NCBI RefSeq assembly: GCF_009296315.1
Contig: NZ_WHLY01000002.1
Coordinates: 620,001 to 684,000, forward strand
DNA from: Salmonirosea aquatica
Lineage (GTDB): Bacteria; Bacteroidota; Bacteroidia; Cytophagales; Spirosomataceae
Reading direction: 5' to 3'
Length of the DNA: 64,000 bases
Within the stretch, counting starts at the first letter, position 1, and every line of letters starts with the position of its first letter. The notes beneath the pieces are model-generated. The model was given only the letters and a program-made list of their open reading frames with translations. It had not been told where the DNA came from and did no database searches. Of the stretch, positions 1 through 64,000 are shown one piece after another. The translations under genes and the position numbers were made by a program.

Positions 1-2
1 GG

Positions 3-1280
3 CTTTCGGCGGAATATGAATTTTACAAAGGTACCTTTGACAAACTGGATATTAAGCCCCTGATTTTCAGGGTAGGTGAATTCAAGAGTGCCGTGGAGAG
101 CTTTTCGCGCAAGGATATGAGCGAGGCCAGCAAACAACAGTCCATCGAACTGCTGGACGCGCTGTACGGAAATTACATCGCCAATGTGTCGAAGTCGCGC
201 AATATTCCCGCCTCCGAATTACGCGGTCTGGCCGACTCACTGGCGGTCACGAATCCAGCTTCGGCCGAAAAATACAAGCTTGTAACCCATGCCGGCTACT
301 ACGATGAGCTGGAAACGGCGATGAAAAAAGAGCTGAAGGTAGATACCGACGAAGACATCGAATTTGTAGGCCTCAGCAAGTACCTTAAGGGCAAACATCC
401 TTCGGAGGATGGGGATTTCAACAAGCGCGTGGCCGTCATCGTGGCCGAAGGTGAAATCGTGTCGGGCGAAGGCAGTGACGGTACCATCGGATCGGATAAA
501 TTTGTGAAAGAACTCAAAAAAATCCGTGAGAATGACAAAATCAAAGCCGTAGTGCTCCGGATCAATTCACCCGGCGGCAGTGCTTTGGCCTCGGATGTGA
601 TGTGGCGTGAAATACAGCTCACAACCAAGAAGAAACCCGTAATTGCCTCCATGTCCGATGTAGCGGCATCGGGTGGCTACTACATGGCCATGGGTTGCGA
701 CAAGATCGTCGCCCAACCTAATACCATCACGGGTTCAATCGGTATTTTTGCCATGCTGTTCAATCTGGAAAATTTCCTAGATAACAAATTAGGCATCACG
801 TTCGATGGTGTCAAAACCAACCCACATGCCGACTGGCCTACTTTGACGCGCGAAATGACTGATTTTGAGAAAGATAAGATCCAGAAGAGCGTCAACGAAG
901 GCTATGCTAACTTTACCAGCAAAGCTGCTCAAGGCCGTAAGATGTCCGTTGAAAAGCTGCGGAGCCTGGCTTCGGGCCGGGTGTGGTCGGGCGTGGAGGC
1001 CAAATCCAACGGTCTGGTGGACGTGCTCGGTGGGCTCGACGAAGCCATCAAACTGGCGGCCAATGCTGCCAAACTAAAAGAAGGCGATTATCGGGTACGT
1101 TTTTATCCCGAAAAGAAGAATCCGCTACAGGAGTTTGTGAGCAAAATGGCCGGCAATTCAGAAGACCAAATTATGGCCCGGCAACTGGGCGAGCTAGCTC
1201 CTCACGTAAAAATGTACCGCAAACTGCTGAATATGGAAGGTTTGCAGGCGCGTATGCCATTCGGTCTGGATATACGATAG
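3..1280 (+). CDS. sppA: Signal peptide peptidase SppA, 67K type (5' end outside window)
   Basis: Membrane-anchored serine protease that degrades signal peptides left after secretion. The reading frame is open from base 3, so the N-terminus and membrane anchor lie outside the window; about 425 C-terminal residues of a family protein of roughly 590 are present. Both catalytic residues can be placed. The general-base lysine lies in the VGEFKSAV motif (codon 84-86), and the nucleophilic serine in ASGGYYMA (codon 669-671), followed by the conserved TGSIGI stretch. The RINSPGG segment of the second ClpP-like domain is also present. A GTG at 93 is internal and is not a credible start. A strong terminator follows the stop, so the gene ends its transcription unit here. 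Confidence 0.93.
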   Translation, partial: LSAEYEFYKGTFDKLDIKPLIFRVGEFKSAVESFSRKDMSEASKQQSIELLDALYGNYIANVSKSRNIPASELRGLADSLAVTNPASAEKYKLVTHAGYYDELETAMKKELKVDTDEDIEFVGLSKYLKGKHPSEDGDFNKRVAVIVAEGEIVSGEGSDGTIGSDKFVKELKKIRENDKIKAVVLRINSPGGSALASDVMWREIQLTTKKKPVIASMSDVAASGGYYMAMGCDKIVAQPNTITGSIGIFAMLFNLENFLDNKLGITFDGVKTNPHADWPTLTREMTDFEKDKIQKSVNEGYANFTSKAAQGRKMSVEKLRSLASGRVWSGVEAKSNGLVDVLGGLDEAIKLAANAAKLKEGDYRVRFYPEKKNPLQEFVSKMAGNSEDQIMARQLGELAPHVKMYRKLLNMEGLQARMPFGLDIR

Positions 1281-1295
1281 ATACCCATCCAAGTC

Positions 1296-1340
1296 AAAAA
1301 AAAGCGGGGCCGGAAAATCATTTCCGGCCCCGCTTTTTTT
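1296..1340. terminator. Bidirectional intrinsic terminator between sppA and nupC
   Basis: A GC-rich inverted repeat (AAAGCGGGGCCGGAAA and its complement) with a very short loop is flanked by A and T runs on opposite sides. It can therefore end transcription from sppA on the plus strand and from nupC on the minus strand. The two genes converge here. Confidence 0.85.
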
Positions 1341-1379
1341 GGCTACTGGCCAAGTACTATTTACGTATTTGTAATGGTT

Positions 1380-2617
1380 TCACATCAACAACCCGGCGAA
1401 GGTTGCAGACATGTAGGAAGCCAGGGTACCACAAATCAGCGCCCGAAAGCCGAGCCTAGCCAAATCGGAGCGGCGGGAAGGAGCCAATTCTCCAATGCCC
1501 CTACCTGAATGGCAATGGAACTAAAATTGGCAAAACCACATAGCGCAAAACTCGTGATCACGAGCGTTTTGGGATCGAGGGTTTCCTTCAATTTCACCAA
1601 ATCGAGGTAGGCCACGAATTCGTTGATTACCATTTTGGTACCCATCAGCGAACCGGCCGCCTCAATGTCCTGCGAAGGTACCCCCATCGCCCACGCAAAT
1701 ACCGAGAAAACTTTGCCCAATAGATAATTGAAGCTAAGCTGGGGGAAATTGAAAACGCCTCCCACCTTACCCAACAGAAAATCCAGCAAAGCCACCAGCG
1801 CAATGAAGCCAATCAGCATGGCAATTACGTTGAAACCTACCTTGAGGCCCTCACTGGCACCCGCCGCGATGGCGTCGAGCAGGTTGGCGTGGGTTTTCTT
1901 GATTTCCAGTTTGATGGCGCCCTTGGTTTCGGACACCTCCGTTTCGGGATAAACGATTTTGGAAATCACCAACGCCCCCGGCGCGGCCATGAGGCTGGCG
2001 GCAATCAGGTAGGGGGCAGGTACCCCCAGGGATATGTAGACGGCCATGACGCCCCCGGCGATGCAGGCGAAACTACCCGTCATAGAGGCCATGAGCTCGG
2101 AGTTGGTCATACCTTTCAGGTAGGGCTTGATCATGATTTGCGCCTCCACTTGCCCCACAAAGGTACTGGCCACGTTGGAGAGCGCTTCTGAACCACTCAC
2201 ACCCATGAGCCAGTACACGCCCCGCGCAATGATAGCCACAACCCGCTGCATGATGCCCAAGTGGTAGAGCATATTGACCAGCACCGCCACGAAAATGATG
2301 GTGGGGATAACCTTAAAGAAAAAGACAAAATCGTTGCCAGGGCCAAATACTTTCTGCATCAGATCACTGCTCACGAGGGTACCGAACACAAAACTGGCAC
2401 CCTGGTCGGAAAACGACAACAGTTTCTGCACTTTGTCGCCCAGCCACTGAAATATGGCCTGTCCGGTTTCGGTACGGAGGATGAATACCGCCAGGCCGAA
2501 TTGCAGCGCCAGCCCCACGCCTACCGTACGGTAATTGATGGCTTTCCTATTGCTCGACAGAGCATAGGCCGTTCCTAAAATTAGCACGATTCCGATCAGT
2601 CCGGTAAATCTTTCCAT
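1380..2617 (-). CDS. nupC: Concentrative nucleoside transporter NupC, frameshifted near the C-terminus
   Basis: Inner-membrane symporter of the CNT family that imports nucleosides with H+ or Na+. The start at 2617 (MERFTGLIG) is preferred over an upstream ATG at 2683, because the family begins directly with the first membrane segment. Family motifs seen are NVASTFVGQVEAQIMIKPYL, the KMVINEFVAY segment and FANFSSIAIQ. As written, the frame runs into a stop at 1436 after an unrelated tail (ALENWLLPAAP). With one extra G in the run at 1498-1501 the frame continues as GGIGELAPSRRSDLARLG and ends at 1380 with ATFAGLLM, exactly the expected CNT C-terminus. The coordinates given cover this repaired gene. 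Either a sequencing slip or a recent inactivating mutation could explain the break. Confidence 0.85.
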
Positions 2618-2743
2618 GTAGCAGATTGACAAAATAATATTTCCAAGAAACCGCGAATTTAGGTAAATTCGCCAACAGGCCACGTATTTTACAGCGCCCC
2701 TCTGCTTTTATCACCACAATTCATCCTAAATCTGCTATAATTC

Positions 2744-3235
2744 ATGGAAGATCAAAACTTTACCCCCTCCTACCCCTCCGAAATCACCGCCGGGCAGCGC
2801 TCTGCGGGTATGTGGATGCACCTGGGTGCATTATTGGCTTCGTTTGCCAATATGCTGGTCCCAATTCCTTTTCTGGCGCTAATCGTCATTTTAGTACTTT
2901 ACAACACCCAGAAAGGCAAAAGCAGCTTTGTGGATGAACACGGCAAGGAGTCACTCAATTTCCAGATTACCCTGGCGGTGGTCGGGGTGGTGATCCTCCT
3001 ATTCATGTTGTTCGCCTTTGGCAGTTCCATCCTCAGCCTCATTATCGGGGGAGTCAGTGACAACGAAACATCCACTGACGTGGGTATAATGGGCATGGTG
3101 GGCTCCGGATTGGTGGTCGGCCTGGTGTTTTTTGCCATCGGGATTTTCTCTCTGGTAGTTATGATTACGGGCAGTGTACGCGCCAATGGAGGGAAAGCAT
3201 ACCGTTATCCCCTGTCGCTGCGCCTGGTGAAGTAG
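2744..3235 (+). CDS. DUF4870 (Tic20-like) small membrane protein
   Basis: A 163-residue integral membrane protein of the DUF4870 family, whose function is not established. Three hydrophobic blocks are visible, at about residues 26-52, 72-100 and 117-145. Between the first two is the family signature with the motif KSSFVDEHGKESLNFQ, where the acidic and histidine residues are conserved. The C-terminus is short and basic (SLRLVK). It is divergent from nupC with about 125 bp between starts, and convergent with ppk1 across a strong shared terminator. It seems to be transcribed alone. The family assignment is confident; the role is unknown. Confidence 0.85.
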   Translation: MEDQNFTPSYPSEITAGQRSAGMWMHLGALLASFANMLVPIPFLALIVILVLYNTQKGKSSFVDEHGKESLNFQITLAVVGVVILLFMLFAFGSSILSLIIGGVSDNETSTDVGIMGMVGSGLVVGLVFFAIGIFSLVVMITGSVRANGGKAYRYPLSLRLVK

Positions 3236-3251
3236 TTGCAACTTCATGCGA

Positions 3252-3305
3252 TTCCAAAGAAAAGCCTCCCGGAAATATCATATCCCGGGAGGCTTTTCTT
3301 TGGAA
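3252..3305. terminator. Bidirectional terminator with a perfect 21-bp stem
   Basis: Bases 3252-3272 and 3285-3305 are perfect complements around a 12-base AT-rich loop. The arms carry AAAGAAAA/TTTTCTTT next to a GGGAGGC core. The hairpin sits between the convergent DUF4870 and ppk1 genes and can serve both. Confidence 0.85.
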
Positions 3306-3315
3306 TAAAGTCGGC

Positions 3316-5616
3316 TCAGTTGTTCTTCTCTTCGCTGTCGATTTCCTCTAGCATTTCTGCATTTGTATGGTTATCGGCCAGCAGTTTGTCCTGCTTCTCA
3401 AACAGCCTGGCCTGCATGACGTCATCGGGTTTTACCTCAAAGAACACTTTATGGATATCGAAGGCTTCGGTACCTTCGCCCACATGGCATTTCTCATAGG
3501 TACCGTCTTCCTGTAGTTCGTAAGAATTGACGTTGTCGCGCAGGTTATAATTCAGCATCAGAATCGCTTCCTGCTTGACCCGCTCATTGACCAGAATGAA
3601 TAGCGATTCAATACGCCGGTCGAAGCTGCGGACCATCACATCCGCGCTCCCCCCATACACCAGCGGATTTCCCGCGTTGTGGAAGTAAAAGATGCGGGAA
3701 TGTTCCAGAAAGTTGCCCACGATCGACTTGACCCGAATGTTATCACTCAGATCGGTCCGGCCCGGCCGTAGACAGCAAATGCCCCGCACAATGAGATCGA
3801 TGGGTACCCCTGCCTGCGAAGCCTTGTACAATTCATCAATCACGGCCCGGTCTTCCAATGAATTTATCTTGATACAGATACCGCTGGGCAAACCCTGGCG
3901 TGCGTTTTCGGCTTCCTGCTGGATCATCGCGATCAGGCGCTCGCGCATCTGTCGTGGGGCCGTGATCAGATTCCGGTAGTCACTGGGCAGCGAGTGGCCG
4001 GTGATGACATTGAAAAACTCGGAGATATCATGTGTGTATTCCTCGTTGGTGGTCAATAGGCCAATATCGGTGTAGAGTCGGGCTGTTTCTTCGTTGTAGT
4101 TCCCGGTGGACAAATGCGCATAGCGGACTACTTTTTCGCCCTCATTCCGCACAATCAGCAGCAGCTTGGTGTGGGTTTTCAGCAGACCAATCCCGTAGAT
4201 CACAAAGCATCCGGCTTTTTGCAGGCGCTGGGCTTCGCGAATATTGTTTTCTTCGTCAAAGCGGGCCTTCACTTCAAAAAGTACCGCCACGTGCTTGCCG
4301 TTCTCGGCGGCGGTGAGCAACGCCTCGGTGACCCGGGAGTTTTTCGCAAGCCGGTAAATGGTCAGCTTGATCGAAAGCACGTTGGGGTCTTCGGCGGCCT
4401 GCTCGAGCAATTGAAGCACCGGCTCAAAGTTGTTGTAGGGATGGTGTAGCAAGATGTCGCGCTCCCGCATTACCTCAAAAATATCGGTGATGCGTTCCCT
4501 ACCTATGCTCAGCGGGGGCACGGGCGGGTGCAAGGGAGGGATCTGATCCTTGAACTCGTTATGCTTAATAATCTGCCAGAAACAGGTATAGTCCAACAGG
4601 TTATCAGCCCGGTAGATATTAAAATCATCAATCTCCCAGCGTTTTTTCAAAAGACTCAGCAGATCTTCATCCACGTCAGACTCCACCTCCACTTTCACGA
4701 CCCTACCCAGGCGTCGGTTCTTGATTTTCTGCTTGATCTCGTCAATGAAATCCACTTCCATGTCGTCGTTCTCTTCCAGAGAGAAATCTCCATTGCGGAT
4801 GATTCGCAACAGATTAGTCGACACGATGTCTACATTCCGGTAGAGTTTTTTAATGTAGGCCCGCACAATGTTCTCAATCGGCAGGAACAAAATCTCGTTG
4901 TCGCGCTCAATCACGTAGAAACGGGGGAGATTGAGAGGTAGCTGTACGAACGAAAGCTTACGATCCTCCTCGCTTGTAGTACCGGAAGTTTGGGTGATGA
5001 CTCCCAGGATGAGTACTTTGGCCAACAATACCGGGAAGACGTGCGTGTAATCGTACAGCATCGGCGTTAGCATCGGGTAAATGGTACGATCGAAGTAGTC
5101 GGACACCTTGGCTTTTTCTGCTTCCGTCAGGTCTTTCATGGTGGCGATGGCAGCCCGGTGCTTCTCAAAAAGAGGCAGTAATTCCTGCTTGTAGCAGTGG
5201 TTTTGCTCAGCCACAAACCCTTGTAAGGCCTTCAGCAGGGTTTTCCGGAAGGGTACCTCCCGCAAGCCCGAATAATCCACCCGCTCCTTGCCGTAGTCGA
5301 GGTAATTGTACAAACTACCGACCCGGATCGAAAAAAACTCATCCAGATTCGAGGCCGTGATCGCCAGGAATTTCAGCCGGTCGAACAGGCTGCGTTCCGT
5401 ATCCCGTACCTGATCCAGTACCCGCTCGTTGAATTTGAGCCAGCTCAAATCCCGACTGATGAAATCGCTCTGAACAATCAGGTCATTGACTTTCTCATTT
5501 GAGCGCATGAATTTACCTTCTTCCACTTTTTCGTTTTTATCGTTGAAGAATGATAACAGATTGGACAAACGACTTCGCTTCTCGTTTCCAGAAAGGTGAT
5601 TTGAATCCTGTGGCAT
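3316..5616 (-). CDS. ppk1: Polyphosphate kinase 1
   Basis: Reversibly transfers the terminal phosphate of ATP to inorganic polyphosphate through a phosphohistidine. At 766 residues it is slightly longer than usual because of an N-terminal tail; an internal ATG at 5508 (MRSNEKVND) would give a more typical start, so the true start is uncertain. The N-terminal domain shows FISRDLSWLKFNERVL (about residues 52-67) and the conserved SNLDEFFSIRVG. The phosphorylated histidine is in RYAHLSTGNYN (H501). The second active-site histidine is in FLEHSRIFYF. The KARFDEENNI and KTHTKLLLI motifs of the phospholipase-D-like fold are also present. No exopolyphosphatase gene is adjacent. Confidence 0.95.
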   Translation of the reverse strand: MPQDSNHLSGNEKRSRLSNLLSFFNDKNEKVEEGKFMRSNEKVNDLIVQSDFISRDLSWLKFNERVLDQVRDTERSLFDRLKFLAITASNLDEFFSIRVGSLYNYLDYGKERVDYSGLREVPFRKTLLKALQGFVAEQNHCYKQELLPLFEKHRAAIATMKDLTEAEKAKVSDYFDRTIYPMLTPMLYDYTHVFPVLLAKVLILGVITQTSGTTSEEDRKLSFVQLPLNLPRFYVIERDNEILFLPIENIVRAYIKKLYRNVDIVSTNLLRIIRNGDFSLEENDDMEVDFIDEIKQKIKNRRLGRVVKVEVESDVDEDLLSLLKKRWEIDDFNIYRADNLLDYTCFWQIIKHNEFKDQIPPLHPPVPPLSIGRERITDIFEVMRERDILLHHPYNNFEPVLQLLEQAAEDPNVLSIKLTIYRLAKNSRVTEALLTAAENGKHVAVLFEVKARFDEENNIREAQRLQKAGCFVIYGIGLLKTHTKLLLIVRNEGEKVVRYAHLSTGNYNEETARLYTDIGLLTTNEEYTHDISEFFNVITGHSLPSDYRNLITAPRQMRERLIAMIQQEAENARQGLPSGICIKINSLEDRAVIDELYKASQAGVPIDLIVRGICCLRPGRTDLSDNIRVKSIVGNFLEHSRIFYFHNAGNPLVYGGSADVMVRSFDRRIESLFILVNERVKQEAILMLNYNLRDNVNSYELQEDGTYEKCHVGEGTEAFDIHKVFFEVKPDDVMQARLFEKQDKLLADNHTNAEMLEEIDSEEKNN

Positions 5617-5728
5617 GGCTTGAAATTCTTGGTACTTAGTATTGGCTTCTGAGTTTGTGTTTCCGAAATCTGGGTTCCGAATGCAAACGGTTCCGTTGGG
5701 TATTGTAATTAATTTTCGGTTTCCTACG

Positions 5729-5765
5729 AAAAACGCATGACTGACCAGAAATAGTCAGTCATGCG
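5729..5765 (-). terminator. Terminator downstream of gyrB
   Basis: A perfect 12-bp stem (CGCATGACTGAC with its complement, loop of 8) is followed on the minus strand by a short T run (bases 5733-5729). It lies just past the gyrB stop and before ppk1. Confidence 0.75.
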
Positions 5766-5791
5766 CCTAAAACTACTATTTCGTCAGGTAC

Positions 5792-7762
<1,971 letters not shown>

Positions 7763-7832
7763 CTACAATAAAAAGCGCCCGCCAATGCGGGGTTTATAAT
7801 CGTGTAAAGATACAATTTTTTCCTCGCTTCGC

Positions 7833-10800
7833 CTACCGTTTTCGTGCTATTTGCAGGGTTTTCAAGGGCAGGTCGTTCCGTCCGATCAAAATCGCCAATT
7901 CGGAGCCTTTGTTGAGCACCAAAAGGCTACGTACGTCGCCCTGTACAAACAGTCCGTTTAGCGCCTGGGGCATATATTCGAATCCTGCCGTGCCCCGGTT
8001 GAGGAAAACCTGTAGTAGATTGGCGTCGCTTTTTCCAAGCCGGACCCTGGCTTTATCTTGATTTCCGCCCAACATAATATCCAATTTTCCATCGCCATCG
8101 AAATCCGCTACGGCCAGTGCATAAACGGGAGCAAATTGCGCCTGCACGGGCAGCGCCCTGAAACGAAAGGTACCCCCTGAATTTTCCAGAACTCCAGTCC
8201 GGAATTCCCGCACTTCCTTTCGGTTCATTTTCCCGATTCGATCCGGAGAAAACAAATCCGTAATAGTAGCTTTTGAATAGCCTATGTAGTCGGGGTACTT
8301 TTTCTTAAGCTCGGGCATTTGGCCAAACAGTTCATCCCGGCTGGGATAAGGGTATTCTTTGCCCTGATCCAGCAGGGCGACAACCGGAACCGGGGGCACT
8401 GTGGAGTGCGTATCCGCGTAGAGATTCATGCCCTGCGGGGCCGTCAGGTACCATTGACCGTTGGTACCCATATTGCCTACCACAAAATCCATATCTCCAT
8501 CCCCGTCCAGGTCTGCGGGAGCAAGAGCCGTCCAGCAACCCGTCAGGGCAAGGGTACCCCATTTTTCGCTAGCATTCCGAAAGGTACCCTGCCGGTCTTT
8601 TTCCCAAATTTGAATTGCCCCCCAATCGCTCACAGTAACCAGCTCGGGTACCTTATCGCCACGCAAATCCTGAAAGGAAGCCTGCGTTACCATACCCAGG
8701 GTGGCGTGGTCGGGGAGAAATTGTGTGGTACGATCCGAAAAATGCCCTTTGCCATCATTCAAGAATATGCGATCACCGCTGCTCTCGGGAAAACGACCCG
8801 GCGTGACGCGCTCTCCAATGAAAATATCCTGATCGCCGTCCTGATCCAAGTCGGCGACTGTCACGCAGGATGCATTGATCCGTACATCGGGAAAACTATC
8901 CCGGGCCCAGCCATTTCCATGGTTGAGGTAAAGTCGGGGGCGTAGCCATAGCGCCTGCGGATTGAGCGAGTACCCTCCACTCGCCACCAGAAGGTCCAAG
9001 TCACCGTCGTCATCGGCGTCAAAAAAAACAGCTCCGGCATCCTCATACCCCGCATCTTTACTGAAATCCGAGACAGCAACAGGCACAAAAGCGGTACCCC
9101 GACTTACAAGCAACCGCCCCGCCTCTCCGCGTGCTCCCCCAGATACACATCCGGCCGTCCATCGCCATTCACATCACCCTGGGCGAGGGCAGGTCCCTGT
9201 CGGGAAAGCATTACTGGTAGTAAGGGCTGCACCCGAAAATCGTTCTGGTTGGTGGCTTGATACGTAAAATCGATGCCGGGTACCTCCGTAAACAGCGGGG
9301 TAAAAACAGCCTCTGCGGGATGAGGGGCACCTTGGCTCGGGTCGTACCGTATCCTGATCCTTTGAGAAGCATCGGGGCGCACCAGGGTCGATATGCGGCC
9401 GTCGGTCCAGGATACCCGAATGGAGTCCACGCCCCGACTGCCCAAACCAAAGTGCAGCGGGCCGTCCATAGCCGATTGAAATCCCCGCACCGGCATTACA
9501 TCCTGCATCTGGATACCATGACCTGCTTGGTAGAGAATCACCCGCGCCCCGGCTCGCAGGGCATAGCTAGGAGCCAGGAGTTCCAGGGATAAGTTGCGAG
9601 TGGAATCACTGGGAGTACTGTTATTTTGGTAAATGAAGGCTTTCTGATTCACATTGTTGGTAATCAGATCCAGATCGCCATCGTTGTCCAGATCGGCGTA
9701 GGCCGCCCCGTTCGATTGGCTTTTGGCCCCAAAGCCCCAATCCTCCACTTTTTTACTAAATGTAAGATTGCCTTCATTCCTGAAAATATAGTTGGGCTGG
9801 CTAATGGGGGGCATCTCGGCAATCACCTCCATCTGCGACGGAGCTTTCCCCGAGGCACGGGAAGCAGTTTGGACATCGGTTGAATATTTCAAAAATTCCA
9901 TGTTGGTATAGTCCCGGGCGTAGCCATTGGTCACGAACAGGTCTTTAAACCCATCGTTGTCAAAATCGGCCATCAGGGCAGCCCAGCTCCAATCCGTGTT
10001 GGACACCCCCGCCAGCTGGCCTATCTCACTGAATACGGGTACCCCGTCGGCATTGGTGCCATTGTTGAGCTGCAGCATGTTTCGCATGGTCTGTTCATGA
10101 AATCCCGCACGGAGTAGCTCCCGGTACTTATCGTAGTTGTCGTCCCCGGCGGTGAGCTTGATGCGTTCGTTACTGGCGGGTAGCATGTCCAGCGTGAGGA
10201 TGTCGGTCCAGCCGTCGTTGTTGATATCGGCGGCATCGGTCCCCATAGAATAGAGCGACACGTGTCCTGTGGCCTGCCGGATCACTTCCTGGAACGTACC
10301 GTCCTTCTGGTTAAGGTACAGGTAGTCGTTCTCATTATAGTCGTTGGCAATGTACAAATCCGACCAGCCGTCGTTGTTGAAGTCGTTGATATTGATCCCG
10401 AGTCCAAAACTCAGCACGTTGGACACAACGCCCGACGAGTCGGTCACGTCAACGAAGTGTCCTCCTTCGTTTCGGAGCAGTTTGTTGCCGTAAGCGGGAT
10501 TCTTCTGTTGGCGGTAGCTTCCCAGCAATCGGCTGAAACCGGCATAGTCCTGCACTGAATGATTGAGCAGAAAACAGTCCGTATCACCATCCTTGTCATA
10601 GTCAAAGAAAACGGCTTGGGTCGTGTAGGAAGGATCATCCAGACCGTATGCAGCCGCTTTTTCAGTAAAGGTAGGGATATTGTCTGCGGTAGGTCCGTCA
10701 TTGACGTAGAGCAGGTTTCGCCGCAAGGCCGGATTCTCCGCCCCCGAACGGCATACGTACAGGTCCATCCAGCCGTCGTCATTGATGTCCACCAGCGACA

Positions 10801-11161
10801 CGCCGGTTTTCCATCCCTCATTCAGGCCTACCTTGGCTTGGTTGGTAATGTCCTCAAACTCCATCCCGCCCCGATTCAGGTACAGCCGGTTGGCCACCAT
10901 GTTTCCCGTAAAGTACAAATCTACCAGTCCGTCATGATTGAAGTCGGCAGCGGCTACTCCTCCCCCATTGTAAAAATAGCCGTACTCGAGTACGTTATTT
11001 TCGGCATCTTCCTCGATAAAGTTGGTGAATTCTACGCCCGTATCACCCGCGTCCAAGAGGGTAAACAAGGTATCGTCGGACCGGCAACCGGAAAAAACCA
11101 GCGATAAGGTAAGCAGACTCACTGATGTTAACTGTGCAACATTCGTTTTGTACAAATTCAT
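7833..11161 (-). CDS. VCBS/FG-GAP repeat and ASPIC/UnbV domain lipoprotein, frameshifted
   Basis: Large surface lipoprotein of about 1,109 residues once repaired, of the VCBS-repeat plus ASPIC/UnbV type that often follows SusC/SusD genes in Cytophagales. The signal peptide ends in LVFSGC, a lipobox. Many calcium-loop FG-GAP/VCBS repeats of the DxNxDGxxD type follow (for example DINDDGWMDLY and DFNNDGWSDLY). An ASPIC/UnbV domain lies at about 525-600 (RGFQSAMDGPLHFGLG), then more repeats. As given, the first part stops at 9104 after DVYLGEHAERRGGCL. Adding one G to the run at 9136-9140 reads DVYLGGARGEAGRLLVSRG and joins directly to the second part, which otherwise begins at 9113. Exact ligand unknown; role in surface binding is inferred from context. 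Confidence 0.82.
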
Positions 11162-11170
11162 AGGTCAAAA

Positions 11171-11213
11171 TTTACCAAAAAAGGCAGACAAAATGCCTGC
11201 CTTTTTTGGTAAA
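11171..11213 (-). terminator. Terminator-like hairpin between the SusD-like gene and the VCBS gene
   Basis: A perfect 17-bp inverted repeat (11171-11187 and 11197-11213) with a 9-base loop has A/T-rich outer arms. It starts only about 10 bases before the VCBS start codon at 11161. On the minus strand it follows the SusD-like stop, so it may reduce read-through into the third operon gene instead of fully ending transcription. Confidence 0.65.
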
Positions 11214-11234
11214 GTATTTTTTTGGTAAAAAAGT

Positions 11235-12812
11235 CTAGTTCTTATCCCACCATAGCGGGGTGCTGGCCTTATCCGGTCCGTTCAGTAAGGCCTCGGCGGC
11301 TTTCACGGCTTCGGCATTGGTTTGTTTCTCCGAGGTCAGGAAAGGAATGCGGCGGATGAAGGTACCTACAGGTAGCTCTTCGTTATCGGAATTAACCACC
11401 GGATAAAGTTTGGGGTACCTGGTACGGCGGAATTCGGCCCAGGCTTCCAGGCCGTCAGGATAGAGCGCCAGCCATTTCTGGGTACCAATCTGCTCGCGCT
11501 TTACAGCCTCTGAAGCCGCGGCATCCCATTTCACCGGAATGTTGGATAGAGCGGGCGATTTGAGCGGATCACCAGGTGCCACGGGAGTTTTGGTGCTGTT
11601 GAGGTAGGTCTGGACGGCAGCATCACTGGCCCCCCATTGCTTCAACGACATTTCGATCCCTTTCTCGTACAATTCTTTAGCTGTACCACCCATGCTCCAG
11701 CCATTGAGCGCTCCTTCGGCCCGAAGCAGGTACGCCTCGGATGTGTGCATGATGTCCTGCGGAACGGTCAACTGGCTCGTCCAGGCCGAACCGCCGCCCG
11801 TAGCCCAGCGCGTCCCTACGTTGGAATTATCGTTGTTGCCATTTCCTTCCTGATTCAACTGCGCAGGTAACAATCCGTTCCGCAGACCTTCGTAGGTATT
11901 GGTAGCGGTAGCGGGTTGGAAGAAAACGCCGATGCGGGGATCTTCGTAGCCTTTCAGCACCGACTCCATGGAAGCGCTCATGCGAAATTCGTTCCAGATG
12001 GCGATCCGGCCCAGGCCGTTATGATCATCACCCGCCAGGTTTTTCACCATGAAGGCTGCATCGTCTAGTTCAGTGAACACGCCGCCGGCATATGCGGCTT
12101 CGGCCTGTTTTTTAGCCTCAGCAGGATTCACTTTAGAAATCCGCAAGGCCAACCGCAGCCGCAGGGTATTGGTGAATTTGATCCACTTATTTACATCGCC
12201 CGCGTAGATCAAGTCGAAAGTTCCGTAGGGTTTTTCGGAAGTTTTACCTTTCAAGATGGCGGCGGCGGCATCCAGACGTTTGAAAAAATCTTCGTAGATC
12301 TTCTCCTGCGCATCGTACTTGACGGAACGAGCCGGAATGCCCGCATCAAAATACGGAATGGGGCCGTAGTAATCGGTAACGCGATGGAAAGCGAAAACCC
12401 ACATGACATTGGCCAGGGCATTCTCCGCCGAGCTGGGTTCGGTGGATTCCAGCAGCGTTTTCAGCTGGGGTACCACCTGGGTATAGATGGGGTTCCAGTG
12501 CCCGCCCAGCCAGTCGAACCGCATGACGTAGCGGTCGGAAGGAAAGTAGGTAGCCGAAGTAGCAAAGTACTGGGCGTAGAGATCGGCAAACAGGTTTTGG
12601 GCGATCTGGTAGGTACCCCCGGCGTAGGAAGCCTGCTGCTCGGCCCGGGAAAACAGGAACGGCAATTCATCTTTTCCCAGCGTGGTCAGTTTGGTTTTGC
12701 TGGTATTCATTTCGTCAAACTTGTCCGTACAGCTCCACCAGATGCTGGCGGAACCAACCACCAGCCCAAAGGCCGTAAGTTTGAGCAAGGATTTTTTAAA
12801 CGGTATGTTCAT
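11235..12812 (-). CDS. SusD-like (SusD/RagB family 2) outer-membrane lipoprotein
   Basis: Surface-exposed nutrient-binding lipoprotein that caps its TonB-dependent partner. It has 525 residues. The N-terminus has a hydrophobic signal ending in SIWWSC, whose cysteine is the predicted lipid site. The sequence resembles the SusD-like_2 group (PF12771) rather than classical SusD, as judged from the N-terminal YQIAQNLFADLYAQYF region and the C-terminal KWLALYPDGLEAWAEFRRT motif typical of that group. The SusC gene lies 102 bp upstream and the VCBS lipoprotein gene downstream; all three are on the minus strand and probably form one operon. The transported substrate cannot be deduced, as no glycoside hydrolase is inside the operon. 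Confidence 0.9.
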   Translation of the reverse strand: MNIPFKKSLLKLTAFGLVVGSASIWWSCTDKFDEMNTSKTKLTTLGKDELPFLFSRAEQQASYAGGTYQIAQNLFADLYAQYFATSATYFPSDRYVMRFDWLGGHWNPIYTQVVPQLKTLLESTEPSSAENALANVMWVFAFHRVTDYYGPIPYFDAGIPARSVKYDAQEKIYEDFFKRLDAAAAILKGKTSEKPYGTFDLIYAGDVNKWIKFTNTLRLRLALRISKVNPAEAKKQAEAAYAGGVFTELDDAAFMVKNLAGDDHNGLGRIAIWNEFRMSASMESVLKGYEDPRIGVFFQPATATNTYEGLRNGLLPAQLNQEGNGNNDNSNVGTRWATGGGSAWTSQLTVPQDIMHTSEAYLLRAEGALNGWSMGGTAKELYEKGIEMSLKQWGASDAAVQTYLNSTKTPVAPGDPLKSPALSNIPVKWDAAASEAVKREQIGTQKWLALYPDGLEAWAEFRRTRYPKLYPVVNSDNEELPVGTFIRRIPFLTSEKQTNAEAVKAAEALLNGPDKASTPLWWDKN

Positions 12813-12914
12813 ACAATGCTTTGTTTGTACTGTTTTGATAGATCGTGATATGGGATCAGATTATTCTTCGCTTCAAAATCAAGGTACCCTGACCCGGAAG
12901 CAAAGGATTAGAAA

Positions 12915-15900
12915 TCAAAATCCAAGTTTCAGGTTAAGGCCCATCGTACGGGAAGATGGTAAGCTACCGTACTCCACACCCTGAAAATTCCCAGCACCCA
13001 GATTCACATCGGGATCGAAGGGTAGCTTGCGCTTTTCCACGCCGGGAATATCCAGAGTAGCATAGCCGCGATATAGGAAGAACAGGTTGCGGGCTATGAA
13101 CGAAAGTCGGACATTCTTAATAAAGAAATTCTCAGGAACCGGAATCTTGTAGCCCATCGACAGTTCCCGCAGACGTACATTGGTGGTGGAGTAGGTAAAG
13201 AACTCACCCCACGAGTAGCGTCCTCCCGATACCGTCGTCCAGAAAGTTTCGGCGTTGATGGCCTTGGTGTTAGTTTCCCCCGTGGAGGTAACGGCGGGTA
13301 GCACCCAGCCCCCGTCGCGGTTATTCGTCGTGTAGTCGGCGTTACCGTCGAAGGCCAGGTTGGCCTGGGTACCCGAGGTCATGGTACCCCCGAAACGACC
13401 GTCGATCAGGAAGCTCAGCACAAAGTTTTTATAATTGAATGAGTTGTTGAAACCCATGGTAAACTTCGGATTGAAGTTACCGATCTTCTCACTTTCGGTA
13501 GCTACGGGCTTGCCATTGGCATCCACGACGTACCTACCCTGATCGTCGCGTTTCCAGCGCTGGGCGTACATATCGCCGTACGAGCCGCCTTCGGCTACCA
13601 CGGGACCGGCGGTACGGCCGTAGCCACCCGCCAGAAAGGCGATTTTGATGTCGGGGTGCAGCTCGACAATGGTATTGACATTGCGGGCAAAGTTTAGGGT
13701 CATATCCCAGTTCAGATCAGAACTGCGGAGCGGTTTACCCGTCAGTGTAAACTCGAAACCTTCGTTGTTGATTTTTCCGGCATTGATAAACTGGTCGGAA
13801 AAGCCCGAAGCAGGAGCCAGGCCTAGGGTCAACAATTGGTTGACGGTATTGGTGTTATAGTAGGTCATATCCAGACCAAGGCGTCCGCCAAAGAAACGCA
13901 GATCCAGCCCTACCTCGGTCGAGGACGAGATTTCGGGTTTCAAGGTAGCTGCGGGTTGGGTAGCATCCCGGGAGATGAATCCGCCCGTACCACCCTGCGA
14001 GAAGGAGTAGGTTTGGGTCAAAAGGTAGGGATCGGTGTCGTTACCTACCTGCGCCCAGGATCCGCGCAGTTTGGCAAAACTCACCCACTCGGGCATCTGG
14101 AGAGCATCCGTCAGAATAAGATTGGCTCCAAACGATGGGTAGAAATACGAGTAAGGCTTGGGCAGCGTAGACGACCAGTCATTACGAGCCGACATGTCGA
14201 CGGTCAGAAAGTCGCGATAAGATAATGAGGCTGTCCCGAAAACATATTGAAGTTCACGCTCCGAGAAGGCGGCAATTTGGCTCAGCGCGCGGGCAAACGA
14301 AAGATCGAATTTGTTGGGTACCAGCAACCCGTTGGCGTTGGCACCTACTTGCGAGAATTTCTTGTAGGTCTGCCCCGCTCCAAAGTTGTATGTGAGAGCG
14401 ATGTCCTTGCCCAGCTTGTTATTACCCGACACGATCACGTCCATGTTTCTTTCCAGAATATCGTTGGTGAAATCCTGGTACGACCCACCCGGCCCGGCGA
14501 ATAGCAGAGTACGGTCGGCCCAGCTACGATTGTAGCGATCGTCGTAGCGGTCGAAGCTCACGCGCCCCTGCACGTTGAGCCAGTCCGTCAATTCATATTT
14601 TACTGAACCCAGCAGGATGGTACGGTTGCGGCGTTCCTTATCGGTAGTCTTGTTAGTGGTCCAATAGGGATTCATATAGATGGACGAGGTGGTCCAGTAG
14701 GTAGGATTTCCGTTTTCATCCTGAAAATTCTTGTATTGGTTCAGGTCCACGCTGCGCGGAATCTTATACAGGTTCATCACCACCGCACTCTCCTCACCCG
14801 AACGCGGCTTGTTGTTGATGGTCTGATTGGTATAGGTAATCTTCGCATCCGTGGTAAGCCGTTTGGTCAGCTGCGAGCTCACCCGCAAATTAATCGTATG
14901 GCGCATCAGGTCGTTGTTGGGCAGCAAACCCTGGTTGTAGTTGTTGGTGTAGGACGCGTAGGTCTGCACGTTCTGGGTACCGGCCGAAATGCCCACCGAG
15001 TTGTTGGTAGAAACCGCATTGCGAAAGAAATCCCGGACGTTGTCGGGGTAGGTGGTGCCTTTCGCACCCCAGCTCCCGCTGGCTTTGTCGCTGGCCACAC
15101 CACCGTTGCCCTGGCCGTAGGTATTTTGGAATTGGGGCAACAGAAAGGGCGTTTCGACCACGACACCCGAATTGATGTTAGTCGTGACCCGACCCGCGCT
15201 ACCTTTTTTGGTAGTCACCATAATAACCCCGTTGGCCGCCCGACTCCCGTAGAGGGCCGCCGCTGCCGGGCCTTTCAGTACGTTCATGGACTCGATGTCG
15301 TCGGGGTTGATGTTGGCTGCCCCGTCGCTGCCGTTGATTCCGCCGAAATCGTTCCCTACCTGACTCTGCACCGTATTGTCGATAGGTACCCCGTCCACTA
15401 CAAAGAGAGCATTATTATTTCCCCGGATGGAGCGGTTTCCGCGCAGCGTTACACGAGTAGCCGAACCGGGGCCCGAAGCCCCCTGCGTCACGACCATCCC
15501 CGCCACTTTGCCCGAAAGCGTGTTGACAAAGTTGGCATCGCGTACATCGGTCAGTTGTTTCCCATCGATCTTCTGGGTTGAGTAGGTCAGCGATTTGGCA
15601 CTACGCTCGATCCCGAGGGCCGTCACCACTACTTCGCCCAAATTCCTGACATCGGGATTCAGATCGATGGTAAGCGTCGAGGTAGACCCAGAAACGGGCA
15701 CCTCTTTGGTTTCATAGCCGACGGAAGAAATGATTAGCGTCGAAGTACCTGCTGGCACACTGATACTAAAATTCCCCTCCGCATTGGAGTTGGTACCTCG
15801 GTTGGTGCCTTGTAGCAGGATGTTAACTCCGGGCATTCCTGCGCCATTTTCGTCACGAATCTGCCCGGTAATCTGGCGATCCTGAGCAAATGACTGGGTG

Positions 15901-15956
15901 GTAAAAAAGGCTGCCCATATGTATACGAGCAGCCCCACGGGTAGTTTTCTAAGCAT
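12915..15956 (-). CDS. SusC/RagA family TonB-linked outer-membrane transporter
   Basis: TonB-dependent outer-membrane channel for a ligand delivered by the SusD-like partner. It has 1,013 residues. Domains in order: a signal peptide ending at about residue 24 (TQSFAQ); a carboxypeptidase-regulatory-like domain (about 28-105, GVNILLQGTNRGT); the plug domain with NLGEVVVTALGI, LSGKVAGMVV and ALFVVDGVPIDN; then a long beta-barrel ending in MGLNLKLGF with the C-terminal aromatic residue needed for barrel insertion. It is the first gene of the operon. The 145-bp region upstream is very AT-rich (about 15990-16050), as is common for Bacteroidota promoters, but no clear consensus could be fixed. Confidence 0.95.
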   Translation of the reverse strand: MLRKLPVGLLVYIWAAFFTTQSFAQDRQITGQIRDENGAGMPGVNILLQGTNRGTNSNAEGNFSISVPAGTSTLIISSVGYETKEVPVSGSTSTLTIDLNPDVRNLGEVVVTALGIERSAKSLTYSTQKIDGKQLTDVRDANFVNTLSGKVAGMVVTQGASGPGSATRVTLRGNRSIRGNNNALFVVDGVPIDNTVQSQVGNDFGGINGSDGAANINPDDIESMNVLKGPAAAALYGSRAANGVIMVTTKKGSAGRVTTNINSGVVVETPFLLPQFQNTYGQGNGGVASDKASGSWGAKGTTYPDNVRDFFRNAVSTNNSVGISAGTQNVQTYASYTNNYNQGLLPNNDLMRHTINLRVSSQLTKRLTTDAKITYTNQTINNKPRSGEESAVVMNLYKIPRSVDLNQYKNFQDENGNPTYWTTSSIYMNPYWTTNKTTDKERRNRTILLGSVKYELTDWLNVQGRVSFDRYDDRYNRSWADRTLLFAGPGGSYQDFTNDILERNMDVIVSGNNKLGKDIALTYNFGAGQTYKKFSQVGANANGLLVPNKFDLSFARALSQIAAFSERELQYVFGTASLSYRDFLTVDMSARNDWSSTLPKPYSYFYPSFGANLILTDALQMPEWVSFAKLRGSWAQVGNDTDPYLLTQTYSFSQGGTGGFISRDATQPAATLKPEISSSTEVGLDLRFFGGRLGLDMTYYNTNTVNQLLTLGLAPASGFSDQFINAGKINNEGFEFTLTGKPLRSSDLNWDMTLNFARNVNTIVELHPDIKIAFLAGGYGRTAGPVVAEGGSYGDMYAQRWKRDDQGRYVVDANGKPVATESEKIGNFNPKFTMGFNNSFNYKNFVLSFLIDGRFGGTMTSGTQANLAFDGNADYTTNNRDGGWVLPAVTSTGETNTKAINAETFWTTVSGGRYSWGEFFTYSTTNVRLRELSMGYKIPVPENFFIKNVRLSFIARNLFFLYRGYATLDIPGVEKRKLPFDPDVNLGAGNFQGVEYGSLPSSRTMGLNLKLGF

Positions 15957-16100
15957 AGAATGAGAAGGTCTAAATGAAATTCTGCATAAATATAAATTTT
16001 TAATATATAATTCGCAATAAGTTAAAATTATTAAAATTTAACGCAATATCTAGATGCCAATCTTCCATGTAAGCCAAATACAAAGGAAATTATGTGAAGA

Positions 16101-17800
16101 TCAGTACATTCGAACGCTGTGGTCAGCGCCTACCTCCATGGAATAGCTGGTAAAGGTCAAGGTTCCCCCTGAGAAAATCCCAAGCCTAAAATTACCCGTC
16201 GGGAGATTATCCACCAAAATTTCCGTCGTCAGGTTTTCTTTCCGTAGTCCATCCCCCGCAGTATACCACGGTAGGCATTACGCAGACGGTAATAGGGTAC
16301 CCATACTACAGGTTGTCCTTCTGCCACCAACGCCAGGAATGGCGTGTCGCTGGCATTGGACTTATTGCCCACGCGCAGGATTTTCTCCCGATACTCGCCA
16401 CTGGCATCCTGCGATACACTGAATCCTCTTTCAAATGTAAGCGCCAGGGTACTATCGGTGGAAGCACCCGTAAGTTGGGAAGGCAGTCCGGAGGGATGGT
16501 AGCAAATGCCGCGATCGACGGCCTTATGGTAAACATCCCGGATATTGCGGTTAAAAGAAGGAGCATACTGTAAGAACACGTCGTAATTTTCCCAGTTGGC
16601 CTTATCAGCCCGAAGCCAGTCGCGCCGGTATTCGAGGGTAGTGAAGTAGTTCAGGTAAGAAACCAACCATATAAGTACAGCCAGAATACCCCAGGGAAGG
16701 GACCAATACCAGATGTAAGACCGCGCCAATACGGCTATACCTACCAGATAAAACCAAGCCGTGATGTAGGGTGAATAATGCGCGTATCGGGGTGGTATTA
16801 GAAAATCGGTGGCTGACCAACTCCGGGATACCGCGACGAGCAGCGCGGTGATGCCTAAAAACAGCAGATTTCCCAGGAGCATTTTTTCAAAATAGCTGAG
16901 TGGTGGGCCAGAACGGTACTGGGCGTAGATTTTGGGAAATCCGAACCAGGCTATTCCCAGGAAAACAATAGCGCCCCAAGCTACCGAAGGCCAGTCATGT
17001 GGACCAAATACCTGCGTAACCGATCCCAGGAAAGTGCAAAAGTAGGCAATGAGCCGTAGCGGGTCGGAAAGGCTTCGGGCAAAATCCGCACTCTGCCCTC
17101 TTTCGAAACCATAAAAGTAAACGAAAGCCGTAATCAGAGCGACCAATAACCAAATCCCCAGCCAGCGCCATTCCCGGTAGATTACCAAAAACACGATTCC
17201 CACAGCGAAGCCAAATATACCGTTGCCGTGGGTAAAGGTACCTAGCAGGACGATGCCTATGGCTAATAAAAACCGCCGGTTGGTGAAGGCATGCACCAGC
17301 CATGCCAGGATGAACACAATGACTGACTGCTGCAGGACACTAATAGTCCAGGTCAGGTTATCATAATAGAAAGGATGGAAAAGCAACCAGGGTATGGGCA
17401 AAAAAAGCCAGGGATTGAGCCGCAGGGTACGGAAGGCATCCCAAAGAAAATAGAGCACGCCGCACCAAACCATATTCCCTAATACCATAAGTACAGGCCA
17501 GTTGATGTGGCCTTCCAGGCGGTAATCCAGCCAGGTAAGTAACCTAGGGAAAAGAATCCTGTGTTCGTTGTGCTGCTGAAGCAACAGCGCTATTTTTTCA
17601 TAAAAAGAGTCCGTTTCCTGGAACCACACGATGGTTTTCAATAAATGGAAATCATCGGCAAAAAACAGCGTTTCGGAATAGATGAACACAGTTGCGAGAA
17701 GAAACGCAATGGGCAAGAATAGAAAGGGTTGTACCGGAAGCCTACGCAGGAAATGCATGAATGTGGGAAAATCGACTGAAACAATGAAACCTTTCTGCAA
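16101..17800 (-). CDS. Polytopic membrane protein, possibly a GT-C type glycosyltransferase; frameshifted at the 3' end
   Basis: An integral membrane protein with about ten hydrophobic segments. An acidic pair sits in the first periplasmic loop (SETLFFADDFHLLK), a layout shared with GT-C glycosyltransferases such as PMT/ArnT; this functional link is tentative. The C-terminal third is soluble. As written the frame stops at 16229 after GMDYGKKT. Adding one G to the run at 16253-16257 gives RGDGLRKENLTTEILVDNLP and continues to a stop at 16101, adding about 45 residues free of stops. That extension looks protein-like but was not matched to a known family, so the frameshift is less certain than in nupC. 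An ATG at 17758 is an alternative start next to the first membrane segment. Confidence 0.6.
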
Positions 17801-17841
17801 AAAACATCACAATCAGTCAGGGTTGTGAATGCCCCGGATCG

Positions 17842-18246
17842 TTAATCCTCAGGAAAGGGTACGAATACGAAACCCGCAAAATCGCCTTCGATCACGAACA
17901 GGCAGCAATATTCGTCAGGTTTCCGGTAGTTTTCTTTGAAAAGTTCAACGGATTCTTCGCCGATCAGATTCCGATCCACAAATTCCTGTAAGTAAGAAGC
18001 CCGGTAATTCCATTTGTTGCCCAATTCCTCGCGGGCAATCAGTATCAAGCCAAGTTCCGATTCTTCCCGAACCACTATGAAGATCGGATACTCCGAGAAG
18101 CCGCGCTGGCGGATTTGGTAGGAAGCCTCTTTGAGCTGATCGGCTACTTTCACAAAATCCTGCGAAATCAGTCCCAGCAGTTTCCGATTCACCTCGGGCG
18201 AATTGGCGTCGTCCATCAGGACATTTTCATTACTATGATTAATCAT
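17842..18246 (-). CDS. Conserved hypothetical protein, 134 aa
   Basis: A small soluble protein I do not recognise. It is acidic, with predicted mixed helix and strand: an N-terminal helical part (VNRKLLGLISQDFVKVADQL), a beta-rich middle (YPIFIVVREESELGLILIA) and a C-terminal stretch ending in FAGFVFVPFPED. No signal peptide or membrane segment is visible. The start may be the ATG at 18216 (MDDANSPEV) instead of 18246. It lies 97 bp downstream of ald on the same strand and could be co-transcribed with tsaE and ald. The ordered, gap-free composition supports a real gene; function unknown. Confidence 0.7.
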   Translation of the reverse strand: MINHSNENVLMDDANSPEVNRKLLGLISQDFVKVADQLKEASYQIRQRGFSEYPIFIVVREESELGLILIAREELGNKWNYRASYLQEFVDRNLIGEESVELFKENYRKPDEYCCLFVIEGDFAGFVFVPFPED

Positions 18247-18343
18247 ATTCTTTTAGTGGATTTTTGGCAGGTACTGCCTGTGAAACAGGGTACCTTAAAT
18301 GAAAATTCAACTTCGCTATTGCCACTCGGTACCTATAAAAGGA

Positions 18344-19570
18344 TCACATCCGGGCAGCTAGCAGCAGCGTCAGATCTTTATAGCGCATCCCGAACTTCCG
18401 GGCAATGTAGGCATTCGTAAGGGTACCTTTATGGCCGTACACCCCTTTCATAAACCAACGGTTGGCATAAATCATCTCCTCGATGCCCCCAATGGTACCC
18501 GTTTGCAGCAAAAAAGGAAGAAAAATATTGCTCAGCGCTGTACTGGCCGTGTGCGCCACGCGTGAGGCGATATTAGGGACGCAATAGTGAATAATATCAT
18601 TGTGTCTGAAAATAGGGTCCTTATGAGTCGTCATCCGAGACGTCTCAAAGCATCCCCCCTGATCGATACTTACGTCCACAATCACGGAATTGGGCCGCAT
18701 CCGCCCCACCATTTCCTCTGTCACCACGCAGGGACTCAGTCCATCTTCGGCCCGCATGGCCCCGATCACCACATCGGCACGGGCAATGGCTTCGGTCAGT
18801 GTATCGGAATCGATGATGGACGTGTACAGGTTTTGCCCTACGGCGTATTTCAACCGTTGCAGGCGATATATGTGGTTATCAAAGACTTTGATGTCGGCTC
18901 CTACCCCCATCGCGGCACGGGTGGCGTACTCGGCGACGGTACCGGCACCCAGAATCACAACCTTGGTAGGGGGTACCCCCGTGATCCCACCCAGGATAAT
19001 GCCCTTACCGCCGTTGGAATTACTCAGATATTCGGCCGCAATCAACAGGACCGTGCTGCCGGCGATTTCGCCCATGGCCCGCACAATGGGCATCCCACCT
19101 ACCTGGTCTTCGATGAACTCGTACCCGATGGCAGTAATTTTTTTCTGATTCAGTTTTTCGAAGTAGCTCTTGTCCAGGGCGGGTAGGTTGAGCGTGGATA
19201 TCAGGGTAGAACCGGCTTTGATCAATTCAAATTCTTTCGACACCAGAGGCTCAATCTTGAGGATCAGGTCGGCCTGATACACTTCTTTGGCACTGTACAC
19301 AATCCGCGCACCCGCTTCACTGTACTCATGGTCAGGATACTTAGCCCCGGCTCCTGCGTCCTTTTCCACCCATACCTCATGGCCGTTGCGCACCAGAATC
19401 GCCACGCCCTCCGGCGTGAGCGCGATGCGGTTTTCCTGTAAGGATATTTCGCAGGGCAAGCCAATCAGCAACGCATTTCTATCTTTCCTGACCTCCACCA
19501 ACGACTCCTGCGGATAGAGAGCCGATTGCTTGGCCAGTTGTTCGAACCCGGTTATCTGAGGTTGCGCCAT
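18344..19570 (-). CDS. ald: Alanine dehydrogenase
   Basis: NAD-dependent oxidoreductase interconverting L-alanine and pyruvate plus ammonia. The 408 residues include an N-terminal extension of about 30 over the classical enzyme, as seen in Bacteroidota. The substrate domain shows the ENRIALTPEGV motif with its conserved arginine, and KIEPLV. The Rossmann domain carries VVILGAGTVAEYATRAA, followed by an aspartate (KVFD) that fits NAD preference. The late motifs DVSIDQGGCFETSRMTTH and HYCVPNIASRVAHTAS are typical of the family. The N-terminal half is shared with pyridine nucleotide transhydrogenase alpha, but overall length and motifs favour Ald. tsaE lies 58 bp upstream in the same direction. 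Confidence 0.92.
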   Translation of the reverse strand: MAQPQITGFEQLAKQSALYPQESLVEVRKDRNALLIGLPCEISLQENRIALTPEGVAILVRNGHEVWVEKDAGAGAKYPDHEYSEAGARIVYSAKEVYQADLILKIEPLVSKEFELIKAGSTLISTLNLPALDKSYFEKLNQKKITAIGYEFIEDQVGGMPIVRAMGEIAGSTVLLIAAEYLSNSNGGKGIILGGITGVPPTKVVILGAGTVAEYATRAAMGVGADIKVFDNHIYRLQRLKYAVGQNLYTSIIDSDTLTEAIARADVVIGAMRAEDGLSPCVVTEEMVGRMRPNSVIVDVSIDQGGCFETSRMTTHKDPIFRHNDIIHYCVPNIASRVAHTASTALSNIFLPFLLQTGTIGGIEEMIYANRWFMKGVYGHKGTLTNAYIARKFGMRYKDLTLLLAARM

Positions 19571-19628
19571 TTATTTGTTGGGAATTGCTTGGTGGAGTGA
19601 AGGATCAATTCGTGTCAATATTCAAAAA

Positions 19629-20096
19629 TTAGTTAACGTCGTTCATGCCCGTCAAGGACCCCGCTTCGATCATGGCCCGGATGCTCCGACTACCATCCCT
19701 TTCTGACTGAATGGTCACAGAAAAATAGGTTTCCGGCCACAAAGACTCGATTTTTTCGGGCCATTCGATAAAGCAATAGGCTCCCGAATCCAGATATTCA
19801 TCCGCGCCCAGATCGTACGCCTCGCTTTCGTTTTTGATCCGGTAGAAGTCGAAGTGGTAAATCAGACCGTTTTTTCCGGCATCATATTCGTTTACAATGG
19901 AAAAGGTGGGGCTTTGAACGGTACCCCTGACTCCAAGCCGCTCACAAAGCTGCTTGATCAGGGTGGTTTTTCCAGCCCCCATGTCGCCGTGCAAGAGCCA
20001 AACAGGCACTGAACCACCTAGCTGGAGCAATTGCTGGGCCACCGCATCGAGTTGGGTCAAATCGGAACAACGAATAAAAAGGGGTTGGACATTCAT
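19629..20096 (-). CDS. tsaE: tRNA threonylcarbamoyladenosine biosynthesis ATPase TsaE
   Basis: Cytoplasmic P-loop ATPase that works with TsaB, TsaC and TsaD to make the t6A37 tRNA modification. It has 155 residues, a normal family length. The Walker A motif GDMGAGKTTLIKQL lies at about residues 38-51. The family-specific SPTFSIVNEYDAGKNGLIYHFDFYRI segment is recognisable in its parts (FSIVNEY, HFDFYRI), followed by LGADEYLDSGAYCFIEWPEKI elements such as FIEWPE. The gene starts the tsaE-ald group on the minus strand, an order often seen in Cytophagales. The other Tsa genes are not in the window. Confidence 0.92.
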   Translation of the reverse strand: MNVQPLFIRCSDLTQLDAVAQQLLQLGGSVPVWLLHGDMGAGKTTLIKQLCERLGVRGTVQSPTFSIVNEYDAGKNGLIYHFDFYRIKNESEAYDLGADEYLDSGAYCFIEWPEKIESLWPETYFSVTIQSERDGSRSIRAMIEAGSLTGMNDVN

Positions 20097-20386
20097 AGCA
20101 CAAAATTAGTGATTTTACCATCAAAAGCCCGGCCTTGCCCGCATCCTTCTTACTTTACGGCTTCACCTACCCGCGCCTTCTCCAAAACCGGGTTGCGTAG
20201 TGTTACTTAAATTGCCAGATCAGCTCATATTTCTTGTAGAATTTCTGCTTTAATCCGATGTTTGGTCCAAAAATGTCGTCTCTAACTTGAATACTGGTAT
20301 TAAAACTCATTGGAAACGACCTTTACTTCGTTGAAATTACCACGTATCAGCAGGTACCTTATCTCATAATTAATACTCAACTACTC
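20097..20386. other. 290-bp divergent intergenic region, tsaE / Gfo-Idh oxidoreductase
   Basis: No coding region was found. The stretch must carry the promoters of both divergent neighbours. It contains one GGTACC site (near 20354) and an AT-rich segment at about 20260-20380. No confident promoter consensus or RNA element could be assigned. Confidence 0.5.
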
Positions 20387-21424
20387 ATGTCAGAACGTGT
20401 TCTCAATGTCGGACTCATCGGTTTTGGTCTATCGGGCCGCTATTTTCATGCTCCCTTTCTGTCGGTCAATCCGCGTTTCAAACTCAAAAAAGTAGTGGAG
20501 CGCTCTAAAAACGAAGCCCAGGATTTTGACCCTACCATTGAAAACGCGCGTTCGGTCGATGAACTGCTGGCCGACACTTCCATTGACCTGGTGTTTATAT
20601 GTACTCCTAATGACACGCATTTTTCGTACGCGATGGACGCGCTGGAAAACGGCAAGCATGTGGTCATAGAAAAACCCTTTGCCAATACCGAAGCCGAAGC
20701 AAAACAGCTGTTCGACGTCGCGGAGCGCAACGGGCTTATTGCCACGGCTTACCAGAACCGGCGCTGGGATTCAGATTTTCTGACCATCCAGAAACTGATC
20801 CAGGAAGACAAACTTGGAAAAATCGTAGAATACGAAAGTCGATACGACCGCTACCGCCCCGAGGTACTTCCCAATACTTGGAAAGAAAAACAAGCCGAAG
20901 GTAGTGGGAATGTCTATAACCTGGGGCCGCATTTGCTCGATCAGGCGTTTGTGTTATTTGGGACGCCCCAAACCGTAACGGCCACCATCCGCAGCGTGCG
21001 CGAGCACAGTGATGTGGACGACTATTTCGACATCCATCTGGGCTACGAGGATAAAATGGTCATCATCAAATCGAGCCTGTTGGTGTATGAAAACAGCCTG
21101 CGGTACTCGATCCACGGCACCAAGGGTACCTTCATCAAACGGGGGCTTGATGCCCAGGAAGAAACGCTCCGCAAAGACGTACTACCCGACGTGGAGAACT
21201 GGGGCGCCGAACCCGAAGACCGCTGGGGTACCCTTTATAGCGATCATTTTACAGGAATCATCCCCAGTGAAGCGGGTGATTACATGGCGTTTTATGATTC
21301 GGTGTACGATGCCATTGTGAACGGCCAGGAGTTAGCCGTAAAGCCCGCGGAGATTCTGCGCACTACGCGCGTCATCGACCTGGCTTTCGAAAGCAACGAA
21401 CGGCAAACTACGATTAGCTACTGA
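20387..21424 (+). CDS. Gfo/Idh/MocA family oxidoreductase (cytoplasmic)
   Basis: NAD(P)-dependent dehydrogenase of the Gfo/Idh/MocA superfamily, acting on a sugar or cyclitol; substrate unknown. It has 345 residues and no signal peptide. The N-terminal Rossmann motif is VGLIGFGLSGRYFHAPF, the cofactor-linked lysine lies in VVIEKPFA (about residue 95), and the NRRWDSDF motif begins the C-terminal alpha/beta domain. The C-terminal domain ends normally. It is transcribed alone, bounded downstream by a terminator it shares with the convergent phosphohexomutase gene. It differs from the Tat-exported relative at 36223 in lacking an export signal. Confidence 0.9.
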   Translation: MSERVLNVGLIGFGLSGRYFHAPFLSVNPRFKLKKVVERSKNEAQDFDPTIENARSVDELLADTSIDLVFICTPNDTHFSYAMDALENGKHVVIEKPFANTEAEAKQLFDVAERNGLIATAYQNRRWDSDFLTIQKLIQEDKLGKIVEYESRYDRYRPEVLPNTWKEKQAEGSGNVYNLGPHLLDQAFVLFGTPQTVTATIRSVREHSDVDDYFDIHLGYEDKMVIIKSSLLVYENSLRYSIHGTKGTFIKRGLDAQEETLRKDVLPDVENWGAEPEDRWGTLYSDHFTGIIPSEAGDYMAFYDSVYDAIVNGQELAVKPAEILRTTRVIDLAFESNERQTTISY

Positions 21425-21488
21425 ATAGCCTGGGATTAGGTGCTGGATGTAGGACGTTGGATTTTTGACGTTCAGTAATTGACCCTAA

Positions 21489-21521
21489 AAAATGGGCTGC
21501 GCCAGGTGGGCAGCCCATTTT
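21489..21521. terminator. Bidirectional terminator between Gfo/Idh gene and phosphohexomutase
   Basis: A perfect 12-bp stem (AAAATGGGCTGC with its complement) and a 9-base loop, with A and T tracts at its ends. It lies between two convergent genes. Confidence 0.8.
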
Positions 21522-21585
21522 ATAGGATGAAAAGAAAGTCAGAAATGTAGGGTACCCTTGAAAAACGTACTTACAAGGCCAATAA

Positions 21586-23349
21586 TTACACCAGTCCCAG
21601 CTCTTTGCCAATCGACTGTACCTTATCTTTCAACCCCTCATACACCGCATCGAAATCCTCGTTTTTATCCAGGTTGGCACGAACGCCGACGTAGAATTTT
21701 ATTTTAGGCTCGGTACCCGATGGGCGGCAGGTAAATTTGGTGCCGTCATTGGTAAAAAATTGGAGTACATTGGACGGCTCGATGCCCATTTTGCCCGATG
21801 GGATGCTGAACACGGTACCCTGGCGCATGTCCGTATTGGTGAGGGCCTGGTAGTCGTCCATCCGGATCACCGGCGCCCCGCCCAGGGTCTTGGGTGGATT
21901 GGCCCGAAAATCGGCCATCATCTGCTGAATTTCCTCAGCTCCGCTCTTGCCCTTTTTGGTAATCGAAATCAGGCCTTCATAATAGAAGCCATATTGCTTA
22001 TAGATTTCCATAAGCATATCGAACAGGCTCAGTCCTTTGTCTTTGGCGTAAGCCGTCAGCTCGGCGATGATGGCGCAGGAGGCGATGGCATCCTTATCGC
22101 GAACCGCATCGCCGATCAGGTAGCCGTAGCTTTCTTCTCCCCCACCAATGAACTCTTCCAGGCCTTCTTTTTCGCGGATGACCTGGGCAATGTATTTAAA
22201 ACCCGTCAGCGTATTATAGCACTTCACGCCGAAGCCATCAGCCATATTGTCAATCAGGTCGGTCGTCACAATGGTCTTGCAGACAAACTGATGGCCGGTC
22301 AATTTTCCCGCCTCTTTCCAAGCTGACAACAGGTAGTAAATCAGCAGACTGGCCGTCTGATTTCCATTGAGCAGTTGCAGTTCGCCGTGGTGGTTCTTGG
22401 CCCCAATTCCCACGCGGTCGGCGTCGGGGTCGGTACCCAGGATCAGGTCGGCGTCAATCTCCCGGGCTTTTTCCAGGGCCAGGCTCATGGCTTCGCTCTC
22501 CTCAGGATTGGGGTACACTACCGTCGGAAACTGCCCGTTGCCGTTGGGTTCGGCCTGTTCTTTGATCACGGTCACGTTTTCAAAACCCATCGCGGCCAGG
22601 GTACGGGGTACCAGGCTCACCCCCGTGCCATGGATCGGGGTATACACGATTTTGGTATCCTTCTGCCGCTTGATGGCATCTTTTGAAATCGAAAGGGAAA
22701 GGATGTGATCGACGTATTTTTTATCAATTTCTTCGCCAATGCTGTGGATCAATTCAGAATTACCCTCAAATTTGATTTGATCCACGGAAGTGATGGCATT
22801 GACTTCCTGGATTATATTGTGGTCGTGCGGGGCTACCACCTGCGAGCCATCCACCCAGTAGGCTTTATAGCCATTGTATTCCTTAGGGTTGTGTGAGGCG
22901 GTGACCACTACGCCACTATGGCAGTCGAGTTCACGGATGGTGAACGAAAGCTCAGGGGTAGGACGCAGCGACTCGAAGCGGTAGACCGTGATGCCATTGG
23001 CCGAAAAAATATCCGCAATAATCTGAGAAAATTCGTCCGACTTGATGCGGGAATCGTAGGCAATGGCCACCCGGATGGTTTCATTGGGAAAGGCTTTGTT
23101 GAGGTAGTTGGCCAGCCCCTGCGTGGCCGCTCCCACGGTGTAGCGGTTCATGCGGTTGGAGCCAATGCCGATCAGGCCCCTTAGTCCGCCGGTTCCGAAC
23201 TCCAGATCCTTGTAGAAAGCGTCGGTCAGCTCGGTATTGCTTCCCTCATCAATCAGTTTTTGAATAGCGGTTTTTGTTTCCTGATCATAATTACCTGTCA
23301 GCCAGGAATTGACTTTATCTTCTACGTTTTGTTCCAGTTGTACGGCCAT
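21586..23349 (-). CDS. Phosphoglucomutase/phosphomannomutase (alpha-D-phosphohexomutase)
   Basis: Interconverts hexose 1- and 6-phosphates through a phosphoserine. It has 587 residues, matching the long PgcA/ManB-type enzymes. All four domain landmarks are present: the active serine in VVTASHNPKEYNGYK, the metal loop DPDADRVGIG, the sugar-binding loop GGGEESYGYLIGD, and the phosphate-binding RPSGTEPKIKFY near the C-terminus. It follows the GH63-type glucosidase gene by about 110 bp on the same strand, so the two may form a unit feeding glucose units into glycolysis or polysaccharide precursors. Whether it prefers glucose or mannose phosphate cannot be told from these motifs. Confidence 0.93.
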   Translation of the reverse strand: MAVQLEQNVEDKVNSWLTGNYDQETKTAIQKLIDEGSNTELTDAFYKDLEFGTGGLRGLIGIGSNRMNRYTVGAATQGLANYLNKAFPNETIRVAIAYDSRIKSDEFSQIIADIFSANGITVYRFESLRPTPELSFTIRELDCHSGVVVTASHNPKEYNGYKAYWVDGSQVVAPHDHNIIQEVNAITSVDQIKFEGNSELIHSIGEEIDKKYVDHILSLSISKDAIKRQKDTKIVYTPIHGTGVSLVPRTLAAMGFENVTVIKEQAEPNGNGQFPTVVYPNPEESEAMSLALEKAREIDADLILGTDPDADRVGIGAKNHHGELQLLNGNQTASLLIYYLLSAWKEAGKLTGHQFVCKTIVTTDLIDNMADGFGVKCYNTLTGFKYIAQVIREKEGLEEFIGGGEESYGYLIGDAVRDKDAIASCAIIAELTAYAKDKGLSLFDMLMEIYKQYGFYYEGLISITKKGKSGAEEIQQMMADFRANPPKTLGGAPVIRMDDYQALTNTDMRQGTVFSIPSGKMGIEPSNVLQFFTNDGTKFTCRPSGTEPKIKFYVGVRANLDKNEDFDAVYEGLKDKVQSIGKELGLV

Positions 23350-23458
23350 TTTTTAGTTGAAAGTTGAAAGTGGACAATCGACAGTAGCTCCCCGATTCAT
23401 ATCGAATCTTTTGAAAGCCTTCTGTGCTTCGTATTTAAAGTACCCCGCCGGACAATTC

Positions 23459-26179
23459 TCATCCTTTATCCACCACTAATTTCTCCATTTCCATCCGCGC
23501 ATCGGCTTTCAGAGCGGCGGCTGATTTGGCCTTGGCCTGCGCCGTTTTCAGAATCAGTTCGGCCACAAGTCCCGTCCAGCCGGTTTGGTGGGCTGCCCCG
23601 CATCCCCGGCCGTTGTCGCCATGGAAATATTCGTAGAACAGGATATAATCCCGGAAATGGGGGTCGGTCTGTAGTTTCTCATTGGTACCAAACGCAGCCC
23701 GACGGTCGTCTGCATCCTTTTTGAAGAGGCCAATCAACCGATCGGCCATGCCCATGGCTACTTCGTCGATTGTGGTAATATTACCCGAATTGGTAGGGTA
23801 CTCTACTTCATAATCGTCACCGTAGTAGGCATGAAATTTCATCAGGGAGTCAAAAATCAGGTAGTTCAGCGGAAACCAGATCGGGCCCCGCCAGTTGGAA
23901 TTGCCACCCATGATGTCGGTCAGGGCTTCGGCCGGCGTGTAGCCTACCTGAAGTACCTCGCCATTGATGTAGAATTTGTAGGGGTTCTCCTCGTGGAATT
24001 TGGACATGGCGCGTATGCCGTAATCCGACAGGAACTCCTCCTTGTCCAGCATGCGCTTCATGATCATTTTCATGCGGTGTCCCCGCAGAATGGCCAGCAG
24101 ACGGTTCTCCCCTTTTCCCGACTCAAACCACCGCGAAATAAGGCGGGCCAGGTCGGGCCGATTGGCCAGAACCCACTCCACGCGGCGCTTGAAGATGGGC
24201 ATTTTATCCAGCATCTGAGGGTCCAAGATTTCCACGGCAAATAGCGGGATCAGGCCCACAATGGAACGTACCTTCAACAGTATGCTTTGTCCGTTAGGTA
24301 TGTGGATCACATCGTAGTAGAATTGATCATCCTCGTCCCACAAACTAATGGTGGAGTTTTTGTCGCCCATCGCCTCCATCGCCCCGGCAATGTACAGGAA
24401 GTGCTCAAAAAACTTGGAAGCCATATCCTGATACACAGGCTGTTTCAGCGAAATCTCCACCGAAATACGCAGCATATTCAGCGTGTACATGGCCATCCAG
24501 CCCGTAGCATCGGCCTGTTCGAGTTTGCCGCCGAAGGGCATGGGCGTAGAGCGGTCGAACACGCCAATGTTGTCCAATCCCAGGAAGCCTCCGCTGAATA
24601 TGTTGTTTCCGGTGTCGTCTTTCTGGTTGACCCACCAGGTAAAGTTGAGTAGTAGTTTGTGGAATATCTTTTCCAGAAACTCCACATCCCCTACCCCGTC
24701 ATTCTGTTCACGGTCGATTTCATAGACCTTCCAGGTAGCCCAGGCATGCACCGGAGGATTCACATCCGAGAAATTCCACTCATAGGCCGGAATCTGGCCA
24801 TTGGGATGCATATAGTATTCACGAAGCAGGATTTCCAGCTGACGCTTGGCAAAATCGGCATCTACCCGGGCCAACGGAATACAGTGGAAGGCCAGATCCC
24901 AGGCCGCAAACCACGGGTACTCCCACTTGTCGGGCATCGAAATAAGATTGGCCGCGTACAAGTGCTTCCAGCCCGAATTCCGGCCCCACTTGCGCCCGTA
25001 GGCGGGCTCAGGATGCGAGGGGTCGCCTTTCAGCCATTCGTACACGTTGTAGTAGTAAAACTGCTTGCTCCACAACATTCCGGCGTAAGCCTGCCGCTGA
25101 ATGGCGAGCAGCTCGGGGTCCTTGACATCCTTCTGAATTTCGGCATAAAATTCGTTGGCTTCCCGGATTCGTTTGTCAAACATGTCATCGAAGCCCCCGA
25201 AAGGTTCCGAAATGGTGTGATTGACCAGTCGCATCCGGATCGAGATACTTTCGCCTCCCTTGACGATCCGCGAAAACCGACCGGCGGCTTTGGTACCGAT
25301 ATGGTTCGGATTCACGGTAGCGCTCTTGCGGCCACTGATGACATAGTCGTTGATACCGTCCTTAGGATACGCCGTGCTATTGGCTGTCCCGTAGAGTTTT
25401 TTGAAATTCGTTTCATTCTCACAAAACAGCAATTCGTCCGTCTTGTCAAGATATAGATTGTATTTGCCGTGCTTCCGGTGGTTCACCTCGATGATTCGGT
25501 TGGCCATGCCGTTCATGATGGGCTTGTAGTCGAAGGCAGGGTACCCCCACGACCAGGTGTTCCGAAAGGCAATGGTAGGCAGAATGGTGATCGGAGCGTC
25601 CTTATGGCTCCGGTTATGCACGGTCACGCGGATGTAGATATCCTCTTCATCGGCCTTGGCATACTCCATGAAAATGTCGAAATACTCGTCCTTGTCGAAT
25701 ATGCCGGTATCCATGATCTCGAATTCTGGCTCGTTTTTTCCCCGCCGGGCGTTCTCCTGGCGTATTTTTTCGTAGGGAAACAAGGTCTGGGGGTACTTGT
25801 AGAGCATCTTCATGTACGAGTGCGTGGGGGTACTATCCAGGTAATAGTACATTTCCTTGACATCCTCGCCATGATTGGCTTCGGTATTGGTAAGGCCGAA
25901 GATGCGCTCTTTCAGCATCTTGTCCTTATGGTTCCAGAAAGCAAAGGAAAAACAGATGTGCTGCTTGCTGTCCGAGAGCCCTCCGATCCCCTCCTCGCCC
26001 CAGCGATACGCCTTGGACCGGGCCATCTCGTGGGTGATGTAGTTCCAGGCATCACCATTCCGACTGTAATCCTCGCGCACCGTACCCCACTGCCGTTCCG
26101 ATAGGTAGGGTCCCCACTTCTTCCAGCCTTTGTTTTCTTTTTGGAGGGTAAGTCTTACTTTTTCTGCGCTACTAGCCAT
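23459..26179 (-). CDS. GH63-like glucosidase (MGH1-type alpha/alpha-barrel)
   Basis: A large cytoplasmic glycoside hydrolase of 906 residues related to family GH63, which includes mannosylglycerate/glucosylglycerate hydrolases and processing alpha-glucosidases. No signal peptide is visible. The N-terminal [19 protein letters not shown] motif and the later [17 protein letters not shown] motif with its catalytic-region WRGPIW are typical of bacterial GH63 members. The catalytic (alpha/alpha)6 domain covers about residues 350-890 ([39 protein letters not shown] region). It is upstream of the phosphohexomutase gene. The substrate is not determined; a compatible-solute or storage glucoside is a reasonable guess. 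Confidence 0.85.
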
Positions 26180-26344
26180 ATTGTATCGGTGAATTGATCC
26201 CGGAGAGTTTGTTTGCCCAAAGTTTTACTCAGTCAGTGGACTTACTAAAAACGAAACAAACTCTTTAAACTTTTGAAGTTCACAAATAAAGAGGTTTTGC
26301 GAAGGGATTGTTACTGAATTGGTGAAATAAAGCGTGAACAAATT

Positions 26345-28081
26345 CTAATCACCCAAAATTGTCCAACTTTCTATGTTTTCGATACCATCCAGAGAAACCA
26401 CCCGTTTGACTGAATAGTCGACCTTTCCGGCGTAAAAGGCTGTGAGTGAATCACCCTCCCGAGCGGTTTGCACCAGTACAGGGTCACGTTCACGCCCGCA
26501 CTCCCGGATCACATCCTCCACGTATTCCTTGAACATGAGTTGTACCGGCAACCGGAAATATTCCCCGGAACTGATTTCCAGCACGGGCACGGCTTCATGG
26601 GTACCTCCCGCACAAATCAGGCCGAATTCGCGTTGGGCCTGCTTATAACCCGCATCGTTGGCTTTGACCAGCAGCCCCTGCCGGGGCAAAGTCCGCTCGG
26701 CGCCCGCCTTTATTTTCTTGTCCAGGGCGGTCAATTGCTGCCGCAAAGTCCAGGTACCTTTACCCGTCCGAATGCGTTCGCGGATGGATTGCCGGATGAA
26801 ATAGGTAAGCGCCTGCGTCACGTTCAGACCAATCTCAGCCATCTGCTTAAAGATGAGCGAGGTAGGCGACATGCCCGGAATGGTGTTGGGATCGTGAAGC
26901 AATACGGTACCCTCAGGGGTCAGGAAACCGTCGATCCGGGCGCAAACGTTGATGCCTAAACGCCCGAACACCGTGGCTATGTTCTGCCGGATTTTTTGAT
27001 TATTTTCCTGGGATGTATCGACCGGAATGCGTTTCCGGGTAGCCCCAGGCTTATATTTTGAGTTAAAGTCAAAAACCTCTACGACCTTGATCACTTCCGT
27101 CGGAGGCAGTGCCAGGGGGGTACCCTCGTCGAGTTGCAGACAACCGCACGAAAACTCCTGTCCGCGTACGAAGGTTTCCAGCAGTACCTGATCTTCAGCA
27201 TTGCTGCTGGATATGGTGACTCGGTTTTTAACCTGGGCAAAACTATGATCAAGAAGCTCTATCAATGCGTCGGGATGGAAGATTTCCTTACCCTCGACTA
27301 TTACTGGAAAGCCGATCCCTTCGTCCAGATTGGCCAGGCGCTGCGCCCAATTCTGTTTATCGGTTTTTGTAAGATCCGCCCATTCGTCTGCGGATAATTC
27401 CAGTTGGAAAAAGCATTGATTGATGGCCTGCACGAATGAAGAAAAATCATCTTTCTGCACGATGGCTACCCCGATGCTCGATCCCTGGTGCGGAGCTTTC
27501 ACCACGATCGGGATACCCAGTTCGTTCTTTATTTCTTCGAATACTTCTTCCCGATTCCGGCTTTGCCAATCCGCATACGTAAGTACCCCCATTTTTTTCT
27601 GCTGGCCGTTGGCGAGGGCAATCATTTCATTTTGCAGGATTTTGTCGATTCCCACCGCTGAGCCCATTAGCCCCGGACCGCTGTACGGAATGCGGTACCA
27701 TTCCAGAAGGCCCTGGATGGCTCCATCTTCACAGTCGGGGCCGTGCATGGCTAGAAAAGCAAAGTCGAAATGGTGCTTGAAATCCTGAGGAATGAGAAGT
27801 TCGCCTACCTCTGCGGGCAAGTCCGCTGTGGCTAACTCCGGATACGACTCCGCGTAGAGACGGTATCCTTCCTTTTGATAGGTAGCCTGTGGAAAGAAGT
27901 CGCGGATTTCTTTTTGATAAAGTACCTCGGTCTGAACCTTGATGAAACGTCCGAAGCTATCCACAAAAATGGGAACGGGCTCAAAAATGGTTTTGTCGAG
28001 ATGTTCAAAAGCAGTTTTGCCCCCGGCGAAGGAAATCTCGCGCTCGCGGGACGGTCCCCCGAAAAAAATGCCAATGCGCAT
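26345..28081 (-). CDS. Long D-alanine-D-alanine ligase-like ATP-grasp protein
   Basis: An ATP-grasp ligase related to Ddl but with 578 residues, versus about 310-370 for ordinary Ddl. N-terminal motifs are IFFGGPSREREISFAGG and MHGPDCEDGAIQGLLEWY (about 112-129), then IPYSGPG and the ATP-grasp lysine in PIVVKAPHQGSSIG. An insertion of about 80 residues follows (215-295). The omega-loop-like FDFNSKYKPGATRKRIP and the metal site DPNTIPGM (397-404) come next; ordinary Ddl has Glu where this has Asp. About 145 residues after 435 match no domain I recognise. It may be a bona fide Ddl variant or a ligase for another dipeptide or depsipeptide. No mur or van genes are nearby. Confidence 0.8.
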   Translation of the reverse strand: MRIGIFFGGPSREREISFAGGKTAFEHLDKTIFEPVPIFVDSFGRFIKVQTEVLYQKEIRDFFPQATYQKEGYRLYAESYPELATADLPAEVGELLIPQDFKHHFDFAFLAMHGPDCEDGAIQGLLEWYRIPYSGPGLMGSAVGIDKILQNEMIALANGQQKKMGVLTYADWQSRNREEVFEEIKNELGIPIVVKAPHQGSSIGVAIVQKDDFSSFVQAINQCFFQLELSADEWADLTKTDKQNWAQRLANLDEGIGFPVIVEGKEIFHPDALIELLDHSFAQVKNRVTISSSNAEDQVLLETFVRGQEFSCGCLQLDEGTPLALPPTEVIKVVEVFDFNSKYKPGATRKRIPVDTSQENNQKIRQNIATVFGRLGINVCARIDGFLTPEGTVLLHDPNTIPGMSPTSLIFKQMAEIGLNVTQALTYFIRQSIRERIRTGKGTWTLRQQLTALDKKIKAGAERTLPRQGLLVKANDAGYKQAQREFGLICAGGTHEAVPVLEISSGEYFRLPVQLMFKEYVEDVIRECGRERDPVLVQTAREGDSLTAFYAGKVDYSVKRVVSLDGIENIESWTILGD

Positions 28082-28139
28082 GGTTTGCGTTGATTAGTAA
28101 CGAAACCGCAAGATAAGGGGAGATTTTTAATAGAAAAGT

Positions 28140-28197
28140 GAAACGGGGTCGCCCGGGCGATGGAAATTAATTTCCATCGCCCGGGCGACCCCGTTTC
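28140..28197. repeat. Perfect 58-bp palindrome with no loop
   Basis: Bases 28140-28168 and 28169-28197 are exact reverse complements with no spacer. Each arm also contains the shorter palindrome TCGCCCGGGCGA. It lies between nifU and the Ddl-like gene, both on the minus strand. A short T-rich stretch follows on the minus strand, so it may act as the nifU terminator, but its length and lack of loop are unusual for one. Confidence 0.9.
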
Positions 28198-28213
28198 CAT
28201 CGGTTATTTTCAC

Positions 28214-28477
28214 CTAGACCAGGCTGGGTACATTGACGGCTTCCACGCGTAGTACATTCGGTACAGCCTTGCGAATGGACTCTTCCAGACCGGCGCGGAA
28301 GGTCATGGCATTCATGGGACAGGTTTGGCACGATCCCATCAATTCTAGACGGACAATGAGGTCGTCTGTTACTTCAGCCAGCTTCACATTACCACCGTCG
28401 GCCTCCAGGTAGGGACGTACGGAGTCAAGCGCGTTTTCGATCAGGCCTTCAATCTTGTTTCTTTCTTCTGTGATCAT
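28214..28477 (-). CDS. NifU C-terminal domain Fe-S scaffold protein
   Basis: An 87-residue stand-alone NifU C-terminal (Nfu-type) domain that carries and delivers Fe-S clusters. The cluster-binding motif is SCQTCPMN with a C-x2-C pair near residue 48. The preceding YLEADGGNVKLAEV segment is the family signature. The start at 28477 (MITEERNKIEG) is preferred over 28504, since family proteins begin there. The mrp gene lies about 66 bp upstream on the same strand; together they are a standard Fe-S maturation pair. The 58-bp palindrome follows the stop. Confidence 0.93.
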   Translation of the reverse strand: MITEERNKIEGLIENALDSVRPYLEADGGNVKLAEVTDDLIVRLELMGSCQTCPMNAMTFRAGLEESIRKAVPNVLRVEAVNVPSLV

Positions 28478-28543
28478 GGGGTATAAATATGCGCTAAAAT
28501 GCACTTTTTTCTCTAAAAATCAAACTTTTGACCGATCGGTTCC

Positions 28544-29650
28544 TTAAACCCGCATCTCCACTACCTTGGTTTTTTCCAGGCCGGCGTTGCGGATCGCCAC
28601 CTGCTGCGCCAGGGCTTCGGCCGCATCACGAAATGCCTCCGTGCCCACCGATTCGGTATTCATTACCGCCGGGCGGCCTTCGTCGCCCGCTTCGCGGATG
28701 CTCTGCACCAGTGGAATCTGCCCCAGGAAAGGTACCTGATAGCGTTCGGCCAACTTCACACCCCCACCCTGTCCGAAGATGTAATACTTGTTGTCGGGTA
28801 GTTCGGCGGGCGTAAAGTAGGCCATGTTTTCTATAACGCCCAGAATGGGTACGTTGATCTGCGGCTGCCGGAACATGGCCAGTCCTTTATTGGCGTCGGC
28901 CAGGGCTACCTTTTGGGGCGTGGTCACGATCACGGCTCCCGTGACGGGTACTGTCTGGACCAGCGTGAGGTGAATGTCGCTCGTGCCGGGCGGTAGGTCG
29001 ATCAGCAGATAATCCAATTCGCCCCAGTCGGTATCGCCAAAAAACTGTTTCAGCGCCTGGCTCGCCATCGGGCCCCGCCACACCACGGCGCTATCCGGGG
29101 GCGTCAGGAAACCAATGGAAATCATTTTGATGCCGTACTGCCGGATCGGATTGATGTAGTTCTTGCCGTCTTTGGGCGTAATGGTCGGTTGCAGGTCTTC
29201 GGCACCAAACATGACGGGGATGGATGGACCGTAAATATCGGCATCAATAATCCCCACTTTGGCACCTGAGCGGTGCAGTGCCAGGGCCAGGTTGGCCGTC
29301 ACGGTCGATTTACCTACCCCGCCCTTGCCCGAAGCAATGGCAATCACGTTTTTCACGCCCGGAATCACCGAAGCCCCGCTGCGGGTGGAGGTAACGTCGG
29401 CCGTGAGATTGACTTTCACATCGATGTCAGAAGAAAGTTGAGTGTGGATTGCCTCCACGCAACTCCTGCGGATGAGCTCTTTGAGCGGACAGGCGGGGGT
29501 GGTAAGTACCACCGTAAAACTCACCTGGTTGACACCCACCTCGATGTCCCGAATCATGCCCAGCGTCACCAGGTCTTTTTTCAAATCCGGTTCCTGTACG
29601 GTGCTCAGTGCCTGTAAAACCTTCTCTTTATTGATTGTAAATTCTCCCAT
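28544..29650 (-). CDS. Mrp/NBP35 family Fe-S carrier ATPase (ApbC-like)
   Basis: P-loop ATPase that loads Fe-S clusters onto target proteins. It has 368 residues. An N-terminal MIP18/DUF59 domain (about 1-85, VQEPDLKKDLVTLGMI and TTPACPLKELI) is fused to the Mrp ATPase domain, with the deviant Walker A SGKGGVGKSTVTANLA, the DADIYGPSIPVMFG motif and LIDLPPGTSDIHLTLVQ. The C-x2-C pair seen in many Mrp proteins after the NMAYF motif is absent; that region reads FTPAELPDNKYYIFGQGGG, as is usual in Bacteroidota. It is followed by nifU in what is likely one transcript. Confidence 0.92.
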   Translation of the reverse strand: MGEFTINKEKVLQALSTVQEPDLKKDLVTLGMIRDIEVGVNQVSFTVVLTTPACPLKELIRRSCVEAIHTQLSSDIDVKVNLTADVTSTRSGASVIPGVKNVIAIASGKGGVGKSTVTANLALALHRSGAKVGIIDADIYGPSIPVMFGAEDLQPTITPKDGKNYINPIRQYGIKMISIGFLTPPDSAVVWRGPMASQALKQFFGDTDWGELDYLLIDLPPGTSDIHLTLVQTVPVTGAVIVTTPQKVALADANKGLAMFRQPQINVPILGVIENMAYFTPAELPDNKYYIFGQGGGVKLAERYQVPFLGQIPLVQSIREAGDEGRPAVMNTESVGTEAFRDAAEALAQQVAIRNAGLEKTKVVEMRV

Positions 29651-29728
29651 GGTACTTCTTCTGCGCTACGGACTTTATCTGGTAAGCGATGAGGGTTAAA
29701 TGTTCCAAAAAGGTAACACGTTTATTTC

Positions 29729-30733
29729 CTATTGAGTTTTGGTCTGGCCTGGAAATTCACGAAGCTTATCTTCGATTTGTTTCATTTCCGGGGATACAGG
29801 CAGGGTTTCGGCCATTTTTTCCAGACGACTTTTTACGTTGATCAAAAGTAGCCGGTAGCTTTCGGTCAACCCGTGCTGGGGCCGGTGCGCCATCATCTTC
29901 CGCACTTTGTCCCACTCTTCCAGCCCTTCCCGAACCGATGAGTCCAGGTAGCTTTCCGCAAATTTTTGAAAAATATACTCTTCGGCCCAGGTACTGGGAT
30001 GAATCAGGTCATCTTCATAAAAACGGTAGTCGCGCAGATCGTCCAGCATCATTTCGTAGCTGGGGAAGTAGCTCACATTCGCATGCTGCTCGGTCAGGCG
30101 GTGGCAGAGCAGCCGCAGCACCGATTTGCTGACCTGATTGAGCGGCAGCGTATCGCGGGTATGCCGTACCGGGCTGACGGTTAGGATCACTTTACGGGTA
30201 TGTTTCAGCGCGCGAAGTACATTGCTCCACAAGTTCAGCAGTTGCTCGTAGCCCAATAGCTCTTTCACAAATTCATTTTGGGGCGTTTTGTGGCAATTGG
30301 ACACGAGCGACAGGTTCTTCTTATAACGGTACACATAGGCGGTACCAAACGTAACCACCAGTACTTCGGAGGTATTCAAAAAATCCCGGACCCGGGCCAG
30401 GGTACCCTTCAATTGCTCTTCCAGGGCTTCGCGACTATCCGCCCAGAAAGTAGAGTGAAAATCATAATGCAGCCAGATTCCGTCGGCGTTCTGGACGTAA
30501 AGTTCTTCATTGGGAGGGGTACCTTCCAGTGCCATCGTCAGTAACTTGGCAATAGAATAGGGATTGAATACCGTGCCGAATGGATTGTTCAGGACCGGCA
30601 GTTTATACTCGGAGAGTTGACTGCCCAGTACCTCAGCGAAGCAAGATCCCACCGTAAGCACGGGTGTTTGGTAGTCGATTTTCCAGTCCGATGGATTTAC
30701 AGGTACTTCGGTGCGAATATGTAAGGACTTCAT
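29729..30733 (-). CDS. GSCFA domain protein
   Basis: A GSCFA family protein, named for a conserved motif seen here as VGSCFAEVLG with a downstream NNPFGTVFNPYS. The family resembles SGNH-type hydrolases and is common in Bacteroidota; its substrate is not established. Further SGNH-like blocks are VTFGTAYVYRY, ILTVSPVRHTRDTL and DDLIHPSTWAEEYI, the last carrying the D-x2-H pair typical of a catalytic triad. The start at 30733 (MKSLHIRTEV) is favoured, leaving 38 bp to the divergent GH16 gene; an in-frame ATG at 30760 is possible. No signal peptide is visible. Confidence 0.88.
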   Translation of the reverse strand: MKSLHIRTEVPVNPSDWKIDYQTPVLTVGSCFAEVLGSQLSEYKLPVLNNPFGTVFNPYSIAKLLTMALEGTPPNEELYVQNADGIWLHYDFHSTFWADSREALEEQLKGTLARVRDFLNTSEVLVVTFGTAYVYRYKKNLSLVSNCHKTPQNEFVKELLGYEQLLNLWSNVLRALKHTRKVILTVSPVRHTRDTLPLNQVSKSVLRLLCHRLTEQHANVSYFPSYEMMLDDLRDYRFYEDDLIHPSTWAEEYIFQKFAESYLDSSVREGLEEWDKVRKMMAHRPQHGLTESYRLLLINVKSRLEKMAETLPVSPEMKQIEDKLREFPGQTKTQ

Positions 30734-30771
30734 TAACTTTGAATTTAACTTTTCGAACAAACTAGATTCCT

Positions 30772-31641
30772 ATGCGCCCCCTAGCCCTCCTGTTGATTTT
30801 CTCCCTGAATGTCTACGCCGCCTGTCAGCAGAAAGAAGGAACCACACCCGCGCCGGCAGTCTCCACTCCGACGCCACCGACTTCTCCCAAGGAATATACA
30901 TTCAGCGACACGCCCACGTGGCAGGATGAATTCGAGTACAGCGGAAAGCCCGACCCAGCCAAGTGGGGCTATGAGTTGGGCGGCAGTGGATGGGGTAACA
31001 ACGAACTGCAAAACTACACCAACAATTTGGAAAACGCCCAGGTGAAGGATGGTCATCTCGTAATTACGGCTCGCAAAGAGACCTCCGGCAACCGGCAGTT
31101 TTCCTCCGCCCGGCTACTCACAAAAGGCAAAGGCGACTTCCTGTATGGCAAAATCGAGGTAAAAGCCAAGCTTCCGACGGGGGTAGGTACCTGGCCAGCC
31201 ATCTGGATGCTGGCCTCGGATAGTAACTACGGTACGCAGTACTGGCCCGACAATGGCGAGATCGACATCATGGAACACGTGGGCTTTGACCAAAATAACG
31301 TGCATGCTAACATCCACACCAAAGCTTTCAATCATTCCATTGGTACCAATAAAGGAAACAATATCATCGTTCCGACCGCTTCCACGGAATTCCATGTGTA
31401 CTCCTGTGAGTGGAAGCCCGACTACATGGCTTTCGCGGTGGATGGTAAGGAATACTTTCGGTTTGAACGGAATTCTGGCTACAACTGGACACAATGGCCC
31501 TTCGACCGCAAGCAGTTTCTGTTGCTCAATATCGCCGTAGGGGGTAATTGGGGTGGTCAAAAGGGAGTGGACGAAAATATTTTCCCGCAAAGCATGATTG
31601 TGGATTATGTGCGGGTATATGAGTTGGTGGAGAAGAAGTGA
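30772..31641 (+). CDS. GH16 family glycoside hydrolase lipoprotein (laminarinase-like)
   Basis: An exported beta-glucan or galactan hydrolase with the GH16 jelly-roll fold. The 289-residue product starts with a signal peptide ending in the lipobox VYAAC (C18), then a Thr/Pro-rich linker (about 22-40). The catalytic motif GEIDIMEHVG gives E163, D165 and E168, of the bacterial 1,3-beta-glucanase form with a residue bulge. The upstream GGSGWGNNELQNYT and WPAIWML motifs match laminarinases. The C-terminus has the usual YVRVYE strand. Laminarin or a similar beta-1,3-glucan is the likely substrate, but this is inference. It is divergent from the GSCFA gene with only 38 bp between. Confidence 0.92.
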   Translation: MRPLALLLIFSLNVYAACQQKEGTTPAPAVSTPTPPTSPKEYTFSDTPTWQDEFEYSGKPDPAKWGYELGGSGWGNNELQNYTNNLENAQVKDGHLVITARKETSGNRQFSSARLLTKGKGDFLYGKIEVKAKLPTGVGTWPAIWMLASDSNYGTQYWPDNGEIDIMEHVGFDQNNVHANIHTKAFNHSIGTNKGNNIIVPTASTEFHVYSCEWKPDYMAFAVDGKEYFRFERNSGYNWTQWPFDRKQFLLLNIAVGGNWGGQKGVDENIFPQSMIVDYVRVYELVEKK

Positions 31642-31727
31642 AATCCTTGTGTTGCAGCACCCATTTGTGAGATTGAGACACGGGGAATAAAGAAGAAGGT
31701 AGAAAAAATTGTTCGGCTAAGATAGCT

Positions 31728-32384
31728 ATGCAGGAATTTTTGACAATCAGGCATTTCAGTCAGGAAGCACAGTACATAGAATTACTGAATGTACTGCAAA
31801 CCCACGATATCCCCTACCTGACCGAAGAGTACCGGCAGCGCATCGACCCGATCAGCATGGTGACTCTGGCTCCCGAATTTATCGTTAAAGTGCAGGCCCA
31901 CCATTTTTCAAAGGTTTCCGAATTGATGAACGAGCTGGCCGCTCAGGCTGTCCTACACGCCAGTGATGAGCACTATCTGTTTGATTTCAAAGACGAAGAA
32001 CTTTTCGACATTCTGGCCAGCCCCGATGAGTGGTCGGCTTTCGACTATCAACTGGCCCGGCGGATTCTGGGCGAGCGGGGCATCGAAATTGATGCCAAGA
32101 TGCTGGACTTACTAAAAAAATCCCGCCTGCAGGAGTTGGCGCAACCCGAAGAGAAACAAACGAATAGCCTGTGGGTAGCCTACTTTTTTGCGATTTTGGG
32201 TGGAGTGGTCGGCATCTTCATGGGCTGGCATATGCTGACCGCCCGCAAAACTCTCCCCAATGGCCAACGCATCTACATGTACCAGGCCAGCGACCGTAGG
32301 CACGGTCGCTGGATTATGGCATTGGGCCTGGTTATGCTGGTGATTTGGCTTTTATCAAAGCCCCTGGGAGGTAGCCTCTTTTAA
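31728..32384 (+). CDS. Conserved membrane protein with DUF2007-like N-terminus
   Basis: A 218-residue protein. The first 70 residues (FSQEAQYIELLNVLQTHDIPYL and the following strand FIVKVQAHHFSKVSELM) resemble the small DUF2007 signal-sensor-like fold found in many Bacteroidota. A helical middle follows (about 75-140), then two C-terminal membrane segments, at about 147-168 and 193-210, separated by a basic loop (RKTLPNGQRIYMYQASDRRH). No enzymatic motif is visible. It is 86 bp downstream of the GH16 gene on the same strand but probably independent. The family guess is moderate; function unknown. Confidence 0.7.
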   Translation: MQEFLTIRHFSQEAQYIELLNVLQTHDIPYLTEEYRQRIDPISMVTLAPEFIVKVQAHHFSKVSELMNELAAQAVLHASDEHYLFDFKDEELFDILASPDEWSAFDYQLARRILGERGIEIDAKMLDLLKKSRLQELAQPEEKQTNSLWVAYFFAILGGVVGIFMGWHMLTARKTLPNGQRIYMYQASDRRHGRWIMALGLVMLVIWLLSKPLGGSLF

Positions 32385-32449
32385 ACACTCGTACTAATTG
32401 GTATAGGGACCACAACTTTTCTACCCGCGCAAGCATGTTCCAAAACGAA

Positions 32450-32478
32450 CAATGCAGACCGCCGAGGGGCCTGCATTG
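32450..32478. terminator. Candidate hairpin between convergent genes
   Basis: An 8-bp inverted repeat (CAATGCAG / CTGCATTG) encloses a GC-rich 13-base loop between the convergent DUF2007-like and H1-like genes. It has no clear T run, so terminator activity is uncertain. Confidence 0.4.
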
Positions 32479-32501
32479 CTTCAAAACCTATATCGCCTAT
32501 T

Positions 32502-33005
32502 CTAGGATTTTCCGTTGGTACTATCAGCCTCCGTGGTTTTAGACGCGGTTGTTTTGCGGGTAGCCGGCACGGCGGCCTTCCCGGTAGTGGTCGATGTAGC
32601 TGCCGCCGGTTTACGGGCACGGCTAGGACGGGACCGGGGGGCGGGAGTGGGTTTTGAAGGGGCCGGCGGTGCTGCCTGGCCGGTTACTGTCGAAACGGTA
32701 TCGCTCGCCGATTTGGCCTTTTTCGCGGCAGCCCGAGCGGCATTCTTGTCGGCTTTGGTGGCGTTTTTCTTAGTCTTATTTGCTACTTTCTTTTGTTTGT
32801 CTTCGGCTTTTTTCTGTACCTTTTTGGTTGCCTTTCCGGCTTTCTTCTCTTCCTTTTTCACAAGTTTGGCCACTTTCTTCGCAAGCTTCTCGGCCGTTTT
32901 CTCAACCGACTTTTTCAATTTTTTCGACTCGGTCGTTAGCGATTTCAGCTTTTCTTCCAGCGTCGAGGCAATTTCAGTCGTTAGTTTCTTGGTTTTTGAT
33001 TTCAT
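32502..33005 (-). CDS. Lysine/alanine-rich histone H1-like protein
   Basis: A 167-residue, very basic, low-complexity protein. The N-terminal half is a lysine-rich helix or coiled coil with repeated KKxxK patterns (about 1-95). The C-terminal half is rich in Ala, Pro, Ser, Thr and Arg (PRSRPSRARKPAAATS), like the tails of eukaryotic H1 and bacterial Hc1/AlgP proteins. Nucleoid binding is the likely role by analogy. No globular domain or signal peptide is visible. The bias toward AAG/AAA codons is expected from composition. It is transcribed toward the end of the DUF2007-like gene, with no obvious partner. Confidence 0.75.
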   Translation of the reverse strand: MKSKTKKLTTEIASTLEEKLKSLTTESKKLKKSVEKTAEKLAKKVAKLVKKEEKKAGKATKKVQKKAEDKQKKVANKTKKNATKADKNAARAAAKKAKSASDTVSTVTGQAAPPAPSKPTPAPRSRPSRARKPAAATSTTTGKAAVPATRKTTASKTTEADSTNGKS

Positions 33006-33112
33006 GATGATCGTTTTGGTAGAATGGGACTACTTCGCAAGGAAGCTTTGGGATGAAAAAATCTACAAATACCTACGTATTTTTCCGTAAGAACAAAAAT
33101 TTCGGGTTATTT

Positions 33113-33643
33113 TTATGTTAAGTTTTCCTCCACAAATTTCCACAGCACAATCCCGGCCGATACCGATACATTGAACGAATGCTTGGTGCCGAATTGCGGA
33201 ATTTCCACACACATATCGGTAACGGCCAGCAACTCTTCGCTCACTCCCTCTACTTCATTGCCAAACACAAAGGCGTACTTTGCGGCGTATTTTGGTCGGA
33301 ATTTATGTAAAGGTACGCTGTCCAGCGTCTGTTCTACCGCCACCAGAATATACCCCTCTTCGCGTAGATTTCGGACCAGCTCCAGGGTGTCATTCACTTT
33401 TTGCCAAGCCACCGCCCGCTCGGCCCCCAGAGCGCTTTTGGTAATTTCCCGGTGCGGAGGCGACGGCGTATAGCCACCCAGGTAGATGGTCTCGGCTCGA
33501 AAGGCGTCAGCGGTACGAAAAAATGAACCGACGTTGTTGAGGCTACGGATGTTCTCCAGCACAATGACAAAAGGAAACTTTTCGGCCTGCCTGAATTCGT
33601 CCACCGAAAGCCGGTTCATCTCTTCCATTGAACGTTTTTGCAT
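33113..33643 (-). CDS. SpoU/TrmH family RNA 2'-O-methyltransferase
   Basis: An S-adenosylmethionine-dependent methyltransferase of the trefoil-knot SPOUT class, acting on the 2'-OH of a tRNA or rRNA nucleotide. About 176 residues from the chosen start MQKRSMEEMNRL (33643); an upstream in-frame ATG at 33712 adds a non-conserved tail. The three family motifs are present: LENIRSLNNVGSFFRTADAF (motif 1, with Asn and Arg), FVFGNEVEGVS (motif 2) and IPQFGTKHSFNVSVSAGIVL (motif 3). It is close in length to TrmH-type enzymes of Bacteroidota; the exact RNA target cannot be read from sequence. Confidence 0.9.
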   Translation of the reverse strand: MQKRSMEEMNRLSVDEFRQAEKFPFVIVLENIRSLNNVGSFFRTADAFRAETIYLGGYTPSPPHREITKSALGAERAVAWQKVNDTLELVRNLREEGYILVAVEQTLDSVPLHKFRPKYAAKYAFVFGNEVEGVSEELLAVTDMCVEIPQFGTKHSFNVSVSAGIVLWKFVEENLT

Positions 33644-33805
33644 GGCAATGGGAGATAGGATCTTGGATTGATGCGTCAAACTCAGGTCAAACCTACGATT
33701 TAATCCACACACAAAAAAAACGGCAAATCTATTTTGAAGTCCCCGGAGGTTCCTGTCATGCAGATGATCAGCGAAGGTAGCCGGTATTCATTCATAAAAT
33801 ATCCG

Positions 33806-33813
33806 TATATTTG
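33806..33813 (+). promoter_or_regulatory. Candidate Bacteroidota -7 promoter element
   Basis: The octamer TATATTTG fits the Bacteroidota -7 consensus TAnnTTTG and lies 26 bases before the chosen ATG at 33840. No convincing -33 TTTG element was found at the expected distance, so this is only a candidate. Confidence 0.35.
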
Positions 33814-33839
33814 CCTTATATCCAATGCATTTTACAACC

Positions 33840-34535
33840 ATGAAAAAACTTCTGGCACTCTTCATTCCAATTGTTTTGGCCGGTGGCATAGTAAGTGCCC
33901 AGCCCAATGAAGCCATCCGGGTCAAATCAGGAGAAAAACTTCCTACCGCAGCGAATTACCTGTATCCCAAGTTTGTCTCGGGTGCAGTGCAGCTACGCAA
34001 TGGGCAAACCCACACGGTGCCACTCAACTACCATTTATTACTTCGGGAAATTCAATTCATCAATCCTACGGGCGATACGCTTTCACTGGCCAATGTCCAG
34101 ACCGTCCGGCAGATCAACATCAACAATGACGTATTTGCCTATGACCAAAACGGCACCGCTTTGCATGTCATGGCCGATTACGGAGGAGTAAAATTAGCTC
34201 TCCACCATTCCCTGCAAGTGGCCAATGTCGACAAAGAGGTAGCTTACGGGCAGTCGTCGAGCCTTTCGTCAGTCAATTCGTACAGTTCGTATCCAACGGG
34301 TAGTGGTGCCATTGCCAAGCTGGAAATGAAAGGCGATGTCGTATTCTCCCGCCGCGATTTACTGTACCTTATCAACCAGAACGGCCTTTCGCTGGCTCCC
34401 TCCCGAAAAACGGTGCTTAAGCTATACCCAAGGCATAAAGCTGCCATCAACGACTACCTTCAGGAGCATACCGTACGCTACAATGAAGCTGAAGACTTAC
34501 AAAAACTGCTGGAATTCTGCGCGGGACTGGACTGA
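33840..34535 (+). CDS. Exported hypothetical protein
   Basis: A 231-residue secreted or periplasmic protein that I do not recognise. A classical signal peptide starts at MKKLLALFIPIVLAGG and is probably cleaved after IVSAQ; this favours the ATG at 33840 over the one at 33825. The mature part looks beta-rich in the middle (LREIQFINPTGDTLSLANVQTV, with a DxxxF motif repeated), followed by a helical C-terminus (RHKAAINDYLQEH, EAEDLQKLLEFCAGL). The layout resembles other Bacteroidota exported proteins of unknown function. It is divergent from the methyltransferase and convergent with the gliding-type gene. Confidence 0.75.
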   Translation: MKKLLALFIPIVLAGGIVSAQPNEAIRVKSGEKLPTAANYLYPKFVSGAVQLRNGQTHTVPLNYHLLLREIQFINPTGDTLSLANVQTVRQININNDVFAYDQNGTALHVMADYGGVKLALHHSLQVANVDKEVAYGQSSSLSSVNSYSSYPTGSGAIAKLEMKGDVVFSRRDLLYLINQNGLSLAPSRKTVLKLYPRHKAAINDYLQEHTVRYNEAEDLQKLLEFCAGLD

Positions 34536-34562
34536 ACATTATTTCTTGAAATAAGAAATACG

Positions 34563-35978
34563 TTATCGAATTAATAAAAGTACCCCCCGTTTTGTAAGGT
34601 ACCTGCCGCTCACATCCCGGAATCGCACCGCGTAGGCATAGCTACCCCCCGGAGCTTTTTGTTCCAAGTAAGTACCATCCCACGCAGAACCGGGATCTTT
34701 CGTACTGAAGACCACCGTTCCCCAAGCATTGAAAACCGACAGCTCAAAATCCGAGCTAACCACGCCCTGCACCAGGAATACATCATTGATGCCGTCCCCA
34801 TTGGGTGAAAACGCATCGGGCATATAAAAAGGCGGCCGGGCCACGCACTGATCCAGGGGTACCGTCAGACATTCTTTTAAAGAATAAAATGTAAAACCGT
34901 CGTGTTTGGTAATCAGTTGATAGCACACCGCATTCCCACACACAAACTCCCGGTCTACTAGCGAAGCCTCGCTGCCCAGCGCCGAAATATCCTTCCAAGG
35001 TACCCCATCCTTTTGGATCGAAGCCGTACTGCCGGGCGGCTGATCGGGAATTTTCCAGGACAATGTATTGGCATCCGGCTTACCCGAGGCTTCAAAATCA
35101 GCCGCGCAGACGGGCCGGGAACGCAGGGGGGCCAGACACGAATCGGCCGGTTGTAGTTGAAAACAGATTTTGTCAGGACGTTCAAGATCAGTCCTTACCT
35201 TTTCCTGCTTTTCGCCAAGGATGATGCCCGTTTTTTCGAAAGCTCCCTGTGTATTCCCTTTCAGCAGAATCAGATCCGTGGGTAGCGAATTCTCCACTTT
35301 CAGTTCCAATTTCGTCGGGTCCAACATCCGGGCCTCAGTGATCGCAGGCGGATTGAGGGTTTTGGGCGACACAAACGTAATGCGCGTAACAGCTCCCCGG
35401 CACTGGCCTGGGGTATGTACCCCCCGTACCCGAATGGTATACGTTTGGGGAGCGGCGTAGGTATAGTTTATTTTTTTTCCATACCCAGGGTACCCCTTGA
35501 TTTCGGTATCCCCCCAGTCGACCTGGTAGGTAGGATAGTCAGTAGGTTGCCTGGCATCGAATACCAGTTGGACGCCCCCGTTCGCACACGGAATGGCGCG
35601 AACCTCGGGAGCCAGGGTATCCATTACCTCCACAGTTCGGCAGGTAACCCATTGGCGGCTATCTTTTTCTGCATACTGCACAATGGTGTAGGTACCAGGC
35701 TTGGGGTAGACGTGGACACTATCCGGCGTCAGGCTCTGTGGGGCAATAGGGCCACCCCGGTAATCGAAAAGGGTGCGGATATGAGTCACATCAGGCAAGT
35801 CGGAGTGGATTTCCACAGAAAGCGGCAGGCAACCACTGAGCGTAAGAGTAGCTTCCCCGGTCTCGTAGGCACTCAGGCCAGGCAGCGATGCCGGGCACTG
35901 CCCCTGGGCGTCCCTGTCCCACAGGCACAAAAAAAGTACCCAACCTACCAAAGAATATACGGAAACCCGACTTTTCAT
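34563..35978 (-). CDS. PKD-containing surface protein with gliding-motility type C-terminal domain (T9SS type B)
   Basis: A secreted protein of about 471 residues. The start at 35978 (MKSRVSVYSLVGWVLF) gives a normal signal peptide; the ATG at 36020 precedes it. The middle carries PKD/Ig-like beta domains (YPKPGTYTIVQYAEKD, YAAPQTYTIRVRGVHTP). The last 90 residues are the CHU_C or gliding-motility-associated C-terminal domain: MPDAFSPNGDGINDVFLVQG, FNAWGTVVFST, then WDGTYL and a final RGVLLLIR. That domain marks cargo of the type IX secretion system, type B. It may be anchored or released at the surface. Function beyond export is unknown. Confidence 0.9.
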   Translation of the reverse strand: MKSRVSVYSLVGWVLFLCLWDRDAQGQCPASLPGLSAYETGEATLTLSGCLPLSVEIHSDLPDVTHIRTLFDYRGGPIAPQSLTPDSVHVYPKPGTYTIVQYAEKDSRQWVTCRTVEVMDTLAPEVRAIPCANGGVQLVFDARQPTDYPTYQVDWGDTEIKGYPGYGKKINYTYAAPQTYTIRVRGVHTPGQCRGAVTRITFVSPKTLNPPAITEARMLDPTKLELKVENSLPTDLILLKGNTQGAFEKTGIILGEKQEKVRTDLERPDKICFQLQPADSCLAPLRSRPVCAADFEASGKPDANTLSWKIPDQPPGSTASIQKDGVPWKDISALGSEASLVDREFVCGNAVCYQLITKHDGFTFYSLKECLTVPLDQCVARPPFYMPDAFSPNGDGINDVFLVQGVVSSDFELSVFNAWGTVVFSTKDPGSAWDGTYLEQKAPGGSYAYAVRFRDVSGRYLTKRGVLLLIR

Positions 35979-36222
35979 ACAATGGTCCTGCGGATTCTGT
36001 GCAGGATGGTGGTTTAACAAAGTTCAGCGCTTAGTGTTCATTCTGATTCATCCTGTGGATGTTGCTTTTTTTCGATTTAGCGACAAAAGAATCCGTTATT
36101 TATTAAAAAAAATTTAAAAATAGTAGCATATTTGAGTCGTATGACCGTATTATTAACTAACCGGCTCAGTTCTACCTTCTGATTCGTTTAACTTATTCAT
36201 TCATTTCCAAAAACCTTGTCCA
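35979..36222. other. 245-bp divergent intergenic region
   Basis: Lies between the gliding-type gene and the Tat-exported Gfo/Idh gene. It contains an AT-rich block (36090-36140, long A and T runs) that probably holds promoters for both. No hairpin or consensus element was fixed. Confidence 0.45.
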
Positions 36223-37506
36223 ATGAGTACTTCACGCAGAGATATCCTGAAACTAGCGGGTGTGGCCCTGACGGGCAGCACGTTTCCGTCTATCATTGTA
36301 CCCAACCGTGCCTTTGCGGGTGTCAACAGCGAAACCCTAAAGGTAGGCTTGATCGGCTGTGGAGGCCGGGGCTCCGGCGCCGCCAAGCAAGCCCTGAATG
36401 CCGATCCCAATGTAGTACTGCACGCCATGGGTGATATTTTCCGCGATCGCCTCGATATGTCTCTGGACGCCCTCACCAAAGCCGTAGGAGATAAGGTAAA
36501 AGTAGACGAGGGCCATAAATTCATTGGCTTCGACGCCTTCCAGAAGGTAATCGACTCGGGTGTGGATGTGGTCATCCTGACAACGCCGCCCCATTTCCGG
36601 CCCGAGCATCTGACCGCCGCCGTGAATGCGGGCAAGCACGTGTTCTGCGAGAAACCCGTCGCGGTGGATACCCCCGGTCTGAAAAAAGTACTCGAAGCCG
36701 CCAAAATGGCCAAGCAAAAAAACCTTTCGCTGGTCTCGGGCCTGTGCTGGCGTTTTCATGAGCCCAAGCGGGCTACGTTTGGCAAAATTAACGAAGGCGC
36801 TATCGGTGATGTGATGGCGATTTACAATACTTACAATACCGAAAACCTGTGGTCATTCCCGCGTCAGCCGGGCTGGACCGATATGGAGTACGTACTCCGT
36901 AACTGGACGTACTACACCTGGCTGGCCGGCGACCATATTGTAGAGCAGGCCGTGCACAGCATCGACATGATGTCGTGGGCGCTGGGCGATGTACTGCCCA
37001 TCAGTGCCGTCGGTACGGGCGGGCGGCAGGTACGCGTCGACCCGCTGTTTGGTAACATCTTCGATCACTTCGCGATTACATATGAGTACCCCAACGGCGT
37101 GAAAGGCTTTCACATGTCGCGCCAGCAGATCAACACCGAACGTAGCTACGCGGTGGAAAGCTTTGGTACCAAGGGCAAAGCCATGGTCGATTGCTCGCGC
37201 AATGTACACGAAATTGAGGGAGCCAACCCCTGGAAATACAGCGGCAAGGCCAACGACATGTACCAGACCGAGCACGACGAGCTTTTCGCTTCCATCCGCA
37301 ACAGCAAGCCCATCAACAACGGTGAGTGGATGTCGCAAAGTACCATGCTGGCCATCATGGGCCGTATGGCGGCTTATACCGGCAAAAAAATCACTTGGGA
37401 AGATGCCATGAACTCGACGGAGGATCTGGCTGGCGAAGTGAATAGTTTCAGCATGACTCCTCCCGAAGTAGTCGTGGCCAAGCCAGGTATCACGCCCTTC
37501 AGCTGA
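36223..37506 (+). CDS. Tat-exported Gfo/Idh/MocA family oxidoreductase
   Basis: A sugar or cyclitol dehydrogenase of 427 residues bearing a twin-arginine signal (SRRDILKLAGVALTG) and a likely cleavage after RAFA. The Rossmann motif is VGLIGCGGRGSGAAKQAL, and the catalytic-lysine motif is VFCEKPVAVD. The second domain includes HIVEQAVHSIDMMSWALGD, where a histidine and aspartate are conserved among exported members. Because the Tat system moves folded proteins, the cofactor is probably bound before export. It starts a plus-strand series with two TIM-barrel sugar isomerases, the second also with an export signal. A role in oxidising or epimerising sugars in the periplasm is inferred. Confidence 0.9.
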   Translation: MSTSRRDILKLAGVALTGSTFPSIIVPNRAFAGVNSETLKVGLIGCGGRGSGAAKQALNADPNVVLHAMGDIFRDRLDMSLDALTKAVGDKVKVDEGHKFIGFDAFQKVIDSGVDVVILTTPPHFRPEHLTAAVNAGKHVFCEKPVAVDTPGLKKVLEAAKMAKQKNLSLVSGLCWRFHEPKRATFGKINEGAIGDVMAIYNTYNTENLWSFPRQPGWTDMEYVLRNWTYYTWLAGDHIVEQAVHSIDMMSWALGDVLPISAVGTGGRQVRVDPLFGNIFDHFAITYEYPNGVKGFHMSRQQINTERSYAVESFGTKGKAMVDCSRNVHEIEGANPWKYSGKANDMYQTEHDELFASIRNSKPINNGEWMSQSTMLAIMGRMAAYTGKKITWEDAMNSTEDLAGEVNSFSMTPPEVVVAKPGITPFS

Positions 37507-37586
37507 TTTGAATGACTGCACTTCAGTCGGATTTTTTATACATTCAATAAGGCTAGCAACCCTAGGCCAGTAGCCAACAGCTTTCT

Positions 37587-38489
37587 ATGGAAAGAAGAGA
37601 TTTTTTGAAAAATAGCGCATTAGCCGCCTCAGCCATTACACTGGGTGTTACGGCTGGTGCCAATGCTACCAGGGTACCTCCTGCCCGACCCATGATCAAG
37701 AAAAGCCTGAAATGGGGCATGGTCAAGGGCGACATGTCCATCATGGACAAGTTCAAAATGTTGAAGGAGATTGGTTACGACGGAGTTGAACTCGACTCGC
37801 CCCATACCCTTGACCACAAGGAGATTCTGGCCGCCCGTGACAAAACCGGATTGGAACTGCCCGGCATGGTCAACTCGGTACACTGGAAATCTCCCTTGTC
37901 AGATCCTGACCCCAAAACCCGCGCCATCTGCGTGGAATCCATGAAAACCGCGCTGAACGACTGCAAGATGTACGGGGGTACCACGGTACTTCTGGTACCA
38001 GGAGTGGTCAATCCGGGCATCAGCTACAAGGATGCCTACGAACGTTCGCAAGCCGAGATTCGGAAAATAATTCCGACGGCCGAGAAAACGGGGGTTAAAA
38101 TTGCGCTCGAAAACGTCTGGAACAACTTCCTGCTCAGCCCGCTGGAAGCCGCCCGCTATGTGGATGAAATCAACCACCCACTGGTAGGCTGGTATTTCGA
38201 CGTGGGAAACATCGTACGCTATGGCTGGCCCGAACACTGGATCGAGGTGCTGGGGCCACGTATTATGAAGCTGGACATTAAGGGGTACAGCCGCAAAAAA
38301 CAGGCGGACGAAGGTATCTGGAAAGGTTTCAATGTGGAGATCATGGAAGATGACTGCAACTGGCCGGAAGTCAATAAAGCACTTGCCAAGATCGGCTACT
38401 CGGGTTGGGCTTCCGCCGAAGTAAGTGGCGGGGACCGTGCCCGGCTGGCCGATGTCAGCGAACGCATGGATCGGGTATTTGCGGCGTAA
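37587..38489 (+). CDS. Exported sugar phosphate isomerase/epimerase-like TIM-barrel protein
   Basis: A xylose-isomerase-like TIM-barrel protein of 300 residues with a Tat-type N-terminus (ERRDFLKNSALAASA). Metal-ligand motifs of the AP endonuclease 2 superfamily are seen: GYDGVELDSPHTL, VKIALENVWNNF, GWYFDVGNIVRYGWPEHW, KLDIKGYS and GWASAEVSGG, giving the expected Glu, Asp, His and Glu ligands. It is 80 bp downstream of the exported Gfo/Idh gene and ends before a strong terminator, so the two likely form one unit. It may isomerise the keto-sugar made by its neighbour; this is inference. Confidence 0.87.
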   Translation: MERRDFLKNSALAASAITLGVTAGANATRVPPARPMIKKSLKWGMVKGDMSIMDKFKMLKEIGYDGVELDSPHTLDHKEILAARDKTGLELPGMVNSVHWKSPLSDPDPKTRAICVESMKTALNDCKMYGGTTVLLVPGVVNPGISYKDAYERSQAEIRKIIPTAEKTGVKIALENVWNNFLLSPLEAARYVDEINHPLVGWYFDVGNIVRYGWPEHWIEVLGPRIMKLDIKGYSRKKQADEGIWKGFNVEIMEDDCNWPEVNKALAKIGYSGWASAEVSGGDRARLADVSERMDRVFAA

Positions 38490-38514
38490 TTTTGTCTATT
38501 CTTTCCCTTAATTC

Positions 38515-38552
38515 AACGCTGACAGCCTTTTGAAGGCTGTCAGCGTTTTTTT
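38515..38552 (+). terminator. Intrinsic terminator after the TIM-barrel gene
   Basis: A 15-bp perfect stem (AACGCTGACAGCCTT and its complement, 3-base loop) followed by a run of seven T. It ends the transcript of the Gfo/Idh and isomerase genes. Confidence 0.9.
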
Positions 38553-38663
38553 GTGCGGGTAGACAAGAAGGAATTTATTCTTTGTGATGCTGTAAGGTAC
38601 CCTTGACCAATTTGACGTCCTTTTTCTAGCCCTTTATTGCAACCAGACTAAAACCCTTATCCG

Positions 38664-39542
38664 ATGAAACACAGTACCCGCAAGGAATTCCTTCAAGACC
38701 TATCCCTGTTAGCAGCCGCTTCGCTCATCCCCGGCCTTTCTTTCGCCGAAACTGATCTAGTGAAAAAATCAAAAATGAAGCTGGGCCTGGTCACCTACCT
38801 TTGGGCTAAGGATTGGGATGTACCTACCATTATCGAGAACTGCACCAAAACGGGCATCAATGGGGTGGAATTACGCGTGGAACATGCTCACAAAGTGATG
38901 CCTGATATTTCAGCAGCCCGCCGCATGGAGGTTAAGAAAATGTTTGCCGATAGCCCCGTTCAAATTGTGGGCATGGGTACCAACGAGCAGTACGATTCGC
39001 CCAATCCGGCCAAGCTGAAAGCGAACATGGATCGTACCAAGGAATTCATCAAACTCAGCGCCGACATCGGCGGCACGGGTGTGAAGGTGAAGCCCAACCA
39101 GTTTCATAAAGATGTACCCCACGAAAAAACCCTGGAACAAATCGGCCGTTCGCTGAGCGAGCTAGGCCAGTACGCCGCCGACTTTGGCCAGAAAATCCGC
39201 CTGGAAGTCCACGGCAATGGTACCCAGGAACTACCTAACATCAAGACGATCATGGACAATTGTCCCAGTCGTAACGCCGCTGTCTGCTGGAACTGTAATC
39301 CCGAAGACCTCATCGGGCAAGGGCTCGAATACAACTTCAACCTCGTGAAAGACCGTTTTGGCGATACGGTTCACGTGCGCGAATTGGATTCTTCCGACTA
39401 CCCCTACCAGAAATTGATGAATCTATTCAAGGATATTAATTACAAAGGCTGGATCCTGCTCGAATGTCGCACCGATCCCAAGGACAAAGTAGCGGCGTTG
39501 ATGGATCAGAAAAAGATTTTTGAGGGAATGGTGAAGGGGTAG
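38664..39542 (+). CDS. Second exported TIM-barrel sugar isomerase/epimerase-like protein
   Basis: A 292-residue protein of the same xylose-isomerase-like superfamily as the preceding gene but clearly distinct in sequence. It has a signal-like N-terminus (RKEFLQDLSLLAAASLI, cleavage near SFAE) with a weak Tat character (one arginine in the motif). Motifs include GINGVELRVEHAH, GGTGVKVKPNQFHKD, KIRLEVHGNG, NAAVCWNCNPEDL and YKGWILLECRTD. The glutamate and histidine ligands are placed as in the family. It is separated from its neighbour by a terminator, so it is a separate transcript. Confidence 0.85.
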   Translation: MKHSTRKEFLQDLSLLAAASLIPGLSFAETDLVKKSKMKLGLVTYLWAKDWDVPTIIENCTKTGINGVELRVEHAHKVMPDISAARRMEVKKMFADSPVQIVGMGTNEQYDSPNPAKLKANMDRTKEFIKLSADIGGTGVKVKPNQFHKDVPHEKTLEQIGRSLSELGQYAADFGQKIRLEVHGNGTQELPNIKTIMDNCPSRNAAVCWNCNPEDLIGQGLEYNFNLVKDRFGDTVHVRELDSSDYPYQKLMNLFKDINYKGWILLECRTDPKDKVAALMDQKKIFEGMVKG

Positions 39543-39586
39543 ATGTGGTTGTGGTAGGTCCGCCGGAAGCCCGTACCACTTCTACA

Positions 39587-42241
39587 TTACTCCACCAGCC
39601 GTTTCAACTCATTCAGCTTCAACAGCGCCTCAATGGGTGAGAGCGTATTGACGTCAATCAGCGAGAGCTTTTCCTTCAACTCCTCCGTGCGCGGGTCGTT
39701 CGGTTCGAAGATGCTCAGCTGAAAATTGTTCTTGGGCATTTCCTTTACCTTCTGGTCGCGTTTCTCAGTGAGGTGGTCTTTTTCCAGATGCTGCATAATC
39801 TCGCTGGCGCGGAGGACGATCAACTGCGGCATGCCGGCGATCTGAGCTACGTGGATGCCGAAGCTGTGGGCACTACCGCCGGGTTTGAGTTTGCGCAGGA
39901 AAATGATCTTGTTATCGACCTCCTTCACCGCCACGTTGAAATTCCTGATGCGGGGAAAATCCTCGGCCAGCTGGTTCAGTTCGTGATAGTGGGTGGCAAA
40001 GAGCGTTTTAGCCTTGAAGTTCGGATGCGTGTGCAGGTACTCGGCGATGGCCCAGGCAATGGATACGCCGTCATAGGTACTGGTACCCCGTCCGATTTCG
40101 TCCATCAGTACCAGACTGCGGTCGCTGAGGTTGTTGAGTATACTGGCCGTTTCGGTCATCTCGACCATGAAGGTACTCTCGCCCCGGCTCAGGTTATCGC
40201 TGGCACCCACGCGCGTAAATACCTTATCCACCAGTCCAATAGTAGCCGCACTAGCCGGTACAAAGCTACCCATCTGGGCCATCAGTACGATCAGAGCCGT
40301 TTGCCGCAGCAGTGCCGACTTGCCCGCCATGTTGGGTCCAGTGATGATAATGATCTGCTGGGTTTCGTCGTCCAGGAAAAGGTCGTTGGGTACGTAGCTC
40401 TCGCCAAGTGGCAGTTGCTGCTCGATCACGGCGTGGCGACCGTCTTTAATATCCAGTTCCTTGCCTTCGGTAATGACGGGTTTTACGTAATTATTTTTCC
40501 GTGCCACCGTGGCAAACGAACCCAGCGCGTCCAGTACCGATACAATGCGGGCGTTCTGCTGAATGGCCGCTACGTACTCGGTCGCGGCCGTCATGAGGTC
40601 ATTGAAGATCCGCGACTCGATGGCAAAAATCCGGTCTTCGGCGTTCAGAATTTTCTCTTCGTACTCTTTCAGCTCGGGCGTGATGTAGCGCTCGGCGTTG
40701 ACGAGGGTTTGCTTGCGAATCCAGTTAGAGGGTACCTTGTTCTTATGGGCATTGCTCACCTCCAGGTAATAGCCAAACACCTTATTGAAGGCCACTTTCA
40801 ACGAACTTATGCCCGTATTGGTAATTTCCCGCTGCTGTACTTTGAGCAAATAATCCTTTCCCTTGAATGCGATCTCATGCAGCTCGTCGAGTTCGGCATC
40901 CACGCCGCTTTTGATCATCCCACCCTGGGTACTCAGAATGGGCGCATCTTCCCGCAGCTCGGCTTCAATTTTTTCCAAAAGAAACGAGCAGGGGTTCAAC
41001 TGATCGGCGTACTTACGAAGGACACTTGACGATTTTTTAGATTTTATATCCGTTTCTTCAACTGCGTGGGCTGGCACAATTGCCCGGCTGCCCAGGAGTT
41101 CTTTGATGGGCGCGATTTGCAGCAATGATTTCTTCAATTGCCCCAATTCACGCGGACTGATGCGCCGCACGGCTACCTTGGAAATCAGTCGCTCGAGGTC
41201 GCCGATCTGTTTGAGGTGGTTCAGCAGCTGCTCGTGCAAATCCTCCTGTTGCAGCAACAGTTCCACGGTATCGAGCCGCTCCTGGATGGGTGTTTTTTCT
41301 TTCAAAGGCAGTACCACCCATTTACGGAGCAGCCGCGCGCCCATCGGAGTCACGGTATGGTCGAGGATTTGGATCAAAGGTACCCCTCCCTCCTGCTGCG
41401 GAAAAACCAGTTCGAGGTTGCGAATCGTAAACCGATCGAGCCAGACGTACTTATCCTCTTCCAGGCGCGTGATGCGGCTCACGTGGCCAATTTCTTTATG
41501 TTCGGTTTCGAGCAGGTAGTGAATGATGACGCCCGCTGACACGACGCCCAGCGGTAGCAGTTCCACGCCGTAGCCTTTCAGGGTAGTAGTACGGAAGTGC
41601 GTAGTGAGTTTTTCGAAGGCAAAGTCATCACCAAAGCACCAGTCTTCCAGCGTGAAGGTGTGGAACTTGTCGCCGAAAAGCTCGACGAATTCTTTCTTGT
41701 TTTTCTTGCAAAAAAGTACCTCTGCAGGCGAAAAGCTTTGCAACATCTTGTCGACGTAGCCCGCGTTGCCCTGTGCGGCCAGAAACTCGCCCGTTGAAAT
41801 ATCCAACAGCGAAAGACCCAGTTGATCGTCTTTGCCAAAATGCACCGCCGCCAGGTAATTATTGCGCCGCACATCCAGTACGTTATCGTTGTACGACACG
41901 CCGGGTGTTACCAGTTCGGTCACGCCACGCTTAACGATGCCCTTGGCCTCGGCAGGGTTTTCGAGCTGATCGCAGATGGCTACGCGCTCACCCGCCCGTA
42001 CCAGCTTGGGTAGGTAGGTATCCAGCGAATGATGCGGAAAACCCGCCAGTTCTTCATGCGCCCCGCCGTTGTTGCGGCGGGTAAGGACAATGCCCAGTAT
42101 CTTGGACGCCCGGATGGCGTCCTCGCCAAATGTTTCGTAAAAATCACCGACCCGGAACAGCAGCAGTGCGCCGGGGTACTTGGCCTTGATTTGGTTGTAT
42201 TGTTTGTTAAGGGGAGTTTCTCGTTTTGCCGACTTTGCCAA
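39587..42241 (-). CDS. mutS: DNA mismatch repair protein MutS
   Basis: Mismatch-recognition ATPase, 884 residues, normal for MutS1. The mismatch-binding Phe-x-Glu is seen in VGDFYETFG near residue 34. The Walker A motif [13 protein letters not shown] lies at about 630-640, followed by [19 protein letters not shown], the Walker [17 protein letters not shown] and FATHYHEL. The dimerisation/C-terminal part ends with a short helix ([20 protein letters not shown]). No MutL or other repair gene is adjacent. The mutS status is relevant to slippage in short G runs seen elsewhere; the gene itself appears intact. Confidence 0.96.
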
Positions 42242-42407
42242 AGGAATTTGTATTTACGGAGTAAGGGCGGAAAGTTCTTCCCGCGTAACTACAAATTTAA
42301 CGCTTTGGGATGGTTTGGCAAGGGAGAGTTTACCAGTCTTTTAGTAGCAAACACGTGCTGATACAAGGTTTCACTTTTGCGCCATCCTAGTAAACTTCCA
42401 TGCACGC

Positions 42408-45400
42408 TCACTTCTGCCCCTCCGGTCGCCGGTACTTATTCGGGGCCGGTGGTTCAGGCTTCAATACAACCTCCTCGGTTTTGAGGAGCCGCATGGCTTC
42501 CTCCACGGCTTTGATGAGTTGGGGATCGCGGCCCGCGATGACATCGGCCGGATTCTGCATCACTTCGATGTCGGGTGCGATGCCTTCGCCTTCCACGGCC
42601 CAGTTGCCGTTCAGGTCGTAGAAACCGCCGCGCGGGGCTACCATGCGACCGCCATCAATAAACCGCGGCGTATCCCAGGTACCTACCAGACCGCCCCAGG
42701 TACGGGTACCTACCAGCGGGCCTACCTTCGCCTGCCGGAAAAGGTAGGGCATCAGGTCACCGCCCGAACCCGCCCGCTCGTTGATAATCATGACTTTCGG
42801 TCCCCAAAGGCCCGCAATGGGCGTAGTAAAAGGCTTGTGGTCGCCGGCGTTACTGTTGAAGTACCCCTGCAACTTGCGGCCCAGCACATCCACGATGTAA
42901 TCCGCCGCCGAGCCACCGCCATTGTTGCGCTCGTCGATGATTGCCCCTTTTTTATCCTGCTGCGCAAAATAGTAGCGATTGAAATACTCGTAACCGCCGC
43001 CACCCGTGTTGGGTAGCCACACATAGGCCAGTTTGCCCTCCGACAGCTCGCTGACCTTGCGACGGTTGCCTTCCACCCAGCCGCGCAGCCGCAGTTGCGT
43101 TTCGTTCGCAATGGGTACCACCGTCGCCAGGCGTGAGCCGCTGGTGTCGGCCTTTTGGTTCACGCGTACCTTTATCTGCCGATCGGCCAATCCTTCGAAG
43201 TAGCTGAAAAAGTTTTCGGCCGTAGTAACAGGCCTCCCGTTCACTTCCAGAATGTAATCCCCTTCACGAACATCGATGCCCGGCCCCGACAAGGGCGACT
43301 TCAGACCGGGATTCCAGTTTTCACCTGTGAATATCTTAGTGATGCGGTAGCGGTTTCCATCTGCCACGACGTCAGCTCCGAGCAAACCAATGGGTACATT
43401 ATCCACTTTGGGCAAATCACCCCCGGAGGTAAACGAGTGGCCCACCGCCACTTCGCCACCCAGAATATCCACGATGTAGTTGAGGTCGGTGCGGTGGCGG
43501 ACGTGCTGCACCCAGGGCTGGTACCAATTGTACACGGAGTCCCAGGGCGCACCGTGGGTATTGTTCACATACAGGAAATCGCGCTGGTAGCGCCAGCCTT
43601 CGCGGAAAATCTGCTCGTATTCGGGCTGCGGCTCTATTTTCATTTTGATGGAAGCCAAATTCACTTTCCCCTCGCCCGCTTTTGCCTTTTCGCCCGCGGT
43701 GGGCACGATACTCCAGGTACCCTTGGTATTGTAGAGCAGCTGTTTACGATCGTGCGACACGACGGCTTCCTGCATCCCGGACAGGAATTCCTTGCTTTTC
43801 TGGTCCTCAAAGGTGAATTTATGCAGTTTTTGTGTAGGCTCACCCTGGGCGTCTTCGATATAAAAGACCGTACCTTCGGGTCCGGGCAGGAGTTCGACGT
43901 AGTTTTTCAGGGGTACGCCCAATGACACGATGCGCTGGTCAATATCCTCCTTATCTATCTTGATTTTTTTGGGCGCAGGCTCATCCTTTTTCTTCTTATC
44001 GTCTTTTTTGGCCCCAACGGTCGACCCCGCCTTCCCATCCTCTTTTTCTTCCGGTTTCAACTTTTCCTCATCACTTTTGGGCAGCATGGGCGAAGGTACC
44101 CCCTTGGCCAGCACGATGGCGTACAGCCCACGCGTAATGGGGTGTTCGTAAGAAGTCATGTCCAGCCAGGCGGTGTTCAGGCCAAAATCAGTACTGGCCA
44201 GAAAGTAGAGGTACTTACCGCTCTCATCCCAGACAGGGGCAATGGCGTCCGACATGCCATCGGTGAGCTGCAGGGTTTCGTCCGTGTCGATGTTGTGGGC
44301 CTTGATGACTTTCAAATGGTTGTCCAGCAGCCGGGCGTAGGCAATCCATTTACTATCGGGCGACCATTTCGGGTTCATCGAGCGATTGGGGTGGGCATAG
44401 CGTTCGGTGTCGACTTTTTTGGCTTTGCCGCTCGCCAGATTGACGTACCAGAGGTTGTAGTCGGTATCCGTGTAGGCGATGTACTTGCCATCGGGCGACC
44501 AGTCGGGCCGGAAAAAGAAGGTAGGGTTGGGTAGATCAATGGCTTTGGGCGGTGTCATACCAGCCTGATCTGTCACCATGAGTTGGTATTCCCCGCTACG
44601 ATCCGAAAACCAGGCAATTTGCTGTCCGTCCGGTGACCAGATCGGGGAGCGATCTGCTGCCCCTGAAGTTTGGGTAATATTGCGCCAGGTACCGTTTTCT
44701 TTGGGAGCCGTAAAAATATCGCCCCGGTACTCGAACAGCATCCGCTGACCCGTGGGAGACAGCGAAACGTTCGCGAGTTCAGAAGCCTTTACGTCCTCCC
44801 AGCGCGGCATAGCATAATTGAAATCTCCCTGTACCCTGATGTCCAACTGCCGGGCCTTGCCTGTAGCCGGATCAAGCAGATGCAGGTACCCTCCCTGCTC
44901 GTACACGATGCGATCGGGCCCGGCATCCAGACTTTTCACGTCAAAATCGCGGTGAAAGGTAATCTGTTTCAGCGCATTCGTGGCCGGATCAAACGACCAG
45001 ACGTTATTGGCGTAGTCGCGTTCGGACAGGAAGTAGATCGTATTTTTGTACCAAACCGGATCGGTATGCCGCTCGCGGTCGGGCTGCGGCGTCATTTTAA
45101 CCGAATGATCTTTCAGATTCATAATCCAGATCGGCTGCGCCTGTCCGCCCCGGTAGTTGCGCCACTCAGAATCCCAGAAGGCGATGCTTTGATAAGCGAC
45201 CTGTGTGCCATCGGGCGAGAGTTGCCCGGCGTGGGCCTGCGGCACAACCAAGGCCTGCGGAAAAGTACCCTCGGTGGCGCTCACGGTCCAGAACTTGGTC
45301 AAAGCCGTAGGGTACCCCTCGCGCCCCGAACGGAACAAGACCGACTTACCATCCGGTGTCCAGCCCTGCACGGCGTCCTCGCCAGGATGCCAGGTCAAGC

Positions 45401-45701
45401 GGCGGGGTTCGCCGCCGCTGAGGCTCATTACGTACACATCGGTATTGCCGCCGTACTCCGCCGAAAAAGCAAGTGTCTGTCCGTCGGGCGAAAAATGCGG
45501 ATTAGATTCGGACCCAATGTTGGTAGTCAGGCGACGGGCGTCGCCGCCCTCACGGTCCACGAGCCACAGGTCGTCGGCGTACACGAAGACGATGGATTTC
45601 GCGCTAATTGTGGGTTGGCGAAGAAGACGGGTACCCTGGGCGTGTAGGGTTTGGGAGAAAAGGAAAGTAAGTGGAAAGACAAATGTGTAGAATATTTTCA
45701 T
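42408..45701 (-). CDS. Tricorn-type S41 family peptidase
   Basis: A large protease of about 1,097 residues with a signal peptide (start at 45701, MKIFYTFVF, cleavage near LHAQG), so probably periplasmic or surface. Two beta-propeller parts with WD40/PD40-like repeats (NPHFSPDGQTLAFS, PVWYKNTIYFLSERD) take up about residues 25-560. A Lys/Glu-rich linker (EEKLKPEEKEDGKAG) follows. A PDZ domain lies at about 790-870 (GPGIDVREGDYILEVNGRPV). The C-terminal S41 serine protease domain shows NERAGSGGDLMPYLFR, with the catalytic serine in GSGGD. A degraded copy of its 5' part is at 47733-48328. Peptide degradation is the likely role. Confidence 0.92.
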   Translation of the reverse strand: MKIFYTFVFPLTFLFSQTLHAQGTRLLRQPTISAKSIVFVYADDLWLVDREGGDARRLTTNIGSESNPHFSPDGQTLAFSAEYGGNTDVYVMSLSGGEPRRLTWHPGEDAVQGWTPDGKSVLFRSGREGYPTALTKFWTVSATEGTFPQALVVPQAHAGQLSPDGTQVAYQSIAFWDSEWRNYRGGQAQPIWIMNLKDHSVKMTPQPDRERHTDPVWYKNTIYFLSERDYANNVWSFDPATNALKQITFHRDFDVKSLDAGPDRIVYEQGGYLHLLDPATGKARQLDIRVQGDFNYAMPRWEDVKASELANVSLSPTGQRMLFEYRGDIFTAPKENGTWRNITQTSGAADRSPIWSPDGQQIAWFSDRSGEYQLMVTDQAGMTPPKAIDLPNPTFFFRPDWSPDGKYIAYTDTDYNLWYVNLASGKAKKVDTERYAHPNRSMNPKWSPDSKWIAYARLLDNHLKVIKAHNIDTDETLQLTDGMSDAIAPVWDESGKYLYFLASTDFGLNTAWLDMTSYEHPITRGLYAIVLAKGVPSPMLPKSDEEKLKPEEKEDGKAGSTVGAKKDDKKKKDEPAPKKIKIDKEDIDQRIVSLGVPLKNYVELLPGPEGTVFYIEDAQGEPTQKLHKFTFEDQKSKEFLSGMQEAVVSHDRKQLLYNTKGTWSIVPTAGEKAKAGEGKVNLASIKMKIEPQPEYEQIFREGWRYQRDFLYVNNTHGAPWDSVYNWYQPWVQHVRHRTDLNYIVDILGGEVAVGHSFTSGGDLPKVDNVPIGLLGADVVADGNRYRITKIFTGENWNPGLKSPLSGPGIDVREGDYILEVNGRPVTTAENFFSYFEGLADRQIKVRVNQKADTSGSRLATVVPIANETQLRLRGWVEGNRRKVSELSEGKLAYVWLPNTGGGGYEYFNRYYFAQQDKKGAIIDERNNGGGSAADYIVDVLGRKLQGYFNSNAGDHKPFTTPIAGLWGPKVMIINERAGSGGDLMPYLFRQAKVGPLVGTRTWGGLVGTWDTPRFIDGGRMVAPRGGFYDLNGNWAVEGEGIAPDIEVMQNPADVIAGRDPQLIKAVEEAMRLLKTEEVVLKPEPPAPNKYRRPEGQK

Positions 45702-45713
45702 TTTTGAAATCAA
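44908..45713 (-). repeat. Tandem-duplication arm, Tricorn 5' part (copy in the intact gene)
   Basis: The first roughly 800 bp of the intact Tricorn gene are matched, at about 92% identity by eye, by 47733-48328, which lacks an internal stretch of about 208 bp. This is one arm of a head-to-tail duplication. Confidence 0.85.
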
Positions 45714-45721
45714 TTTGGCAA

Positions 45722-46720
45722 TTATTTGTTTATTGAAATCTCATCCAACACTTCTTGAACAAGAGTTTTATATTCAGGACGAATACTAAAATTATCTTTT
45801 TCCCATTCGTTATTTGGATATTCATAATGAATCACTTGCCTAAGATAATCTTTCCACTGATGTCCTAATTGCCCTGAAATAAGAGAAAGAAAAGAACCTG
45901 CTTGGCTTTCATCCGCAGCTGCCTTCATCTTGACAAACTCTTTCCTCATTTTATCTCTTGTTACTGTTTCATTTTTTAGAAGTACCGGAAGGAAATAGGC
46001 ACGAATACGCATTGAAGAGTACAAATTCTTCAATAAATATTTTTTTAATTGTATTTTTAATTCAGACTCTTCATAATTACCTGGTTCATTTGACATTTCA
46101 ATCACATATTTTTTATTATTTACTTTCTCCCTTTCTACCGATTCAGGAATTATTACAGTTCTGGAAAGTAACTCATCCCCACTTTTTGTTTTTGTATAAT
46201 GGAGGATAATCGCATTTATAGCCAAACTATATTTCTCTGACAACCATTCAATCATCCTATGAAGGGGCTCTTCGATTGCAAAACCTACTAAAAGTAAGCG
46301 TTGAGTTTGGTTTACAGCTACTTCCTCAAAATTTGTATCTGGAAACTTTTCAGTCAAGTAGTCACCGAGTTTTTGATTTGTAAATTTTTCGCAAATTTCA
46401 TTTAGGTAGTTTGGTTCATAGGTAGCAACGTCAGAAGCGTAGTCTATGGCTTGGGCTAAAACTTCTCTGGCAAGCTTATCTCGTTTAAGCTCAATAATGA
46501 CTAAGTTCCCTGAGCGATCAATACCCAAAAAATCAAGCGGACCAGATTTGGTGTATACTTGTTGTCCAATAATTGCAATTTCATTTCCCAATATCTCAGG
46601 ATTACTTTTTATCCATTGTTCAAGATCGTCCTTTTCTTTTCTTCCATTTTCTGTCAACGAAGAAGAGACATGAGTAAGCTTACCATCAACTATTTGCCAA
46701 GTTTTAATTTCAGTAGCCAT
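45722..46720 (-). CDS. NucS/DUF91-like PD-(D/E)XK nuclease
   Basis: A 332-residue protein with a PD-(D/E)XK nuclease core of the NucS/DUF91 type near its N-terminus. The motif GPLDFLGIDRSGNLVIIELKRD (given here in parts: GPLDFLGID and LVIIELKRD) supplies D63, E77 and K79. A predicted first helix (KEKDDLEQWIKSNPEIL) and the IGQQVY segment fit this family. The C-terminal two thirds are of unknown fold. The gene is strongly AT-rich, roughly one-third GC by eye, in a region of about half GC, and it lacks GGTACC sites. Both suggest recent acquisition. It fills the slot that holds the Xre/RES pair in the other duplicate copy. A defence or repair role is possible but unproven. Confidence 0.8.
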   Translation of the reverse strand: MATEIKTWQIVDGKLTHVSSSLTENGRKEKDDLEQWIKSNPEILGNEIAIIGQQVYTKSGPLDFLGIDRSGNLVIIELKRDKLAREVLAQAIDYASDVATYEPNYLNEICEKFTNQKLGDYLTEKFPDTNFEEVAVNQTQRLLLVGFAIEEPLHRMIEWLSEKYSLAINAIILHYTKTKSGDELLSRTVIIPESVEREKVNNKKYVIEMSNEPGNYEESELKIQLKKYLLKNLYSSMRIRAYFLPVLLKNETVTRDKMRKEFVKMKAAADESQAGSFLSLISGQLGHQWKDYLRQVIHYEYPNNEWEKDNFSIRPEYKTLVQEVLDEISINK

Positions 46721-46771
46721 AAGCTAATTTAAAATTTCTAACTCACATATGAATATTTTACTTTTCTTTAT

Positions 46772-47524
46772 TTAATATTTCTTTTTCCAAAACTGCCACC
46801 ATTTTTTATGATGAACCGAATAGTCTCCTACATACACAATTTCGTTTAGAAGCTGGCCATCTTCGGTAAGAAAGATGCTTTTTTTATTCAGGAAATCGTC
46901 AGAATTTACTGTTAGCCTATTGGTTTTATAGCCTATGAATGAAACAATTAATGCGTTTTTTTCTTTCAGAAATTTGGGAGGAATGATCAGGTCAAATTCT
47001 CCATCTTCGTTTGTGGCGGTTCCTAGCCTTGTACCTTCCAAAAGTATGGTTACGCCAGGTATTGGAAGATGTTCTAATGAATCGACCACCCTTCCCCTGA
47101 TTACGTTTTTCAAGCTATCGGTTGAATGCTGTTTTGATATAGTTTCATGAATAAGCTCAAAATCAGAGATACGATGTTTAGTCAGCTCCACATTTATCTC
47201 ACGCTTCATTCCATTTCTGGCCAAGGACTGATTTACTGCTGTTAACAACAGTACCCCAACAAAGAACTTGTAGAATCTGGATTTATTTGACGGATCTGAT
47301 TTATTTACCAGATACCGGTTTATCTGGCTTTTTTCCAAGCGTCCGCACTGATTACCGCTGGAATTCTTGATAATTGCCAACACCTTATCGTCCGAAAGGT
47401 GAGTAAAGTCGACGACATTCTTGGCACAGTTGGCACAGAAACGGCCCGAATCCGTAGGGCGCATCTTGTCCCAGCTTTCAGCACAGGGGTTGTTGATTTT
47501 GAGTAAGTAGTTGGATCGCTTCAT
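46772..47524 (-). CDS. Membrane protein with Cys4 N-terminus and carboxypeptidase-regulatory-like domain (copy 1)
   Basis: A 250-residue protein of a Bacteroidota family I know only as carboxypeptidase-regulatory-like. The start at 47524 (MKRSNYLLKI) is chosen; 47536 is also possible. The N-terminal 75 residues hold four cysteines (C14, C30, C33, C60) in NPCAESW, RFCANCAKN and NQCGRLE, suggesting a metal site. A membrane segment follows (about 84-100), then a regulatory-like beta domain (about 140-215, PGVTILLEGTRLGTATNEDG) and a C-terminal KKWWQFWKKK tail. Its N-terminus and tail are near-identical in a second copy at 49636, while the middle differs. AT-rich like the nuclease next to it. Function unknown. 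Confidence 0.8.
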   Translation of the reverse strand: MKRSNYLLKINNPCAESWDKMRPTDSGRFCANCAKNVVDFTHLSDDKVLAIIKNSSGNQCGRLEKSQINRYLVNKSDPSNKSRFYKFFVGVLLLTAVNQSLARNGMKREINVELTKHRISDFELIHETISKQHSTDSLKNVIRGRVVDSLEHLPIPGVTILLEGTRLGTATNEDGEFDLIIPPKFLKEKNALIVSFIGYKTNRLTVNSDDFLNKKSIFLTEDGQLLNEIVYVGDYSVHHKKWWQFWKKKY

Positions 47525-47733
47525 AGCAAATGGCATTGAGAGTTAAAGATACATGAACCTGGCTCAATTCAAAACTCAGGTAGGTAGTTCATCCTCTACC
47601 TGCCTGCCCGCTTCTTCTCCGCCTCGTTCAAATCCACAATCACCCCCATCAACGAAGCATGTACGAATGTCTGCGGGAAATTGTCCAGCATTTCTCCGGT
47701 AGCTACGTTACCTTCTTCGGCCAAGTACCCCAC
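47442..47733 (-). repeat. Tandem-duplication arm, X-gene start plus GH15 3' end (copy 1)
   Basis: Near-identical (about 90% by eye) to 50302-50574 in the same orientation. It covers the 5' end of the Cys4 membrane protein gene and the last coding bases of GH15. It meets the Tricorn fragment head to tail at about 47731-47734. Confidence 0.85.
47596..47731 (-). pseudogene. 3' fragment of a GH15 glucoamylase gene
   Basis: Encodes about 43 residues (YLAEEGNVATGEMLDNFP through DLNEAEKKR) nearly identical to the C-terminus of the intact GH15 protein encoded at 50449-52182, with a slightly longer tail ending GR before a stop at 47596. It has no start and is joined directly to a Tricorn fragment. 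It is a duplication remnant and not a gene. Confidence 0.88.
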
Positions 47734-48328
47734 ACGATGCGATCGGGCCCAGCAGCCAGACTTTTCACGTCAAAATCGCGGTGAAAGGTAATCTGTTTCA
47801 GCGCATTCATGGCCGGATCAAGCGACCAGACGTTATTGGCGTAGTCGCGTTCGGACAGGAAGTAGGTCGTGTTTTTGTACCAAACCGGATCAGTATGTCG
47901 TTCGCGGTCCAGAACTTAGTCAAAGCCGTGGGGTACCCCTCGCGCCCCGAACGGAACAGGACCGACTTACCATCCGGTGTCCAACCCTGCACGGCGTCTT
48001 CGCCGTGATGCCAGGTCAGGCGGCGGGGTTCGCCGCCGCTGAGGCTCATTACGTACACATCGGTATTGCCGCCGTACTCCGCCGAGAAGGCAAGCGTCTG
48101 CCCGTCGGGCGAAAAATGAGGGTTGGATTCGGACCCAATGTTGGTCGTCAGGCGATGGGCATCGCCACCCTCGCGGTCCACAAGCCACAGATCATCGGCA
48201 TAAACGAAGACAATGGGTTTTGCGCTAATTGTGGGTTGGCAGACGAGACGGGTACCCTGGGCGTAGAGGGGTTTGGAAAAGGAAAATGTGAGAATGAGCG
48301 AGCGGAGGAGTTTGTATAGTATTTTCAT
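47732..48328 (-). pseudogene. 5' fragment of a Tricorn-type protease gene
   Basis: Starts with an intact signal peptide and about 140 residues nearly identical to the intact Tricorn protein (from GTRLVCQPTISAKPIVF to PTALTKFWT). An internal deletion of about 208 bp follows; it lies between copies of CGGTC (equivalent to 45076 and 45284 in the intact gene) and shifts the frame. The fragment then breaks off at the junction with the GH15 remnant. It cannot make a functional protease. A short exported propeller piece of 173 residues could still be translated, but there is no sign it is used. Confidence 0.9.
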
Positions 48329-48558
48329 AGGTTTAGACTCTATATGTCATTACCGTTTACCAAACATCGTTTCATCGGAATGGTCCCGAGACACAAAGGT
48401 ATTGCGTTGGGTCTCAGTCGCAAGCAGACAGGTTCCCATATTTTGCTGGTAATGCTACATCTGATTCTTTGAAAATTTTCATGGAAAAACGAAAAGAATC
48501 AAAAGATCGTTATATTGCTATCAAATGATTCCTTATTGAAAGCAAAAAGAACAATACA
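48329..48558. promoter_or_regulatory. Upstream region of the Xre/RES pair with a candidate operator
   Basis: AT-rich 230 bp between the Tricorn remnant and the antitoxin gene. An inverted repeat GAATCA ... TGATTC (48496-48501 and 48526-48531) lies 28 bp before the antitoxin start, a place suited to self-repression by the Xre-type antitoxin. This is a candidate only. Confidence 0.35.
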
Positions 48559-49116
48559 ATGGCTATATCGAAAAACAAGGCAATCTCTGTTGGCTCTAAA
48601 GGTACCAAGGCCTCCTATAAACCCGACTCTTCAAAATCAATTTACAATACCAGTAAAGGACTGACAGGAACCAAAGTCAACCGTTCTGCCATTTATGATG
48701 GCCCAAGGTTGAAGTTGCCACATGGTCATGGGTTTTCTACTAAAATATCTCCCTTACACCTCATCAACTGTTCGAGACAAGGACTTGACGGCAGCGAAGC
48801 TGACCGCATAGCCAGCCTATTGCGTGTGAGCGATAAGGAAATGGCACGATTGCTCAACCAATCGGTGGCTACGTTTCACCGGCGGTCCAAATCCGGTCGC
48901 CTCGACGCTGCTACTTCGGAGCGCTTGCTGATGCTGGAACGCCTGGCGGGTCACGGCGGGGCGGTTTTTCAGGATGCTGGCAAATTCACCCGCTGGCTTC
49001 GCCGCCCTCTTCGTCTGTTGGGCGACCATGAACCTCTGGACTTGATGGATAGCCCGACAGGTATCCTGCTGGTGGAGGATATGCTGGGGCGCATCGAACA
49101 TGGGGTGTTTAGCTGA
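48559..49116 (+). CDS. Xre/MbcA/ParS-type antitoxin (DUF2384)
   Basis: Antitoxin of a RES-Xre toxin-antitoxin system, 185 residues. The N-terminal 70 residues are basic, low-complexity (AISVGSKGTKASYKPDSSK) and longer than in most family members. A helix-turn-helix region follows (ADRIASLLRVSDKEMARLL, then QSVATFHRRSKSGRL). The C-terminal DUF2384 part has the W-x-R/P-rich block FTRWLRRPLRLLG and the conserved tail PLDLMDSPTGILLVEDMLGRIEHGVF, which blocks the toxin. The stop overlaps the toxin start by one base (TGATG), giving translational coupling. The gene sits where the nuclease gene sits in the other duplicate copy. Confidence 0.93.
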   Translation: MAISKNKAISVGSKGTKASYKPDSSKSIYNTSKGLTGTKVNRSAIYDGPRLKLPHGHGFSTKISPLHLINCSRQGLDGSEADRIASLLRVSDKEMARLLNQSVATFHRRSKSGRLDAATSERLLMLERLAGHGGAVFQDAGKFTRWLRRPLRLLGDHEPLDLMDSPTGILLVEDMLGRIEHGVFS

Positions 49117-49610
49117 TGGCCATCAATCTGTATCGCATTCAGACGGACAGCCACCGCGATACGATTTTAGAAGGAATTGGCGCACAGCTTTGGGGAGGAC
49201 GCTGGAATGACAAAGGCCGACCGATGGTGTACACCGCTACTACGCCCGAGCTGTGCTTTCTGGAATACATGGTGCATCTGGAAGGTACCCCTCTTTTCGA
49301 TCTGCCGCCGCTGATTTTGTGCGAAATAGTGGTACCTGACGGCTCGATTACCTTTCTGGATGCTGATGCGCTGCCCGATGGCTGGAACGATCCGCACATT
49401 ACTCCACCGGGACTGGCGGATTTCGCCGAAGCGCAATTCCGACAGTATGGTACTCTGGGTCTGGGCATCCCCTCAGTGGTGGTTCCACTTTCTCCCTCCC
49501 GCAACGTGTTACTCGACCCGCTTCATGCGTTACGAAAAAGCTGCCAGGTAAATTCAATTGTTCCGTATCCGGTTGATCCCCGTTTGCCCGGTGCGTCGGG
49601 AAATTTGTGA
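49116..49610 (+). CDS. RES domain toxin
   Basis: A 164-residue RES domain protein. Characterised relatives degrade NAD+ and stop growth when free of antitoxin. The family residues are present: the first Arg in INLYRIQTD, the GGRWNDKGRPMVYTA motif with conserved Gly, Arg and Tyr, the Glu in ELCFLEYMVHLE, and a late Ser in LGIPSVVVPLSPSRNVL. Length is typical. It overlaps the antitoxin stop by one base and starts ATG. The following gene on the minus strand ends 25 bp beyond. Confident as a RES toxin; NAD+ cleavage is known for the family, not shown here. Confidence 0.93.
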   Translation: MAINLYRIQTDSHRDTILEGIGAQLWGGRWNDKGRPMVYTATTPELCFLEYMVHLEGTPLFDLPPLILCEIVVPDGSITFLDADALPDGWNDPHITPPGLADFAEAQFRQYGTLGLGIPSVVVPLSPSRNVLLDPLHALRKSCQVNSIVPYPVDPRLPGASGNL

Positions 49611-49635
49611 TCTGTAACTAATATCTTGTTATAGT

Positions 49636-50382
49636 TTATTTGCAATACTTCTTTTTCCAGAATTGCCACCATTTCCTTTCGACAATGGTCAGCCCGCCAC
49701 CGGAAATTACCATTTGGGCCTTTTGGGGGATTGAAGATAATTCAATTATTTGAGGAAAACTCTCAACCGTAGCGCTGAAAGTGGTATCTCCACTTTGAGG
49801 ATGAATAACCATGTACCGTATTTCCTGGGTGGTTGCGCTATCCGGTATAAGCAGCTTGAAGTACCCGTCTTCGTCGGTGGTAGCAAGGTGTTTATTTCCC
49901 CTTCCCATTGGGTGCACGAATGCATTGAAAACGGGAGCTTTTGTTTCGGCAGAAACGACACGGCCGCTGATCCAGATTTTCTGCGCGTAGTGGGGACTGA
50001 CTTTCGCTTCTTTTAAGAATTTTTCCTGTTGCGTTGGTGGCTCGACCATGGCTATCGGTTCCCGCACGATCAGTTCCTGCGCCTTGCCCTCGGCAGCAGA
50101 AAGCAGGAACAAACTGGCCAAAAGCCGAAAGAACCGGGCTTTGTTCGACGGCTCGGCTTTGCTTACCAGGTACCGATTCATCTGGCTCTCTTCCAAGCGT
50201 CCACACAGATTTCCGCTGGACTTTTCGATTATCGCCAGTACCTGATCATCCGAAAGTTGAGTGAAGTCGATCACATTTTTGCCACATGCAGCACAAAAGC
50301 GGCCCGAATCCGTAGGGCGCATCTTGTCCCAGCTTTCAGCACAGGGGCTGGCGATTTTGAGTAAGTAGTTGGATCGCTTCAT
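49636..50382 (-). CDS. Membrane protein with Cys4 N-terminus (copy 2)
   Basis: Paralogue of the gene at 46772, of about 248 residues. The first 75 residues match closely, including the four cysteines (C14, C30, C33, C60: SPCAESW, RFCAACGKN, NLCGRLE). The C-terminal RKWWQFWKKK tail also matches. The middle (ELIVREPIAMVEPPTQQEKF, then WISGRVVSAETKAPVFNAF) differs in sequence and composition: it is GC-rich like the chromosome, while copy 1 is AT-rich. A membrane segment follows the Cys4 part (RLLASLFLLSAAEG). Start chosen at 50382 (MKRSNYLLKI), with ATGs also at 50394 and 50412. Function unknown. Confidence 0.8.
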   Translation of the reverse strand: MKRSNYLLKIASPCAESWDKMRPTDSGRFCAACGKNVIDFTQLSDDQVLAIIEKSSGNLCGRLEESQMNRYLVSKAEPSNKARFFRLLASLFLLSAAEGKAQELIVREPIAMVEPPTQQEKFLKEAKVSPHYAQKIWISGRVVSAETKAPVFNAFVHPMGRGNKHLATTDEDGYFKLLIPDSATTQEIRYMVIHPQSGDTTFSATVESFPQIIELSSIPQKAQMVISGGGLTIVERKWWQFWKKKYCK

Positions 50383-50574
50383 AGCAAATGGCATTGAAGG
50401 ATAAAGATACATGAACCTGACTCAATTCAAAACTCGAAGGCAGGTTGCTTACATCCGCTTCTTCTCCGCCTCATTCAAATCCACAATAACGCCCATGAGC
50501 GAGGCATGAACGAATGTCTGCGGGAAATTGCCCAGCATTTCTCCGGTGGCTACGTTACCTTCTTCGGCCAGGTA
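50302..50574 (-). repeat. Tandem-duplication arm, X-gene start plus GH15 3' end (copy 2)
   Basis: Partner of 47442-47733 in the same orientation. In this copy the GH15 part continues into the complete gene, so this is the original or undisturbed end. Confidence 0.85.
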
Positions 50575-52182
50575 CCCCAGGTCATTGGCAAATTCCAGGG
50601 CAGCATCGATTATCCGCCTGGCTTTTTCCAGCTCATCCAGCATCACGTAGTACTGCGCTACCCAAAGCGACGCGGCCAGAAATACGCCTTCTTTGCGGGA
50701 ATCGAATAGTTCAAGGCGGCGATGGTAGAGCTCTCCCTCCTTCAGGGTACATTCGATTTCCTGCATGGTAGCTACCATCTCCGGGCTGTTGGGCTCACAG
50801 AAAAGCCATACAGGATACAGGGCTGCTGTCACGTCGACGTGTTGCGATCCGGCATAGACTGCGTAAGCACCGCTTCGGGTCAGGCAGTGTTTGTCCACAA
50901 ACGCGCGGATTTGGCGGGCTGCCTCATTCCACTTATTGGCCTGCTTCTCGGTTTCAGCGTGTACGGCAATAAATTCCAGTGCCTTGGCGGCAATCACCTT
51001 ACTGGAGGTAAAATGCTGCTCGATGCCCTCTTCCCAAATCCCGTGGTCTTTCTCGTGCCAGTTATCTGCCACAAAATCAGCGATCCGGTGAACTGTTTTC
51101 CAATGAGGTTTATCGCCCCTTTTAGCATAAATCAGTTTAGCCGCCAGCAGAACATTGGCATTGGCATCCAGTTGCAGCTGGTGGTTGGCGTCGTTGCCGA
51201 TTACAACGGGCTTTTCACCTTTATAGCCCCGTAGCGGGATTTTCTCCAAGGGGGGAGCAACCCCCAATCCCAGGTCATAGAACGGGACGAACCGCTTGTC
51301 GTGGTTCTTTTCTTTGGCCTTTTCCAGAAATTCCAGAAACTTAACGGCGGGCTCCACCATGCCTACAGCCCGAATATGCGCGCTCGCGATCATAGCTGAA
51401 TCGCGCAGCCACACGTAGCGGTAATCATAGTTGCGCCCACTGCCGGAGCTTTCGGGCAGAGAGGTGGTAGCTGCAGCCACAATGCCACCGCTAGGAGCGT
51501 GGGTCATTAGGCATACAGCCCGGCACGAATTGAGGATATGTTCTGCATACGCGCCTGTGTAGTCGATTATTTTCAACCTCTCCTCCCAGCTATGCAACGT
51601 ATCGGCAAGGGACTGCCCAATTAGTTCGGAAGTAATGCCTCCCTTATGCTTTCTGGAAGAAGAAAAATGCACCCACCCCACTTCCTGAGGCGGAATCGTG
51701 ATACGTATTTCATCGCCTGAATACCGAATGGAATGCGAGGACGAGAGGAGGTACACCTTCCGGTCGCCAATGATCAGGAAAGTACTCTCGTCCTGTTTTT
51801 CAATCCCAACCTCACCCAACCCATAATTGTCCCGAAATCGGATTCGGTGTGTCACCGGCACGTGAGATTCTGAGATTAGCCGACAAACGCCTTCCAGCGC
51901 GTCGTCCTGGTAGGGCATCCAATCGGTAAGTGTAAAGGTGTCAAACTTGGTACGCAGGATGCTGCTGCGGCCCAGGTACCCGCGTTTTTGGAAAACGGAT
52001 CGTGCCTCAATTTCCCAAAACCCACCTTTCTCGGTATCGAGCAGGGAAGCAAAAAGGGCCGGATTATCGAACCGTGCGGGACAGTACCAGGCTATGGTAC
52101 CTTTTTTATCCAGTAAGGCGCAGGTACGCTGGTCACCGATGATGCCTAGCTCCCGGATTTCGGGTTGATTGGGTTGGGTCAT
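50449..52182 (-). CDS. GH15 family glucoamylase/trehalase-like protein
   Basis: An exo-acting alpha-glucosidase of about 577 residues, with no signal peptide, so cytoplasmic. The start at 52182 (MTQPNQPEIRELGIIGDQRT) matches the bacterial GH15 N-terminus; an ATG at 52233 adds a non-conserved tail. An N-terminal beta-sandwich (about 1-220) precedes the (alpha/alpha)6 barrel. Motifs include DYRYVWLRDSAMIASAHIR, the acidic pair in HGIWEEGIEQHFTSSK, and GEMLGNFPQTFVHASLM near the end with the second catalytic-region glutamate. The fold also includes trehalases, so starch-like oligomers or trehalose are both possible substrates. Its 3' end is duplicated at 47596. Confidence 0.9.
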   Translation of the reverse strand: MTQPNQPEIRELGIIGDQRTCALLDKKGTIAWYCPARFDNPALFASLLDTEKGGFWEIEARSVFQKRGYLGRSSILRTKFDTFTLTDWMPYQDDALEGVCRLISESHVPVTHRIRFRDNYGLGEVGIEKQDESTFLIIGDRKVYLLSSSHSIRYSGDEIRITIPPQEVGWVHFSSSRKHKGGITSELIGQSLADTLHSWEERLKIIDYTGAYAEHILNSCRAVCLMTHAPSGGIVAAATTSLPESSGSGRNYDYRYVWLRDSAMIASAHIRAVGMVEPAVKFLEFLEKAKEKNHDKRFVPFYDLGLGVAPPLEKIPLRGYKGEKPVVIGNDANHQLQLDANANVLLAAKLIYAKRGDKPHWKTVHRIADFVADNWHEKDHGIWEEGIEQHFTSSKVIAAKALEFIAVHAETEKQANKWNEAARQIRAFVDKHCLTRSGAYAVYAGSQHVDVTAALYPVWLFCEPNSPEMVATMQEIECTLKEGELYHRRLELFDSRKEGVFLAASLWVAQYYVMLDELEKARRIIDAALEFANDLGYLAEEGNVATGEMLGNFPQTFVHASLMGVIVDLNEAEKKRM

Positions 52183-52327
52183 ACCACCTTCGAAATATTG
52201 GTCGGCCTTTCGCTTTCCGACTTGCCTGGGCAAATGCTGCCTTATTTAGAATATTAGTTTATCATTTCCTATAACTATAATATTCAACAACCTTCCCCAA
52301 CAATTCACCTGACATACCCCTAACCAA

Positions 52328-52359
52328 TAAAAAAACGCCCTAATTGAGGGCGTTTTTTA
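52328..52359. terminator. Terminator after the DsrE gene
   Basis: AAAAAACGCCCT and its near-complement around a short AATTG loop give a stem ending in a T run on either strand. It lies just past the DsrE stop (minus strand). Confidence 0.8.
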
Positions 52360-52400
52360 TAAGCAAAGAATGGTATGGATCAAGCGTTGAGGATTGAAAT

Positions 52401-52847
52401 TCAGTACGTAAACATCCGGTCGCTATCCACCGCGAGTTCCACCAATTTTTTTGGCATGGCGAACTCGGCGGGCTTGCCCTGAATATCCGCATCGGTCATG
52501 CCACGGGCCTTGGCCGACATACCCGATACATAAAAGCGACCGCCTGCTTTCACGATGGCTTCGTAATGCTCTTTCAATTTGCCCGTACCTACCCCTTCCA
52601 CCTTAGCCATATCCGCATCCCGCAGCAACAGTGCTGCATTGCCCGCCAGGAAAAGGGTTACGGTATGCCCTTCTTCCAGGGCCGTTTTTGCCACTAGAAA
52701 AGCAAGGGCCGCGCGAGTAGGGTCTTCGGGGCCGTGGGTTACGTGAATCAGGAATTTCATTTTTTCAGCATTGTTTTGATGGGTTTCGGAAATATCAATT
52801 CCCGCCAATGGGAGAAATAGCAGCAATAAGCCGTAAAAAGCTTTCAT
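52401..52847 (-). CDS. DsrE family protein with possible signal peptide
   Basis: A small DsrE/F-like protein, 148 residues from 52847 including a hydrophobic N-terminus (FYGLLLLFLPLAGI). Alternatively it starts at 52760 (MKFLIHVTHGPEDPTRA), which matches the cytoplasmic family. DsrE-type proteins relay sulfur or have unknown redox roles. The core shows FLVAKTALEEGHTVTLFLAG and a late GGRFYVSGMSAKARGMTDADI. Typical catalytic cysteines of DsrE are not obvious here; no Cys is seen in the core. The DUF1059 and membrane-protein genes lie upstream, and all three share the minus strand. The start choice is undecided. Confidence 0.8.
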   Translation of the reverse strand: MKAFYGLLLLFLPLAGIDISETHQNNAEKMKFLIHVTHGPEDPTRAALAFLVAKTALEEGHTVTLFLAGNAALLLRDADMAKVEGVGTGKLKEHYEAIVKAGGRFYVSGMSAKARGMTDADIQGKPAEFAMPKKLVELAVDSDRMFTY

Positions 52848-52873
52848 ATTTTAACTGGTTAAAATAGGGCGAG

Positions 52874-53044
52874 TTATTCCTCTCGAATGAGTGTCTTGAT
52901 TTGTTCGGCCATTTCAGGGGTCACGTTGACCTGATGTGCGTCGCTGGCGTGCTGGGCGGCCATTTGCAGCACTTCGTTTTCACTCTCGGCTTTGATTACC
53001 CCCAGGCAATCGAAACCTACCTCGCGGCAGTGTAGTACTTTCAT
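52874..53044 (-). CDS. DUF1059 domain small protein, 56 aa
   Basis: A short gene read from ATG at 53044 to TAA at 52874, too small to be caught by length filters. The product begins MKVLHCREVGFDCLGVIKA and ends PEMAEQIKTLIREE. The pattern of two early cysteines, the ENEVLQMAAQHASDAH helix and the final PE-x-IK motif is that of DUF1059 proteins. It lies 26 bp upstream of the DsrE gene and 67 bp downstream of a membrane-protein gene on the same strand, so it is probably part of the same operon. Function of DUF1059 is not established. Confidence 0.85.
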   Translation of the reverse strand: MKVLHCREVGFDCLGVIKAESENEVLQMAAQHASDAHQVNVTPEMAEQIKTLIREE

Positions 53045-53111
53045 CGTAGTGATTGGTTTGGATTTGAAAAAGAAAATAATATATAAGCACTTGATTTGGT
53101 GATTACTCCGC

Positions 53112-53513
53112 TTAGGCCAGTACGGCTGCCCGATTCTCCGGTTGGGATAGCAACATACCCGACCAGGCGGTAAAAACTACTGACATCCCTACCGTCAGCC
53201 AGGCGGTGGCGGTTTCCAAGCCATTTAAAATAGCCATGGTATGAATGACGATCAGCGCCAGATTGGAGATCAATACGAAAAAGACCAGAGCCTTACGGGC
53301 GAATGTGGGACCAGAGTCCCGGGCATATCCTAGCGCTACGGCAATGGCGATCAGGGACGACCCATAGCTCTGACTGAGCATTCGGGTAACCGGATTCATC
53401 ATGGCTGGGTCGGCGAGGTACTGATTGCCGATGTACTCGGGCATGAAAGCTAAGGTAATGCCGAAGAGCAGGCAGACCGCCGCCACGCAAGTGAAGAGAT
53501 TTTTGGTGTTCAT
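53112..53513 (-). CDS. Small four-helix membrane protein
   Basis: A 133-residue polytopic protein with four hydrophobic segments (about 6-25, 45-63, 74-95 and 103-122) and an early GITLAFMPEYIGNQYLADP loop. It resembles the small integral proteins of the DUF4345 or related groups, but I could not fix the family. It is the first gene of the group with DUF1059 and DsrE, and is divergent from a LuxR-type regulator across a 322-bp region rich in repeats. That placement suggests control of the group by the regulator. No catalytic motif is visible. Confidence 0.75.
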   Translation of the reverse strand: MNTKNLFTCVAAVCLLFGITLAFMPEYIGNQYLADPAMMNPVTRMLSQSYGSSLIAIAVALGYARDSGPTFARKALVFFVLISNLALIVIHTMAILNGLETATAWLTVGMSVVFTAWSGMLLSQPENRAAVLA

Positions 53514-53835
53514 AGTTGGGAAGGGTTTGAGTGTATGGGTTTGGCTTGAGTACTAAAGGCACTGTTGAAAAATTATGTGTTCCATCGACCAAATAGATAA
53601 AAAATTATAGGCTCAAATATCCTTTTCACAGGGGTACCTTACTACGTCATATATATCCTTTTCACCCCGTATTTTTCTGTTTTTCAACAGTCCGCTATCG
53701 TTCAGCCTACCTTTCTGACAACGATGTAGCTATTTTTAAGAAAGGAGTGATTCAGCAGGTAAAATTCTTCAACCCTACTCTACTAACCAATACTGATCAT
53801 TCAGTATATTTAGCCTCATTTTGTCCCGATCTTCC
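53514..53835. promoter_or_regulatory. 322-bp divergent regulatory region with nested repeats
   Basis: No gene was found here. A perfect 11-bp inverted repeat (CTGTTGAAAAA at 53562-53572 and its complement at 53680-53690) encloses a 12-bp direct repeat TATCCTTTTCAC (53618-53629 and 53654-53665, 36 bp apart). Nearer the LuxR gene is ACTGATCATTCAGT (53792-53805) overlapping TATATTTA (53805-53812), a near match to the Bacteroidota -7 element, 24 bp before the ATG. The elements point to regulated divergent transcription. Confidence 0.5.
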
Positions 53836-54621
53836 ATGAGCAACCCGGCCGCTAATACCCTAAATTTCAGCGCATACAAAAAGGCTTGGCATTTCGATCT
53901 CATCGAATCGGATATAGATGAAATAAACGATCTGATCGGGGCGAATCCACTGCTGCACGAAACGCTCCTACTCAGGAATTCAGCCTTAGCTATCAAGGAC
54001 ATCAAGCGGATGTACTATTCCTGCATTCTGGGCGACGTGGAGAAGGTCTGTGGATGGAGTAGGGAGATTTTTCTGAACGGAGGGGTAGATTTCTACGTCT
54101 CGCAGATTCCTGTTGCCGAGTTGCGGGGACTGGAGGAAATGACGCGACTCATGAACCAATACATAGTTTCGCTGAATGAAGAACGAGCCAAAAACTTCCG
54201 GGCTATCTTCGATTACAAACTGACCCGCTCGGACGGTACAGTCAGCCGAATTATTCAGGAAAGTGTGGCGCTCAAGCGCGATGCGAAGGGGAACATCTTA
54301 TTTTTCCTGGTGTTGGTTTCGGACATCTCCAGTCTTAAGCGCGACCACCGCCAACACCTGCGGCTTACGGATGGAAAAGAAAACCTGCTGTATGAGGTGG
54401 ATAATGCGACAGGAAAATGCCGTCCGTTGGAAGAAATCAGTAAGCGCGAGTTAGAAATCATCCGGCTTTCGGGGCAGAATTTGACTAGTCATGCCATCGC
54501 CGAAAGGCTATTCATTAGCCCCCATACCGTCAACACACATCGCCAGAAAATGCTCAGAAAATTTGGGATGACGGATACCATGGAACTCATCAACTTCCTG
54601 ACCATCTACCGACTTCTCTGA
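53836..54621 (+). CDS. LuxR-type transcriptional regulator with PAS-like sensor
   Basis: A 261-residue regulator. The start at ATG 53836 (MSNPAANTLNFSAYKKAW) is preferred over a TTG at 53821. The N-terminal two thirds are PAS-like (FDLIESDIDEINDLIGANPL, then FDYKLTRSDGTVSRIIQ, FFLVLVSDISSLKR), suited to sensing a small ligand or redox state. The C-terminal LuxR helix-turn-helix is clear: ISKRELEIIRLSGQNLTSHAIAE, then ISPHTVNTHRQKML. No receiver domain is present, so it is not a response regulator. It is divergent from the membrane/DUF1059/DsrE group and convergent with the following serine hydrolase gene. Confidence 0.9.
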   Translation: MSNPAANTLNFSAYKKAWHFDLIESDIDEINDLIGANPLLHETLLLRNSALAIKDIKRMYYSCILGDVEKVCGWSREIFLNGGVDFYVSQIPVAELRGLEEMTRLMNQYIVSLNEERAKNFRAIFDYKLTRSDGTVSRIIQESVALKRDAKGNILFFLVLVSDISSLKRDHRQHLRLTDGKENLLYEVDNATGKCRPLEEISKRELEIIRLSGQNLTSHAIAERLFISPHTVNTHRQKMLRKFGMTDTMELINFLTIYRLL

Positions 54622-54646
54622 GTTAGCCTGAATATATTTACTCTAT

Positions 54647-56203
54647 TTATCCCTTCATTGTGCCCGTCAGTTTTTGGCGCTGATCCGGAAAAGTCTTAAC
54701 GTGGGCCGAAACGCTGTTCATGAAATCCACCGCCAAGGTATCCCCCTGGAAGGTCAGCGTCAAGGTATCACCATGGATGGCGTCCACGAATTTCTGTTTT
54801 AACTGCAACGTGTTATCGTCCAGCCAGGTGGCCGTCCCGGCGATTCGGGACGGAATTTCGAGGCGGGTAGCTACCGGAAAACGCATTTTGTTTTCACCGG
54901 GATTCAGTTTCCAATCTTCCCATCCGAACGTGATTTTTTCCATGCCGCCTGGCGTAGCCATTTTCAATACGCAGGAATCCTTATTCAGGCCGACAGATAA
55001 TTCAGTGATGTTGAAAGAGTTTTTGTTGATCGTGAATACTTTATCGTTGTAGCGGGCCGCCAGCGGTGAGGTTTTCGAGCCTTGAGGTACCGGAAGCGTC
55101 AGCTGGCTCAACTCTTTCTTTAAAATCGCCAGCTCAGTGGGTTTTTCGGGCAATTGTCCCTTAGCAAACGCTGGCAGCAGATTTTCGTAGGCAATGTTCA
55201 TGGATTTCTGCAAATCCCAGCTTTCACTGGTCATGACTAGTACGGCATCCTGCTCGGGCATCACAAAGCAGAACTGCCCATAGGCCCCGTCGCCGCGGTA
55301 GAAGCCCGGCTTGCAACGCCAGAACTGGTAGCCGTAGCCCTGCGACCAGTCGCCGTCGCCCTTTTGGGATTCGGTTTGCTTGCTGGTGGCTTCCTCGATC
55401 CAGGCTGCAGGAAGTAATTGCTTGCCTTCCCACATCCCCTTTTGCAGATAAAACTGTCCGAACCGGGCAATGTCCTCCGTTTTAACGCGCAGGCCGTAAC
55501 CCGCCGTGTTGAGCCCCTGCGGGGATTTTTCCCAGTCATAACCCACAATGCCTAGTGGCTTAAACAAGCGGGGTTCCAGGTACTCCTCCAGTGTTTGACC
55601 TGTCACACTGTACACGATAGCCCCCAGCATGTAGGTAGCGCCCGTATTGTATAGAAAATGAGAGCCTGGCGCATGGAGAACGGGCTGGGCGAGGAAGGTC
55701 TCCACCCACGATTTCCCCTCGGCATTCCGGATGGCTGGCAACGTATCGGCATCATGCCCGGTATTCATTGTCAACAGGTGCTTCACCCGCATGGCTTTTA
55801 AATTTTCGCCCGGATCGGCGGGGGCATCCTTGGGGAAGAATTTCAGGACGGGATCATTCACCGTAATTTTCCCTTCGCTCACCAGAAAACCAATGGCCGT
55901 GCTCGTAAAACTCTTGGAGAGCGAGTACAGGGTGTGCTTGAATTCTGGAGCAAAAGGTTTCCACCAGCCCTCAGCCACTACGTGCCCATGCCGTACCAGC
56001 ATAAAGCTGTGCCATTCCAGCCCGGATACCTGAATAGCCTGCAGGAAGTTCAGAATACCGTTGGTGTCCACACCCTGCGATTCGGGAGTAGCCCGGGGTA
56101 AGTTTTGGGCAAGGGTACCTTGGAACTCAAAAGAAGAAAGTACACTCAAACCCACCGACCCCAGGCCAGCGAGTTTGACAAAATTCCGGCGGGTGGTTTT
56201 CAT
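54647..56203 (-). CDS. Tat-exported serine hydrolase (beta-lactamase class C fold)
   Basis: A 518-residue exported hydrolase. The Tat signal is TTRRNFVKLAGLGSVGL with cleavage near GTLAQN. The class-C-like catalytic motif S-x-x-K is in LYSLSKSFTSTAIG, and the tyrosine motif is in FLYNTGATYMLGAIV; both match esterase/6-aminohexanoate-dimer-hydrolase-like members. A C-terminal beta domain of about 130 residues (KVFTINKNSFNITELSV) follows the catalytic part. True beta-lactamase activity is not implied. The GH43 gene lies downstream in the opposite sense of order, 115 bp away on the same strand side; no clear operon can be proven. Confidence 0.88.
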   Translation of the reverse strand: MKTTRRNFVKLAGLGSVGLSVLSSFEFQGTLAQNLPRATPESQGVDTNGILNFLQAIQVSGLEWHSFMLVRHGHVVAEGWWKPFAPEFKHTLYSLSKSFTSTAIGFLVSEGKITVNDPVLKFFPKDAPADPGENLKAMRVKHLLTMNTGHDADTLPAIRNAEGKSWVETFLAQPVLHAPGSHFLYNTGATYMLGAIVYSVTGQTLEEYLEPRLFKPLGIVGYDWEKSPQGLNTAGYGLRVKTEDIARFGQFYLQKGMWEGKQLLPAAWIEEATSKQTESQKGDGDWSQGYGYQFWRCKPGFYRGDGAYGQFCFVMPEQDAVLVMTSESWDLQKSMNIAYENLLPAFAKGQLPEKPTELAILKKELSQLTLPVPQGSKTSPLAARYNDKVFTINKNSFNITELSVGLNKDSCVLKMATPGGMEKITFGWEDWKLNPGENKMRFPVATRLEIPSRIAGTATWLDDNTLQLKQKFVDAIHGDTLTLTFQGDTLAVDFMNSVSAHVKTFPDQRQKLTGTMKG

Positions 56204-56317
56204 TTTTCAGTTGAAAGTTGACAATTTTCTTTCATAACAATTCACTTGCATTCAAAGCATTTGAGGAAAGGGTTTATACTTGATGTTCTTTTTAATTGTC
56301 CCCGATCAACTTTCCCT

Positions 56318-57340
56318 TTACCTCGGCACACTCATCTCCACGCCCAACGGCAACGGACTCCCGAACACAGGGGTACCATCGGCCCCAAAGGTGAAGGGCT
56401 GCATACGGGGCGCGCGCTTGCCACCGCACCCCTGCCCGGCCTCGGCGTTGGCGTGGTACAGAATCCAATTCTGCTTACCATTGGGCGACTTGAAAAAACT
56501 GTTGTGCCCCGCCGCGTGGGTACCCTTCACGTCATCGGCCCAAAAAACGGGCGCCGGGTGCTTTTGCCAGGATTTCGGGCTCATTAGATCGGCATTGGCA
56601 TCGGCGTACACCATGCCCAGAGCGTAATAGTCAGTCCAGCAGCCACTTGCCGAAAAGATAATATTGACCCGGCCATTGGGGCTTTGCAGATACTGTGGTC
56701 CTTCATTCACCAGAACGATCGGCTGGTCGTCAGGACCCGGATGGGTCAACAAACCGTGCTGTTCCCAGGCAAACTTTGGGTCGGAAATACGGATACGGTT
56801 GCCCGTGCAAGTCCACGGGTTGCTCATTTTGCATAGGTAGATATCCTGCCGACCGTTCTCCTCGCCTTCCCAGCCCGACCAGGTCAGGTACAGTTGGCCC
56901 TTGTGTTCAAACACCGAGCCGTCGATGGCCCACTTGTCCTGCGGAGTTTCCAGCTTGCCTTTGAATGTCCAGGTACCTTCGGTGGGGTCGGGAGAATCAT
57001 TTTCCAGTACATACAGGCGGTGATTGCGATTCTGCCCATTATCGGCAGCGAAGTAGATGTACCACTTGCCCCGCAGAAAATGCAGCTCGGGTGCCCAGAT
57101 ACTTTTGGAATACATCCCCGTAGCGGGCGGCGTCCATACGGTCACTTTTTCAGCAGAAGGTAACTGAGAGAGGTCTTTGGTTTTCCAGATATTCAGGTCT
57201 TTGCCTGTGGTGTGCATGTAATAGTAGTAGCCGTCGTGGTAGATAGACCACGGATCCGCCCCGGCAGGTAGCAAGGGATTCCTGAAGGTTTGGGCGTGGA
57301 GGGAGGTAGCTAGAAGTAGGAGGAGTGCTATTTTTTTCAT
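56318..57340 (-). CDS. GH43 family glycoside hydrolase
   Basis: An exported five-bladed beta-propeller glycosidase of 340 residues acting on arabinose- or xylose-containing polymers. The signal peptide is LLLLLATSLHAQ. The catalytic base aspartate is in PAGADPWSIYHDGYYY. The pKa-modulating Asp and acid Glu are placed in KWAIDGSVFEHKGQLYLTWSG (given in part: WAIDGSVFEH) and VNEGPQYLQSPNGRV. The C-terminal GHNSFFKSPNGKQNWILYH block is the family's last blade. No partner Sus genes are adjacent, so it may act alone. The exact substrate is not determined. Confidence 0.9.
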   Translation of the reverse strand: MKKIALLLLLATSLHAQTFRNPLLPAGADPWSIYHDGYYYYMHTTGKDLNIWKTKDLSQLPSAEKVTVWTPPATGMYSKSIWAPELHFLRGKWYIYFAADNGQNRNHRLYVLENDSPDPTEGTWTFKGKLETPQDKWAIDGSVFEHKGQLYLTWSGWEGEENGRQDIYLCKMSNPWTCTGNRIRISDPKFAWEQHGLLTHPGPDDQPIVLVNEGPQYLQSPNGRVNIIFSASGCWTDYYALGMVYADANADLMSPKSWQKHPAPVFWADDVKGTHAAGHNSFFKSPNGKQNWILYHANAEAGQGCGGKRAPRMQPFTFGADGTPVFGSPLPLGVEMSVPR

Positions 57341-57453
57341 TAAAAGCGATTGATTATGAACAAATTTCCAGGCTCACATCCAATAATGATGGAGGTGAAC
57401 CTGGAAAAGCCGGCCTATCGCTTTTTCTAATGGTAGGTACCTCTAACGGCCCA

Positions 57454-60042
57454 TCACTCCACTTCCGAATCCTTCGCTTTCTTTTTCAATGCCGTCGGTA
57501 AGGGCATACCTAGTAAATCATGATTTGGGCTAAAACCATGGCCGTCTACGTCCACAAATACCGGGTTTGATACCGCGATAGGCAGGGCGGTTTTCATTTT
57601 CCCGCCCGTAACCAGCCCCACATTTTCTCCCAGTCCGTACGCCATCACGATGATATGGGCATCGGTTTTGAGGTCAAGAGGTAGGGTACCTTCAAAAACG
57701 GTGGGCGTATTTCGGAACATCGCCGGATTGTTTTTTTGATTAAAAATCAGCGAACTATCGGCTTTCCCGTTGACCAGAATCTGCACCGTGTTGACGGGTG
57801 CCCAGTTGGCGGTCAATACTTTCACCTGAACCTTGATTTTTCCATCAGCCGCTTTTATTTCTTCACCGGGTAGCGCCCCATTGACGCGCACCTCCATGAA
57901 AGGTCCGTCGCTGATGACCACGTGGCCAGCCTTGACCTGCCGCGCTACCTCTTCCGGATCGATTTCTTCCGGCTTATCGTGGGGCACATGTACATAATTG
58001 AACATGGACCCACTGGCATGGCCTACCGTATGATTGTCCGAATTGGCGGTACCGAAAATCCGGTAACCACGATTCAGCATCTGCAGCCAGTGGAAGGAGC
58101 GGGTATCCGTGTCGCCGCCATTGACGGCCCCCGGTAGGTCGGCCATGGTTTCCCGGATTTCCATTACATCCGTCATGCTTTCGGTGCCAAAACCCTGGTC
58201 TATTTCTCCATCCTGATTTTTATCAAAGTACAGCCAGCCGATGTTCGGGTGATTTTGCTGCATGAGCTTAAAGCGGTCCTGATCGTAGTGGTACAAACGG
58301 CTCATTTGCACCCGTGGGTCTGCGTCCGTTTTGGGTGCCCCGTAGCCGCGGCCCGGTTTCGGTCGTAGCGGAAAAGCAATCTGATGGTTGATGTCGCCAG
58401 GGCCGGGGCGTCCGCTCAATTCAATGCCCGCGGCCGAAGCGATGTAGGGTTGCAAACCTGCCGCCCGGATCACTTCCGTATAGGAACTGATGCGGTTGTG
58501 TTCGGTAGCCGGGGCGAACTCGATGCCCGAAGCGGCCAGGTTGATCACCCGGTCCTCGCGGCCTACGTTGGAATCACCACTCCCGGTCGAATGGTTGTGC
58601 AGATCGGCTAAGATCCAGTTAGGCGTAGTGAACAAGCGTTTAATCTGAATCGTCAGGGGCTTGGCTTCTCCCCTACTCAGCGTAACCTCGCGCACCTCGG
58701 CCTGGTATTCCGGTCCGTGCGACACAATGACCCGGTAGGTACCGGGCGGCAGAGGAACTTCAAAATGGGGAGTATGGCTGTAATACAAATTAAACGCCCC
58801 TTCGGTGCGGGTTTCGGGGCCCAGCATCGGGTTCTTGGTACCTTGGGCACCCCGGAATTCCACTTTGACGGGCAGCATTTTTCCGTCGGCACTTTCTACC
58901 CGCATCAGAACTTTCGTGGGCGGCTGCATCACCAGCGCAAAGGCTTTGTCTGATGGTATCGTTATCTCCCGGCGCAGGGTATCATGACCGGGCTTGGAGG
59001 CTTCTACCTGGTGGCTTCCCACCGGAAGATATAGCCTACCCTGCCCCGTAGCATCCGTAATAGCAGATGATAGTACTGCGTTCTGCGCATCGCGTACTGT
59101 CACGAAAGCTCCGTCTACGGCTTGGCCTGTAGTAGTTTTCAGGTTAATGGCAAGCGAGGGATTCTTTTCACCGCTCAACGTCATGTATTGTTTTTGCAAA
59201 TCCGCCACATCAGTTCCGGTGAGCAGCACGCGCGAAATGGTTAGCTTTTGCCCCGGATTCAATTGAACAGAATCCTCCGCGTACAGAATTTCGTAGCCCA
59301 ATTTGATAAGATTTTTGCGCCCTACCCTGCCCTCTGTGTAGAGTTCCCGATCCGTGGTAGCAACCCCGTAGGCCGCATGGTACCAGTCGTTTTGCAGATA
59401 GGCCAGTCGGCTTTCTCCCTGCGGGGCCGCGTCGTCCACCCGATTATCACAGCGCAACTGATCGTACAGGCGGACGGCCACGGTCTTGCCGGTTTTGTTT
59501 TCGTATGTAGTCATCACGCGTAGAAACCCTTCACCGTCGTTCAACGTGTAGGTGGTGGCAGATCCGTAGGGTTCGGCAGCGGTGGGATACCTAATGGCCT
59601 GCAACTGCACAGAGGTACCCTTGTCCCGGAGGACGATGATCGTATCGGCAGAAGGAATATCCACCCGCGCGCCCTGCGGATAGTACACTACCAGTTGGTC
59701 GTTGTTGACGCGGCGGCTGGTGTAGTCGATCACAGCACCCTGGATGGAGGACACCATCTGATTGGCCTCCCGGTCGGAATACGCCGCGCCGATTACGGCC
59801 ACCACCCAATCGTTGCGCATGAGCCAGTCGCCTGCCATGCCATCTACTTCTTTCCCACCCGGCAGCAAAGACAAGTTTTTTTCGGTCAGGCGGACAATCT
59901 CGCTGCCCTGAGCAGCTCCGACCAAGCTGGAAAACAAGACAACATAGTACCCGAATTTTCTTAGGCACCCTGTTAGCAGCCCGCTTCCAAAGCGTTTTTC
60001 AATGATTCTTATTAATGGTAGTGCTTCTTTCCTGTCAAACAT
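57454..60042 (-). CDS. CehA/McbA-type PHP-domain metallohydrolase
   Basis: An 862-residue exported protein. A long N-terminus with a hydrophobic stretch (YYVVLFSSLVGAAQG) suggests export after an extended region. Beta-rich domains take up about 60-475 (including a carboxypeptidase-regulatory-like part TTTGQAVDGAFVTVRDAQ). The PHP domain follows, with LADLHNHSTGSGDSN at about 476, FAPATEHNRISSY and the late TANSDNHTVGHASG, giving the metal-binding His and Asp residues. Members cleave carbamate or phosphate esters; the natural substrate is open. The GDPD gene lies upstream with a gap of only 5 bases, so the two are coupled and may both process phosphorylated compounds. Confidence 0.88.
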   Translation of the reverse strand: MFDRKEALPLIRIIEKRFGSGLLTGCLRKFGYYVVLFSSLVGAAQGSEIVRLTEKNLSLLPGGKEVDGMAGDWLMRNDWVVAVIGAAYSDREANQMVSSIQGAVIDYTSRRVNNDQLVVYYPQGARVDIPSADTIIVLRDKGTSVQLQAIRYPTAAEPYGSATTYTLNDGEGFLRVMTTYENKTGKTVAVRLYDQLRCDNRVDDAAPQGESRLAYLQNDWYHAAYGVATTDRELYTEGRVGRKNLIKLGYEILYAEDSVQLNPGQKLTISRVLLTGTDVADLQKQYMTLSGEKNPSLAINLKTTTGQAVDGAFVTVRDAQNAVLSSAITDATGQGRLYLPVGSHQVEASKPGHDTLRREITIPSDKAFALVMQPPTKVLMRVESADGKMLPVKVEFRGAQGTKNPMLGPETRTEGAFNLYYSHTPHFEVPLPPGTYRVIVSHGPEYQAEVREVTLSRGEAKPLTIQIKRLFTTPNWILADLHNHSTGSGDSNVGREDRVINLAASGIEFAPATEHNRISSYTEVIRAAGLQPYIASAAGIELSGRPGPGDINHQIAFPLRPKPGRGYGAPKTDADPRVQMSRLYHYDQDRFKLMQQNHPNIGWLYFDKNQDGEIDQGFGTESMTDVMEIRETMADLPGAVNGGDTDTRSFHWLQMLNRGYRIFGTANSDNHTVGHASGSMFNYVHVPHDKPEEIDPEEVARQVKAGHVVISDGPFMEVRVNGALPGEEIKAADGKIKVQVKVLTANWAPVNTVQILVNGKADSSLIFNQKNNPAMFRNTPTVFEGTLPLDLKTDAHIIVMAYGLGENVGLVTGGKMKTALPIAVSNPVFVDVDGHGFSPNHDLLGMPLPTALKKKAKDSEVE

Positions 60043-60047
60043 TTTCT

Positions 60048-61025
60048 CTAGGGTCGTATTTTAAAAAACTGATCCTTCGAACTTTTCTTTTTGGGGATCG
60101 TCCTCAGCGCTTCGCCCGCCTCGATGGCCAGATCGGCCTCAATGATATCAGCTCCCGAAGCGATGATGGCCAGGTACCCCTTGTCCAGTTCGTTTTTGGC
60201 TATTCCCTTTTCCGCATAGGCTTTGTCGATCGTGCGGGAACTGCCCACGATGGCCAGCGTACCCTTCTTGTGCAGATGCTGGAAAATCGTGGCATCCTTC
60301 GGCTGCGTGTGCGTAACAAAGGCCACGACGTTCTGCCAGGATACCCCCATCTGCTCAAACCGGTCGGCGGCCTCCCGGTCCGGGATGAACACTTCCATCG
60401 CCACCTCAGGATTCAGAGCATACGCAAGTTGGGCGTCCTCAAAGGTATAGGCCATTACTAAAGCATTCGCTTCGGCCCGGTGTTTCGTGATTTCCTGTAC
60501 CCGTGCTGGCATGGGTACGTCTTTCTGATCCACGATGAGTACCGTTTTCCCCTTCGCCCATTCCAGCGCCTCGCCCAGGGTAGGTATCGGATAGTCTGTC
60601 ACTCGTCCATCCGGATCTTTCAACCGGAGTTTCCGCAATTCTTCCAGGGTAAAGCCCGATACTTTGCCGTGACCGGTGGTGGTGCGGTCAAGGGTAGGAT
60701 CGTGCATGAGCACGATGGCGCTGTCTTTGGAGTAGCGCGGATCGATTTCCAGCATAGCCCAGGTACTTCGCAGGGTATTTTCGAAGGTAGCCAGGCAATT
60801 TTCGGGGTAACCCGGACGTGGTCCCCCCCGATGCGCGCTCACGAAAGGAATCCGGTCGGGCCGCGATCGGTCGGGGCCATACCGCAGAAAAGTCCGCAAC
60901 TGACGGGGATTTTTCAGGCTGATTACGTGCAGTCTGGGAGGTTGAGAAAAACCCATAAAGCCGGAGATAACGGCCAGTGCCAACACGAGCAAAAATCGGT
61001 ATCCCCGGCGAATTAGTTTGCGCAT
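60048..61025 (-). CDS. Glycerophosphodiester phosphodiesterase
   Basis: An exported GDPD enzyme of 325 residues that hydrolyses glycerophosphodiesters to glycerol 3-phosphate and an alcohol. An N-terminal hydrophobic segment (FLLVLALAVISGFMGFSQ) acts as signal or anchor. The TIM-barrel motifs are clear: VSAHRGGPRPGYPENC with the catalytic His, MLEIDPRYSKDSAIVLMHD with the Glu/Asp metal ligands and second His, and TLDRTTTG. Its start codon overlaps the SusD stop by one base (TGATG), showing translational coupling in a SusC-SusD-GDPD-CehA operon. Import and cleavage of a phosphodiester nutrient is the natural reading, by inference. Confidence 0.93.
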   Translation of the reverse strand: MRKLIRRGYRFLLVLALAVISGFMGFSQPPRLHVISLKNPRQLRTFLRYGPDRSRPDRIPFVSAHRGGPRPGYPENCLATFENTLRSTWAMLEIDPRYSKDSAIVLMHDPTLDRTTTGHGKVSGFTLEELRKLRLKDPDGRVTDYPIPTLGEALEWAKGKTVLIVDQKDVPMPARVQEITKHRAEANALVMAYTFEDAQLAYALNPEVAMEVFIPDREAADRFEQMGVSWQNVVAFVTHTQPKDATIFQHLHKKGTLAIVGSSRTIDKAYAEKGIAKNELDKGYLAIIASGADIIEADLAIEAGEALRTIPKKKSSKDQFFKIRP

Positions 61026-62536
61026 CAGTAATTCGGATTTTGTACCAGTTTCGTGTTGTTCAACTCGGGCAACGGAATAGGCAGCACTTCGTTCTTACCC
61101 GCTACAAAACCATCTGACGCCAGCATAGTCGCGGCCCGGCCCGTACGGACCAGATCGTACCAGCGGTGGCCTTCGGTAGCCAGTTCCAGTCGGCGCTCGT
61201 TGTAGATATTTGCCAGCGTAGCTTCAACGGGATTCAGGCCCACGCGGGCACGCACGGCATTCAATAAGGTAGCTGCCCGCGTAAGGCTACCGCCCCCCTG
61301 TACCAATGCTTCGGCTTCCATAAGGTAAGTATCGGCCAGGCGCATTTCGATGTAATTCTGCGGATAGTTGAGCGCCGAAGGACCGGCTCCTTTGCTTTCA
61401 AACACCTTCAACGGCGCGTATTTCTGGATAAAATACCCCGTATCCTCGTAGCCCGGAATGTAGGTGGCTTTCTTAGCTTTCACTAGACTGTCCACATCCG
61501 CCACAGTAGCTTTAAAACGAGGGTCATAATGCAGGGCATGGTACAACCCCGGCGTGATGGGGCAGCCGCCCCAGCCCGAGTAGTATTCCGGACCGTTGTA
61601 GCTGCGGGGGCCGAACATCTTGCTGGCAATCAACCCTTCCACTTTGGAAGCATCGCCCCAGCCCGAAGCAGCGATGGATGTATGAGGAATCTCGATGATC
61701 GCTTCGCTGCTGAATGGGTTATCCGGTTGGAAAATGGTATTAAAATCTTCCAGTAGCTGATACCCATATTTGTTGGTAGTGCCCGGCGTACCATTAACCT
61801 GGGCCAACAACTCAGCGGCTTTCGTCCACTTCTTTTCAAACAAATACACCTTGCCCAGCAGCGCCCGCGCCATGCCCGCTGTTACGCGCCCCCCTTCCGT
61901 TTCGACAGGTACCTTGTCCGGCAGGTTGGTTTCGGCTACCGCTTCGGTCAGGTCTTTTTCGATCTGGGCATACACGGTTTCCGGCGTGGCCTGCGTCACG
62001 TTGTAAATCTCGCTCGTTTCAATGGGCGCGGTAAATAGAGGTACCTTGCCGAACAGGCGCACCAACTCAAAATAGTAATAGCCGCGCAGGAATTTGGCTT
62101 CGGCCACGTACCGTTTTTTGACCGCCGCACTCAGGTTGGGTACCTCGCCTTCCAGCTTGGTCAAAATAGTATTAACCCGGGAAATGCCCGTGAAGTTTTT
62201 CTGCCAGAAATCAAGCTGCGGACCATTGGCCGGATCGAGCGTGAAGGCATTCATCGTATTTAGGAAGGGTACATCGGATGAGCTACCCCCACCGCCATAA
62301 CAATCGTCGGAGGCGGCATTCAGGCAGGCAAAGTTGCCGTACTGAACCGTACCTTCCCAGCTCATCGGATCGTAGGCCGCCACCAGACCGTTGAACACTT
62401 CTTCGGGATTCTTGTAGTAATTGGTTTCTACCTTCGTGGCTTTGGCATCCACTTCCAGGAAGTTTTCCTGGCAGGAAGTCAACAGGGGTAAGCTGGTCGC
62501 TAAAAGTGCCGTATATAAGATTTGTTGCTTCTTCAT
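61025..62536 (-). CDS. SusD/RagB family outer-membrane lipoprotein
   Basis: Substrate-binding lipoprotein of 503 residues. The signal peptide ends in LLTSC (C22), followed by QENFLEVDAK, a common mature start. The TPR-rich core is visible in the AEAKFLRGYYYFELVRLFGKVP motif (in part: FLRGYYYFELVRLFG), and the C-terminal signature NIYNERRLELATEGHRWYDLVR (in part: ERRLELATEGHRW) is typical of classical SusD. It pairs with the SusC whose end is 18 bp upstream. The TGA stop overlaps the GDPD start by one base. The ligand is unknown; the downstream phosphodiesterase genes suggest a phosphorylated compound. Confidence 0.95.
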   Translation of the reverse strand: MKKQQILYTALLATSLPLLTSCQENFLEVDAKATKVETNYYKNPEEVFNGLVAAYDPMSWEGTVQYGNFACLNAASDDCYGGGGSSSDVPFLNTMNAFTLDPANGPQLDFWQKNFTGISRVNTILTKLEGEVPNLSAAVKKRYVAEAKFLRGYYYFELVRLFGKVPLFTAPIETSEIYNVTQATPETVYAQIEKDLTEAVAETNLPDKVPVETEGGRVTAGMARALLGKVYLFEKKWTKAAELLAQVNGTPGTTNKYGYQLLEDFNTIFQPDNPFSSEAIIEIPHTSIAASGWGDASKVEGLIASKMFGPRSYNGPEYYSGWGGCPITPGLYHALHYDPRFKATVADVDSLVKAKKATYIPGYEDTGYFIQKYAPLKVFESKGAGPSALNYPQNYIEMRLADTYLMEAEALVQGGGSLTRAATLLNAVRARVGLNPVEATLANIYNERRLELATEGHRWYDLVRTGRAATMLASDGFVAGKNEVLPIPLPELNNTKLVQNPNY

Positions 62537-62554
62537 TTTGGAGTTGATTTAAGG

Positions 62555-64000
62555 TTAAAAACCAAGATTGAGGCCCAGCAAGAACGAGCGCGACTGCGGA
62601 TAAATAGCCCGGTCGATACCGTAGCTACTACCCCCGATTTCAGGATCGTAGCCTGTGTATTTCGTGAACGTAATCAGATTATTGCTACTCACGTAGATGC
62701 GGGCTTTCTGCAGTCCGACCTTACCCGCGATCGCCTTAGGCAGTGTATAGCCTACCTGCAACGACTTGATCCTGAAATAGTCGCCGCGCTCCAGATGAAA
62801 GTCCGACGGATTGGCGAAGTTCTTGTTGGCATCCTTGGTGGTCAGGCGGGGGTAGGTATCCGACGTACCGGGCTCCGTCCAGCGATCGAGCACGCTGGTC
62901 TGCCAGTTGGCCGTGGGAATGTCCAGACGGCGCAGGCCCTGGAAAATATCGTTGCCGGCCACGCCCTGTCCGAACACCAGCAGGTCGAAATTTTTCCAAG
63001 AAGCATTGGCTGTAAACCCGAACGACCAGTTGGGAATGGGATCACCGATGAAGGTACGGTCGTCCGAGGTAATCTGCCCATCGTTATTAATGTCCGCCCA
63101 GCGGAAGTCGCCGGGCTGGGCCGCTGGCTGAATGGGCTTCCCGTCAGGCCCCGTGTAGGCTTCGATTTCCTGTTGATTCTGGAAAATGCCCTGCGTCTGG
63201 AATCCGTAAAAAGAGCCGATGGCGTGTCCCACTGCCGTCCGGGTAAGTTCGTAGGTACTGTTCTGCAAAGTGGCTCCACCCTGCAAAAAATCCTTGCCTT
63301 CACCCAGGTACTTCACTTCGTTTTTCAGGTACGAAATATTACCCCTCAGATTGAGCTTTACGCCCCCTACCTGCTTGCGGTAGCCGAGTTCCAGTTCGAC
63401 GCCCCGGTTGCTCATGTCGGCTACGTTGCCGTAGGACGAGCCCGTTGCGCCCACATAGGCGGGGAACGTGACGGTTTGCAGGATGCCCGTCGTCAGTTTG
63501 TTATACCAGTCGAAGGTCAGGTTCCAATCCTGGAAAAGCACCATATCCACGCCGAAGTTGAGCTGGCTGGTCTGTTCCCACCGCAGGTCGGGATTGGCCG
63601 GTGCGTCAGGGCTGTAGCCAATCAGGTAGTTGTCGTTGCCGAAGGTGAAGTTCCGGCCACCACCCACTGTGGACAGGTACCGGAAATTACCCAGCACGTC
63701 GTTGCCGGTAACCCCGTAGGAAGCCCGGAATTTCAGGAAATTGATCGTGTTCTTGATCGTCCAGAAATCTTCCTGCGAAGCGACCCAACCTACCGAGGCG
63801 GAGGGGAAGTACCCAAAACGGTTGTTGAACCCGAAGCGCGAAGAACCATCACGGCGCAACACGCCCGTGAACAGGTACTTTTCATTGTAGCTGTAAGTCA
63901 CCCGGCTGAACAGCGAACTTACCTTATGATTAATTCCCTCGTAGCCGGTGGCGTTGATGTCATTGGCTGAGGTACTGTAATTCATCGAAGCCTCCTTGAA
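62555..64000 (-). CDS. SusC/RagA family TonB-linked transporter (5' part outside window)
   Basis: The C-terminal about 480 residues of a SusC-type beta-barrel; the frame stays open to the window edge, so the plug, signal peptide and start lie beyond 64000. The segment shows barrel strands (YNEKYLFTGVLRRDGSSRFG, then FRASYGVTGNDVLGNF and NLTFDWYNKLTTGIL) and the closing strand SFLLGLNLGF with the terminal phenylalanine needed for assembly. It heads the operon SusC-SusD-GDPD-CehA. A long open frame on the opposite strand here is a by-product of base composition. Confidence 0.93.
   Translation of the reverse strand, partial: FKEASMNYSTSANDINATGYEGINHKVSSLFSRVTYSYNEKYLFTGVLRRDGSSRFGFNNRFGYFPSASVGWVASQEDFWTIKNTINFLKFRASYGVTGNDVLGNFRYLSTVGGGRNFTFGNDNYLIGYSPDAPANPDLRWEQTSQLNFGVDMVLFQDWNLTFDWYNKLTTGILQTVTFPAYVGATGSSYGNVADMSNRGVELELGYRKQVGGVKLNLRGNISYLKNEVKYLGEGKDFLQGGATLQNSTYELTRTAVGHAIGSFYGFQTQGIFQNQQEIEAYTGPDGKPIQPAAQPGDFRWADINNDGQITSDDRTFIGDPIPNWSFGFTANASWKNFDLLVFGQGVAGNDIFQGLRRLDIPTANWQTSVLDRWTEPGTSDTYPRLTTKDANKNFANPSDFHLERGDYFRIKSLQVGYTLPKAIAGKVGLQKARIYVSSNNLITFTKYTGYDPEIGGSSYGIDRAIYPQSRSFLLGLNLGF

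Follow-up and report, generated by a model that had tools for sequence, protein, structure and literature searches.

A perfect 58-bp palindrome between nifU and ddl in Salmonirosea aquatica as a probable inverted doublet of a dispersed 16-bp hairpin unit

The gap between a nifU-like and a ddl-like gene of Salmonirosea aquatica holds a perfect, loop-free palindrome which, with a probability that we put at about three in four, is an inverted doublet of a dispersed 16-bp unit, the two copies lying tail to tail with their tags inside. The unit opens with the tag CGCA (CGCC in this palindrome) and continues as a 12-nt hairpin of the form CCGG-CGAC-CCGG or CGGG-CGAC-CCCG, and comparison of related sequences shows that such units differ between them as exact 16-bp blocks without target duplication. 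The window analysed is a stretch of 64,000 nt (contig NZ_WHLY01000002.1, positions 620,001 to 684,000), and the features around the palindrome are collected in Table 1.

Table 1. Features of the nifU-ddl gap and its borders. R1 is a covariance model of the 16-bp unit; both arms, which score 34-35 bits, are among its 23 training rows.
Feature	Position	Strand	Basis
D-alanine--D-alanine ligase-like (ddl-like) gene, 578 aa; 58 nt between palindrome and its start codon	26345..28081	-	Pfam PF07478/PF01820
Promoter-like TTATCTTGCG of ddl-like gene	28107..28116	-	resembles TTATATTGCG upstream of ddl in Dyadobacter
Palindrome, probable inverted doublet of 16-bp unit, tag ends inward	28140..28197	.	inverted-repeat search and folding
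16-bp unit copy 1, CGCC tag + CGGG-CGAC-CCCG hairpin, points to ddl-like gene	28144..28159	-	R1 28137-28167(-), 35.4 bits
AT-rich centre ATGGAAATTAATTTCCAT, 18 nt, palindromic in itself, separates the two units	28160..28177	.	sequence
16-bp unit copy 2, copy 1 sequence inverted, points to nifU 3' end	28178..28193	+	R1 28170-28200(+), 34.3 bits
Gene for a protein with NifU-like domain, ORF of 96 aa; 16 nt between its stop codon and palindrome	28214..28504	-	Pfam PF01106, E 2.2e-23

The geometry of the original prediction was borne out, the arms at 28140-28168 and 28169-28197 being 29 nt each, 100% complementary and separated by 0 nt, and the smaller palindrome that it placed in each arm, TCGCCCGGGCGA, is present in both. 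About 2e-13 perfect palindromes of 58 bp would be expected by chance in 64 kb (64,000 x 4^-29), and the runner-up inverted repeat within the window, at 3251-3306, has perfect 22-bp arms around a 12-nt loop. Another perfect inverted repeat, at 1297-1340, with 20-bp arms and a 4-nt loop, has A/T-runs resembling those of a bidirectional terminator. Folded as RNA of the minus strand the palindrome gives -61.9 kcal/mol (z = -11.5) and folded as DNA -40 (z = -10), with 0 of 200 shuffles as stable in either case. A search of the region against Rfam returned 0 families at gathering score and 11 sub-threshold matches, several of them to microRNA families; since all lie below their gathering scores, an Rfam identity for the palindrome was rejected. 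The worry that assembly at a read end might have created the palindrome is unlikely to apply, because it lies inside a 6.5-Mb contig and both arms can be recognised as belonging to a family with copies elsewhere. The accompanying caution about the instability of such structures was fair, REP hairpins being substrates of SbcCD in E. coli, where homodimers may be cleared, according to the accessible portion of PMC3733652.

Within each arm the 16-bp unit reads CGCCCGGGCGACCCCG, its 12-bp core being the small palindrome, and the limits of the two window copies are taken from filled and empty sites elsewhere. TTTC and GAAA lie outside the units, and the 26 bases left after removal of both units are still palindromic. 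In the genome of S. aquatica the core occurs three times, once in each arm and once at a place that looks coding and does not continue into the 16-mer, and the window 16-mer was seen in the two arms only. Both window units carry CGCC (against CGCA), a version absent from every other copy read, and this shared change suggests that one arm was probably copied from the other. The simplest route to two such probable copies would be inversion and duplication of a unit together with its flank: a single unit with AT-rich flank would have entered the gap between nifU and the ddl promoter, after which the inverted duplication, through a hairpin-templated strand switch or through one arm correcting the other, would have produced the perfect palindrome.

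A genome search for further copies of the arm, which had been proposed as a check, proved productive and uncovered the dispersed family. Relaxed searches of the S. aquatica genome gave related sites, many of them intergenic, and a pattern search gave 24 forward and 27 reverse sites against 10 and 9 for its control. Alignment of 23 sites, hand-picked and including both window arms, yielded the consensus ATCGCAC[C/G]GGCGACCC[C/G]GTC with its hairpin and served to build R1; the family form, CGCA-CCGG-CGAC-CCGG, is a 4-nt tag followed by a 4-4-4 hairpin. All 12 unit sequences written out, which were hand-chosen, include the consensus and in two cases had a flanking base added to bring 15 nt to 16, fit a tag of 4, a stem of 4, a loop of 4 and a stem of 4. 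Four further copies (L192, L193, L221, L228) have longer loops or a second hairpin and are possibly two units in tandem. Among the 23 rows, pair 3 of the hairpin is C-G in 9, G-C in 9, G-U in 1 and unpaired in 4. Two-sided change affects 1 of 5 stem pairs, no more than in shuffles (1 vs 1.2), and the covariation score and the number of cells changed on both sides are above all 500 shuffles; covariation alone would not prove a nucleic-acid hairpin, as a dyad binding site would covary too.

Applied to the S. aquatica genome, R1, trained on 23 sites, gives 46 matches at E<=10, with 150 of 2282 first-look candidates scored. At E<=0.05 it matches 12 of 59 genomes, S. aquatica included, and 36 of 41 in the genus of G031, probably Dyadobacter. 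The exact 16-mer CGCACSGGCGACCCSG (S at two positions) occurs at 10 places in the S. aquatica genome, its reversed control at 0. Across the phylum, 7 of 395 genomes have any match to it, and the reversed control hits two other genomes, once each. Three of the seven (S. aquatica, G003 and G030) belong to the taxonomic family, from which four genomes were sampled; the remaining four have one match each, three of these in long open frames, which is about chance level. The tags among the copies matched are CGCA, CGTA, CGCC, CGCT, CGCG and CAC[AG], counts of which depend on the search pattern, flank positions alone being informative.

Precise insertion, a trait of mobile repeats like the small dispersed repeats (SDRs) of cyanobacteria, was shown for the 16-bp unit by filled and empty sites. 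In a transposase gene, probably IS5-like by its signature, two identical copies in the S. aquatica genome and one in G006 have CGCACGGGCGACCCCG preceded by TGGACAAAT or TGGACTAAT and followed by TTCTTC or TTTTTT, and the site is empty in nine loci representing seven distinct copies in four other genomes (G003, G007, G014, G028), where one frame reads W-T-[NG]-F-F-R-R. The insert is exactly 16 nt long, shifts the frame, has no target duplication and lies at the same position in S. aquatica and in G006, which belongs to another genus. These codons were read in 13 of 30 IS loci, the protein pattern having missed 17, and a distant homologue (L355) is not comparable there. In a tentative tree of six transposase rows the S. 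aquatica copy stands with the empty copies and that of G006 far out on a long branch; independent insertions, precise loss and conversion between copies are all possible histories of the site. The two S. aquatica copies (L332 and L349) are identical and carry the same frameshifting insert, and for that reason the IS probably moved after the unit had been inserted. GC-rich inserts of 14-16 nt occur in the gene in L332 and L349 of S. aquatica, L337 of G006, L356/L333 of G014 and L357 of G007. An IS copy of G014 has two more 16-nt inserts, GGCACAGGCCGCCCTG and GGCTCCGGCCACCCGG; five other GC-rich inserts, of which a G007 copy has four and G014 has one, measure 14-15 nt in the alignment, so that the unit is not always 16 nt long, and the G007 insert CCGGTGCGCCGGTGCG measures 15 nt when anchored on codons.

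A second filled site is that of a decayed RAYT gene in the S. aquatica genome, where the same 16-mer as in the transposase gene stands on the other strand between codons W and V; the site is empty in three homologues (L234, L244, L251), its pattern having been found in 3 of 31 RAYT loci. This RAYT-like gene (G000:C2, about 5032930-5033600, read in L014 and L053) scores 56.7 bits against NF047646, with a cut-off of 80, and has the 16-mer early in the gene, a further frame change and the HuH motif KHVN. The third site is the nifU-ddl gap itself, in which Larkinella knui has CGGGGCCGCCCGTGCG and L. terrae and L. rosea are empty, an exact 16-bp difference. The Larkinella gaps (L151, L153, L155) contain another palindromic repeat around CACGGACTAAAGTCCGTG, and the L. 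knui 16-mer sits inside it. Comparison of the locus in relatives, also advised at the outset, thus turned up this insert, and on the question of an orthologous palindrome upstream of ddl it gave only three weak R1 matches over 80 loci, one of them the L. knui insert (L151, 17.7 bits); orthology was rejected. Inspection by eye covered the 230 bases upstream of ddl in part of these 80 loci. For the window copy no empty site was found among the 59 genomes, a set that includes no genome of the same genus.

Target duplication was rejected, the filled and empty sites showing none and insertion into AT-rich repeat tracts fitting the flanks better. The flanks do resemble direct repeats of 5-6 bp; in the S. 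aquatica genome the two flanks agree more than shuffled pairs do over 5 or 6 nt but not over 7, and in relatives they show no excess at 5, 6 or 7 nt, a test made without L187, L221, L228, L232 and L233 (model length not 31) and L220. Over 97 distinct contexts the flanks are mostly TCAT^TCA, largely because many units are embedded in tracts of AT-rich octamers, for example (TCATTCAC)n.

Single units, tandem arrays and inverted doublets are all found. The array periods of 24, 32 and 40 correspond to 16 plus one, two and three octamers, respectively; in the array L295 this rule fails for two spacings of three, 84 and 44. The tandem arrays L293, L295 and L299 have spacings of 24, 32 and 40-84 bp. 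Inverted pairs within 400 bp have their tags inside in 7 of 7 cases in the loci examined, beside 12 direct pairs, several of these loci having been chosen for containing pairs regardless of orientation. The S. aquatica genome has a second compact inverted doublet (G000:C2:1284804-1284876; L048, L182), with arms around CGTGCGATGAGTGAA and TTCACTCATCGCACG.

A start codon lies within 60 nt in sense direction in 50 of 96 copies read and in antisense in 11 of 96, counting ATGs that open an ORF of 110 aa or more and lie between -8 and 60 nt from the model end. By set, copies with a sense and with an antisense ATG number 23 and 5 among the 43 of S. aquatica, 14 and 4 among the 24 of relatives, and 13 and 2 among the 29 of Dyadobacter. 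The S. aquatica set comprises 43 of the 46 matches (two IS copies and 1284852 left out), that of relatives 24 of 27 loci (the truncated L196, L204 and L215 left out) and that of Dyadobacter 29 loci from a longer list. Some rows are not independent: L167 and L184 precede a single gene, four Dyadobacter rows share one gene, L174 and L176 are the window arms, and L213 and L220 belong to one array. Selection, as opposed to a preference at insertion, could account for the sense bias.

According to the accessible text of PMC3733652, REPs are small dispersed tagged hairpins that occur as singletons, inverted dimers, tandem groups and copies inside genes, dimers with spacers of 1-2 bp are described, and the location is mostly at gene 3' ends, between convergent or unidirectional genes. 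The 16-bp unit resembles REP, BIME and REPIN sequences in being a short dispersed hairpin with many single and dimeric copies (46 matches; 7 inverted and 12 direct pairs). The palindrome might be a conventional REP doublet mobilised by a RAYT, that is, a REPIN, as its hairpin with a 5' tetranucleotide, its inverted doublets and the copy inside a RAYT gene would suggest, and matches to the RAYT model occur in 51 of 59 genomes, S. aquatica included, 22 of them above the cut-off. This reading is nonetheless unlikely. The tag is of the CGCA type, neither GTAG/GTGG nor CGTC, the tags by which the GTAG and CGTC superfamilies of REPs are known in the accessible parts of PMC3733652 and PMC6006769, and the unit is only 16 bp in all, with a core stem of 4 bp. 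Copies favour the 5' ends of genes in sense direction, about half of them standing just before sense starts, judged from the start-codon counts, instead of at 3' ends. RAYT genes flanked by the repeat were not found either: a unit within two mismatches lies near RAYT/Y1 in 0 of 43 loci scanned (40 distinct places), and R1 over 33 RAYT loci finds a strong unit in one, the decayed gene with the unit inside. Since 51 of 59 genomes have a RAYT match, such matches are uninformative on the presence of units; they do not split the genomes with units from those without, and the RAYT link was rejected. REP insertions within tnpAREP genes of subclass 2.4 keep the frame in the accessible part of PMC6006769, unlike the insert in the RAYT gene here, which does not. 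The tag, size, frequent 5' location and missing RAYT link set the unit apart from REPs and SDRs.

Insertion of the IS200/IS605 type occurs without target duplication. The SDRs that Elhai et al. reported from cyanobacteria in 2008 are said to be 21-27 bp long. The 16-bp unit differs from them in its phylum and length, and is likened to them by description, not by sequence. The likeness lies in a tiny, dispersed repeat with precise insertion, as the accessible parts of PMC3116915, PMC2884548 and PMC4390886 describe for SDRs, including the insertion of SDR5 at a fixed place within HIP1 (PMC4390886) and potentially mobile repeats about 20 bp long (PMC2884548). With the ends of IS200/IS605 and TnpAREP (HuH Y1) elements the unit shares a tetranucleotide 5' of the hairpin foot, so described in the accessible part of PMC6006769, and insertion without target duplication; it is unlike IS200/IS605 in that no cognate enzyme was found for it and that its TCAT^TCA flank largely reflects repeat tracts. 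It is also unlike a MITE, with no target duplication at the IS, RAYT and L151 sites and 16 bp without separate terminal repeats. A putative enzyme would probably insert the unit as folded single-stranded DNA, in the manner of REPs and of IS200/IS605-type ends. A description of the unit was not found in the literature searched, PMC2817692 included, which comprised few subscription papers, so that this is no proof of absence.

The Bacteroidota -7 consensus is TAnnTTTG, and the promoter-like sequence before the ddl-like gene is given in Table 1. A script places nifU directly upstream of ddl in 58 of 80 relatives, and 40 of these 58 have a terminator-like hairpin in the gap by a rule of our own, which the window palindrome also passes. 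A simple scan lists the palindrome on the minus strand, among terminator-like sites that number 7 across the region against 6.4 in shuffles. The palindrome could on these grounds be an intrinsic terminator of nifU, long and symmetric by chance or selection, its similarity to the repeats being incidental, and the GC-rich stem downstream of nifU in a slot so often used is indeed terminator-like. We regard this as decidedly improbable, however: both arms score 34-35 bits under the model of the dispersed unit, of whose 23 training rows they form part, the perfect 29-bp arms are built of insertion units, and about half of the copies precede a sense start codon, where a terminator would be expected to silence the gene. 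Of the terminator idea in the original prediction the slot stands, but the nearest relatives (L084, L085) have no such hairpin in the gap by the same rule, and the tail ACTTTTCT, with 5 T in 8, makes a weak T-run and a poor U-tract. With the palindrome as a probable doublet of insertion units, transcription of nifU would give a stable 27-bp RNA hairpin in a slot where many relatives have a terminator-like one, and this hairpin may fix the 3' end of the nifU mRNA or protect it, with the ddl promoter insulated; such a role as nifU 3' end or ddl insulator is plausible.

The genes after units, as read by eye, look unrelated (elongation factor P, Ffh, FabD, DapB, NuoL, transporters). A regulon was rejected, the pairs among downstream proteins being versions of one gene from sister species or genera, apart from weak similarities, at about 24% identity, within the ABC transporters and within the efflux transporters; two Dyadobacter downstream proteins pair at 56%, one member being antisense. 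The leader of a conserved efflux permease gene has a unit in 3 of 30 Dyadobacter loci read and, by coordinates, also in G076 and G080. These 30 leaders (L302-L331) range from 6 nt to more than 100 nt and contain octamer tracts and different GC-rich units, and in five, read by eye, just 6 nt separate stop from start codon. That the ACCGG-N4-CCGGT dyad is an operator for a dimeric regulator, and the palindrome a double operator for ddl and nifU, is very improbable: dyad symmetry survives letter changes, about half of the copies lie near gene starts and a NuoL-like gene, so named by eye, has the unit both in S. aquatica and in G016 (L183, L206; 96% protein identity), but NuoL apart the genes in S. 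aquatica and its relatives do not pair as orthologues, the efflux leader seldom has the unit, and units stand in arrays and inside transposase genes. The suggestion of a dyad for a dimeric protein accordingly fits poorly with units before unrelated genes, in tandem arrays and inside coding genes, and of the three ideas first offered that of a replication or recombination element came closest, in so far as the arms each carry one copy of a dispersed insertion unit of 16 bp.

Beyond the doublet, the units may tentatively be taken, as a possibility that we hold short of expectation, for a class of Spirosomataceae mobile DNA of about 16 bp, with a fixed 4+4+4+4 layout of tag, stem, loop and stem, varying letters, recognition by shape, no target duplication and a putative single-strand activity, which would have hit the same transposase codon junction in separate lineages and would grow into perfect palindromes. 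Letter variants of the layout are CGCA-CCGG-CGAC-CCGG, CGCA-CGGG-CGGC-CCCG, GGCT-CCGG-CCAC-CCGG and GGCA-CAGG-CCGC-CCTG. The family of units is a more interesting object than the palindrome, whose loop-free perfection would be explained as the mirror duplication of an insertion unit. Repeats so small are usually seen as static motifs only, and the exact 16-bp filled and empty sites offer a testable minimal substrate for single-strand insertion. Bacteroidota are generally without Shine-Dalgarno sequences, according to the accessible parts of PMC3155529 and PMC6847099, and the frequent location of the units in leaders before start codons raises the question of whether they alter mRNA stability or translation.
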